Shown in pieces: positions 1 to 64,000 of a stretch of DNA of 64,000 nt (the first letter of the stretch is position 1; each line of letters begins with the position of its first letter). The stretch spans positions 4,665,383 to 4,729,382 of the forward strand of contig NC_089732.1 in the NCBI RefSeq assembly GCF_035083965.1, read 5' to 3'. Made by a program: the position numbers and the translations under genes. The DNA is from Branchiostoma lanceolatum. Its lineage: Eukaryota > Chordata > Leptocardii > Amphioxiformes > Branchiostomatidae. The notes beneath the pieces are model-generated. The model was not told where the DNA came from. It saw only the letters and a program-made list of their open reading frames with translations, and did no database searches.

Positions 1-2284
1 TAAATAATGTCCTTCATCAGCCTTTCACCACAACGTGACGTCATGACTACCGTGCCGGTTCGTACCTGGCGCGACGAGCTATTATTTCTAAATATAAACA
101 TTTCACGGAAGAAAGAGAGGCGTGTCAATTTAGTGGTGATGAGTCTCCCATCAGTATTCAAACGACGAAAAGGATGTCAACAAAACTCTAGGTTTATGTT
201 GATTTATGTTGATGAATTGCGCTCGCCCTGGAGCGATGTTGATTATAAATGGATTTTAATTTCTCTATAAGGGATATCCTGACAGTATATGCAGAAATAG
301 AAAATAAAGAAATAAAAAAATAAAAAAATGTTCGCTGTGGTTTTAAGTTCACGGTTTTCTCGGCGACCGTTTCATCGCGAATTTAAAGCCACCGCGAATT
401 TTTTGTCCAATACTGTAGCAGTATGTGACTTAAGCGCTGCCGCAAACTTAAACCCACCGCGAACACTCCATTTTCGCCCTAGCGCGAAATAACAACCACG
501 CGAACTTAAATGCATTTACAGTAGAATATGCGTCGTCACGTCTTTGCAGTGGTCTGAATGATATACCCGAGTCCGTTCCCAAAATGTTCCGAAATAAGAG
601 CCCTTCCCATGGATGGAAGAATGTTTGCAATGCAATCTCAACACACCGGTCTGTTTGGAGTCTATACGGTTGATAGAACACAGCGAGAGGCAAAGACAGG
701 TTTTGTTGTGTCGCTTGAAATAGGACATACTGCAATTGGGGTTAGATACGACAGGTGGCGTTGTTATCTTCGCCGAGTACTCGGAAATGGTTCACCTTGC
801 ATTTTTCAACAGTACTGCAGCGGACTTTGCATTTTTGTGTGTTTGTATGTAGGCAAAAAAAGTGACGGAAACGTTGATGGATCTTCATCATTTTTTGCAG
901 GTGTGTAGAAGTTGTGAAAACGGAGGTCAAGTTCAAAAATGGTTCCCCTTGTATTTTCCGTCGGGCTTTGTGTGGATGTGTATTTGTATGTCGCCAGCAT
1001 AACTCAAGAAGCTGTTGATGGATCTGTATGATATCTAGTGGATGGGTAGGGTTTACAAAAAGGAAGGTCAAGTTCGATAATGGGCCTTCTAGCGGGCACC
1101 TAAGGAACTGCAGCAGAGCTTCAAAATTTGGAGGCATATTTTCTGAAAGTGCTATGGTCATGATTTTTGTGTGGTAGATAGTTCATGCCACAGAAAGTAA
1201 GTTCTGTAAATTTGTGCCCCCTAGCGGCTTGTTACGAACTGCAGTGGGTGTTTTTGTTTTGACATTCGGACATGAATAACTTGAGAAGGGGTCGACAGAT
1301 CGTCGTGATATTTGATATTTACAGAGCTCAGATGGTGCTTTACATAATCAATGACTAATTATGCAAATCAGGAGCTAATTTGCATAACTAGAAAGGAAAG
1401 TTTGTTAACCCACTGCATTTCATAATCGGACATGGGACTGTCAGGTCATGTAACCAGATGGCCTTGCATAAACGTACATGTAGGTCAAATAAATAAACTA
1501 TCCTCCAAGCAGAGGTGTGGGTCCTGCTGGTTTTTAACGCGTTCAGTTTAGGCATTTTTGTTCACCACGATTGGCGACATAATGAAAAGGGGACAAAATA
1601 GAAAGCCTGACAAAAACACCTAAAAACACGTCAAAAATCAGCCAGACCCACTCCTCTGCTTGGAGAGTACACTATACCAAAACTGCACCACTGCTAGGTG
1701 CGGAAAAGTCACATGTACATGTACTATGTCTTTCAAAATGTGTATGATATGGAATAAAGATTTATTCTATTCATATATATTGACTGTACCATTTCATCAT
1801 CACTTTCAACTTACAACACTGCAATATCGAACCTTTGTGGCCCATATAATATCAACATACTCATATTTTTTCATGACCAGTTATAACATATACATTTGTA
1901 TCAGCACACTCTACACATATACTAGTCCTGTACCACCAAATAATTTTTAACCCCATCTAGACTGGACTCATTCGCCCCATCATAACTTCCAAATGGTATG
2001 GTGCATGATCAAATTTGCAGGGGTGATAAGCACGTAAATATCAATCACTCTCCATAATAAGCCTTGATTATTTGGCGAAGATAATGTGTTCGTGGAACTC
2101 TAGTTGATAAAGGGAACAGTACAGAGCAGGTAGTGAAGCTTTCCAGCATTTGCGGACGGCAAATTTGGTGTGTAACTTGGCATATCGCCTACTAGTTGCG
2201 CGTGATGATGCACGTTGTCATTTTTACACCGTAACTGGGCTTATCGTTAATGTGATATTTTTCTGTTTCTTTTTTGTTTGTCAG
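1..2284. other. Upstream repeat-rich DNA without recognised exon
   Basis: I see no coding exon here that joins the gene beginning at 2285. About 310-520 is a CG-containing inverted-type repeat with recurring 'gcgaacttaaa' motifs on both strands. About 785-1320 holds two to three diverged tandem units of roughly 150 bp that share a 'gttgatggatc ... ggtcaagttc' core; another unit of the same family lies at 2450-2640 in the first visible intron. A MITE occupies 1501-1667. The open frames here have no family resemblance and coincide with the repeats. Confidence 0.6.
1501..1667. mobile_element. MITE, CTCTCCAAGCAGAGG family, copy 1
   Basis: A 167 bp element with terminal inverted repeats close to CTCTCCAAGCAGAGG; the left end reads TCCTCCAAGCAGAGG. 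The inverted similarity extends into the 'gtgggtc' motif. It is flanked by TA on both sides (1499-1500 and 1668-1669), the target duplication expected of Tc1/mariner-type MITEs. It has no coding capacity. Related copies lie at 26938-27070 and 39617-39724. Confidence 0.7.
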
Positions 2285-5200
2285 GGAGGGTTCCGTCTTG
2301 AGATCCTAAACAACACGGGACCGGACTTTAACGCGACCACGGACATCCTGCGGGTGCTGACACCGGGAGACGGCTTCACGTCTGCTCATGACGCCACGTA
2401 AGCAGTGATGATATCATTCTTATCTCCATGAAAAATGGAGATATAGTTTTTGGCCTGTCTGTCTAAGCGTCTGTCTGTGTGTCTGTCTGTTTTTGTTTCC
2501 GGACTTTTGTAGTCAGCATACATGTAGCTCAAGAACCTCTAGATGGATCATGATGTTATTTGGTATGCGGGTAGGTGCTGAAAATACGAAAGTCAAGATC
2601 AATTTTGGGCCCCCTGAATTTCATGATATTGTATGATTTCCACCAATGCCCAGCCTGGAGATGTACGAGCTGACCCTGCCGTCTGGGTTCACCTGCGACC
2701 GCTGCACTATCCGGCTGCTCCGCCAGGCGGGAGAGTGGCGCCTTGGAAACGGCAACGACTACATCTTCTGGAGCTGTGCTGACGTCACCATCGTCTCAGG
2801 TACGTCATTAGCCCCAGAACTAGACTCATCCAAACCCCTTTGCTTTTTGACAAGAAGTTCGCCACGTAGGGTGAATTATTCGCCGGAGGAGTGAGACCAG
2901 ACAAGCGACAACTTATGGATTATGGTTGAAGCTTTCCTTTTAAGCGCGGGAGTGTAGTAATTTTGAGCGATAGTGTTTTTTCATCTCCAAACAGATCTAT
3001 CGGTGGCAATGACAGTATCCAAAGGGCAAAAGGACTTTCATTGGCCAACTTTTGCTCTTTGCCACCGATAGATCTGCTTGGATATTATTTGTTGTAACTG
3101 GCCATGGACGTCACATTTCTAAGAATTTTGAAGGCAGATGTTGTTTTTTCAACGTAGAAAACTTCTTTCTTGTCTGATGGCGACCTTATATAACGTCTAC
3201 ATATAAGAGGGAATGTTAATACATGAGGTTTACATACGTTTCCGTCAATATCAATGCGTTTTGACATACATGATGAGTGACATTCTTGTTTTGCCACAGC
3301 GTGCCCTGGCGGACAATGTGGGAACAGCACCTGTGCCAGACTGTATAGCGGAGACAGGTGTCAGTATAAAGGTCAGCATACGTCATACTTTCCTTTCTTT
3401 TTTCTTTAAAACCCACAACATTTTCGGTTCAAACAGATCCACGTATTTCCAACTCCCAAAGATGTCTAGTATTGTACATTGGAGATACCGTAAACAAATG
3501 TTCTAAAACAATTACCATGTCCTTTATAATGAACAGTTCAGCAATTAGTCTTTTCTTTCTTTCTTTCCCACAAGACTTGTTGTTGACAAGATATGTTCTA
3601 TCAAAGTCACCTACTTGTGGCCTTCCACAAGAAACCGTCCTTGGTCCCCTTTTATTTCCATATTTTGCAACCTTTACAAAACGTTTCCTAGTTGCCTATA
3701 ACCTCTGCTGTTACACTGTCTACAAGACCTTTACCTCATCCCTAACCCTCGTATTGTGCATCAGATGACTGTATGGACAACTCCGACTGCAGTGGTAACG
3801 GCGTGTGCAGGGATGTGAGGTCCACCTCCTACCCCAAGAAGCAGTGCTACTGCCAGAGTGGCTACTTTGGACGGGACTGTTCGAAGGGTAAGTGTTCAAC
3901 TCCTCTAACCTTTATCGTTTTCGCTTTTGTTGTTGCCGATAATGCTGTGATAATTTTGCTGTTGTTATTGCTGTTGTTATTGTTGTTGTTATATTATTGA
4001 TGTTGTTATTATGTTGTTAAAATCAACCAACCCACTTGTAATTCAAAACGTGGGTCACTTCATTTTCCACTGCCTTCAAAAAAGAAGTCAAACCCAACCA
4101 TAGTCAACCATAACATAAAACTTTCACAGTAGACTAGATAACTATTTCGATTTCCATGTATATGTATCTCCATGTACTTGTGTGTCTGCAATTAGCATTT
4201 GGGCATGAACTTGCAATAAAGTTATTCATTTATTTATTATCATATCCATCATTGGCTGTTATTTGTTGTGACATGGGTGTTCCTTGTTTCCAGTGTCGCC
4301 CCTGAATGCCATCCCTTCCACCTTCCAAGGATACTACCACCGGGAACTGAATGACAAGATGGACATGTACTGGAAGATGCGCGTACGTATCATATGATGG
4401 ATATTTAAGATAACGCCGAAAACCACCAAAACAATCCTGATAAGCCCAGAAAAACCGCTATCTAAATCTCTGGCCAAGAAAATCGCTGAGACAGGGCTTC
4501 CGTGTAAAAAAAAATGTTACAACGACGCATGCCCGGACACATTACAGAAATTTCTTTTGAATAAGTAGAGTGTTTAGCAATCGGGCGTATAATATACTAT
4601 CAGACTTGCTGCTGAAGCTTCGTCTAAAGCACTTCGTCCAAAACAGGCATGATATTACATATCATATATAGACAGACTATAAATGTAACTTCTCTTAACT
4701 GAAAAGTAGCCCTACTACAATAACAGCACATAATAAGTACGTATACAAAAAGAAAAGCTCTCTTAATGTGGACTGAGTAGAGTGAATGTTTACAACACTT
4801 TGTACCATATATAGGTAAATATAGGTTATTTTCATAGTTCAAGAATTACGTGCTCTATTCTGTTGACGCAATACTAAAATAAAATTTCTTCCAGTCTGGG
4901 AACGAGCTTGAAGTGGCCCTGCAGGTCGAGGGAACGACGTGGGCTGGCCTCGGGTGGAGGCCGCTAGGTAAGCCGAGAGTTTGTGAATTTTTCTGGCGCT
5001 ACTTAGAATGTTCCTATGAAACTGTTGCATCAGATTGTATGTACAACCATGCCTTGAACTGTCATCAAAAGAAGAAGTGCCCACTCATCTTGCATGCATC
5101 ATTAATGAGAAACTAGAAATGTATATCGATATCTCTTAAGGAAGACTTTTTCCACAGCACGCGATGATTTTCTGATCAATGAAGAAAGTCATAGAGTGGT

Positions 5201-8200
5201 ATTTGTGGTAAAACTGGTCGGACTCGAAGCCGCAATCGAGACGAAATCACGGTGACGTTTTTTGGTGTAGCTAGTAGTAACTGAATTGCGGCTTTGCTAT
5301 AGCTCGCGTTTGTAGACAAGCACACCGGGTCATCCCTACTCTTCTCGATACGTGAGTTGTTTTTTTACGTGCAGGGGTTTGATGCCTAAGGCTTGGCGCC
5401 TGACGCTCCCCCATACATGGGGCCGCTGGCTTCACGTCACCATCCGAAAGAGATCTAATACGCGGGGAACTTGACTTCGTGTTTTTTTTTTCAGGTTTGG
5501 CGGCCACCTGCCGGAACTTCCCGGTGACGTACTTCAGTTCAGACCCGCAGGCAGAGCCGGAGTCCGAACCAGAGGCGGAGGCGGAGCCCACCACACAGGC
5601 ACCGGTAATTTCTTCTTATTCTTTCCATCCAACTATTCGACGAAAAACAGCGGATGCTGTGTATCTAGAGTAACATCATGCCGCAGAAATGTACAACATT
5701 ATGGGGCTCAGTCATGGAACACTCTCTCACTGGAACATCGAACTGTACTTAATTACAAGATATTTACGAATCGCATTGTCAGCGGCAATTGATATCTGTA
5801 CTGTATGTAACGTGGCAATATGATTGGTCATTATGTTATTGTGTAACTAGTGGTAGTTGTGTTTTCAATTTGAAATCAGGGATGCCTGAAAAACAGGCTC
5901 GGCTGAGTGTATTTTCCCTGTATAAATGAATGAAAATGAAACGTCTGACTGTTTCAAAATTTCGGCTTTTCCATTATGTGTTGTTTTAAGAACTTTCCTT
6001 TGTGAATCATTTGTGCAAAATGACTGATTATTAAACACAGGCAACCAGAACGAACATTTCATTTTGTCATGTTTTTTTGTGTAATACCATGTTTGTGTTA
6101 CAATGATTCCAATGTATTTTCATGGATTGGCATTCGGACTCCAATCCTGCAATCTGTATCTGTTGTACTTTGTCTAACCCTTACATGTACCTCCTCCCTC
6201 ATGACTACAACGAAAAGTGGCCTGCAGGCCGATTTGAGCTTCTCATGGATAAATAAATGTTCAAACAAAGCATTATTCGATAGATAACGGCGTAAACGTT
6301 TGATGTCCCCAGGCGGTTGCCCGTCGAGCTGTCCGCGCCCTGCGCATCCCTCGGTCGGAACCCACGGCTGAGCCCGAGGCCGAACCCGAGGCCGAGCCAG
6401 AATCCTTCGTTCCGTGGCAGTGCCAGGCAAACGGAAGTAAGTGTTGTATGACGTTACCTTTCTTTCAGTGCAGAAGAACGTTCAGCCATTTTCTTTCTTT
6501 CTTTCTTTCGATTGTTGTACAAACTGATCGCCTGATGTAGAAAAGAGTTCTGTAATCTTTTGGTTCACCAACTCTGCAGCAAGAATAAAGTCTAATTTCT
6601 AAATTTTGATGGGGAAATTTCACATACCCAAATCGGATATACAGGATTACATCACACTGGTGACGTTGGGTTGGAGATCTGTTTGGGCGTATCTTTTCAG
6701 GGTGGCGGAATTATGTACCCTGGTGGATTCATGTTAGTAGATGTTAAATCACGCTTCTCGACAGCCCTTCCCCGGGTCGGACGTATCTCAGTGCAGGGAG
6801 GGGCTCCACAGAGCCACATGGACAGATAGAGTTTCCATTGTGTTGCAGTCAGACTAAGCTTTTATCACATTTGAGGCTAGGTATGCAGGATTACGACATA
6901 TTACTTTTTTTACCATTCCAGCCCGACCAGAACCCGAACCCGAAGGCACACCCGAACCTTCGAGCGAACCCGAACCCTCGAGCGAACCCGAACCTTCGAG
7001 CGAACCCGAACCCTCGAGCGAACCCGAACCTTCGAGCGCCGAACCCGAACCTTCGAGCGCCGAACCCGAACCTTCGAGCGAACCCGAGGGCGAACCGGAA
7101 CCCGAGGGCGAGCCAGAGCAAGCAGGTTAGTGCAGTCTTTGTACCACGTCAGCCAATATGGGGAATATGCCAGGTACAAGCGAAGGGCATCTCGGTTGGG
7201 GCTGCACCCATCTTTCGGAAAGGACGTACAATGGGGATCCTGTGTTTGAGGGGTCAAAGGGGAAGGGTAGCTATCCCTCCCTGTAAAAATATACCCTGCT
7301 ACTCAAACAACAAGGACACTTGCTGATCTATGCGTCACTCTACACGGTGAACAATAACAAACAGCTTCTGGACATGCTGTGGTCTTGTTTCAAAAGATTG
7401 ATTGACCTCGCTGATTTGTCTCGTTGACGTTGTCCCCTTAAAAAAGGCAGTTTACACGACTTTCCCACAAAATGAGTACCTAGGTCCCTCGGATAGGACG
7501 TTAAATGGAGGTCCCGTTTTTTAGGAGAGCTACACCTGGCGCACGTAAAAGAACCCACCACGCTTATCGAAAAAAAAGTAGGGGTCCTTCCCGGTGTGGG
7601 TGGATCAAATAGATCTGTCCAGATATGCAGTTTGTGCTCTTCAGTACAAACCTAGTGTGTTACGCCATGATTACCGGATATACAATTCAAACAAAGCTTG
7701 TGCTCTCCTAAGGGGGAGGGCTGCACGCCATGGATTGTGTTGACATGGTGATCGGTACAGCGGTGGGAAACACCCACCGTATCGGGGACTACTACACCCG
7801 GGACCGGTCCACGCCGCAGATGGACGGCTGGTATAACGGCGGGCGAGACAGCCTGACGGCCGCCTATGGGGAACAGAGGGACGGCAAAACCACCATCATG
7901 TTCCGCAGGAAACTGACGAGTAAGTGACACTACCTTGCGTGTATCCCAATCGATTCATTGTGAATATAGCATTAGGAGATTACATAATGATTGGTGTCAA
8001 GACATTAGAAATTGCAACAAATAATGGACAAGGATACATTGTACAGTCTTTTGTACAGTAGATTAGTTTTCTAGAATTATTGTAAAAGTTGCAATAGGTC
8101 GTACACATTTGTATCATATAACATTGTCAGACAATAGCAGAAATGAATAAAAAAACTTAAACAATCAAACCCGTTTAGGTGACCGACCACCTGCCCAATG

Positions 8201-11200
8201 TAACCACTTGTTGGTGGTCCATTAGATTATATTTCCATTGACACAAGCATTAAGAATCATGTCTGTAGTGAACAGTGTTGTTCATATAGACCTGATTTTA
8301 TCGGTCCCCCTGAGTGGTAGTTTTGACTGTACTAACATTATCATAACATACCACTTTTAACATTTCAGGCAGCGAACAACAAGACCACAGTTTCTACAAC
8401 TCCCCGATGCACTTTATCTACGCCCGTGGTCAGGAGTACGGCATGTACAGCCACCGACCGGGGTCCGCAGTGGAGAGCTGTAACGCCACGGACTACATGT
8501 AAGTAGCAACGTCTGTAGGTTTATTTCTCTTTTAGAGTATTCACAGCAACATTGTTCCAAAAGTATCTCCTGTCCTTTTGGGAAATTGGTCATTTTTGTT
8601 CACGTTGTCGAAGTATATAAATTGATGCTATGTCCCTGAAAATGCATCACCTGTTATGAAGTTGTTTTGCATCTTAGACCAGATTCATTCGTGAAAACGT
8701 GTGAAAATAGCCAATCGTTTTGCCGAATCTTTAGAATAACTTTTCCATGCCCAAACGGCTGACTGCAAGAATAAATCAACAACTAAATGACCTTCATCTT
8801 AATATGAAGACCTGCTTCACACATTTTCATTCAATGTCATTTTTGCTCACGTTGTCGAAGTACATCTATATAAATTGATGCTATGTCCCTGAGTGTAAAT
8901 ACCTGTTACTCGTAAATCTTATATTATTATCCAGCTTGCTTAGACCAGGAAAAATAAGTTACAGTATTATTTTGCCGAATTGAAGAAAAACTTTTCCTTA
9001 ATTGCCGAAACGGCTGAGTGCAAGGATAAGTCAACAGCCAAATAACTTTCCTCTTATGAAGACATGTACATTCAATGAAACCATTTCGAACCGTTGTTCG
9101 CGGCCATTGACAATGTCATTGACTCTGTAGGTTCTACCGACGTGATGAGCTGAAGTACCACGGCCACGGTCATTCACAGAGGGGCGCCGCGACTTTCAAC
9201 GTCTTCGGTAGGTGTTTTCAGAGTTTGCAATTGGTAGTTGCCTTAAAGTTTGGTAGGTCTTTGGTAGGAGTTTTGGCAATCTCTGCCTCTTTATTTGCCT
9301 TTGTTTCTTATTTCATGTGTGCAAACCAATAAACAAACAAACAGACAAACAATCGTACGGCGAATATGACCGAGCCTTAAGAGACCAAGCATGTTCAACG
9401 TACCTGTTTTGTCCGTTATTATAGAGGACCCGAATCAGGCCGGTGTTGCCGGAGACTGCCGCGGACGGTGGAGTTCCCCTGCCAACTGCCAGGGTCTGGC
9501 CTGTGACCACTCCGTGTCCTGGACACTCAACCAAGGCACTGACAAGGTACGTTTTCTGAGCACATTTCTTTTATACTGACCCTACGGCTGACTAAGCTAT
9601 GGGAGAGAGAGAGTGAGTGAGTGAGTGAAATTTCATTATTCACAACTACGTATCTAACACGAGCCAACGTTTCGATGACTGTCTGTCATCTTCATTAGGT
9701 TACTGACTGGTTTTGCTGTGCACTAAAGCTATGTGATTCATTCATTCATTTGTGATACTGGTTCACAGTAATTGAAACGTTGGTTCGTGTTAGATACGTG
9801 ATTGTGAATAAAAGAACTTTGCTGTTCAGTAATTCACCAACCTGATGAAATTATTCACAGAAGGTTCGTTTTCTGTTTCGTGGGACGACTTGGCGAGGAG
9901 GCTGATTAGCGATTTTTCTTGCACCGTTTTATATTTTCATGGACTATATAGTTTATCATCTAGAAGAGCCTTACACGACTTTCTCTTAATTTGTCGCTAA
10001 GGGTTTGGGCCTTAGAAATTAAGGTTTTGAATATTTTCAAGACATTACCTAATTCAGTTATGAGTAATGTTTTTCTTTAAGGATTTTTAGACTTTGAGAA
10101 AAAGGCGAAGTGCTTCCTTGGCCGAAGATTCTATACTGTTGGAGCGGTGATCCATTTTGAAAATCTCTTGACATCTTACCTTTTGTTTCTTTAGATCGAC
10201 TTCCAGATCCAAAGCAAGCAAGCCAATGACAAGTGGGTTGGCATCGGATTCTCCGAGGACAGGAGAATGGTAGGTACAACACTCATCTAACTCTCCATCA
10301 TTTCGTATTTGGCTGAGTAGAATTGTCTTTGTACGTCTGTGCCATATATGTTTGTGAACATATCTTCCGCTGAGTATTCATTGATGTTTTCTCTGTTGTA
10401 TCCAGGCTGAAACTGACGCCATTGTTGGCTGGGTGAGTGATACCGGTGAAGTGTACGTCAGTGATAGGTGAGTAGTTTATGTTAAACTTATGTATCCATG
10501 GCGTAGTGGGATTGTTTTAATGTGAAATAACTGTAGGCTACTGTTTGCTGTGGAACAAAGACAACAATGTTCTGTGCCAACGACTCTTGTAGCATTGATA
10601 AATGCGTACTTGTAGCAATATTTGGACACTTACTGTGTTTCACTTTAAATAAACAATAAGCAAATGAAGTTTCACTGGGGAATATTGTCATTGGAAGAAA
10701 AATCGCAAGGAATAACTTATGCATAACAATACATTAGATAAATACAAGCTGTTACAAGGCATTCACCGGGCAAGCAATGGTCATCATACAAAGCTAGTAC
10801 TTATGTTCAATCTTAGCCTTCCTTACAGGCACAATTATCGTCAAACATTAATGATAACGTTTCACTTTTTCCTGCAGGTATGCAACTGGATACGGAATGC
10901 CAGGCCCAGACAACAATGACATAGAGAATCCACACGGCTCATTCAGGGACGGCATGGTCACACTGAGCTTCACCCGCAAACGGAACACAGGTAGGTTTAC
11001 TGTTCTGAAGAACTGGGGCATTCGTTCTAAAGAAGGGCATGCTGTTCTAAAGAAATGTCAAGGAGTATTCTATACGAAAGAACTGGTCAATCTTTTCCTA
11101 TTCTAAACTAGGGCATTTTATTCTAAGGAACTGGTCATTCTGTTCTGAAGAATAGCATTTTGCTATAAAGAACGACATTCTTATCTACCTAAAGAATGGT

Positions 11201-12803
11201 TTTCTTTTTATATGGCATCCTTTTCCATAGAAAAGCTCGGTCACGTAGGTCCACTCAGGCCTATAACTAAGGACGTATACCAAACGCCGGGCAGGTAGAT
11301 TTGCTCTAGGTTGTAACATAATAACATTATTTATTTGCTGTATATCTGTTTTGAATCAGGTGACAACAGAGACCGAGCCTTCACGGACAACAAGGGCCTA
11401 TACATGTTCTTCCCGCGAGGGGGAAGCTATAACCATGCAGCTAAGACCTTTTCCAAACATGCCGTCACCCCAACCATCAGCTCACAGAGGATCTTCATCC
11501 GGGCGTGTGGAGGGGGAGGTCGGTACCTTGTGTGTCTTATGTCAGTCTAGAAAGGAACGAAGAAAGCCAAATCAACTACATTAACAAAACTGTAATAAGT
11601 GGTAGAATCAAAACTGCACTAATGACCACCTCTGCTTAAGGACCACCTGGCCATTGCAACCGTGGCCATATTTTAGTGACCCCTTAGATGATTTGTCCCG
11701 TTGACACAAGACCTGACTAAGAATCCTCTCTGTAGTGGACAGACCTGTTTACTGTGACCAGTTTCGTCATGTCTCTTAGGAGTCATTTGAGACAGTGTCT
11801 CTATTAAAACAACTGCTAATCCTTAAACAGTGACTGGTGAAGATACTTGAATGGTCACAATAGACAGGCGGATATTAAAGACAGGATTCTTCACGCTTAC
11901 CAATAGTAATCCAAGGTACATCAAATAGTGGCCACAGTGGCCAAATGGTCCTTATGTAGACTAGTGCTAGATACATGGTCAAGAAATGTAGGTGTAATGT
12001 TACCAAATAACTGCATGCCAAGCTCTAACTGTTGTCACAGATGGGGGAGTGAATCTATCTGGTTGGTTCTATAATTTCTGATGATTTTAGTTTGGCCAGA
12101 TGGTGACATTTTCACATATCATCAATATGTTTTGGGTGACATAAGGTTACCATAATTAAAGCTAACCTTACTTCAATATTGTTAACTTTACCATGAAATT
12201 GTATTATTTTGGTTATATCACTATTTCTGTTCACGTTTTTCTTTTCTTTGTCTTATTTCTTCATCCAATCACTCCGTGCACGTGGAAACTACCTGTTGTG
12301 TATTATGTGAGTTTATGACATGGAAATTTCTGGGCTGCTAAAAGGGAGCTAAAGAATGCTGATATAACTTATACCATCAGATACTGCAAATTAACTCCCA
12401 GACTGTTGCGATTTGTGGCTTGTAATGTGAACAACATTGTTTGCTCTCTGCTCATGTTGTGCTTGTGTAATGAGATGCAGGGCAGTGCATGAGAAGCCAA
12501 TAGACCTCTTTCTAAACTCTGGTGAAGAGGGAGAGCCAACGGTAACTATATATGGAGGATGGTACCTATTCTTAAGTTTCAAAAACAAAACACCCATCAA
12601 AAGTTTACACAAGCGATGTGCGACAGATATATATAAGCAGGGATTGGGAATATGTTTAAGTGAAAGAAACTTGATTTAGGATGAAAACTTATCTCTGTTT
12701 TGTTCGTTTTGAAGGTCCCGTGGGTGCAGGGTCCACCGTCAAGCCCTCTGCCATCATCCTGCTGACCCTGGTGATGACCATATGGGGACTGCTGAAGGAG
12801 TGA
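2285..12803 (+). CDS. LPMO-like / EGF-like / double DOMON protein, GPI-type tail (5' incomplete)
   Basis: Eighteen phase-consistent exons: 2285-2397, 2654-2799, 3300-3371, 3765-3887, 4294-4382, 4895-4967, 5495-5604, 6313-6436, 6922-7125, 7713-7919, 8369-8498, 9131-9207, 9425-9546, 10195-10269, 10406-10467, 10878-10990, 11360-11518, 12715-12803. They encode 695 residues plus stop. Residues 1-86 resemble the C-terminal half of AA15/chitin-binding-4 LPMOs: GGFRLEI, then [15 protein letters not shown], then [10 protein letters not shown]. The N-terminal copper histidines would be in exons not seen. Residues 87-151 are two Cys-rich EGF-like modules. DOMON 1 (152-489) is split by a Pro/Glu-rich insert at about 216-352. 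DOMON 2 spans about 490-665. Both DOMONs have an M-x3-D-x-(V/I)2-G motif ([23 protein letters not shown]) where cytochrome-type DOMONs carry the haem Met. The last 25 residues are a hydrophobic tail after GAGST, consistent with a GPI signal. Role inferred: extracellular redox or polysaccharide-matrix protein, partly like insect Knickkopf. The start lies outside the window or is unrecognised. Confidence 0.75.
2992..3076. repeat. 85 bp hairpin element
   Basis: Inverted arms CAGATCTATCGGTGGCAA (2992-3009) and its complement (about 3059-3076) flank a short centre. It lies in the intron between the LPMO-like exon and the first Cys-rich exon. It looks like a very small MITE or foldback; no target duplication was identified. 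Confidence 0.6.
5285..5450 (-). repeat. Interspersed SINE-like repeat, truncated
   Basis: Shares 'aagcacaccgggtca ... cttctcgata' and 'cctgacgctccc...ggggcc' with the longer copy at 26640-26860, and the 'cttatcga-aaga' end with copies near 7560 and 43290. It lies in an intron of the DOMON gene. Confidence 0.5.
6940..7110 (+). repeat. Coding minisatellite, 18 bp unit (PEPSSE)
   Basis: Roughly seven or eight copies of an 18 bp unit (GAACCCGAACCTTCGAGC) lie inside exon 6922-7125 and encode PEPSSE repeats. Units keep the reading frame, and the region ends in [12 protein letters not shown]. The preceding exons (5495-5604, 6313-6436) also carry AEPE/SEPE runs. The insert falls inside the first DOMON domain, so the array probably forms an acidic, extended surface loop. 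Long antisense frames here are a by-product of the repeat. Confidence 0.85.
7135..7330 (+). repeat. SINE fragment
   Basis: Matches the body of the tRNA-derived element at 52255-52530 ('catctcggttggggctgcaccc', 'ggggaagggtag', 'tccctgtaaaaatatacc'). The tRNA-like head is missing or degraded. Intronic. Confidence 0.55.
7395..7615 (+). repeat. SINE-like interspersed repeat
   Basis: Contains 'ttacacgactttc', 'gtacctaggtcc' and 'aagaacccaccacgcttatcgaaaa', all shared with the tRNA-headed SINEs at 43261-43470 (opposite strand) and 59225-59460. Intronic in the DOMON gene. Confidence 0.55.
8588..9065 (+). repeat. Intronic tandem duplication, about 247 bp period
   Basis: Two diverged copies. One starts at about 8590 ('catttttgttcacgttgtcgaag') and the second at about 8838 ('catttttgctcacgttgtcgaag'). 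Both continue through 'ttgatgctatgtccctga' and 'aaacggctga-tgcaa'. It lies wholly inside the intron between 8498 and 9131. Confidence 0.65.
9650..9840. repeat. Interspersed repeat with 'cgaaacgttggc / gaataaaagaac' end
   Basis: Inverted-type motifs 'taacacgagccaacgttt' and 'aaacgttggttcgtgtta' lie about 130 bp apart, followed by 'gtgaataaaagaacttt'. A related end lies at 32450-32535. Intronic, no coding potential. Confidence 0.5.
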
Positions 12804-15292
12804 CCAATCAGCACGCTGGACGCTCCACGTCACACTTCACCATAGCAACCAGCTGCAACCTTCATCGCAACCTTGGAAAGAAATTCAATGTTACACCTTA
12901 CTTATTGAGTGAGTAGAGTATATATAATGGAGACTACAAAGTATTTAGTTTTATATCCTGATGATATCAGATCTACGCTTCGCATGTTTAAATAAATCAG
13001 ATGTATATTCAGATGAATTTTATCCTGGTGTGCCGCTTATATGTTCTCTCTTAGATGTGTTATGTTATATTACATGCTGGAACATGGACCAAAGGATAAT
13101 GAACTGCCTTGGGAGACACTGTTTAACTACTCAGTGCCTTCAGCCTATAAAGGTGTTGTTAACAAGATTGTCGCTAGGTGACTAGTCCCTTTGAGAACCA
13201 ATGTTGGTTGGTACAAAAGTGTCATGAAAAATGATGTATTGTGATAACACCAGTGAATTTTGTCCCAATGACTGCTTTAAATGAATAGAAATATTTATAT
13301 TTGATAAGCATTGCAATTAAGACGCACACGATAGAATTGAAATTTCAGAAGTAGATGCAACTGACTTCAACCAGGTACCTAGGTGTATTCTGAACCAGAA
13401 AAAATGCATTCACTTATTTAAAAGGCTGGAAAGTAAATAAAATCGATTGAGATGGCAAGAGGAAGCATATTAGATTATTGAATCATAGACTTCATATGCT
13501 GTGCTGTTTTACATTAAGTCATCTAGTGTGCTATTTACTCAAGTTTACCGAAGGTGTATGAACTCTTACTTGCATACTCACATTCCCATGTTGTACAAAC
13601 AACTACACTTTGGTACACATGTACCAAATGGTTGCGCATTTGTGCATGGATAATTTTCTATTTTCATGATTGTCCAAACTTCATCTGGGACACTTTTTTT
13701 TACTGTTGTGTGTGCATATGAGAGTGATGCCTTTATATTTGTACTTCTGGTTATTGAATTAAACTGGTATTATTGACATTTCATTATCTTATCGACAACT
13801 ATCGTCGAGAGTTTACAGCGTGCACTTGTTCAAAAAGAGTATTAAGTTAAGATGCTGCCCAAGCTTTTAAAAATTGAATCTTTTACGTACATGTACAAAG
13901 AGCTAATATGTACTGAGGTCACAATTGAAAACATGCATGTACATCAGAACATGTAATAAAGGAAACTAAAAGCGCATGTTGCCCGTCTTTCTATGTGTTC
14001 CGTCTTGAAGTTGCAACATGATGTAGCCAGACGACATTGAACAATCTTAAGCCCATTTTGATATTGATTGTGAGGCTGTGATATCACTGACCGGCCAACA
14101 AGTGATCTTTGTTATCCACCCCTTTCTTCCGCTCTGTAGACTATACAACTATTAACTGCACAAGAAACGCATTCCAGGCAAGCTAGTCTATAGAAAAGAC
14201 CGTCATAGACCCACAGAATAATAGAAATGCCACATCGGAGAACGAGCAGAATCTGAACTTGACTTGCAGTACTGAAGCGCCGACTAGTGACGAATAGAGG
14301 TACGACAGTCAATGGGCGGTGAGAACCTGACCTTGACTGGTGGGACTGAAGCGCCGCTTAGTGACGAGTGAAGGTACTTCAGCCAGGGATCGCGTGCAGT
14401 TCGTGTTCAGAGCTGTGCAAAAGTCGACTTTTATTGGAATTTCAGATTATCTTATGAACTATATTGAAGTCAGGTTTAAGCAAGCACGGTTATATAGAAT
14501 AGAGACACTCTGCGGCTGACTGCAGTGTTGCATGCAACAAAAGCACGAAGCAAGCCCGGATATTTTGCATTTACAGTGCCCCGAACTGACGCTACAATTA
14601 CACAAACCGAAGACGCTGCATCAGTCTTTTCTTCGGTGAAAAGAAGAAGCTATTGACCCCCCAAAATAAGCCCATTTACGTTTTAGGGCCCTTAAGAGCG
14701 ACAATCCGTTATACTGTGCAGTGCTCCGCTGAGGTGGATAATCAGGGCATGGAGGTGACCTTTCCGTAACGACCCGCGACGGAAAACTTATTATACCCTG
14801 ATTATCCAAATTATATCATATCGCACAATATCGCAGACTGTCGATCTAAAACACAGTAGACGTTCTTGCAAGGCCACGCCGACCCTATTTTGTAAATATG
14901 ATCATCCGGACACAACTGAAATTGCATAAATCGCATAAAAGGCTAACTTCTTAAGTCCAAGTGAGGACGACGGTCACAAAAATGATTGAACACGCAGAAC
15001 AGTTTATCACTTGCAACCTCTGTTGCTGTTTCATCAGAATGAAGGTTGTAGGTAGGACCGTATGTGCTATTCAATACATAAGTAGTCAAGCAACTGCTTG
15101 CAATAGATTTTGTACACGGTTAGGCGTTTCAGCTAGCATCCGTTATTTTTCGTCAGTGACTGGGAGATCAGTGAATCAACTTGAAGTATACTTGTTATAT
15201 GATTTTGTGATCTGGTGTCCAGATGCTTATTGATGTACATAAGTAGATAAACAGTCAAATGAAGTAAAGTAGTCATGAAAAATGGCATAAGG
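12804..15292. other. 3' UTR of the DOMON gene and intergenic DNA
   Basis: The first polyadenylation motif after the stop is AATAAA at 12991-12996; later ones occur near 13434 and 13951. Beyond that I see no gene. There are two imperfect copies of a 75-80 bp unit at about 14252-14312 and 14329-14384 ('actgaagcgccg-ttagtgacga'). A 72 bp hairpin has arms GGATAATCAGGG (14736-14747) and CCCTGATTATCC (14796-14807). Confidence 0.55.
12991..12996 (+). other. Candidate polyadenylation signal, DOMON gene
   Basis: AATAAA 188 bases after the stop codon at 12801-12803. It is the nearest canonical hexamer. Use is inferred from position only. Confidence 0.45.
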
Positions 15293-17001
15293 TCTCCAAG
15301 CAGATGTTGGGTAAAATATCGTAATGTTTTCTGACTGACGACAGGGATTCTCTGACATTCCCTTGCCCCATATAATCAAATGAACAGTTGCGTAGAAGGC
15401 CTGAGTTGTTAAGGGAAGGCGGGTGGTGCCCATATATAACGTTAATCTGCACGTTATGTACAAGATATGATGTATACATTAATGTAGGGGGCGCTTCGAC
15501 GGGCGAACATGGTGTTACGTGGGCACCTCACGCCACGCTCACAAATCGATCATTTTTATCAACTCGTGTCTTAAATGTCATTCTAGATTTACATAAAGAT
15601 GTTCTGACCTTCTTGAAAAACCTTTTACTGGATTTAAGCCTAATTTCATGTATATTTTCACATTTTACAAGTCGGGACTACATACCCTATCATAGCCTAA
15701 TCTGCAGTACCGATGCCGGGCGCGACCTGAAAAGTGGCTAAGACGACCGTCAAATTGCCAGATTTCAGTCTTTTCGGGAATGGGAAAACCGCGAAAGGCT
15801 CGCAAAGGGGTTTGAATTTTTAGGCTTGTTTGAATTTTCATGTCCACTATTTGAAATGATGGTATATCTAAGATTTTTCACAAACAATACTATAAGATAT
15901 TATGTTGCAAATGACACGTTTCCTTTCCAAGCTACCAACAGAAGTGGTCGAGTACATGTGTCTTGTAAATCGTCACGTTTTAAACGACTAGCACATCCAA
16001 ATGTCATTCACACTTGTGAGAGAGGAAGACGTTGAACAAATGCAACTGTGTTTCTGTTTGTTTGTTTATCAATAGCTCCAATTTTGAAGATGCACCAAGG
16101 CGTGTGGGTCACTTCTGGATGCAATATAACCATGAGCGCCGGGGGAGCTGTTTGATGGGCTCTGGGAAAGAACAAGACTTAGCGGTCTCACTAATTACCA
16201 AAAACAACCACACAATTGCATAAAAGCACACCTATACATCATAGAGTACATACAGAGATGAATACAGTTGCATTTGTTCAACACCTTCTTGTTTTATAAA
16301 ATGAGAATGAGATTCTGAAGTGGCAATTTACAGGGCATGTCCACTCGACCAATTGTATTGGTTGGTAAAATGCGATGGAAGAATAAGATTGACGACCTAC
16401 TATCCCCTTGTTTTGTTTGTGAAATGTTTCAAATATTGTTTTTATTCCTTTTGAATTGTGCCATCTTTGAAATCAACATCAAACTTAAACCCCTTCGCGA
16501 CCCTTTTCTGATTTCCCCATTCCCGAAAATACCGGAAATTGCCAATTTGACGGTCGTATGTATTAGTCACTTTTCAGATCGCGGCCGGGAGTGGTACTGC
16601 AGATAAGGCTATGACAGGGTATACTGTCCCGACTTGTAAAAATGTGAAAATATGAGAACACTTTCTCAAATTTTGTCAAAACATCTTCACGTACATTAAG
16701 AATTACCGTTAATACTTTTAGAAATGCGACTTTGCATAAAAATGATCGGTTTCTAGGCGTCACGCGAGGAGCCTATCTAACACCTTGGCCGTCCGGCGAA
16801 GCGCCCCCTACATTGTATATCCATGTACACATCACTTACTTTTCGCTCGTAGTGAGTATTACTAAGCTTATGATATATGTGGAAATCAGTCGCATTTCCT
16901 TAACAATTTTTATCTGCTTATGTGGGGTAATGGACTGTCAAAGAAGTCAGACCGTCACTCTAAAAACAATACGATCTTTCACCCCAACATCTGCTTGGAG
17001 A
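15293..17001. mobile_element. 1.7 kb foldback element with long inverted arms
   Basis: The left end TCTCCAAGCAGATGTTGGG (15293 on) is mirrored by CCCCAACATCTGCTTGGAGA ending at 17001. The arms remain recognisably inverted over about 500 bp each. Examples are 'tgtagggggcgcttcg' (15485) against its complement (about 16810), 'cacattttacaagtcggga' against about 16640, and 'gaccgtcaaattg' against about 16550. Arms differ by scattered substitutions and indels, so the insertion is old. The centre (about 15850-16440) has no transposase frame. It separates the DOMON and GH9 genes. A fragment of the same end sequence is near 38913. Confidence 0.75.
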
Positions 17002-17152
17002 TTAGGTAGGTTGTCTTAATTCAGAAGACGATATAGCAAAGTAACCAAAGTACCTGATCCATACATAAAAACACGAGACTCTATATTGCGGATAAACTTT
17101 AATCAGAAGGTTCTATTTCACAGTCCGACAAGTCGATCTGCAATCCAGGGAC

Positions 17153-17158
17153 TTTATT
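17153..17158 (-). other. Candidate polyadenylation signal, GH9 gene
   Basis: AATAAA on the minus strand about 210 bases beyond the proposed GH9 stop codon (17367-17369). It supports placing the short last exon at 17367-17389. Confidence 0.45.
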
Positions 17159-17366
17159 CCAGGAAATATATAATGTACTAGTATATCTTAGTGTTCCAAG
17201 CCTTATATCTTACATCCATTAGACCACGTGTGGTCCTGTGCGCATTTAGCCCTCTGGGCATGAATATGTAATAAAGATTATCATCATTATCATTATCATC
17301 ATTAATTCCACGAAGTTAACTCCCGGATGCTGAGATACTTCTCCAGCTTGTACCATCTCGGTTAGA

Positions 17367-25122
<7,756 letters not shown>

Positions 25123-25178
25123 GTCGGATGATCTGATGAGTGAAACAGTCGATGGACTGCCGATGGAAGGCGCCGTTC

Positions 25179-25185
25179 TTATATA
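25179..25185 (-). promoter_or_regulatory. TATA box of the GH9 gene
   Basis: Minus-strand TATATAA about 57 bases upstream of the ATG at 25122. A start about 30 bases downstream would give a 5' UTR of only about 28 bases. No intron is needed before the ATG. A TATA promoter suits a tissue-specific, strongly expressed digestive gene; that regulation is inferred. Confidence 0.65.
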
Positions 25186-25746
25186 GCCTGCCGAACTACA
25201 TGGTCACAATGTAAGAACTTTGCGATTGGACGAGGTTGTTTTCCCGGGATCCCAGCGCTTTTTTAGATTATCACACGCTTTTTGATCGTCAATATTTGCA
25301 TCGGACATCTGGTGTGTTCCCAGCATTTAGCTAGCATTGTGTGTGATTTCTCTCTTAGCAAGGGAATGTTATTAAAGTATCCAACTTTTGAGGGGGATAG
25401 ATAAACTGGATGTTTTTAGCTGAAAAACAGATTTTTGTAGGTTGGTGAGATCTCGAAAGCTAGGAGAAATGTCGAAGGCTACTCTGAATGCACTTCTCTC
25501 TCTCGGTGCTATATTGTGTGCATTGACAAATAAAACGTATATCATTACTTCCGATCAACCGTCAGACTGGGTCGACCGTACATTCTTATCTATATCACTG
25601 TTTCCGATCGTACCAGAGGCCGAGGACTGCCTGTCCTGTATGTATATAGCTTTCAAGCGACCTAGGGGACTGCTTATTGCATTATTAAATAGCCTATGTA
25701 AACATCATCAAAGACTGTGATGGCTGGTTATTATATAACTTGTTTT

Positions 25747-26614
25747 ATGTCATGCCTGGGCCTGATACGGGCGTTCCGGACCGTGTGATAACTATCCGGA
25801 TCACATAGGGTTCGGGAGGGTTATCACACAGGCTTCCATAGAATATTTCGAACGCATTTCGAACGCGTCGGTTGCGCGGCCGTCGGAAATTCGAATACCG
25901 GATTCGGAGATTGGAATCAATGTTGCTACAGTTTCTTGTTCGAGGACACAAAACTCCCTCAACTTCTGGCACATTTCGCATTGAAATGTGTGTTTTCTCG
26001 GGTGGGTATGGCCAAGGTATGACATAAATAAAATACAACACGTTGTATTCCGCATCACCCTCGGTCCCAGCCCTCCCGCGGGTCGGATCGCCCTCCGGCC
26101 TACGGCCGTCGGGCGATCCGACCCGCGGTCGGGCTGGTACCTCGGGTGATACGGAATACCCCGTGTTGTATTCTATATTTATGTCATGCCTGGGCCTGAT
26201 ACGGGTGTTCCGGACCGTGTGATAACTATCCGGATCACATAGGGTTCGGGAGGGTTATCACACAGGCTTCCATAGAATATTTCGAACGCATTTCGAACGC
26301 GTCGGTTGCGCGGCCGTCGGAAATTCGAATACCGGATTCGGAGATTGGAATCAATGTTGCTACAGTTTCTTGTTCGAGGACACAAAACTCCCTCAACTTC
26401 TGGCGTATTCCGCATTGAAATGTGTATTTTCTCGGGTGGGTATGGCCAAGGTATGACATAAATAAAATACAACACGTTGTATTCCGCATCACCCTCGGTC
26501 TCAGCCCTCCCGCGGGTCGGATCGCCCTCCGGCCTACGGCCGTCGGGCGATCCGACCCGCGGTCGGGCTGGTACCTCGGGTGATACGGAATACCCCGTGT
26601 TGTATTCTATATGG
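25747..26614. repeat. 434 bp unit duplicated in tandem, with internal palindrome
   Basis: Two copies, starting at 25747 and 26181, more than 97% alike by eye. Each holds a long GC-rich hairpin (GCGGGTCGGATCGCCC ... GGGCGATCCGACCCGC) within outer arms 'ttgtattccgcatcaccctcgg' and 'cctcgggtgatacggaatac'. No gene. The frames on the minus strand are duplicates of each other and match nothing I know. Confidence 0.85.
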
Positions 26615-26639
26615 CCAATGATATAACGGCCATTTTTTC

Positions 26640-26860
26640 GTTTGAAGGCATCCTCATTTGAGGTGAAGCATGATGCTTTTTCATTTAGCTAATAGTAGTG
26701 CAATGCGGCTTCGCTACGGCTCGCGTTTTGGCCAAGCACACCGGGTCACCCCTCCTCTTCTCGATAAGTGTGTTGGGTTCTTTTAAGTGCAGAGGTTTGA
26801 CGCTTGGGGCTAATGCCTGACGCTCCCTCATACACGGGGCCATATGGCCATATAAACAGT
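26640..26860. repeat. SINE-like interspersed repeat, longest copy
   Basis: The fullest copy of a family also seen at 5285-5450, 21588-21690 and 50355-50425: 'tgaggtgaagcatgatgc', 'gcttcgctacggctcgcg', 'caagcacaccgggtca', 'cctgacgctccctcatacac'. No box A/B could be assigned with confidence. Confidence 0.55.
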
Positions 26861-26889
26861 ATCAAATGGGGGCTTCTGATAGTAATATA

Positions 26890-27370
26890 GCTAGTCCTGT
26901 AGGTTGTTAGAAATAGCAATATAGGTAGTCCTGTATACTCTGCAAGCAGAGGTTTATGGGGCAGATCGTCACCGTTTTATCATATACCGTTTTTTATATG
27001 GGGCCAGCGAAAAAAAACCGGCATATGATAAAACGGTGACGATCTGGCCCATGAACCTCTGCTTGGAGAGTAGTCCAGTAGGTTGTTTTAAATAGCAATA
27101 TAGGTATTCCTCTAGGTTGTTTGGAACAACAAGAAAGGTAGTCCTCTAGGTTGTTTGGAATAACTAGAAAGGTAGTTCTCTAGGTTGTTTGGAACAACAA
27201 GAAAGGTAGTCCTCTAGGTTGTTTGGAATAAGAAGAAAGGTAGTCCTCTAGGTTGTTTGGAACAACAAGAAAGGTAGTCCTCTAGGTTGTTTGGAATAAC
27301 AATAAAAGTAGTCCTCTAGTATGATTGGATATAGTGATAAAGGTAGTCCTCTAGATTGTTTGAAATAGTA
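26890..27370. repeat. 34 bp minisatellite array
   Basis: About eight or more units of a 34 bp sequence (GGTAGTCCTCTAGGTTGTTT + GGAACAACAAGAAA), more divergent at both ends. A MITE (26938-27070) interrupts the array. Downstream of the FZR1 3' end. Confidence 0.85.
26938..27070. mobile_element. MITE, CTCTCCAAGCAGAGG family, copy 2
   Basis: 133 bp. Ends CTCTGCAAGCAGAGG and CCTCTGCTTGGAGAG, flanked by TA (26936-26937, 27071-27072). The interior is nearly palindromic ('agatcgtcaccgttttatcata' and complement). It sits inside the 34 bp array, which is a clean marker of insertion. Confidence 0.85.
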
Positions 27371-27372
27371 GA

Positions 27373-28058
27373 CCTTGACAAACTTACACTGCGTACATAG
27401 TGCTGGGGTCATTGTGTCATACGTCAACATTTATCAGAACACTCTTTAGAACACTCGCATATGGAGCCCCACGTACCACTGGTCAATTGATATGTAGACA
27501 ATTTTTGACAGTCCAATGGGAAATAAAAAATATTACCGAACATGAAGTTAATGCTAACAAGTTAATTAGCTCCTGTTAAAGTTTGAGTTGGCTCGCAAAG
27601 ATGGTAGGGCACTGGACTGGACTATGCACGCACAACACAACACAACTCCAAATACCATGTGTATAGATGTGTTACATGATTTATTGGGGATAGTGCAGGA
27701 AATGGCATTTCCCTTATACCATAACAGAACTATACAAATAATAGTTTAAATCTCTCTGTTTACATCATGTTTCTGTTAGCCTTTGTAGCTAGAGTCCTCA
27801 AAGTCCAGAAGGTTATATATATATAGGCCCTGCTGCCACTACTGGGTCTGATAAAATACAAGTTATACATCAAACTTAAAGTACATCCATGCTGAAGTCA
27901 CCGATGCTGGCCACAGTTCATCTTACAGACGGAACAAACACATGAACGTTGTCAACTTTACTTGAACAACAACAAAAAGTCCATGCAAGGAGCTTTGCTC
28001 CAACTTCCAAGTCCTAGGTTGCAGTTAACAACCACTTTGAAGTAATTTGAACAAGAGG
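27373..28058. other. Intergenic DNA downstream of FZR1
   Basis: No gene recognised. On the minus strand an AATAAA (27680-27685) is a distant candidate poly(A) signal for FZR1. AT-rich with no repeats beyond a short (TA) run near 27818. Confidence 0.4.
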
Positions 28059-28274
28059 TAGCCTCTACCAGACCCCGCGAATGGCTGGAAAAATAGTAGA
28101 AATTTGCCAAATAGAGTGAATAGTATGTTAAGGGAGTCGGCTACGGAGAGAGGGTCCAAAATAGAGGTCGCAAACTGTAACTTCTATAGGGGACTAACTT
28201 CTCTGGCATGTTATCTGTCTATTTGGCCAATTTCTATGATTTTTCCAGCGACCTGTGGAGCCTGGTAGAGGCTA
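28059..28274. mobile_element. 216 bp MITE, TAGCC ends, perfect 9 bp target duplication
   Basis: Ends TAGCCTCTACCAG and CTGGTAGAGGCTA. Inverted similarity extends about 60 bp ('gctggaaaaatagtagaaatt', 'ggccaaatag'). It is flanked by identical AACAAGAGG (28050-28058 and 28275-28283). A second family member is at 38946-39090. Confidence 0.85.
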
Positions 28275-28283
28275 AACAAGAGG

Positions 28284-29218
28284 TAGTTTCTCCTTTTTGA
28301 TACATAGTCTTTATTGGGCGTGTGCCTAGTAATGATACATGCTTGGACATATATAATAATCTCTGGGTAGGCAGAGCAAAGTGTTGCCACTGTATAGCTC
28401 CAACATGGCAATCTTGCAGGGTTGAGGTCTCTTGTGGCGTAGTTATTTTTGAACTTACACCACAAACTTAATGTTCTTTAGTCTTGTTGCTAAAATAAAA
28501 AGGAAATATACACTAAGGATACCATTGAATGAACATTCTCTGTTCAAGGCAAAGGCTTTTCAAACAAATAAACACGGTTTTGCACAAAGCTAACAGAAAA
28601 ATACCTGTACAGTAGTTCACACATGGGACCATAATTTGTTATCAATGGCTTTGACTTTCTTTGAGAAAAAAAAGGACCTTTCAATATCAACATCTAAAAG
28701 TTAGTGTGGTGGCAGATCAGGAAATCTTTTCAAAATAAAAGGGCCAAAGAAACAATTTAATACAAAAGAAAGTTGAACTGAAATAAAAGGGTTGGGGTCT
28801 AAAAATGTTCCTGACTTGTCCCAACATAATTTTTTGAATTAGAATAGCTCTCTGGACTTATACCACTTGTAGATCCATTATTTTGGTGTGATATTTGACG
28901 TGTTCCTCTTGAAACTCTGGCCTTATGCTGATTTGCACATAATTGATTACGAAAGGTTACTACATGTAGTTATATGTTCACCATAATTTATACCATATAA
29001 TCATATCATATCTGCAGGACTAGCAGAGTAGTTGGTTCCGTGGAAATAATTCTTATGCACAAGTAATATTTTCTCTCCCTTAGAGTAAGTTAGACTTTGA
29101 TGTTGCTTCCCACAGTTTTTCTTGTGTAGAAAATGTTTCTGTGTGAAAAGAAATGTTGTTCTTGCTGTGGTCCTGAGGTACCCTTGGCTTGGAACTGGTG
29201 CTAGACACTGTTCTGTGG
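28284..29218 (-). other. Probable FZR1 3' UTR
   Basis: AT-rich sequence following the FZR1 stop (29219-29221). No coding exon seen. The nearest clear minus-strand AATAAA is at 28310-28315, giving a 3' UTR of about 0.9 kb if used. Confidence 0.4.
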
Positions 29219-32200
29219 TCATCGGATGTGTGTATACAGGTTGAGGACCGACTTTGACTCCTGCAAAAAAGGTGAAAACCTTCATAAGAAAGAATAACAT
29301 ATCTCAAATTGAATACAAAGGACTAGATCTAAGAGACACTTGAATATCAAGATTTCAGAGACACCTGCATATCACAGAGCAAATAAGGTATAATCAAACA
29401 CTTTTTGTCAAATTTTGAACATGAACAGTGGAAGAAAGAAAGGAAGAATGAGGAAAGATGGGAAAAAAACATACCATACAAACGTTCTTGAAACATCAAT
29501 ACCGGTAGGAAATCTTGTGTTGGCATTTACAGCTTAAGATCCTTTTCATATTGAATTCTCCAACCACAAGTAAACTTCAAGAGATCAACACAGAATAAAC
29601 ACAAACTCTTACCTTATTAGATCTAGTCTTACTGAAGACGTTCCAAAATCTTAGCGTCTCGTCCCCGGCCCCCGTGACAATGGCCTCCCCGTCGGGAGAC
29701 ATGGCGAGGTACAGGACGCGGTAGGAGTGGCCGGTGAGTTTGGCCACCTGCACCAGGGAAGGGTACTTCCACACTAGGATCTGGTTCTGAGAGTACCCAT
29801 GGGTGCTCACCTACAGAAAAGGTAAACGTGTTAAGCAGAGAAGCTGCATGCACCACTTTTCAGAGAAAGTCTTTGACATGACTCAATCATATCAACACAA
29901 AAATATATCAATATAATGATGATAACTGGTCTGTATCTCCTCTGTACTTTTACTATTTCCTCTACAGCGAAGAGACTTCTAGAGGCTCCAAAGTACCAAA
30001 TCGGGAAAAACACATAGACACACACATGGACAGACACACTGACATGCCAAAAAACTATATGTCCACTTTCATGTCAGTAACAACGCAATTCAATAAGATA
30101 GTGTGAACCTACCAGCTCGTTGGCATGTTTGGACCAGGCCAGGTTGCAGACTTGAGACCCCGTGTCCACGCACTGCAGCGGCTGGCACGTCAGCGTGTTC
30201 CAGAAACGGATGCAGCGGTCAGCTGTGCCGCCGCCGGACGCCAGCAGGCCGTGCTGGTGGGGGGACCAGGCGATGGCCTTGACCGCGGCCAGGTGCTCCG
30301 TGTACTGTTGTACTGGGTTGACACTCGTCAGGTTCCATACAAATAACTGGGGAGAAAAGTGGGGATCTTGGTGTTAAAATTGAGTAGCCTGAGTACCAAC
30401 CTCCGTAGTGACCGCTGGCTCAAAAGAATTCGCTTGCTAACCACGGAGTCTGACCCTGCGCGTATCCGTACTGGCTGTCTCATTATCACGTAATGAGGGG
30501 AATTCGAGCTGCGTTCGGTGCCATTTTTCGTTCCAAGGTGTCTCTATTGCCCTGTTCGGGTCCAGTTTTGAAAGAATCGCCATGGCAACAGTTCTTAGAA
30601 CCTAGACGTTACGAAGAACAGTGTGGCATGGGGAGAAGCTTAGACGAATGGGGCCAATCAGCGAGCTCGTTCAAAATCGAAACGAATATCTGACTAACAG
30701 CCGTGACGGATACGCGCAGGGTCAGACTCCGTGGTTAGCAAGCGAATTCTTTTGAGCCAGCGGTCACTACGGAGGTTGGTACTCAGGCTAAAAATTGAGA
30801 TCATTTGATTCAAATATTTAGCTTCAGGTTTTTTTCTTTCTGCTAATTTTTGTAGTCAATGGTGTATTTGTACTTGATATACATGTATTTGATTTTGAGT
30901 TGTCTTTGCCATGATTTTTGCAAAGTAATGGTGACTGGAAAGGGACCATTATAAAGTGGAAAGCAAGTTTTTGTGTTACACAGACTCGGAATCTTATTTT
31001 CGCAAGTTTATCTTTCAAGAAGTCTAACAAACAGAAAGCAGTATAATTTCGAATCCAAACAGAGAAGGGAGCAGGACTATCTGGGACATTGACTTAAAGT
31101 GGTTGACATGGGAAGACTTGGTTTGGTTCTTACCTTATTGTCATTTCCACCTGACGCCAGGTGTTGGTGATCTGGGGACCACTTCAGGCCGCACACCTGG
31201 AATAGATAAAAAAAACAGATGAATAAACAAAACACAACAATAAAACATAATCCATAACTACAAAATAGCATTATCTTGGCTGTAGTCTATGTGGCACATT
31301 TCTTGCAGTGATTTCAACCATAGAAGTCAGGGTACTAAATATTTCATCTTTGTTTCACTGCAATTAAGTGATTGTAACCATAACCAAGTACTAAAGGCCA
31401 TAGTCAGTGCAGTGGAAGAAAGGATGAAGGTCAAGGGGAGAAAACAAGGTCCGTTTATCAACTTCGTCAGGGAAGGAGAGAAAGGAAAGACTAAGGGCAA
31501 ACAGAGAGAACAACTAGGAATCTTGGCGTCAGCATGTGACTGGATGTTACAGGCTGACGTAGGAAAGCAGCTGGAATTTCCAACAGACATTGTAGCAACA
31601 AACCTAAGACCTGATTTGTTGCTTATTTCTAGGAAGACAACACAGCTGGTGATCTTGGAGCTAACGGTCCCTTGGGAAGACCGGATAGAGGAGGCACATG
31701 AGAGGAAGCTAATGAAGTATCAGGAGATTGTAAAGAGTGCCAAGGAAAAGGGGTGGAAGGCACAGTACTTCCCAGTAGAAGTAGGGTGCCGTGGTTTTAT
31801 AGGACAGTCCCTGTGGAAGGCTCTGGGCGCTCTAGGAGTAGTAGGAAAGAAAAGAAGAGAAGTGACCAGAAAGATAGCAGAGACAGCCACCGACTCATCC
31901 TACTGGGTATGGGCACAGAGGTCCAAGAACTAGGAACACCCGTCGAGCAGCGCCCGGCCAGCGCTGTTGCCCCGCCGCCCGGAGGAGTACTACTTGTAGG
32001 GGCGAAACTCCGAGGAAGGACGGAAAGTAGCTGAAGACGACGGGAAGCAGATGACCTTCTGTATCATGTAAGTTGATTAATATACCAAGCCTCTTTTCTT
32101 TTAGCTTGCAAATCACACATTCCAATTTTTCCGCAATCTCAGATATTATTCTGGGAATAATTGCAAGTGAGTATTTCGAGTCCTGGAAGTACTACCTTAC

Positions 32201-35200
32201 AAAACTACATCCACATTATTGTTTCCTTTACAACCATCTTGTTTACCTCTTGCCTGTGTCCAGCCAGTCTTCTCTCGGGCACCACACTGGGAGTTCTGAC
32301 GTCCCTCTGAAGGATGAGCCGATCTCTGCTGCCTGAAGACAAGATGTCTGCATTCCAAGCCAAAGCACCTGTGGGGGGGAAAAATCATTGTCATACATTG
32401 TCTTTCTGTCTCTACTAGTTGATTTCATCCGTGATTTCATCCGTCAGTATTGCCCTGATGAAGATGACAGATAGTCATCGAAACGTTGGCTCTTGTAAAA
32501 TACTTGGTTGTGAATAAAAGAACCTTGCTATTTAGTTGATTTCAGTTTTAGATAAAGTCCCTCAAACACAGAATATGTGTTGACACCCATCTCTGTTTCA
32601 TTAGCCATTGGGGCACTCCACTGTGCAAGCACAAATACACTGTAATACTACAGTAGCAGGCTAGTCCACTGGTTGTGGTGTGTGTTGGACTTCCAAACTC
32701 TTTCTGATAAGGTTTAAGTGCTAAGCAGAGAAGCAGCATGTACCATTTTCAAAGTCTTTGGTATAACTTGGTAGGGTAATGAACAGTCAATCAATTGAAA
32801 CTGCGACCTACCGCAATGAAAGCAAACACTATACCCAACAGGCTACCCCTACCTAATAGACATTGCAATTTCTGCTGAAGATGAAAATTTGTTGGAGGCA
32901 ATGCCAATAAGTCACCTTAGGATGACTCCAAGATCTATCAATTGAAAGTCCTGGTACTTACCAACTCTGGCCGAGTGTCCCTCTAGCATGGAGATCCTCT
33001 TGCCTGCCATGGCGTCCCAGACTTGGACGTAACCCTTGTGGGTGCCGACGGCAACCAGGTTCCCTCTCTCGTTCCAGTTGACAGACGTTACGGAGTCTCC
33101 GTCACATGACAAGTCACATAGTCTTGTCACCTGCACGGAAGAGATACATGAATGATGTCAGTTGCAGAACAAGCAATGAGCTACAAGATAATTCTTTTTA
33201 ATAAGTACTCTATCAAAAGCAGCTATCATTTAGAATATATGAATGCATCTGTAGTTGTCTATCTAAAATTAATCCTTTGCTTTGGTTCAAGAAACTTCTA
33301 ATATACCTTTAACAATAAGGTTAACATGTACTGAAGTTGAATACAGTTAGGCTTGAGATATGATCAAAACTATACAGTACTTCTCTACCACTTTTGGGTA
33401 AACAAAGAAAAGAATGAAATCTACCCTTTCTTTGCATCACATTCTCGCTCTCTCAGTCTGGTAACTTTCACCAATACAAATAGACACACAGAGAAAGAAT
33501 AAAGTATGAGAAACCTACCTGACTAGTACATGCACTCCACAAGTATACACAAGTCCCCAGGCCAACACTCAAGATGTTGGTAGCTGACCAGTCTACAAGG
33601 TTAAGGTAGAAGTCGTCTTGGAGTTCTGGAGCATCAAGAACCTGGAAACACAAGAAAAAAGAGTTATCAAATGTTAGAGAGTCTTCTTGAAGAAGGCCCA
33701 AGTTCATTGATATCTTTAAAATCAACATGAATACCATAGTTTAATTTGTTGGTTGTCCAGTTGAAAAAAATGCTGAAATAGAAAATCAACCTGGAAACTC
33801 ATGGAATTTGAAGGGAAAGTCTGAATACACACTTTGGTACATAAAGAGCAAATAAAGTCAAATTCACGTTTTCCTCCCAGCTCTTCATTTTCATATTGAC
33901 CATTTACTAAATCTTTACTTCAAAAGGAGCAGAAAAATAAACTGGTGTGGCCTACTACTGAGCTGAAGATATCAAAATAATTCCAAAACACAAGTCACAA
34001 GCCATGTTGGATTGCTGCAGGCAAAACATATTTTCTTACGGTATACCTTAAAGGGAATTTTGGAAATCTTGCGTGTCTGTTTTCTGGGTGAACGCAGGAG
34101 TTTCTGTGACTTTTTCCCCACGGGAGAGAGGGAGTATGGTGAGAGGTGGTCTGTGTTCTCTGGACTGGCCTGTTTGGCTGTCAGATGATATCTGTGCACA
34201 GGGAGACATAACATGTTATCAGATTGAGGTAAAAACAACATATAGAGCATCAGTGCTGTGCCATGTTGGTGTCCATATTTGTGTTTCACTCAGTGAATCA
34301 TAGATCAAGCATTTTTGGACATTTAAAGATCTTCTGGTCCTCTCAAATGACTACCCACTGAATGTCTATAGCTCAAAGAAGAGAATACCAGCAGAACACT
34401 TGCTGGTAAAACAACATGCTGTGGGAAATGCAAATACTGAAATAGGGACACCGACACTGTGAACAGCACTAGTCTGTTTCATTTAATCTTAAAAGGAAAG
34501 TGAGTGAAAATGCTCTATCAAACACTTCACAAATATTAGGATATCAAAGTCAAATTCAAATGGCAAAGCTCATATGTAATAGTCAAAACATGTATTTCTG
34601 GGTCATTGAGAAAAAATGACACACAAGCAAATAAACCCATCTACTGTTATTGAGGTTCATGATAGACTACCTACCCTGAATTTTTACCATGCAAAATTTC
34701 AAGCCGTCACCAGCATTGAAAAATTTTGAGCTCTGAAGACTGAACGTACCTGAATAAATTTCTTTTTTCTGGCGTGGTGGGACTTAGGACACCTCTTCTG
34801 TCTTCTGTCTGTTCTTTTAAATCTTCTATCCCAGCTCCAAGGAGTTCGTTCTTTAGTAGACAAGTGTATGCAAGACCATCTGAAAGGACAAGAATGGATA
34901 CATGTTTGAACAAATCTAAACATTTGGTACCGACATTGTCAACAGCACTTCCATGTGAATTTACAACCGAAGTACAGCGAGTTAGTAAGAGGTTCATGCA
35001 ATGTTCATAGTTTTTGGAATCTGCTCTCTGCAAAACTTTGATCACAAAAGTTAAAAAGACTATAGTTTTTTGAAGTTTTTCCTTCTTATAATAGACTACA
35101 AATTTGCTTATAAAAAACGTGGATAAAATCTTTGTCCACACAAGCTTATTTGCAGTTAAAAACTAAATTTACCCCCCCCCCCCCCAAAGTTAAATTCTGT

Positions 35201-36519
35201 ACCTTTTCCATTGTCAGAATTCGCTTCCCTTGCTTTCCGTGCCTGGCCCGTTGTTTTCTCGTACATGCCCTGTATGCTGTTGAAGCCAATCTCCCAGTTG
35301 GCTCCAGCCCGACTCGGTATAAAGCGGTCTCCATACTTGTCCTTACTCGGGGACGACACAGGGCTTGTGCCGAGTGATTCTCTTCCAGCCATTGGGCTGA
35401 TGCTGGCGATAGGCTGGAGAAATAGAATTGTTATGTAAGAATCATTGAAAGTTACTACAACCCACAAACAACTGGTCGTTGGTGCAGTTTGCTAAATCTA
35501 TTCAAAGTTTCACAGTGAGACAATGTTGTCAATATGAATAAGATCACAAAAATGTAGATATGACTTGTATGCTACATTTACCTAATCATTATTTTTTTTT
35601 AATGAAATCATTGAACTAACATGCAAACATTCTTCTTTGGCATGGCAAACACTTGAACTTATAAAATTAAAAGACACATTTGCAAATTCGGCTACTGCAA
35701 TTTAAGATACAGTCTGGTGAAGATCATTGTGAAGATAACTACCCTTATTTTCTTTTAAATGATTGCAGCAAGACTAGCCAAGGCAAGAATACATGTTTCT
35801 AGTACAACAAGCAGGTGCACTTTATGTTACTTAAAGCTTCCTATCTGTGCTTGTGATACCTTATGCAATCATATATGCATATATATACATGAGATATTCA
35901 TAAGTAACAGTTGGTATCAAACAGCAGTTGTTTATTGCAGCTGATACAAGTACTTGTCATGCATTATTTTCTCAGCTTCCCAACACATCAAGCCCCCTTG
36001 GGATTATTCAAATTTATAGACAACTGTCAACAAAGAGCTGTCAAATTGGCAGTCTTTGTTCCTACAGCACCTGTTGCCTACGATACCAAAAACAAAAAAT
36101 GATTGTCCAAAGATATGCCTTTTTTTTCCCCTTCTAAAATGCTGCATAGACACAAAGAACTAGCGCCTTGCCCCAACATGCAATGGTTTTGTAAACAAAA
36201 CAATGAATGTTGACACAGTCTGGCTAGCTATAGCATAACATTTTGTACCTAACCTGTCCATAATATGTGCCAACGTCAAGTATTCGTGCAGTTGATATTC
36301 TTGCATAGTAATATATGACACAGAATCATGCAAGCAGTTGATGGCTAAAAATACATACCAGCGGCATTTTAGTCTAGACATACTATATATATTAGCAGCT
36401 GTTATCTAGCTATACATGCCCAAGAGACATCACAAAAGACTTACCGAGCTTACTGGCGACCCAAAGCAGTTTTGTCCGTTCTGTTGCCTTAAAAGTCTCC
36501 TTTCGTAGTCCTGGTCCAT
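29219..36519 (-). CDS. FZR1: Fizzy-related protein 1 (Cdh1), APC/C co-activator
   Basis: Eleven exons, 5' to 3': 36519-36445, 35413-35203, 34879-34750, 34191-34047, 33641-33519, 33130-32962, 32368-32247, 31196-31134, 30346-30113, 29810-29613, 29260-29219. They give 503 residues; human FZR1 has 496. It recruits substrates (D-box/KEN) to the anaphase-promoting complex in late mitosis and G1. Seen in order: [11 protein letters not shown] start; C-box region ([10 protein letters not shown]); SDNGK and [10 protein letters not shown] segments; Ser/Pro CDK-site stretch ([20 protein letters not shown]); [20 protein letters not shown]; seven WD40 repeats ([117 protein letters not shown]); and a C-terminal Ile-Arg tail (NLYTHIR*). 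All boundaries keep phase. The intron between exons 7 and 8 carries a retroelement remnant, and the intron between exons 8 and 9 a MITE. Confidence 0.95.
30385..30790. mobile_element. 406 bp MULE-like MITE, 85 bp perfect TIRs, 9 bp target duplication
   Basis: Begins TAGCCTGAGTACCAACC and ends with the complement. The two arms are identical for 85 bp (30385-30469 and 30706-30790). Flanked by identical AAAATTGAG (30376-30384, 30791-30799). The interior has no transposase. Perfect arms suggest recent activity. FZR1 intron. Confidence 0.9.
31283..32040 (+). mobile_element. Retroelement 3' fragment with PD-(D/E)XK-like endonuclease domain
   Basis: An open frame (about 31289-31933, opposite to FZR1) encodes about 180 recognisable residues. 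Features: [25 protein letters not shown]-like linker, [92 protein letters not shown]. The RPD ... E-L-T ... K-Y arrangement is that of the restriction-like endonuclease at the C-terminus of R2/NeSL-type LINE proteins. No reverse transcriptase part is present, so it is a 5'-truncated copy. The 3' tail to about 32040 is GC-rich. The frame has no stops, which suggests a fairly young insertion or chance preservation. Confidence 0.7.
32450..32535 (+). repeat. Interspersed repeat end ('cgaaacgttggc / gaataaaagaac')
   Basis: 'gatgaagatgacagatagtcatcgaaacgttggc' followed by 'tgtgaataaaagaacc'. Same family as 9650-9840. FZR1 intron. Confidence 0.5.
35172..35186. repeat. Poly(C)/poly(G) run
   Basis: Fifteen consecutive C bases, 17 bases downstream of the FZR1 exon 2 donor site (exon end 35203). 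Confidence 0.9.
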
Positions 36520-38405
36520 GATCAATAGTACTTATGGTCCGTATAGCTCACAGAAAGGGTTAGATAGGGAATCAGTTAGTAGAACTAGAAAGCAGCCGGT
36601 ATTTAAAGTTGAACCACCACTCCTAGCCTGCTCACCGAATGTTTAGCTGCAGAATTTCACAACAGCTCAGGTCCTGGTGGAAAATGTTAGCAGTCTGTCC
36701 GCAGGAAAGTACCACAACGCACAGAAGGATGTACACAGACTGGCGATGTGCTTCGATGTTTGACGGCGGCTGTTTTTGTTGTCCCTTCGCCGGTCGAAGT
36801 CAGCAGTCTTGTCGTCTGTCAACAAAAATGGTGGACGGGACGCTTCCAGCTTTTCTTCCCCTTTCACAGCTTTCCCTTTAAATGTATCCGGGCTTATGTT
36901 GGTAAAACAGAATCTCTGGCCGTACCTTGATGTTTCCTGAGGAAAGTAGGCGAGGAAAGTCGTCCAAAATGTGTCTTTTCTTCGCGACTCTCCGTCCCCT
37001 CCCTTCAGCGGCACAGAAATTCGAACCCAAGATGGCACCCACGCGAAAAGCGTCACGGGAGTCGGGAATCTCCGGTAATCTCCGTCACAGTCCGCCGGAA
37101 TCATTCGGGATAGTTCGGTAAAACTCGGAAACAAAATTACATCTTTTTATTCTTTTTGCCTAAATTTCCCCATTTTTACCCCCTAACAGCAACGAATACA
37201 AAAATACAAAGAATCTTCTGAAATTGATGTGCGAAAATTACGCTGTAAATTCATACGATTTGAAGGTAGGAAGCGATTGGTTCTTTGGTATCGTAGCAAC
37301 GAGCTGTTTACATCCTACGTCAGCTGTGTAAACAGAGAGGTAAGTCCTTTTGTTTGGAGCCCTTTTCAGTCGCTTGGTGCTAGATTCAAACAGTAACACC
37401 GCGTGTACCAGCCAAAACACCGGCCGACTCAGGTAAGTGAAGACCTCTCATTCATTCTAGCATCACTTCAGATCATATAGGATGGCACAAATTGGCTTTA
37501 TTTGGCTATTTTGAGGGTAAAATGGCGCGAGATTTTTAGAGGCGGGTTGGCACTGACAATATGGCGCGTTTCCCAATCCAATTTGCCCACCACATAGCGT
37601 ATCGTTTACAACCTAAACAGAGCTGAAGCCGAAGCTTTTGTAGGGTCCCAGGCGGGTCGCTGTCACTCCCTCGCTACAAGCGACAAACACGCTGTTGTGT
37701 TCGGTTGTCACTGTAAGATTTCCATGTGCTTTTGGTGAAGTTCAAAATTATGCGAAACCTTTAAAAAGAACTTTAAAAGAGGGTGTAGCAGTTTCAAAAC
37801 AGGTTACTTTTAATCTTATTTTCTATCATGTTGAGGTGAAATATGATGCTTGTTATTAGTGTAAACATTAGACCACCCTTTATTACACGCCACTTCGGGC
37901 GGGTTGGCAGGCAATTTGAGAAAACATTCAGGATCTCACCTAACATTACAAGTTACAGCAAATAAACTTGGTAACTTTTATCCTGAATTTAAAATCAATG
38001 TACTAGTATCAAGTTAGATGAAATACCAAGATTTAAGTTACACAAATTGATCCTAATTGTATTTTTTCTTGTATACTAGTTACCAGCATTAGTATAGTGG
38101 TTATTTTTAATCATGTGCATTGCATTTGATAAGCAAATTAAGTCAATTTAACATGTTCAATACTAGAGTATGTATTTTTAAAGTAAATTGCTACATTTTG
38201 CACCTTATGTTGTGCTGTTCCTATACCAGTGGACTTGGCCCCTGATGTGGTGCTTGCATTATAAGTTGTGTGGCCCAAGGGTTATAGAAATGGAGATGGG
38301 CACCGCCCTATGGACCAAAAGTGTGTGGGAAGTATTCTAACTCATGTTGTGTTATTACAGAAAAATTGTTGACAATCTCCCTGACACCGTGACAACAGAC
38401 ACAAG
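36520..38405. promoter_or_regulatory. Divergent upstream region of FZR1 and CFAP144
   Basis: FZR1 starts leftwards at 36519 and CFAP144 rightwards at 38406. CG dinucleotides are frequent around 36700-37120 compared with flanking introns. A non-coding first exon of CFAP144 probably ends at about 37433 (CCGGCCGACTCAG|GTAAGTGA), with the second exon beginning at 38361 after GTTATTACAG. No TATA box stands out. Frames on both strands at 36639-37134 look like chance frames in CG-rich DNA. About 37440-38360 would be the 5' UTR intron. Confidence 0.5.
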
Positions 38406-41400
38406 ATGGCCACCAAGACACAGCAACCCACGAAGGACCCCATCAACATTGTGCACCAGCATGCCATCCTGTGTGAGACCATCAAAAAGGAAACACTCAA
38501 CCAGAAGCTCTACACCAACTATAGCATCAACCCCTTCAGGAAATGTAAGAACTTTGTCTTTAAAAAGATAATATTCGGATCTGCGAAGGTAGTGCTGTAC
38601 GAAAAGATCTGGAAACAAGGAACAAAAAAATAAAAAACTACTGTACAAATACTAGACTAAACATAAGATCCGTTTTCTAGAAAGTACTTTTCCATGGACT
38701 GGTAAACCTGAATTCTTTGACTCTCATTTTACAAACACTCTCCACTATGGGGAATGGATTAGTGAAGTGTCGTTCAAAGGTACTTACAGGCCGGCTAGTT
38801 TCACAGGTCGATGCGTTAGACAGGACTGACCCGAGACAGTTCGCTTGAGCCTTGGTTTGAGCCTTGATTTGAGGCAGTTTATTTGAAAGGGGAGGGTGGA
38901 GGTGTAATCTCCAAGTAGATGTTGGGATGGAATATTGTACTTTAAAAGCCTCTACCAGGCTCCACAGATCGCTGGAAAATTAGTAGTCTTAGGTCGCAAA
39001 CTGTACTACCTGGCCAACTCCTCTGGCATGTTATGTATTTGGCCAATTTGTACTATTTTTGAAGCAACCTGTGGAGCCTAGTAGAGGCTATATTGACATG
39101 TATTTTGGCTGCAAAGCTAAAAAGTTTGAATCTAACAATTTTTTCTTGTGTTTTTTCCAGTGTACACTCTCACAGGGAAGCCAAACTCCACACACGATTC
39201 TGCAGATGGAGACGAAGATCGTAAGAAAACTTTTTTTTTTTTACAAATCCTTAGATGTGAGCCACACACAATAGAAAAGTAGCCTATATACAGAGTACTA
39301 GTTGTACTAAACAACGAAATCAAAGGAAGAAATGTTAAACATCAACATTTACCAGCAAAAACGATACTGTTAAAAAGAAAGGGCAAAAGTGAACAATGAA
39401 GTCAAGTAATCCAGTCTTGAATAACATTTTTTGTGTTTCCAAAACAATTTCAGGGTTTCTAAAACTAAGGAAATGTCACAATGGCTCTGCTGTGGAAACT
39501 GGAATGCCTTTTGTTCCATGGAGACAATTCGAATAGTCCAGGTTTCCCTAGAAACAACAACATAGTAAAAGAATCCTAATAAAAAGGCCTCTCACATTTT
39601 AATTGAAGCTAAGTAACTCTCCAAGCAGAGGCCGGGTTCCGGCTTGTTTTGGACATCTTTTTAGGCATTTTGTTGGCCTATCTTGTCAGCTTTTATCGGT
39701 GCATATTGGCCTCTGCTTGCAGAGCAATTAAAGCATTAGTAACTTGAGGCGTCAGTTTCAAAGCATTTCAATTTTTCAGAATAATCTTAGGAGTCAAATT
39801 ACTTTCTTTTCAAATAAAAAGTCTATAAAAGATCTGCAAAAAAGTAATCAAAACTAAATGGCTTTTGCACATGCTGAACAATTCCTGTATACTTGTAAAA
39901 AAACCTATCCCCCAAATACGTTTCCCTCGACAAAATGATAAATCAAGGTAATTGTGAAGTCAAAAAACTGGAACAAATTGTTAGGTTACACAGCAGAACA
40001 AAACAGATCCGGTTGAATGCTTCCATGCCTGCATGTAAAGATAGTTTCCTAGGAAACACCATAGGAGGAATGAATGAGTCAGACTGCACCATAATGGGGT
40101 AATTGGGCCCACATTTACATACATAATCTCTTGCTGCACAAGTTCTACGGTGGCAAACATTTTTGGCCTTGTTGAAAAGTGGGCAACAACACAAAACAAC
40201 CCTGAGAGGTAGAAAGTTTAAAGAGATGTACACTCACTGGTTTTAAAAGAGATGTTTTTATGTCATTGGAAGAAAAAACTTTCAAAACCACCATGCCATT
40301 TGTTTGAATGACTTTTATATAATCATTTTATTGAAAGCATTCTGGAACAAGTTGCACACAATGTAGTTTTTGTTAAAAACATATAATCCATTAGACCAAT
40401 GTTCGGAAGTTTCTGTTGATGTTATAACGTTTCACTGATGTATACAATGCTAAAAAGCATGAACATAAAAGCTTAGTGTTCCATAAACAGTTTCCAGTGT
40501 TAACAACATCCTTCTGTGTATGTCCACACCTGAGGTAACATTGGTAGCTTGAACAAGCAGAAACACCTGTCTGGGACTTAGGAAAGAAACACAAAGACCA
40601 AATAAATTGTCCGCCTCATTTGACTAATTTATCTTTAAAGGAGCTCACCAGAGGGGACCTCATTACCTGTTCTGATGAACTCAATTTGTATCAATAGAAA
40701 TCGAAGATCACTTCCCTAATATCAACTCATTACCAACTGAATGGGGTGCAGTGTGTATGGCTGTACCTGAGTATAGCTTAGTCCCTCTCCTCCCTATACT
40801 AAACCTAAAATAAACAGAAGTCGATAGACTTTAAGCCTCACTTTGCAGACCTAATACAAGGACATTCTCTGGTTGCTTAGGCTATTTTTGACCACAATTC
40901 TAAAGAAAAGAGTTCACCAAGTTTCCTTAACTGGCATTTCTGCAATAATTGTCCATTTCCTGGCCATATTATAAACTATAATAAGTTTATTGCAAATTCT
41001 TATCTGAAGTAACATGACATTTTAAAGGAGGGACAAACCATATTTAACAATATAGCGTTGCCAGCATTTTTTTTTCAAAATATCTGTGAGGTTTTATGCA
41101 AGGTTTATATTAACAATTTCATTCTTCCTTTTTCTTTAGCACAATTTCTTAAGATCATCCGCCGAGCACACAAGGAGCCTGAGAAGAAGTTCATCTTCCC
41201 CCAGACTGAGGCCCAAGAAATCGGCTGGATTCACAAGCCTTTGGTAAGCACCTGAGGAAAATTGTCTCAGTTTGTCTTAAATGAAGATTTCTTATTCTTA
41301 TCAGAACTACAGTAACTCCAAGTTGGAGAGGGGGTGGTCGTAAAATCTTCTGCCTTTTGGTAAATATGAGTTTTGGAAGTTTTCATATGAAAGTCAGGCC

Positions 41401-41950
41401 TATATTAGTTTGAAAAGTTTAACGGGGTATTAGGAAAATCTTCTGCCATTGGAAAGTATGAGTTTCATAGAAAAAAGATTTTCATTTTGAATACATTCTT
41501 TCAGTTAAAATTTTTTTCATTAAGATTTTTATTTTAGAAAGCAAGGGGGGAGCAGAAAAATCTCTCTACATCCCTTCCTTGTTAACTTTTATTTCTTTTT
41601 AATAAAAATCAAGTTGGTTTGCATCGATAACGATGTCAATTTGCCTAAGAAGCACCTGTACAAAAAGTGTACAATTCAGCCATTTGTAGCTGCGACATAC
41701 CTTTTTTATTGATCATGTTGATCAAATAAACCATTCACTCATTCATCCATCCATTCATCCATCCATTCATTCATTCATTCATTCATTCATTCATTCATTC
41801 ATTCATTCATTCATTCAATTCTCATCTGTTTCACAGATAAAGCAAGACCGTGAAGACAGACGACTCCATTTTCCCCGCCAAAACTCAGAGATTACAAAAT
41901 ACATGGATGCAGCCTGGAGGCTAAAGGAGCAGACAGAGAACCTACAATAG
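38406..41950 (+). CDS. CFAP144: Cilia- and flagella-associated protein 144 (FAM183A family)
   Basis: Four coding exons, 38406-38544, 39161-39220, 41140-41243 and 41837-41950, give 138 residues (human about 134). Recognised by HQHAILCETIKKE, NYSINPFRKLYTLTGKPNS, FIFPQTEAQEIGW and the end RRLHFPRQNSEITKYMDAAWRLKEQTE. No signal peptide or membrane segment; short, basic and mainly extended, as in microtubule inner proteins of axonemal doublets. The ATG lies in ACAAGATGGCC, a good Kozak and YY1-like context. Introns carry two MITEs and a CATT microsatellite. The identification is from remembered family sequence and length; moderately high confidence. Confidence 0.8.
38946..39090. mobile_element. 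MITE, TAGCCTCTACCAG family, second copy
   Basis: Ends AAGCCTCTACCAGGCTCCACAG... and ...CTGTGGAGCCTAGTAGAGGCTA. It shares 'ctctggcatgttat' and 'ttggccaattt' with 28059-28274. Shorter, with a degraded left terminus; no clear target duplication. CFAP144 intron 1. Confidence 0.75.
39617..39724. mobile_element. MITE, CTCTCCAAGCAGAGG family, copy 3
   Basis: 108 bp with ends CTCTCCAAGCAGAGGCC and GGCCTCTGCTTGCAGAG; an internal 'ggcattttgttggccta' is shared in style with copy 1. TA flanks are not clean. CFAP144 intron 2. Confidence 0.7.
41732..41817. repeat. (CATT)n microsatellite
   Basis: CATT/CATC tetramers running to within 20 bases of the acceptor of CFAP144 exon 4. Confidence 0.95.
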
Positions 41951-43260
41951 ATAAGGACAATCAGACTTAAGCTTTGTCACAAATACAGGACAGTATAGAC
42001 AAAACATAGAATCAGACTAGCTGTGTAACACAGGTTCAGAACAGTACTGACATTATTGATACAACTTTGATACTCACTTTGTGATACAAATACAGAACAG
42101 TAGATACAAAATTGATACAATCATTAAGCTTTGTGACACAAATACAGAACATTAAATACAGAAAATTGGTACAATCAATTTGACAGTCATTTGTGACACT
42201 GATATAAGATTAGTACAGTAACTGTAGAAGTCAGATGTAGATAAGAAGAAGGGCACTGAGATTCGATCATTCTTTTACGAAGATGCCAAAGTACTTGACA
42301 ATGTACTGTAAGATATTTATGCTATAAATACAAATGATGAAGCAGAGAAATAATGAAGACCACACAAAGGTACTTTTCCACAAATTGGTCGATATCTTCT
42401 CAACTTTTCGCTGTTATCTAACATTTACATCTCATTGTGAAATCTGAGTCATATTTTGGTGGTGGAAATGTATCAAATTGTAGTATGCTTCTTGGGAATC
42501 TAAAATCTAAGTGATAGCAAGGAAATACTTTCATGAGTATGATAGTAAAACTGTAGCCATCAAAGTGTACATGCTGCTTTTGAGAATTCTAAAATGTACA
42601 TAAAAATCCACTATTATACCATTTAAAAGGCATGTGCCAATCTAGCTAACACATTTGAATGTCTAAATGAAAGTCAAGTTTTAATGCACTCAGAACCAAA
42701 AGAACAATCATGATATATATTTTGCACAGAAAACAATCCATGTATCTATATTGCAGTGTTACCATTCTGCACAGATCAAGAATAGAATTAATGGTTTCAA
42801 TACCATTTTATAGTATCTCTTTTCCATACACTCAATGAATGTATATTATCTGTTACTGCATGTTTGTATTGGTACAACACAATAAATGTGGTTCAAAAAT
42901 ACAGTCCATGTTGGTTTTGTCTCTCTTGGTAGTCCTTCATTGCCAAAGATGAAGTTCTAAGGGTGGGTTCACTGGACCAGGTTTGGACGCCGTACAGCAT
43001 ACAATAATCAAATTTAAAAAACTCTGCTTGACGTAAAGTCATTGACAGAAAAAGGCATTTAAAAATATTAAGTGAAACATCTAAATGGGTAAATATTGGT
43101 TTAGGTTTGAATCAAAACCAAAGATAAAATCACTAGACACAGGTCTGAACCTGAACCTGTTGAAGCCTCTCATCATTGGTGGTTTGCTTGTATTGCATAC
43201 CCAGTAAACCACCTCATGGTGTAACACACCAGGTTTGTACTGAAAAGTACAAGTTACATG
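41951..43260. other. CFAP144 3' UTR and convergent intergenic DNA
   Basis: AATAAA at 42881-42886 (CACAATAAATGTG) is the most likely poly(A) signal, giving a 3' UTR of about 0.95 kb. 42905-43260 shows no gene. FAM120B ends at 43652 on the other strand. Confidence 0.5.
42881..42886 (+). other. Candidate polyadenylation signal, CFAP144
   Basis: Canonical AATAAA followed by a GT-rich stretch ('atgtggttc', 'gttggttttgtctctc'). Confidence 0.5.
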
Positions 43261-43470
43261 TGCTGGACAGACTGATTTGATCCACTACTCTTTTCGATAA
43301 GTGTGGTGGGTTCATCCCTAACCAAAGCTAGGTACCCGTTTTACTAGAGTAAAGTGAGGAATTTCATGTTTCCGGCAAGTGCCTTTCCCAAGGGCACGTT
43401 GACAGAATAATTCAGGGGACCCTGGATTTGAACCCAGGACCTCTGTACGCCACTGCAACACCGGGTTGGA
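43261..43470 (-). repeat. tRNA-derived SINE
   Basis: On the minus strand, a head with a box B-like GGTTCAAATCC ('cctgggttcaaatccaggg') and a box A-like 'gtggcgtacag' is followed by 'cccttgggaaaggcactt', 'gggtacctagctttgg' and 'cccaccacacttatcgaaaag'. The tRNA fold is not intact. The body is shared with 7395-7615 and 59225-59460. Confidence 0.7.
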
Positions 43471-43651
43471 CCTCATGTGGCTTCTGAGAGCAAATCCTGA
43501 GACACATTTTGATGAACAGACGTCCACACTTTGTACATTTGTGGTCTGTTGTCTTTGTATAAGTCGTGAGTGAGTGTCTTTGTAACTATTTTTCTAAAAA
43601 TTAGCTACTAGTAGGCACTTGCTTATCCATGTTCCGTTCTGTAGAACAATT

Positions 43652-46600
43652 CTATTTTTCTCTCTTCTTCCTGTTACGTTTCTTCTTCTTGCTTTGCTCT
43701 GATGACATAGCACTTCCAGGCAGAGACTTTTGTCTGGCACTGACATCAAAAGTTACCTTCGACACAGGCTTTGTAGCCCCCTTCTGTAATCTGTTACCTG
43801 CTTGCTGAGTTGGAGTTTCTGACTTGCCGTGATCTGTTTTGCAAGTTTGTCCTCCAATCTTACCCGATCGTTTTAATGAAACACTGTCAAATGTTACCAT
43901 AGATACAGATCCAACAGTCTTCTTCTGTGTTCTGTTAATTGATTGTTCTAAACTTGTTGGAGTTTCTGACTGGCGTGTTTTGCCAGATCGCTTCCAAAAG
44001 TCACCTGGTTGGCTATATGACACACAGTCAGAGCTTCCCATAGACACAGGTCTTGCGGCCTCCTCTCTTCTCTCACCTGATTGTTGAAAAGTTCCTGGAA
44101 TTTGTGATGGGCTGTTTCTTTCACCAGATTGCCTCGAAAACTCATCTGGCCCCAAACATGACACACAGTCCTTCATTAGCTGGAAAAGCTGCCATCTAGA
44201 CTCCTGGGGGATATTGGGAAATTATGAAACAATTGCTTACAGAGAATATAATACTGTACAGTACATGTATTTGTCGGAATGGGCCATCCAAACAACTTGA
44301 GGTCTTTCTTTCCTTCCTTCTTTTAATCACCTTTTATTTACATGAAACAAACCAACTTTACTCACACTTCTCCCACATAAATCCCAGACCGGGGCTCCAC
44401 TCCTGACCAGGAGGTAGACATGGTGGAAATACTTCCCATCGAAGAACCACCAGGGGAGGCAGGACTCCATCGCGAGGGGCCAGCTGCACGCGCAGTTCAT
44501 CGCTATGGCAACAGCCACGCCCTTCACGAATAAGGCGGCCAGCTGCACCGCTCGTGGGTCTACAGGCACCTGTAGGGAAGGGAAAATTTACTGTAAATTC
44601 ATGTATTCTTGCAGGGACTTTATTTCGTAGTAGGAGAGAAAATGAATCCGTTGCAATGTTGAAATAAGCCTGTGGTACAGTTTAAATGGAAACTCATATT
44701 CACAGTGTCATAAATTTGCGGTAGAGAGGTCACTTCAAAAATAAAAACAATGAAAACATTTAAAGATTTAGAGTATTTGATAGGTACATGTACTCATTTT
44801 CACCAGAGTCGAGTGAAGGAATTTCCAAGGGCACAACATTGTGACCTGCTAGGGATTAATTAGTTAGTTAGTTAAGACTTCCTACGACCACTCCAATATT
44901 TTCCCAACAAACATCCATGTCATTTAAATCTGGGAGCACTACTTGGCAGTCTAGCATGACTCACTTTCGGAATCAAAGTTGAACTGCAATTGCCAACACA
45001 TTGGACAATCCACTGCTTCTGTGACGTTGCTCATTCCTTGATAAAGACTGGAGCTGATCATTCAAAAATTTTGGTAAATCCAATTTTTTGTGTTGGCAAT
45101 TGCAGTCCAACTTTGATTCAGAACGACTTCTACCAACTCAGACGAACTTTCAAGTGATGACTTACTTTCCTCCTCCTGAGTTTGTGCCAGTCAGTGCAGA
45201 CCAGGGCCTGTATGAGGAAGGCATCCGCCTCCCAGCCCTCCAACACGCGCTGTCTCACCATGTAGTGTAGGATCACAACAAGAACCTGTGGAGAAACACA
45301 CACAAATTGAGCAACTGTTGTGAATCTATTGATGAAGGCTAGACATCCAGGTGACAAGATACAACAAAAAACTTTTACTCAAGCAACTGGATAAAATTAA
45401 CCCAAAAAATCTATCCAGTTGCTCAAGAAACTGTTTTTGGTGTTTTGAATCTAGCCTGGCTGCCAGCCTTGTTAGCTTATCCAGCTCACTTTAGATAAAT
45501 AAACATGACTTTTCCTCACTCCACTCAGGTATAAAATTGGGTACCTTTCTTTGGTTAGGGATCTAAGGTAAAAGGCATTGGAAGGAGAGGAATGGACTCT
45601 GCCTTCCAATACTGTGTGCCCTAGACAAAGTGGATAAACAACTCACTGCCCATACGGCCTCAAAAAAGCTACAGAACCTTTACCTACTTGAACTCAACAT
45701 TTTGAAATGCAGCTACATGTATATGGCAAAACAAGCTATTGAGGAATAAATAATTGGCTTTGACTTGACTTCATCTGTATGTTTTACCTCTCATTCAAAG
45801 AAGATAATAAAAATTTTCCAATCCCGGGACAAAACACATCATACCTTGAGGTTCTTTGGGATGAACTTTTGCCTCTCTGTTGGTATGGAACAGAACATGC
45901 CGTCCATGAAGGCCTTCCATCGCAGAGCAACATTCCTGGCACCTGGGCCAAACCACAGTGCCTCCAGCGTAGGAGTGCCCCCTAGGAAACAAAAGATGTA
46001 TTGCATGATGTTATGTGTGGCAGTACTTGTTGGAGGTTATAACTTGATATTGCGTATGTGGGACAGTCTTATCGAGTATTAATTAGAAGTAAGTACAAGC
46101 CATATCAATACTCTAAGAAGTGGCTAAGAGATATTCTGATGTGTTTTGACATGCAAAGCAATAATTGCAGTTGCTGTAAAGTGGTGGATAGACACATGCA
46201 GGCATATTCAGCACCAAGGACAGATGCCATTCTAGCAACTTGAGTCCCATGAAAATTTATTTATTTGCTGGAGTAGTCAGGTGTTCACTGTTTCCTAGGG
46301 GATGGTGAGAGTTGGTATCAGACGCACATATTTGGGGTAGCTTATAGTCCCCTGACCATATGTATATCAACTTAGGTTATAGTCAAGATCAAATTTTATC
46401 CAGTTGCTTGAGTAATTATTTTTGGCAAGTTTTGTGATTGAGAGACTTAACATGAAAAATTCAGGGTTTCAGAGGTTCTAGATTTTTATAGACTAATAAC
46501 TAAAGACCAATACCAGGGCGAACATCTAAAACTACAATAAACAAGAAAGCTGTCAGTCAATCCATGATTACTAAAGATGTTTGTACTTCCAAGGAACAAT

Positions 46601-48382
46601 TCTTACCTGGCATATCAAGGGGCTTTGCTAAGATGATGTCCGGTTCTTTCAGTTTCGCGCCAGGATGTGCTGACCAATCCTTCGCAGCGTTACGACCAAC
46701 AACAATCTCTTCTCCACTAATCAAAAGCTTTGACATCTGCCCGCTGCATAGGTCAACCCCTGGGGCTGTTCCAGTTAAAGGCTTCACCCCCACCCCATAC
46801 AGAACTCCGTGCAGTTTCTCCCTAATGGGCCTGTAGAACACAGTGGTGGGAGGGATGGCACTGTCCTCCTCCTCCAGGTAAACGCCACTGTCCCCCTCTG
46901 CCACAGTCAGGATGTCGTAGATTGCTGAAGAAATGAAAATCAAAAGTATTAAAAAAAAACTAAATGAAGGGCTAAAGTTACAAGTGACCAATGAGAATTG
47001 AGGATATACAATGAACAATAAGAATTGAGGACAAAAAGTGACCAATCAGAAGTGAGGACATATCATAACCAATCAGAAGTGAGAACATATAATGATAATA
47101 CATGTTGCCTTCGAATATCCTCTTAGTTTGATCAAGGGATCAGGTAGATAGTAACATCAAAAAGGAAGTACTGACAAATATTATAAGAACTGATAACATG
47201 TCCACTCATTCATGACTCTATGAAACTGTCATGTAGTTAATGACATTGACCAATCAAGACTTCTTTGTATAATTTACCTTTAATGTTCTCTGTATTCTGG
47301 TGTCTTCGTTTGGCTTCTAGCAGAATTTCAGCCCTGATATCCGGCCGGACATGTTTGACAGGACACTTCGAATTCTTGCGTTCTTCACCCTTCAACTGTG
47401 CATGTGTTCCTTCAAGTTCAAGTGCTGGTTCTTTAGTGATCATAGACACAGGCACGGGCCATTTTGCAGTTTGACCAGGCAAAACGTAGGACAGCATAGC
47501 CTGTACAAATAGCTGTACAGTGGTGAGAGAAGAGGAAATCATACGAGCAATGTCAGGAACAGTGATGTCCGGAGGAAGACCATTTATAAATCTGGCAAGA
47601 GCAGGAATGAGCGGCGACCCTTGGGAGACTCGAGCATGGAAGTTTTCTAGCTTGGCGTGTGGAATCACATCATTACCAAGCAGGCATGCAAGAAGGGGGA
47701 GGTCGGATTGCTCAAGGCCGAGGTGCTCACACAGCACATCTACACGGTATCTTACAGTCGTAATATGGTTATTTTTCTGCCTCTTGAGATTTTGAGTAGA
47801 GAAGTAAGACGCAGCGCCCATGTCGTAGATCAGAAAGTCGCTGTCTTGGCTCAGGATTCCGAAACAGTCACTGGAGAAAGCGAACTCTGCGATCTCTCGA
47901 TCCGCCTCAACCAAGGAGTGGTAGACACGGACGCCAAGACTCTTGAGGCCAAGCCCGGCAAACATTCCCGCGCCCGGTGGAAGACGAAGAAGATTGCGAT
48001 AAGGCTCCTTTTCGGTACTTCTGATGTACTGGAAGATTTTCTTCACAGTTTTAAGCTCAGTTTTCCTCCGTGAGATCCACACGGGTCGCTTCGATTTCTC
48101 CACCACGCCATCGAAGATGAACACGACTTCAATCCCGGCGGATTTGAAGTTCTGTACGAAGTTTCGCAGCGAGGCTCGATATTCCTGCCACTGTCCACCA
48201 TACACCCAGGCCAGGCCGCCGTGGTAGAAGTGGTCACGTAAACAGCTCAGGCCGTCCACAACAAGCACTGGAGTCTTCCCGTGCTTTGCCTGGTAGTCTT
48301 GTGCGAGGCTTCTGAGATTGACCTTTTCACGGGCATCGGGACAGTTTTTCTCAACATACGTCTGCAGTCCCTTGACTCCCAT
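43652..48382 (-). CDS. FAM120B: FAM120B-like protein (constitutive coactivator of PPAR-gamma family)
   Basis: Six coding exons, 5' to 3': 48382-47278 (one long exon), 46924-46607, 45981-45845, 45285-45166, 44569-44366, 44203-43652. They give 811 residues. The N-terminal XPG/FEN-like PIN fold (1-280) shows MGVKGLQTYVEKNCP, LVVDGLSCLRD, GGQWQEY, VVFIFDGVVEKSKR, LVEADREIAEF, GILSQDSDFLIYD and LPLLACLLGNDVIP. Several acidic positions are kept, but FAM120 proteins are not established nucleases. Later conserved blocks: TTVFYRPIREKLHGVLYG, GGTPTLEALWF, and VDPRAVQLAALFVKG ... ACSWP ... WWFFDGKYFHHVY. The last exon is a Ser/Lys-rich tail with two to three diverged repeats (SETPT ... RTQKKTVGSVSMVTFDSVS) and ends in basic KKKKRNRKKREK. 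A 5' UTR exon boundary is likely just upstream (TTAATTTCAG|ACAAGC). Human FAM120B is longer (about 910) with a different repeat tail. Confidence 0.88.
45339..45440. repeat. Interspersed repeat with inverted 'caagcaactggat' arms
   Basis: 'actcaagcaactggataaa' is followed closely by 'atccagttgctcaaga'. Related pieces lie at 46390-46440, 55440-55510 and 55780-55900, often next to 'ggatgtctaacc'. Intron of FAM120B. Confidence 0.5.
46960..47100. repeat. Short tandem repeat, about 32 bp unit, four copies
   Basis: Units built on 'gaccaatcagaagtgaggacatat', in FAM120B intron 1. They contain CCAAT-like cores, but a regulatory role cannot be claimed. Confidence 0.65.
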
Positions 48383-48898
48383 GGTGTCCTTTAATAGATT
48401 ATTTATTAGCTTGTCTGAAATTAACACAAAGACAAAAGATGCAGGGTGGAGCACAGTGAGATGTAGAAATTGACGGTTTACCGTTAGATGACATCTAGGT
48501 TACCCCCTCCACAGAGGGCTTGCACTAAGAGAACAAAATAATGTCCTTGGTTCAACAAACCCCCGTCCAAATGGGTCACACGCCCCTCCCAGTGCGGTTT
48601 TTGATCGAGATTGTTAAACGTTACCTCATTTCGGGTACAATTCTAATGGAACTGATATTTCTTTAACAACACAAAACAACTAAATCAGCATTTGACAGCT
48701 CTTTGTCTAGAAAGAAAGGAAGAAAAGAATGAATGGGAATTCGAAAACGAAGCAAACTCACATGCCTGACTCGTACATTGCCCCTGCACTTATTGCAGAC
48801 ACCAATAGGGGGCGCTCTATTGCGGTACGCAATCAGTACGTGCAATGTTAATCTAAATCGCTAGAGGACGCTTTTGTACTGCTAAACAATATCGCAAG
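48383..48898. promoter_or_regulatory. Head-to-head promoter region, FAM120B / EBNA1BP2
   Basis: Only 516 bases separate the two ATGs (FAM120B leftwards at 48382, EBP2 rightwards at 48899). The region must hold both promoters unless the FAM120B first exon lies further off. No TATA box seen. The EBP2 ATG sits in GCAAGATGGCTGCC, a YY1-like element typical of housekeeping genes. Confidence 0.6.
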
Positions 48899-49580
48899 AT
48901 GGCTGCCACGGTAGATTCGGATGCGGAAAGCGTGGAAAGTTTTTCGGGGTCTGATGACTCGGACAGGGAGGTAAGAAGACAGATATAATACCTATTTCTT
49001 AAAGAACGGTTAACAGTCCATATCGTAGTGTTTGATGTGGCAAAGGCCTTCTCAGATCTTCGGAAACGGGCAACCAAACCATGGATGGGGAGGGGGGCAG
49101 CACATGTGGGGACTTGCATCACATTGTAGTTTGTTTGGACGCATCAAAACTAAACCAAAACTCAACATATTTCACTACATCAGAATTTTAGCTTTGTCAG
49201 GACGTACCGTTGATGTCACCCCTCTGTTGTTCCAGTTGATGGAGGCGTACAAGTCCGGACTTCTGAAGCCTGGTCTGAACATAGAGCTCCCAGCACCGAG
49301 ACAACCCATCAACAACGTGGTGAGTTAACAGCATTAACCTGGTTAGCAACAACATTAACTTGGTTAGCAAAAACATTAACCTGGTTAGCAACAACAAAAA
49401 CCATCAGCACTCCAACTTACCCGTAGTCCCATCCATTCAATCAATCAATTAATGATTGATTACTTACTAATTATACCAGTAAGCCCATTGATGGTATATT
49501 TTGATACAAAGGGTACGTAGGGAGGACTAAATCATGAAACAATTTCACACCCTCTGGCAGCACATACAGACACTGCAGTG

Positions 49581-49618
<38 letters not shown>

Positions 49619-52600
49619 CAGACACACACACACACACATACACTAACACATGTATGCACACACACGCGCACACACAGAAACATATGACAAGTCAAAGACA
49701 ATACGTGGGTAACTTTACTTCTCTCTCCTGGGGTGAAATGGGCTGTAATGGCCCCTCCCCGCGGACAGCTGCTATAAGCGTGATTAGATCAGGCTAACCG
49801 AGTATGATTTGTCTGAAATTCCAGGCTGGTTTGAAGCAGAAGCTTGCGGACTTCCGACAGGACCTGGACTGGCTGGAGCGGCTGGACGTCACCACGGATC
49901 CCGCGCCCATGCCCGCGGCAATGGCAGAGGTCGCCAACATCGAGGCGGCCAAGGGCACGACGGGGAGGGACCTGGATGTCCACAATGACTTCCAGAGAGA
50001 AATGACCTTGTAAGGGTGATTCCTTGTCCCTTGTAGTCAGTACAGTCCAACCTAGAGCTGTGTACCAGTGCTGTACAATCAAAACAGGTCCAAAATACCT
50101 GGACCCTGGTGTGCCAGTACTGTACTGTTACCAAACAGTTCAAGCCTGGCTAGGATAACAGGTAAGGGGATGGCAAGTTTGACAGATAAGATCACCATGA
50201 AACGCACTGATGACTTCTGATGACTAGCACAGAATAAACTTTAACCAGGCCTGAGTCAAACATTATTTATACCTGGTCATTGTTACCACTTTTTGGTGGT
50301 CCCTTTGATAATTGTGTAATGTTCCCACAGACCCACATTTCTGTCTACCACGATTAAGTGAAGCAGTCATTCTCAGTTGAGATAGAGCATTGAAGTAGCT
50401 ATATGTAGTGCAATGTGCTGTACATTTTGGTTTTAAAATGTCTTAAGCAGAAGTTGTATACATCATTGGAGAATGGTAGAAAAGTCGCCATTGCTTGTCA
50501 TGTTTTCAGTTCTTTCTTCTCTCGTCGCTCCCAGCTACCGCCAGGCGCAGGCCGCGGTGATCTCCGCTCTCCCCAGATTGCAGAAGCTCGGGGTGCCGAC
50601 CACGAGACCGGAGGACTACTTCGCCGAGATGGCGAAATCTGACGTCCACATGAAGAAGGTAAGGCAAACTCTCTCCTGAATAGTTTCATCAGGTTGCTAG
50701 GTCATAGGAAAATATGGTTCTTGTACAATTTACTTTGCAATAACTCCATGCTAGAGTCCATTTAGGCCCTGAGAAAGGTAGCTGAGCACCTTCCGAAACA
50801 TTTGCCTGGTAGATTTCTTTTCTTCCCAGCTGTGTCGCAAGATTATTACCTTGCAAAGTCATCTCAGTCAAATTGGATTATTCTCTTCATGATCATATCC
50901 TTCCACAGGTTTGTGGAAAACAGAATGAATAGAAAAGTATACAATTCTTGCTTCAGCCTTCTTGTAGGCTACCTAACTGTAGTCAGCTATAGGATCATCT
51001 ACCCAAAATAATACTGCTGATTTAATCATCTCTCACTTTAAGTTACACATGACTTATATTGTAAATACTGTCTATAGCGTCTGTCTTCTCAGTCACGACC
51101 AATTCATAGAGTCAAGTCAAGTCAAGGCCTTTATTTTACTTCGAGTGCTTGTTCGGCCATGATATGGCCGCTTTTCTACAAGGTTGAAGTGAAAAGGAGG
51201 GGCAGGAGTCCATCTTATTTTTAGCTAAAATGGTCTAGATCACTTTCACCTTTTCCTTGGCATCGTGACCTTGATAATGTTTCCACAGACTTTTCAGAAC
51301 TCGTTTATTTGAGTCATATTTTACTTCAAGTTGCCCTTGACTTATCATCTTAACCTTGTCTCCGCAGGTGCGAGAACGACTGCTGAGTAAGCAGCAGGGC
51401 CTTGAGAGGGCGGAGAAGGTGCGGAAGGTGCGCGAGATGCGGAAGTACGGGAAACAGGTGCAGCAGGAGGTCCTGCTGAAGAGACAGCGGGAGAAGAAGG
51501 AGCTGATCAAGTCGGTGAAGGAGTACAGGAAAGGTACGGAACAGTTATGGGGGAGGGGGGCCACCTTGTTGTTAAATCTAAAGGTTCTGGATTTGAATCC
51601 CTAGCAGGCCGCAATGTTGGCAGTTGACAATTATTTCCTTACTCGAATCAGGTGAAGATGAGTACAAAATAAAGGGATATACTATTGAATGGGACATAAA
51701 CCAAGTCTGTTATTTAGTGTAAAGGAGTACAAGAAACGTACAGAACAGTTACGGGGGAGGGTGCAAGGTCACCTTGAAATCCAAACTTTGAAGAGTTGAG
51801 TCTTTTAGGTATAAAAGTCTGACCTGGGTGACATCCAATCTTATTCTAGTTCCAATCTAGGCTCCCATACTTACAAGGGATCAAGTATGGGAGCCCGGGT
51901 AAACTAAATAGGATGGCACCCAGGCTAAAAAAGTCTGCATGTTATTATACTGTACTGCCTTTAACATCACCAAACTCCTGGAGAGAAGGAGCGGACTAAG
52001 TCTTAGCTCAAAATGATGATGATGGCATTGTAAGAGAAAGTAACTTTAATGATTATCGCAAGTTATTTCTGTAATGGATTTCTGTAATTTGTTGATTGAA
52101 AATAATGTTGCACCTCTTTGTTTCAGGCAAGATTGACAACTTGGACTTCCTTGACGACGAGGGACCACTGAGGAAGGGGCAGCCAACAGGGAAGAAGGGA
52201 CAGCCAACAGGGAAGAAGGGAGGGTGAGTTTGAATTTATGGTTGTTATATTCGTCAAGTACCGAGGATGTCCTGTCGCTCAACTGGTAACAGCCTCACAG
52301 TTGAGCTCCTGGTTCCAATTGGTTGGTAACTGGGAGACTTTGGGAGACATCTCAGTTGGGGCTACACCCGTCTTTCAAAAGGGACATAAAACGGGGTACT
52401 ATGGGGTGGTGTGTATTGAGGAGGTACCTCAAGCACATTAAAGGGGAAGGGCTAGCAACACTTCCCTGTACAAATATACCCTTCTACTGAAGGAGCAAGG
52501 AAACTTGTGTGAGCTGTGCAGGTATTTCTGATGTCTACCTGCACCTTACTTGAACTGTTTCATGATCTTTCAAGCTTCTATCCTGGTTCATGTAGAAGGT

Positions 52601-53133
52601 TTGTAAGTGTACAGCGATTTTCACTTGCTGTACCGATTGTTACCACCTTTCAAATGCCAAACAAATAATTTTAAATGACTGCCATGCTGTTGTTTCAGTG
52701 CCAACAGAAACTCCTACAAACAGAAGAAGTTTGGATTCGGTGGACAGAAGAAGCGGAGTAAGTGGAACACAGAAGAAAGTTCAGCCGACATGTCCGGATT
52801 CAAGTCAGGAAAGAAACCCAAGGGTCCTCCAGGAAAGAAAGTAGGGGACACACCTCTAACTCTGTAAATTTGTAAAAAAGCTTTGTATTCATGTGTTGTA
52901 GAAAAGGTGGGATTCTGTTCAACACAATTTCCTGCTTTAGATACATATAGAATCAATAAAATAAGACAGAAGCGATGATAGATCTTTAGCACAAGCTCTG
53001 TTTAACGAATAACTTTTCAAGGTCAACTTTAAATTCTTATGTTTGTGTTTCTTTGTTTCAGGGGCAAAAGGGTAAACAGCCACGACCAGGCAAGAACAGG
53101 AGACAGAAAATGAAAGGAGGGAAGAGAAGATGA
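48899..53133 (+). CDS. EBNA1BP2: rRNA-processing protein EBP2 homologue
   Basis: Eight exons, 48899-48970, 49236-49319, 49825-50009, 50535-50658, 51368-51533, 52127-52223, 52699-52840 and 53062-53133, give 313 residues (human 306). Nucleolar factor needed for pre-rRNA processing and 60S subunit assembly. Seen: acidic Ser-rich N-terminus (DSDAESVESFSGSDDSD); LMEAYKSGLLKPGLNIELP; DFRQDLDWLERLDVT; NDFQREMTFYRQAQAAVISA; PRLQKLGVPTTRPEDYFAEM; coiled, basic segment (RAEKVRKVREMRKYGKQVQ); KYKNQKFGFGG-type motif as QKKFGFGGQKKRSKWN; and Lys/Arg/Gly tail ending KMKGGKRR. A small duplicated QPTGKKG unit in exon 6 is probably local. AATAAA at 53251. All phases consistent. Confidence 0.95.
49576..49675. 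repeat. Compound (CA)n(TA)n(CA)n microsatellite
   Basis: About 100 bp of alternating CA and TA dinucleotides in EBP2 intron 2. Confidence 0.9.
50355..50425. repeat. SINE-like repeat fragment
   Basis: 'gcagtcattctcagttgagatagagcat' and 'gtagtgcaatgtgctg' match the family at 26640-26860. EBP2 intron 3. Confidence 0.5.
51717..51775 (+). repeat. Second copy of the donor side of EBP2 exon 5
   Basis: 'gtgtaaaggagtacaagaaacgtacagaacagtta' repeats the exon end and donor at 51513-51570 ('gtgaaggagtacaggaaaggtacggaacagtta') about 204 bp downstream. The copy has lost the GGT at the donor (AACGTACAG) and has a TAA where the exon reads through, so it is not a usable exon. Confidence 0.8.
51821..51928. 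mobile_element. 108 bp MITE, (T)AGCCTGGGTGCC family
   Basis: Ends GACCTGGGTGACATCC and GGATGGCACCCAGGCTAA; central hairpin 'ggctcccatact ... agtatgggagcc'. Flanked by AAAAGTCT (51813-51820, 51929-51936). Related to 23984-24086. EBP2 intron 5. Confidence 0.7.
52255..52530 (+). repeat. tRNA-derived SINE
   Basis: The head 'gtcgctcaactggtaacagcc' (box A-like) and 'ggttccaattgg' (box B-like) are followed by 'ggttggggctacaccc', 'ggggaagggctagc' and 'cctgtacaaatatacc'. The body matches 7135-7330. EBP2 intron 6. Confidence 0.65.
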
Positions 53134-53250
53134 TAGAATAAACGAATCACAAGCTTCTATTCTTTTTAAAGGGGGGAGGGGGGCATGGGTCATTAGCAAG
53201 GTTATACGTTTGTGTGGTCCGACTAAGTTAAACTGTGACACTAACTGAGA

Positions 53251-53256
53251 AATAAA
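53251..53256 (+). other. Candidate polyadenylation signal, EBP2
   Basis: AATAAA 118 bases after the stop, followed by a T/GT-rich stretch. EBP2 and SPEF2 are convergent, with stops about 760 bases apart. 53270-53889 shows no gene. Confidence 0.5.
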
Positions 53257-53889
53257 GACATGGAAGACTTCAGTCTGTGACAAACTCCAACCGTGTATTT
53301 CATTGAAACGTTTGCATGACATCAAACGTGCTACTTTTAAACTCTATTGTAAAATCTCTTTGCTTTCTAGCCTGAACTACAGCCATGAACACTGCTACTC
53401 TCTACCTCCCCTTCTGCCTATGCAAAGGTAGAATGGAGGTAGAACATAGTGGGTATACCATTCATGGCTGGAGTTCAGGGTTCTTTGTCACCCCAACCTA
53501 CATTTGTATAAACCAGTACCAATCTCGAGTTATAGGGTGTATGTACAACAATGCAGCAAAATGTACTTTATATATCTTCATTCGGCAGTTAACAATGGAT
53601 TACTACAAAAACCCACACCATGATCACAAAATGAACACCAATGTGTGGTTATTAGAAGAATTCTGCTTTGCTTGTTTCAGGCACATTCTGTCATCTGTAC
53701 AAGAACAAAATGTACCAAACAGCTTTTTAGAATTAAAGTGACGTCTGAATCAAAAATAGCACGAAAAAATTATTTCTACAAAAAGATAAACTTTACATCT
53801 GTGTCTTAAGACATTGAGAATTCAATATGTATTACAGTTTGTATCACTCAACAGTTGTTCTTGGCGTCTCAGTTACTGCAGTACCGTTC

Positions 53890-56800
53890 TCAGTCAGCAG
53901 AGGTCCTCATGCTGCTGGTGTCTATGTCAGCAGTGCTCATGGCAAAGATCGCTTTCAGATCCTGCAGAACAAAATAAACATACAACTCGCTTTGGTAAAC
54001 TCATACAATTCTTGAACAGAAGATAAAACTAGTCCTAACTAAGATATGATGGTGCATTGATGGCCAAGTGGTCAGAGAAAGGATCCAGAGCTATGGGTTC
54101 TAATCCAAGCATTCCAGCCTAGATGTTGTGTCCTTGGGAAATTTGCACTTAACACCACTTTCCTCACTCCATCCTTTTGTGAAAGGGTACCTGACTAGGT
54201 TTGGGATGTTACAAGGGGTCATTTCAAAACGGTTTTGTCCTGACAACTAGTGTTGTTAAACCCCAAAGATCAGTAACTGTAGATTAAGACTCAAGTGACC
54301 ATAATATTCTACCAAGGTCGTCACCATGGTTACTCACCGGCTGCTTGTATCTGAGGGTCATGTGCAGGCAGTCCTGCATGATGGGATGTTCCACTAACAC
54401 CTTCAGGGGGAGGGTCTGTGTCTCCCCTCCCTCCAGCTCCTCAAACATCGTCTCCAGTCTCTCCTGCAGGGAACAGAACTTTGGGCTTTAGTATGGCTCA
54501 AAGTGTTTCAATTAACTAATATTTATATATATAATTTATATATACACATGGCAATTGTATTACTTTTGCTGAATACAAGCCCAGCCAAAGCAAAGTTATT
54601 GACAACAAAAAACTGAATCATTCCGAGAAAAATTGCAAGCACTACATGTATTGTCCTGTCTTGTAAAAGAACAAATAATGGCAATTTTTCTCCCAAGTGT
54701 GTGAAGTCTTGGTTTTGGCTTGTCTATCTTTGAGTGTGTGTGTGGTGTGTATGTGCATGTGTATGTGGTGTGTGTGTGTGTGCGTGAGTGGTATGTGCAT
54801 GCATGTGTGTGTGTGCGTGCATGTGCGGGCATATGTTTCTGCAATCCCCATTAACCATAATGCAGTTACTGTGCATTGTGTTGCTATTTTTGTCTGAATG
54901 TGGGTCACAAAGCAGTATGGGTAAGGAGATAAATCCAGCCATTTTTTATTGCATTTCTACTTCATGAAAAGCCCTCACTTACCCTTGAGAAGGGGTTCTT
55001 GGGGTCTGCGGTGACGCTGAACCTGTGGCTGTCTCCGATGGTGCTGACGCCGTGGTACAGGACCTTCAGGAGGGCCTCCAGCGACACCACGGCGTCCACT
55101 GCGCCCTCGGGGATTCCCGCCGCCTGGATGTTGCCGTCTGCGGGCGGGACTGCCTCCTGGCTATCTGACGCCAGGGCGCTCAGAGCCTGAAAAATATATA
55201 CACAAAATAAAGTTACAATGATGACAAGGGCACATGATTCCCTGGCAACATGATTATAAGATTGTTGAAAAGATCTTTCATTCCATACGGTATCATTACT
55301 GTATGTTTTTTCATGATTCTTTGGCCGAGTTTCGGGCAATGAGGACTGAGAATGAGTTCTTCAAGGTGTGCCAAACACCTGAGCTGGCTTGTGAAGTTAC
55401 CTTACAGGTGAGGTCAACCTTCTGAGAAGTTACAGATGTGGTATGTCGATGAAGGTCAGCCATCAAGGTATTAAGATACGCCAAATAGCAGTAACTCAAG
55501 CAAGTTTCTGACCTGAGTGAGCTGTTCAGTCATCTTGGTGTCCGGCAGGCCCTCGGGAGACTTCTTGGGGAACCTGGGCATGTGAGTTCCGCACGCCACG
55601 CTCAGCGCCCGCAGGAAACCGTCCTCCGCATCCGGAACCACCGCAAAGTACATCAGCTGGGAGAGACGAGGGTACAAAGGTCAACCGACATTAGTGACAC
55701 AGTTGAGTTGGCACTCTTATTTTCAGAAAGGAATTGTGCCAGTGAATGATTTCCTTGATAGACTAATGAAAAAAACTTGAGTCACTGACAAAAGACAGCA
55801 GATGCTGTCTGAAACGTCTGACTATTTCAACATTTAATCCAGTTGCTTGACTCAAGTAACTGTTTTTGGCGTATCTTATTACCTGGATGTCTAACCATCA
55901 TCAAAGTAATGAAAAACTTGTGATATCCCACGGGAGACATTAATGATACAGAATGAGATGTGTTGAAATCAATTACTCTCACTATGCTGACGTAGCTATA
56001 TGGGTAGGGGGGCTAAACTAGACTATAAACACCATGCTGAGAGTCCAGGTAGGGGGGCTTGTGGTATAAACAAGACTACACTCACCATGCTGACGTAGTC
56101 CAGGGTAGGGGGGCTTGTGCTGTAGTCTGCGAAGAAGTCGAAGAAGGTGTCTCTCAGGTTCCCAAGCCGGTCGTACGGTTTGGGCTCCGACGGGTTCTCC
56201 GGGGAGGGGGGGCGCGACATGCCCTTGAACCACAACTCCACCTGGTGCAAAAACAGCAGTGTGAGACCATGTGTGAAACTTAGGTGTGAGATCAACTTAA
56301 CTATTTGAAATTGTTGCAACATATATAGTTACATAGGTAAATAACATGAACATGATTAAGAAACATTGCCTCCTGTTGGGCGGCTTGCCTGGACTAAGGC
56401 AACTCTCTCCCTCCAGACGACACAATCTGCCGCAAAAACCATGAATACCATAAAGATCCATCCAAACCTTTTGAGCTATGCTGTTCAGACAAACACACAG
56501 ACTCAAAACAGGCAAAGATAATTATGATAAATCTCTTAGGAAACCCTGACTCCTACCTGAAGGTACTGCTGCTTGGTGATGGAGGTAGAATCGCCTGAAA
56601 CCGCCTTGAACCGGTCCAGCGTCTCCAGCAGCTCCGTCTGGCTGGGTGTCGGCCACGGCTGCGCGGCGGCGAGCAGGAACTTCCGCCAGTCGATGTACTC
56701 TGAGTCCGGCGCCAACATGACGGTCATCTCATGGAGCTGGGGAGGTGGGGGAGGAAAAATTGTGTTATAGACAACTGAATAATTCATGGCACTGGGGAGG

Positions 56801-59800
56801 AGAGGGAGGGAAAATTGTGTTACTTATATCCCTATGGCACAGCAAAAAGCTGCAGCTGTATTGGCTGATTTCTAGAAGGTCATCTGATATTAGAATCAAC
56901 ATAGGATCAAGTGCATTTTTTGCCTGAAAATCTACCCTATCGTATTTAACAGGACTCTGTGGCCTGCAAACGCTGGCTAATCCCTATAAATCGCATGACC
57001 ATTTTAAACATTTTTTTGTATAAAAGCCTCGTTCTTACCTGATGTAGTGTAATCCCCATCCATACATCTGGCAGCAGCTCTTCACCATGCTGGAAGAGGA
57101 ATTATACATTTCTTAGCCACTTCATATACTGCAGCATTTGGACATTGTAATGTACCAGTAATACTGTTATCCCTGTCCTTGGTGCTGAACGATGCACCAA
57201 GAACACAAGTCCCTGGTACTGAATGACAAACAGACCCCTGTGTGACTTACAGGTTTACTTGAAAAGCTTCAAGATAATCAGCATCCTTGTTCCATAAAGC
57301 ATTTTGCAGAACAGTCAGCATTGTACTGACTCAGAGTTTCTAATAGAGCAAATGATAGATGCCCATAAGGTTCAAGTACTTGCTGTACCTAAAGATGCTT
57401 CCTTGTTCGTTTTTCAATATGGAATAGCAACTGTATAGTGTCATTCTGACTCACCATGAGAGCCGTGAGGTCCTGAAACAGGTCCATGAAGGCTTTGTTG
57501 GAGATCAGGCCAGACGGGGCCACCTTGATAAACTGTATGCGGAATGGAGAAAAGACATTATTCAAAACCTAACGCATACTATGTGGCCAGTAACCAGTCT
57601 TCAATCATCACAGAAACATAAACAAGCAGGTAACAGACTATTCATTTAGACTTCGGGTATCTTGAATGCAGAGAGTTTTGAATGCTTTCGAGAGGGTCTC
57701 AAATCAAAAACAGTGCAGGTATCAATGACCATACAATGTTTCATCTTTTTCCAGTGCTAAATTCTCAACTTTGTGGTAGGAATAACATGTTTTTAGAAAG
57801 GCAAAAAGTTATACAGTTGAGTGTAAGTCTATTCAGGTACAGCGCTACTCAAGGCTGCTTCTGGCGTAAGATTTTTTTCCATCCCACTCATTGTTTGGGG
57901 GCCCATGTTGTTGATTTTCTTCATTAAATCTGTCATTTTTAGTTTCAGAAAATACATTTTCATCAATTTCATGTCATAAAGCTTCAATTTTTGGGATGGA
58001 CGGGGTGAAGTTTTTGTCCATCCCAATAAGCAAATTCATGTCTCAGAACGGAGGGATAGGTCTTGGAGAAAGCCCTGATAATAATACCACTACATTGATA
58101 TTCCTGTATTTTCGACCAGTACCTAGATTTTGAGATGACCGGTACCTGGTTAAAGAGGTTCTTGAGCTGTATAATGGTGTAGACGTCCGGCTGGGGTTGT
58201 TCCACCGGGTCGGGCCGCGGGGGTGGGCTGGGCGTACGGAAAACTTTCCGCTCCTCGTCTATCTGGAAATCCTCCTGTGACATAGCCGAAGACTGCAGGT
58301 TGAGTGGAGGCGGCAATTTCCACACAGATTGTTAGTAAAAACAACAGAAAACTACTAAAAAGATCCAAAGGCTACCGTGGACCCTGCCTTACTTTTAGAG
58401 ACTCTTAAAGTCACAGAAATCAGAAATGACCAAAATGAACGGACACGAACCGTATACATCTTTTCAGACACACATTCAAAACTGTCCAAAAAGACCACTC
58501 AGGGGACTCACAAAATCTGGCCTATGTTGACAAGTGGTCACTGGAGACAGGATTCTTAATGATTGTGTCAATGAGAAAAATTTGGAAAAAAGGGACCACC
58601 AAAAAGGGGTCACAATGGCCAGGGAGTCCTTATGTAGTGGTGGTCATTAGCACTGGTTGGTCTGTATATTGATGGCCAGGTGGTCATTTTATGGAGGGGG
58701 TCACTTGTACAGGTTTGACTGTATATCAATGGCCAGGGGTACTTATGTACGGGTGGTCACTTGTACAGGTTTGACTGAGTCTATATCAATGGCCAGGGGG
58801 TCCTTATGTTTGGGTGGTCACTTGTACAGGTTTCACTGTGTTTCAATGGCCATGTGGTCCTTATATACAGGTGGCTACTTGGACAGGTAGGACTGTATAT
58901 CAATGGATGCCGAAAACGTCCTTATGTACAGGTGGCTCCTTGTACAGGTTTGTCTGTATGTCCTTAGTGACTCCACGTACCTGGTAGAGCACCAGCTCCT
59001 GCTGCACCTTCTCCCTGTGCTCGATGGCGTCGCGTACGATGTCGGTGAGGTGGTCGATGGCGGCCATCTCGCGCAGGAAGCGGGCCCCGAGCCAGTCCTC
59101 CATGTCGCGGTACGTGCCCTCGGACTTGGCCTTCAGGCTCTGCAGCATCTGCATGGCCTTCAGCTTAATCAGCTCAAACCTGGGAACAACAACGAAGAAA
59201 TTTTTGTGTCAGGCAACTTTCTAGTGTGGCGTCATGTTGGCGTAGTGGTTAAAGTGTTTGGCCAAGAGGTCCTGGGTTTGAATCCCCAGGTGACATAAAT
59301 GTACCACCGCTATTGTGCCTGTTTAAAAGGCCCTTTACACGACTTTCTTCATTCTACCCAGGTGTAAAATTGGGTACCTAACCTTCCATTACAGTGCCTT
59401 AGGGATGGGAGGGAGAGGCTGCCCTTAAGGAGCAAATAACTAGGAGTAAATAACTAAGAAGAAAATTAATCTTAGTACCTGTTCTTGAGTCGTGCCTCCT
59501 CCTCATGCAGAGCTCCGAAGTACTCAACCCGCATCTTCTGTTTTACCTCCTTCATCCGGAGGTCTTCTGGACTCTCCTCCTCAACTGCAGGGAGGAAAAA
59601 GTTGTTAAAAACTTCTCGTTTATAAAGCTTAAGCCATTTTGCAAAACTTTGACCATTTCAACTTCTAGCACTGAAGGTAAAGCAGGTTGATAGCTGATAG
59701 TCCTATCTCAATAGCTGATTAAGTGCTTAGCCAGGTACACAGCAGCAAAACCACTTACTGATGTTGGGTTCCTCAACATGCAGAATGTGAATACCTGAGG

Positions 59801-62800
59801 CTTAACTTCCCCTCTTCAAATGCATCCCCTACCAGCATTTGTTTATCACAGGCACAAAATTTGACCCATATGGCATGCCACAGGGTCACTACCCTCTGCA
59901 ATATTCTTCAAGAAAAAATGTCTAGGACATAGTCATTAGAATATAATTATGTTTAATGTAATTTATTCCTTTCATGTTTTGTGCTTCATGTCACATGTCT
60001 TGACAACTTTTAAATGATAATCATAACTTGTATCCACCCCCACCCTGAACAGTTCTTAACTCCAACTCACCAGGTTCGGGCTCAGGTTCAGGTGCAGCGC
60101 CTTTGCCCCTCTACCCATCTTTTATATAAAGTTTACATACCGGAAGTAACTTTACATTTAGCAATACACACACATGTAATATGTATCCACCCCCACCCTG
60201 ACCAGTCCTTAACTCAAACAATCAGACTTCTGTATATAACTGAAGAAAAAAAAGGGTGACAGAGTCTGCAGCAGAGGTTATTTTGTATCCAACCCTGTAC
60301 TGAATTGATTCTTAACTTAATCTTAACTGACCAGGTTCGGGCTCAGGTTCAGGTTCAGGTGCGGCGCCCTTGCCCTTCTTCCCGCTCTTCTTCTTCGTCT
60401 TGGTCTGAGCCTCCTTGGCCTTCCTCTCCTTCTCCCGCTCTCGCTCCTCTTGGGCCAGGCGTTCCGCCTCCTCCTCCGCTTCTCGAGCAGCTTGCTCTGA
60501 AGAAATCTGCAAGACAAAGGGATTTTTTTTAATCAGCGGTCAACCTCTATTGAGGTGAAGCAGGATGCTTCCCTATTGTCTGATAGTGATTCAGAGATAA
60601 AATCTAAACGTTGGACTTTGATCCATTGAAACGGCGATGCTTCTTGAGTGATGAATAAAATATTTGGTAAACAAAAACAATGTTGAAATTGCATTGCTAC
60701 ATTTCTATGTTGCTACATTGCATGATATGTCCAGTCATCATGATTCTCTTTTCTGAAGATGATATAGTCATTTTTACAAGTAAGAAATTATATAAACATG
60801 AAACTTACCAAACCATTGGCAGCATGGATTCCATGGGCATAGGCATCAAATATCAGCTGTAGAATATACGTAACAATGGCTTTTGAATAAATTGTATTGA
60901 ATTGTATCAAATGTCAAAAGAGTCACCATTGAAATTTCAATCAATAGATTGTTTGATATAGGGTAGTAATAATGACATAAATCAGTCACGGGTAGGGATG
61001 TCACGATGTGTGCTGGCATAATACCACAAAAAAAATTTATCAAAGTGCAGGTCCAAAATGTGTGTACACCAATGTACCGGTACTGTACCTGAATAGAGTT
61101 AGACTCAACTGTATATTAATCATTCTTTGACTTATTTTGTTAGAAAAAATTGCTTTTGCTACCACAAAGATGAAACTCTAAGCATTGGAAAAAGATGAAA
61201 ACACTGCCATCACCTTTAAAATCAGCATCATTATTGATTTCAGATCCTCTCGAAATAAACTATCTGTAGTCTAAATAAACATGATTTTTTCATGTTTGTG
61301 TCATCATTGAAAACCACAGGTTACTTTGTCAAATAGTTCAGGCTACATCTAAGTACACCATCCCTAGTCAAGTGGCATTGCCTTACCCTCTCATCAGGGT
61401 CCAGGGGCGGGGACGGGCTCTCGATCTTGTCCTCCTTCTTCCCTCCTTTGCCCTTGGCTGCTTTAGCCTGGCCGGACTGAAGGTCGGCGGAACGGGGGCG
61501 GCGGGGAACCAGGGGAATCCTGGGATGGAGAGAAGGATGGGGTAAGGTACTTGTCATATAAATGAATGGCTTGCTTTTCATGTAAAACCTGGCAGCCTTG
61601 CAGCTGAAATGCATTTTACTCAGTGTCACATGTCTAATTGATTGAAATATCTACTTTGCAAATGTAGTTTACAACATTTTTAAACAGGTGAAATATACTG
61701 TAGTTGGCTTTAGAAGGTGTCTAACTCTCTAGAATGAACATCATTTTACCGCATTTTAGCCAGATGATCGTGAATTTCTGGTAAATGCTTCACACAATGT
61801 CATGTTTTGCGCACATAGAAAGTTAATCTGTTTTCAAATGTTGCAGCAACTTGACAAAATTGAACAGGGGAAAGAGTACCCCTGTCAATTGGCAATGCTC
61901 TCTATACTTTGTATGCTAAAGAATCATGACATTTTTTTTCATGTACATGAAGACCACAAATTTCAAACAACAAATGAGTTGCTCACCTTGGTCTGTCATC
62001 ATCCTCCCCTGCAGAGTCGTCACCCTTGTCCTCCTTCCCTTTCTTGCCTCTCCCAGCCTTGCTCTCAGGCGAGGCCGGCGGCTGGGTGCCGGTGTCACTG
62101 GCAACACTCTTAGCCTGGGATCCAGGCCTCTCCGTGGGCAGCAGCTGGGGAGGATGGGATAATAACATTTGGAAATTGCCTTCTGTTGTGTTTAAAAATA
62201 GCCAATTGTAGCTGCCATACACAAGCAATATCGATTAAAAGCAGCCACATATCCCAATACTTTAGACAGAAAAACACTGCTAATTTTGCATCCCTATGCA
62301 AAATTCTATGTCTCATAAAGACATCTAGTGCACAGAATTCTACAGAATTGGCCTAGTTCCTGGGGACACGTTGATATTACAAACATACAATTCTTATCAG
62401 CAATTATGTCATGCTTGGGACCATCAACTGTCCTAATGATCATGAAACTTTGCAGTTAATATCACAGTTAATTTCCAGATTAATAAGACTCGTATAGCTA
62501 ATGTTTAAATAAGCCTAAAGCTGACAGTATAACAGAATGATTTTACACAACACAGCCCCTCGTACCTCGACCAGCGGAATGCGGACGTATTCCTCCTGCA
62601 GCTCGTCAGGAATCTGCCCCTCCATGGCGCGGTAGTAGTCCTTCAGCAGACGCGAGGTGTCCTGGAAACGGTCAACCTCAACCTGACACGGGAGGGAATT
62701 AATACAGTTTAGTTTAAGTGTTTATGTCAGCAAGATTAAATATAAAACTCAGCCATAACAGTTACTGTATTATTCAATGAACATAGACGTTTGTAAAAAA

Positions 62801-63692
62801 AACTGATGTTATTGAACATTGAATCTCACAAATCACTGTGCACTTCTCATAAGTTCTTGTATCCTGCTGCCAGGTAATCAGGTTAATTTCAGCCCATTCT
62901 GTCACAGTAAACACGGCAGCCGACTCGGAACCTGGCAATGCAACTCGCAAAAAACGTTCTTTTGAGAATCAGAAAAAAACAAAAATTATGAAATTTCAGA
63001 ACGTATATACGTAACAATGATTATTGAAAAGTTTGCTGACCTGCATGAGAGTGATGTAATGGTTGGTGAGGGTGCCCAGGTGGTCCTCCAGCCACCCCTC
63101 GTGCATGACATTGGAACGTTCCGTCTCTGCCTCCTCCTTCCGGGTGTCACAGATGTCCCAGAGACGCTCCTTCAGGTCCTGTCAACAACAGACAATCATA
63201 ATGGTCAGAATTGCTAGCAAACCCGATCCAGTGTTCTCCATAGATGATGGAATAATGGCGCTGTGCCACTATACTCCTATCACAGCGCCACTGATCTTTA
63301 AAATTAGGGTGTTTCTTTCCCTTTTCCCCTCTATCATTTTGTTCGAATTTATCAAAATTCCTCGGCCCTTGGGTCATTTTCCATGAGCGCATAATAAGGA
63401 TGAATAATGACCAATCACATTCAGAAGTGATTGGTCATTATTGATTCTGAAGAAGGCGACAGTGGTCGTTAAACATTTGATCCGTGAATACCTTAGAAAA
63501 GTGTTGGAAGAAAGTTTAGCATCGTACTACAATATATAAAAAGTGTTCCTTACGTCGACTCTCTGGTGCAGTTCAGCCCTGGTGTCCTCATCCTCCCTCA
63601 TGTCCTCAGGAATGTTGTTATAGTCCTCCTGCCAGTGAGACAGAAACTCTTGCTTTCCATCAGGGCGCTTCAGGTACTTCTTATAGTCCTCC
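53890..63692 (-). CDS. SPEF2: Sperm flagellar protein 2, C-terminal part (gene continues past right edge)
   Basis: Eighteen exons, 5' to 3': 63692-63554, 63178-63041, 62682-62566, 62144-61987, 61519-61387, 60856-60809, 60506-60332, 59584-59479, 59179-58981, 58274-58146, 57532-57455, 57089-57039, 56736-56557, 56241-56086, 55656-55513, 55186-54983, 54463-54338, 53961-53890. They give 783 residues; the N-terminus (CH domain, adenylate-kinase-like part) must lie beyond 64000. SPEF2 is a central-pair (C1b) projection protein of motile cilia. Matching blocks: YLKRPDGKQEFLSHWQEDYN; KERLWDICDTRKEEAE; DYYRAMEGQIPDEL; low-complexity acidic/basic stretches (62144-60332); EEEARLKNRFELIKLK; DMEDWLGARFL; EDFQIDEERKVF; FIKVAPSGLISNKAF; EYIDWRKFLLAAAQPWP; GDSTSITKQQYLQVELWF; SPPTLDYVSMLMYFAVVPD; ALSVACGTHM; KVLVEHPIMQDC. 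The exon 56241-56086, 60506-60332 and 63692-63554 edges have intronic copies. Some donors are GTCAG. Confidence 0.92.
54050..54270 (+). repeat. tRNA-derived SINE
   Basis: 'gatggccaagtggtcagag' (box A-like) and 'gggttctaatcc' (box B-like), then 'tccttgggaaatttgcactt' and 'gggtacctgactaggtttggg'. Acceptor stem and anticodon arm do not form a tRNA. SPEF2 last intron. Confidence 0.7.
54730..54830. repeat. (TG)n microsatellite
   Basis: About 100 bp of interrupted TG repeats in a SPEF2 intron. It opens spurious frames on both strands. Confidence 0.9.
55981..56064 (-). repeat. Two extra copies of the donor side of a SPEF2 exon
   Basis: The exon end at 56086-56121 (plus strand 'accatgctgacgtagtccagggtaggggggcttgtg') is repeated at 56029-56063 and, more diverged, at 55981-56015, giving three copies in 140 bp. 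Only 56086 is followed by GTGAGTG on the minus strand. Confidence 0.8.
58600..58960. repeat. Minisatellite, about 55-60 bp unit
   Basis: Five to six diverged units of 'tcaatggccagggggtcctt ... tggtcacttgtacaggtttgactg'. Related single units occur at 11640-11960, 8170-8340 and 58480-58600. SPEF2 intron. Confidence 0.8.
59225..59460 (+). repeat. tRNA-derived SINE, well preserved
   Basis: The head 'tggcgtagtggttaaagtg' (box A) and 'gggtttgaatcccc' (box B) is followed by 'ggccctttacacgactttc', 'aaaattgggtacctaacc' and a decayed tail to about 59460. The best example of the family in the window. SPEF2 intron. Confidence 0.75.
60064..60113 (-). repeat. Second copy of the donor side of SPEF2 exon 60506-60332
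   Basis: 'caccaggttcgggctcaggttcaggtgcagcgcc' repeats 60330-60370 (codons for GKGAAPEPEPEPEP and the donor) in the downstream intron. Nearby, 'tatccacccccaccctga-cagt-cttaact' occurs twice (60031, 60182), so the intron itself is part of the duplication. Confidence 0.8.
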
Positions 63693-63732
63693 CTAGAAAA
63701 TAACAAGGTTTTTAGTACATTGTAACTCAGGA

Positions 63733-63816
63733 ATGTTGTTGTAGTCCTCTTGCCAGTGGGATAGAAACTCCTGCTTACCACCTGCGAGCTTCAGGCACTT
63801 CTTATAGTCCTCCCTA
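63733..63816 (-). repeat. Second copy of the acceptor side of SPEF2 exon 63692-63554
   Basis: On the minus strand, ACATTCTTAG|GGAGGACTATAAGAAG and about 80 bases of exon are repeated upstream of the real acceptor (about 15% diverged, offset about 124 bp). Reading through the copy reaches a TAG before the true exon, so it could act only as a poison or alternative exon. Confidence 0.8.
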
Positions 63817-64000
63817 AGAATGTGCAAAGCAAAGTAATGGCTTGTATTGTATTGTAAGAGGTGTTCAGCACCGAGGACAGGACCAAATTACCGTAAAAGA
63901 TAACTTTTGCCTTCAGTAACATTAATTCTACCCATGAATTGAGATCTTCCTAAAGAAGTAAACAGTATACAGATGTTCAGGACCAAGGATAGGACCAACT
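63817..64000. other. SPEF2 intron, window edge
   Basis: No exon seen. 'ttcagcaccgaggacaggaccaa' and 'ttcaggaccaaggataggaccaa' form a short direct repeat. Confidence 0.5.

Follow-up and report, generated by a model that had tools for sequence, protein, structure and literature searches.

Between positions 2285 and 12803, the forward strand of the analysed window, i.e., the whole stretch of 64,000 nucleotides of Branchiostoma lanceolatum DNA, carries the 3' part of a gene whose product joins the C-terminal half of an LPMO-like module to an EGF-like region, two DOMON domains and a hydrophobic tail. From these sequence features it is tentatively suggested that the protein may be a surface-tethered oxidase with a built-in haem electron supply, a reading which is given somewhat less than an even chance, and functions in copper handling or as a non-catalytic matrix protein follow close behind.

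Gene model and domain order

The gene model comprises 18 exons on the + strand which are separated by GT-AG introns and form one open frame, coding for 695 amino acids up to the stop, the sole stop being located at the end of the frame. AG precedes all 18 exons and GT follows all but the last one (first exon 2285-2397, last exon 12715-12803), while the 5' exons of the gene locate outside the 64-kb window. The splice sites were picked by eye from genomic DNA, without a transcript, and subsequently checked by script. The encoded parts are, in order:

Exons 1-2 (2285-2397, 2654-2799; + strand): C-terminal half of the LPMO-like module, residues 1-86
Exons 3-4 (3300-3371, 3765-3887; + strand): Cys-rich, EGF-like region, residues about 87-151
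Exons 5-6 (4294-4382, 4895-4967; + strand): DOMON 1, first half
Exons 7-9 (5495-5604, 6313-6436, 6922-7125; + strand): insert in DOMON 1, Pro/Glu-rich residues 222-351
Exons 10-12 (7713-7919, 8369-8498, 9131-9207; + strand): DOMON 1, second half, with Met358 and His449
Exons 13-17 (9425-9546, 10195-10269, 10406-10467, 10878-10990, 11360-11518; + strand): DOMON 2, with Met555 and His647
Exon 18 (12715-12803; + strand): Gly-rich linker and hydrophobic tail ending in GLLKE, stop; possible GPI signal or single membrane span

With this model the coordinates and motifs given for the locus by the initial annotation proved correct, and the domain order within one chain which it had proposed is borne out by the gene model together with Pfam. 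The Pro/Glu-rich insert interrupting DOMON 1 was absent from that annotation; skipping its three exons together would be frame-neutral. A GH9 cellulase gene locates about 5 kb downstream.

As the model was built from eye-picked splice sites, without a transcript, an LPMO-EGF gene and a neighbouring DOMON gene might have been wrongly joined. This is considered very improbable, given that frame and splice phases are consistent through all 17 introns, that the intron between exons 4 and 5 measures only 406 bases and that a branch of 'DOMON/EGF and LPMO_10' sequences has been published, placed early, basal in the LPMO tree reported in 2019 (Voshol et al., PMC6950343). The three Pfam domain types of this branch are identical to those of the window protein, whereby the tree section of that paper gives neither domain order, species, histidines nor function and implies, rather than states, that all three reside in one chain. 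The earlier statement that no described animal protein with such an order was known is weakened hereby: since such domain combinations were mentioned there in passing, the window protein is to be seen as a testable candidate for a self-powered oxidative enzyme and not as an entirely new kind of protein.

For the Cys-rich part, taken alone as 65 residues, the EGF_2 model yielded 26.0 bits (cut-off 22.1), which dropped to 18.2 when the entire chain was scanned. Of the two Cys clusters, the second accounts for the best EGF stretches, whereas the first one (ACPGGQC...) was not recognised as a complete EGF. The hydropathy profile confirmed the hydrophobic tail, with a 15-residue mean of up to 2.51. 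Because the tail ends in Lys-Glu, a single membrane span is possible besides a GPI anchor, and the protein is probably bound to the surface by one of the two.

DOMON domains and candidate haem ligands

Pfam matched two stretches of the chain to DOMON (PF03351, E 5.5e-47). Both domains exceed the cut-off of 32.7, DOMON 1 with 62.2 bits when its insert is removed and DOMON 2 alone with 107.3 bits, as the initial annotation had it. It had further assigned a candidate haem Met to each domain, which is supported for DOMON 2, where Met555 is in register with the haem Met65 of the fungal cellobiose dehydrogenase (CDH) cytochrome (z 4.9; 1 of 400 shuffles reaches the score); DOMON 1 taken alone lacks direct similarity to CDH (score 30, reached by 200 of 400 shuffles). 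Aligning just the two DOMONs with MAFFT misaligned their Met regions. The candidate ligand pairs are Met358/His449 and Met555/His647, spaced by 91 and 92 residues, as compared to 98 in CDH and 93 in fly CG8399 (PMC10691727). Here, the placement of the His ligand rests on spacing, DOMON 2 possessing another His nearby, and the TFSKH/TFSEH match surrounding this ligand lacks significance when taken by itself (reached by 96 of 1000 shuffles).

Compared with known systems, DOMON 2 resembles the fungal CDH cytochrome (AA8) not only in the register of its Met but also in an R-x-ATGY stretch. However, it stays just under the CDH-cyt cut-off (PF16010, cut-off 27; 26.6 bits for the domain by itself and 23.5 when scanned within the full chain), and no dehydrogenase domain is among the Pfam matches. 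A PDB sequence search with DOMON 2 retrieved two CDH entries (E 0.028 and 0.19); two nucleases (E 0.02-0.03) were judged to be chance matches. The Met-His distance resembles that of about 92 described for the DOMONs of animal CYBDOM proteins in the part of PMC10691727 on fly CG8399 and human SDR2/FRRS1, whereas neither cytochrome b561 nor reeler is among the Pfam matches of the window's part of the protein.

The LPMO-like half-module and its relatives

On the half-module LPMO_10 gave 13.4 bits (E 0.13), a value below the Pfam cut-off of 23 that refers to only half a domain; the corresponding half of TdAA15A scores 34.5 bits, and the Pfam scan of the whole 695-aa chain returned no LPMO_10. Despite this score, the LPMO-like resemblance of the half-module is, judged from local alignments, more than chance. 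Against TdAA15A (PDB 5msz) a score of 65 was obtained, which none of 2000 shuffles reaches (27.6 +/- 4.7), and against the bacterial SCE4755-family protein L009 one of 82, which none of 1000 reaches (26.9 +/- 4.4). The half-module is in register with both, L009 being its best single match and TdAA15A the second. The alignment with a further bacterial protein of this type, L007, is weak (score 35, reached by 34 of 1000 shuffles).

CxxC and C-x-D motifs are common to the half-module and the 'polysaccharide monooxygenase-like' proteins of the SCE4755 family (NF043005). On the model of this family the window scores 16.8 bits (E 0.0054, profile positions 90-145 of 146), short of the cut-off of 75, and the TdAA15A half scores slightly higher (20.5 bits). 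With TdAA15A, which is less similar to the half-module than L009 and was compared over this half only, the register, the CxxC and CAD motifs and an aromatic axial residue are shared: a Phe ahead of the CAD motif aligns with Tyr184, described as the axial position of TdAA15A in PMC5823890, where an axial Phe is reported for most chitin-active AA10s. Of the 'AA15/chitin-binding-4' assignment made initially, the LPMO-like character stands, with alignments far above shuffles, while the AA15 label is not established, since the best match belongs to the SCE4755 family with TdAA15A second and the segment lies below the LPMO_10 cut-off. Among the families to which the initial annotation had pointed for HMM searches, DOMON scores over its cut-off and LPMO_10 and AA8 (CDH-cyt) under theirs. 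PDB sequence searches returned for the half-domain a single match, an antibody (E 0.82), and no relevant match for the whole chain.

Exon 1 opens two residues downstream of the position that aligns with the second copper His, and neither copper His is found within the window. Upstream, in window positions 1-2284, nothing AA15-like was found at the 8 sites with His as the final codon before GT, neither of the 2 in-frame sites at which the last codon but one encodes His gives a usable exon, and translated searches with AA15 sequences revealed no AA15-like exon. Both expected histidines would thus reside in the missing exons, so that catalysis cannot be claimed. By eye, two copper-type histidines are discernible in all four bacterial SCE4755-type proteins (L007-L010), one immediately following a signal-peptide-like leader and the other in or close to the strand that comes before the region covered by the window (L010 was not aligned).

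It is rather unlikely, yet to be taken seriously, that the protein serves in matrix or adhesion without catalysis, copper having been lost, the LPMO-like module being glycan-binding or structural and the DOMONs binding haem, sugar or nothing. The LPMO_10 score far under that of the same half of TdAA15A would fit, an EGF-like region with a Pro/Glu linker would be typical of matrix proteins, and Knickkopf, an insect DOMON protein, is described as working in chitin organisation (PMC11354708). These points are set against the Met/His pairs of both DOMONs with their CYBDOM-like spacing and against the retention of both histidines in L009, the half-domain's best match.

The bacterial relatives also bear on copper. 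L008, L009 and L010 exceed the LPMO_10 cut-off of 23 (23.7, 25.4 and 26.2 bits), L007 staying under it with 22.0. The BIM1-like 'Copper acquisition factor' model (PF20238) matches L010 over its cut-off of 27 (30.8 bits, E 4.6e-7) and L009 and L008 below it (19.9 bits, E 0.0011; 17.7 bits, E 0.0053); L007, among the three bacterial proteins over the SCE4755 family cut-off, is not matched by it at E values of 1 or below. BIM1 is GPI-anchored and has a role in copper uptake without oxygenase activity. By analogy, the LPMO-like module might be a copper binder of the BIM1/X325 type, devoid of oxygenase activity, whose copper the haem DOMONs might reduce, as a cell-surface metal-acquisition or metalloreductase system. 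The BIM1-like matches in three of the four bacterial relatives speak for this quite unlikely alternative, as does the proposal in PMC10691727 that the DOMON haem of animal CYBDOMs relays electrons, perhaps onward to metal ions; against it, the window segment, half a domain, is not matched by the BIM1-like model up to an E value of 1, and the same number of bacterial relatives exceeds the LPMO_10 cut-off.

In comparison to the window protein, the SCE4755 family aligns over the C-terminal half of its members, best in L009, and Pfam revealed neither DOMON nor EGF in any of the four bacterial proteins. None of 14 control genomes matched in the SCE4755 searches. With the LPMO-EGF part, one pattern-matched stretch was found in viral contigs, and with the second half of DOMON 1 three in viral and nine in genome contigs, none being a relative by tblastn; a 10-residue DOMON 1 motif, searched as degenerate DNA, had no match in either set. 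YxFWSCAD occurred in four viral contigs and was rejected as chance: three of the frames concerned, of about 600 amino acids, look terminase-like by eye, and the fourth counts 23 residues. Phages yielded no match to the chain without its tail, and plasmids none to the LPMO half or to a generic AA15 chain.

Proposed function

The tentatively preferred oxidase reading assumes an animal ectoprotein, tethered to the membrane by GPI or a single span, with an extracellular polysaccharide as the substrate which an LPMO-like copper module at the N-terminus would attack. In the C-terminal part, one of the DOMONs or both would carry b-type haem with Met/His ligation and pass electrons to the copper, whereby the Pro/Glu insert and the EGF region may serve as flexible spacers that bring the haem and copper modules within reach of each other. 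Cytochrome domains, that of fungal CDH being an example, supply electrons to separate LPMOs, and the window protein would represent the intrachain equivalent. The presence of copper and haem, the electron flow, the substrate and the anchoring are all inferred, as is the self-contained oxidative enzyme initially proposed. The oxidase reading is favoured by the open 18-exon frame, DOMON twice over cut-off, the closeness of DOMON 2 to the CDH-cyt model, the Met555 register, the Met-His spacing, the LPMO-like register with TdAA15A and L009, both histidines in the bacterial relatives and the axial Phe; it is weakened by copper histidines outside the window, the upstream search, the sub-cut-off LPMO_10 score against that of TdAA15A, the weak L007 alignment, DOMON 1 without CDH similarity, the insignificant TFSKH/TFSEH match and the extra His of DOMON 2. 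Its most specific version, a surface-tethered, polysaccharide-acting histidine-brace module related to SCE4755 and AA15 which two haem DOMONs reduce intramolecularly, possibly acting with the GH9 cellulase, is deemed unlikely in full.

How electrons reach TdAA15A, an animal enzyme, is treated in its description as no more than a suggestion, a putative dehydrogenase being one possibility, and the AA15 fusions named in that account are CBM1, CBM14, GH18 and GH19, DOMON not being among them (PMC5823890). An LPMO-like module and haem-type DOMONs in one animal chain would give a direct, testable answer on this electron route, and the window protein could also reveal how the members of an early LPMO-tree branch, so far functionally undescribed, operate.

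Gene model and surroundings

The protein considered here is encoded by an 18-exon spliced model (2285-12803, + strand), which translates in one frame into 695 aa with a stop at its end, whereby 17 of 17 introns possess GT-AG ends and exon 1 is preceded by AG. The model begins within the protein, and its missing 5' part probably lies beyond the left edge of the window, as the search of 1-2284 for a plausible upstream exon found none: eight sites with His as final codon before GT and two in-frame sites with His as penultimate codon were identified there, none of them usable, and translated searches with AA15 sequences yielded no usable upstream exon either. A further gene copy within the window was not detected by tblastn, which outside the gene gave just four matches, all with E of at least 2.9. 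The surroundings comprise:

about 17960-25122, - strand: GH9 cellulase gene with N-terminal CBM2 domain (GH9 311.8 bits, CBM_2 27.0 bits, for a partial exon join made by eye, C-terminal part left out)
25745-26254 and 26179-26688, - strand: two near-identical 169-aa open frames, starts 434 bases apart
47237-48499, - strand: gene with XPG I-region (XPG_I_2 38.8 bits), which we take to be FAM120-like
57984-58331, - strand: exon without Pfam matches (E up to 0.01), presumably SPAG17-like

The GH9 gene is located approximately 5 kb downstream of the DOMON gene in convergent orientation. Some of its exon pieces are doubled at 91% identity (21488-21568 / 21720-21800; 23027-23092 / 23123-23188), seemingly with their splice-acceptor ends, and are apparently partial exon duplications or haplotype leftovers. 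The two 169-aa frames are a local direct repeat. Judging from its genes, the window probably belongs to an invertebrate animal.

The LPMO-like half-module and its bacterial relatives

The AA15/LPMO-like pattern assigned by the initial annotation to the first 86 residues was borne out in part: with Pfam LPMO_10 the segment scores 13.4 bits, below the cut-off of 23 and compared to 34.5 bits for the equivalent half of the insect AA15 LPMO TdAA15A, but its local alignment with TdAA15A (score 65) was reached by none of 2000 and none of 1000 shuffles in two tests. The NCBIfam model of the bacterial SCE4755 family ('polysaccharide monooxygenase-like' proteins) gave 16.8 bits (E 0.0054, cut-off 75) as compared to 20.5 bits for the TdAA15A half and 34.5 bits for the whole enzyme, hence this model separates the families poorly.

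Searches for the SCE4755 family revealed one match in 398 genomes of one phylum, four in 299 genomes of one order (including the former; three of the four above cut-off), one, identical to an earlier match, in 233 genomes of one family and none in 14 control genomes. Alignments of the window half covered the relatives L007, L008 and L009 and scored 82 for L009 and 48 for L008, each reached by 0/1000 shuffles, and 35 for L007 (34/1000). A profile of these three gave 13.8 bits for the window segment and 15.3 for full-length TdAA15A; among 5000 shuffled versions of the window segment, the highest-scoring one reached 10.2 bits. GHFRISF of L009 lies opposite GGFRLEI of the window and is preceded by HP, so the missing second His should lie two residues ahead of the first Gly in the window.

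As judged by eye, in all four relatives (L007-L010) a signal-peptide-like leader is immediately followed by His, and another His is placed within or close to the strand where it is expected. Their LPMO_10 scores are 22.0 (L007), 23.7 (L008), 25.4 (L009) and 26.2 bits (L010; cut-off 23), and three of the four additionally match BIM1-like copper acquisition (L008 17.7, L009 19.9, L010 30.8 bits; cut-off 27). An oxidative function thus has a real rival in copper handling that involves no oxygenase activity. L010, a 298-aa frame from a bacterial genome, carries its BIM1-like/LPMO_10 domain N-terminally, the C-terminal part being devoid of Pfam matches.

DOMON domains and haem ligand candidates

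Pfam identified two DOMON stretches (E 5.5e-47), and both domains proposed earlier exceed the cut-off of 32.7 bits, DOMON 2 with 107.3 bits when scanned alone and DOMON 1 with 62.2 bits once a three-exon insert, which divides it into a first and a second half, is removed. The insert comprises a Pro/Glu-rich part of 130 residues (36 Glu, 32 Pro) and a tandem repeat within its last exon:

5495-7125, + strand: exons 7-9 (DOMON 1 insert), a frame-neutral cassette directly before the candidate haem Met

Skipping exons 7-9 keeps the frame (...GWRPLG to GGLHAMD), a compact splice form thus being possible, if hypothetical. EGF_2 (cut-off 22.1) is exceeded by the EGF-like part scanned alone (26.0 bits) but not within the whole protein (18.2 bits). 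The tail was computed as hydrophobic, as had been claimed.

A haem Met had been suggested for each DOMON, which for DOMON 2 is backed by the alignment of Met555 with Met65 of the fungal cellobiose dehydrogenase (CDH) cytochrome (score 55; shuffles 30.5 +/- 5.0, 1/400 reaching it), whose haem ligands are reported as Met65 and His163 (PMC11112829). For DOMON 1 no direct similarity to CDH was seen (200/400 shuffles as good), but it is similar to DOMON 2 (score 81; shuffles 31.7 +/- 5.7, 0/400). The Met-to-His spacing is 91 in DOMON 1 (Met358-His449) and 92 in DOMON 2 (Met555-His647), as compared to 98 in CDH and to 93 for the pair Met286/His379 reported for the fly CYBDOM protein CG8399 (PMC10691727). 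Taken by itself, the local match at His647 lacks significance (96/1000 shuffles as good), and a further His, His639, is found nearby at a spacing of 84 from Met555.

Domain order and proposed function

The initial annotation knew of no animal protein with this domain order. The combination of DOMON/EGF with LPMO_10 is already in print as an early branch of an LPMO tree (PMC6950343), but the tree section of that paper gives neither order, species nor function for these sequences; the available text of the AA15 paper PMC5823890 names other fusions, and 'Domon' appears in it solely as the name of an author. The open-licence literature searched yielded no account of the domain order or the mechanism of this protein.

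Next to copper handling, loss of copper from the LPMO-like module is another rival, and the residues that decide between these and an oxidase are those of the missing 5' exons. The domain order itself fits a surface-tethered oxidase, which would carry its own haem relay.
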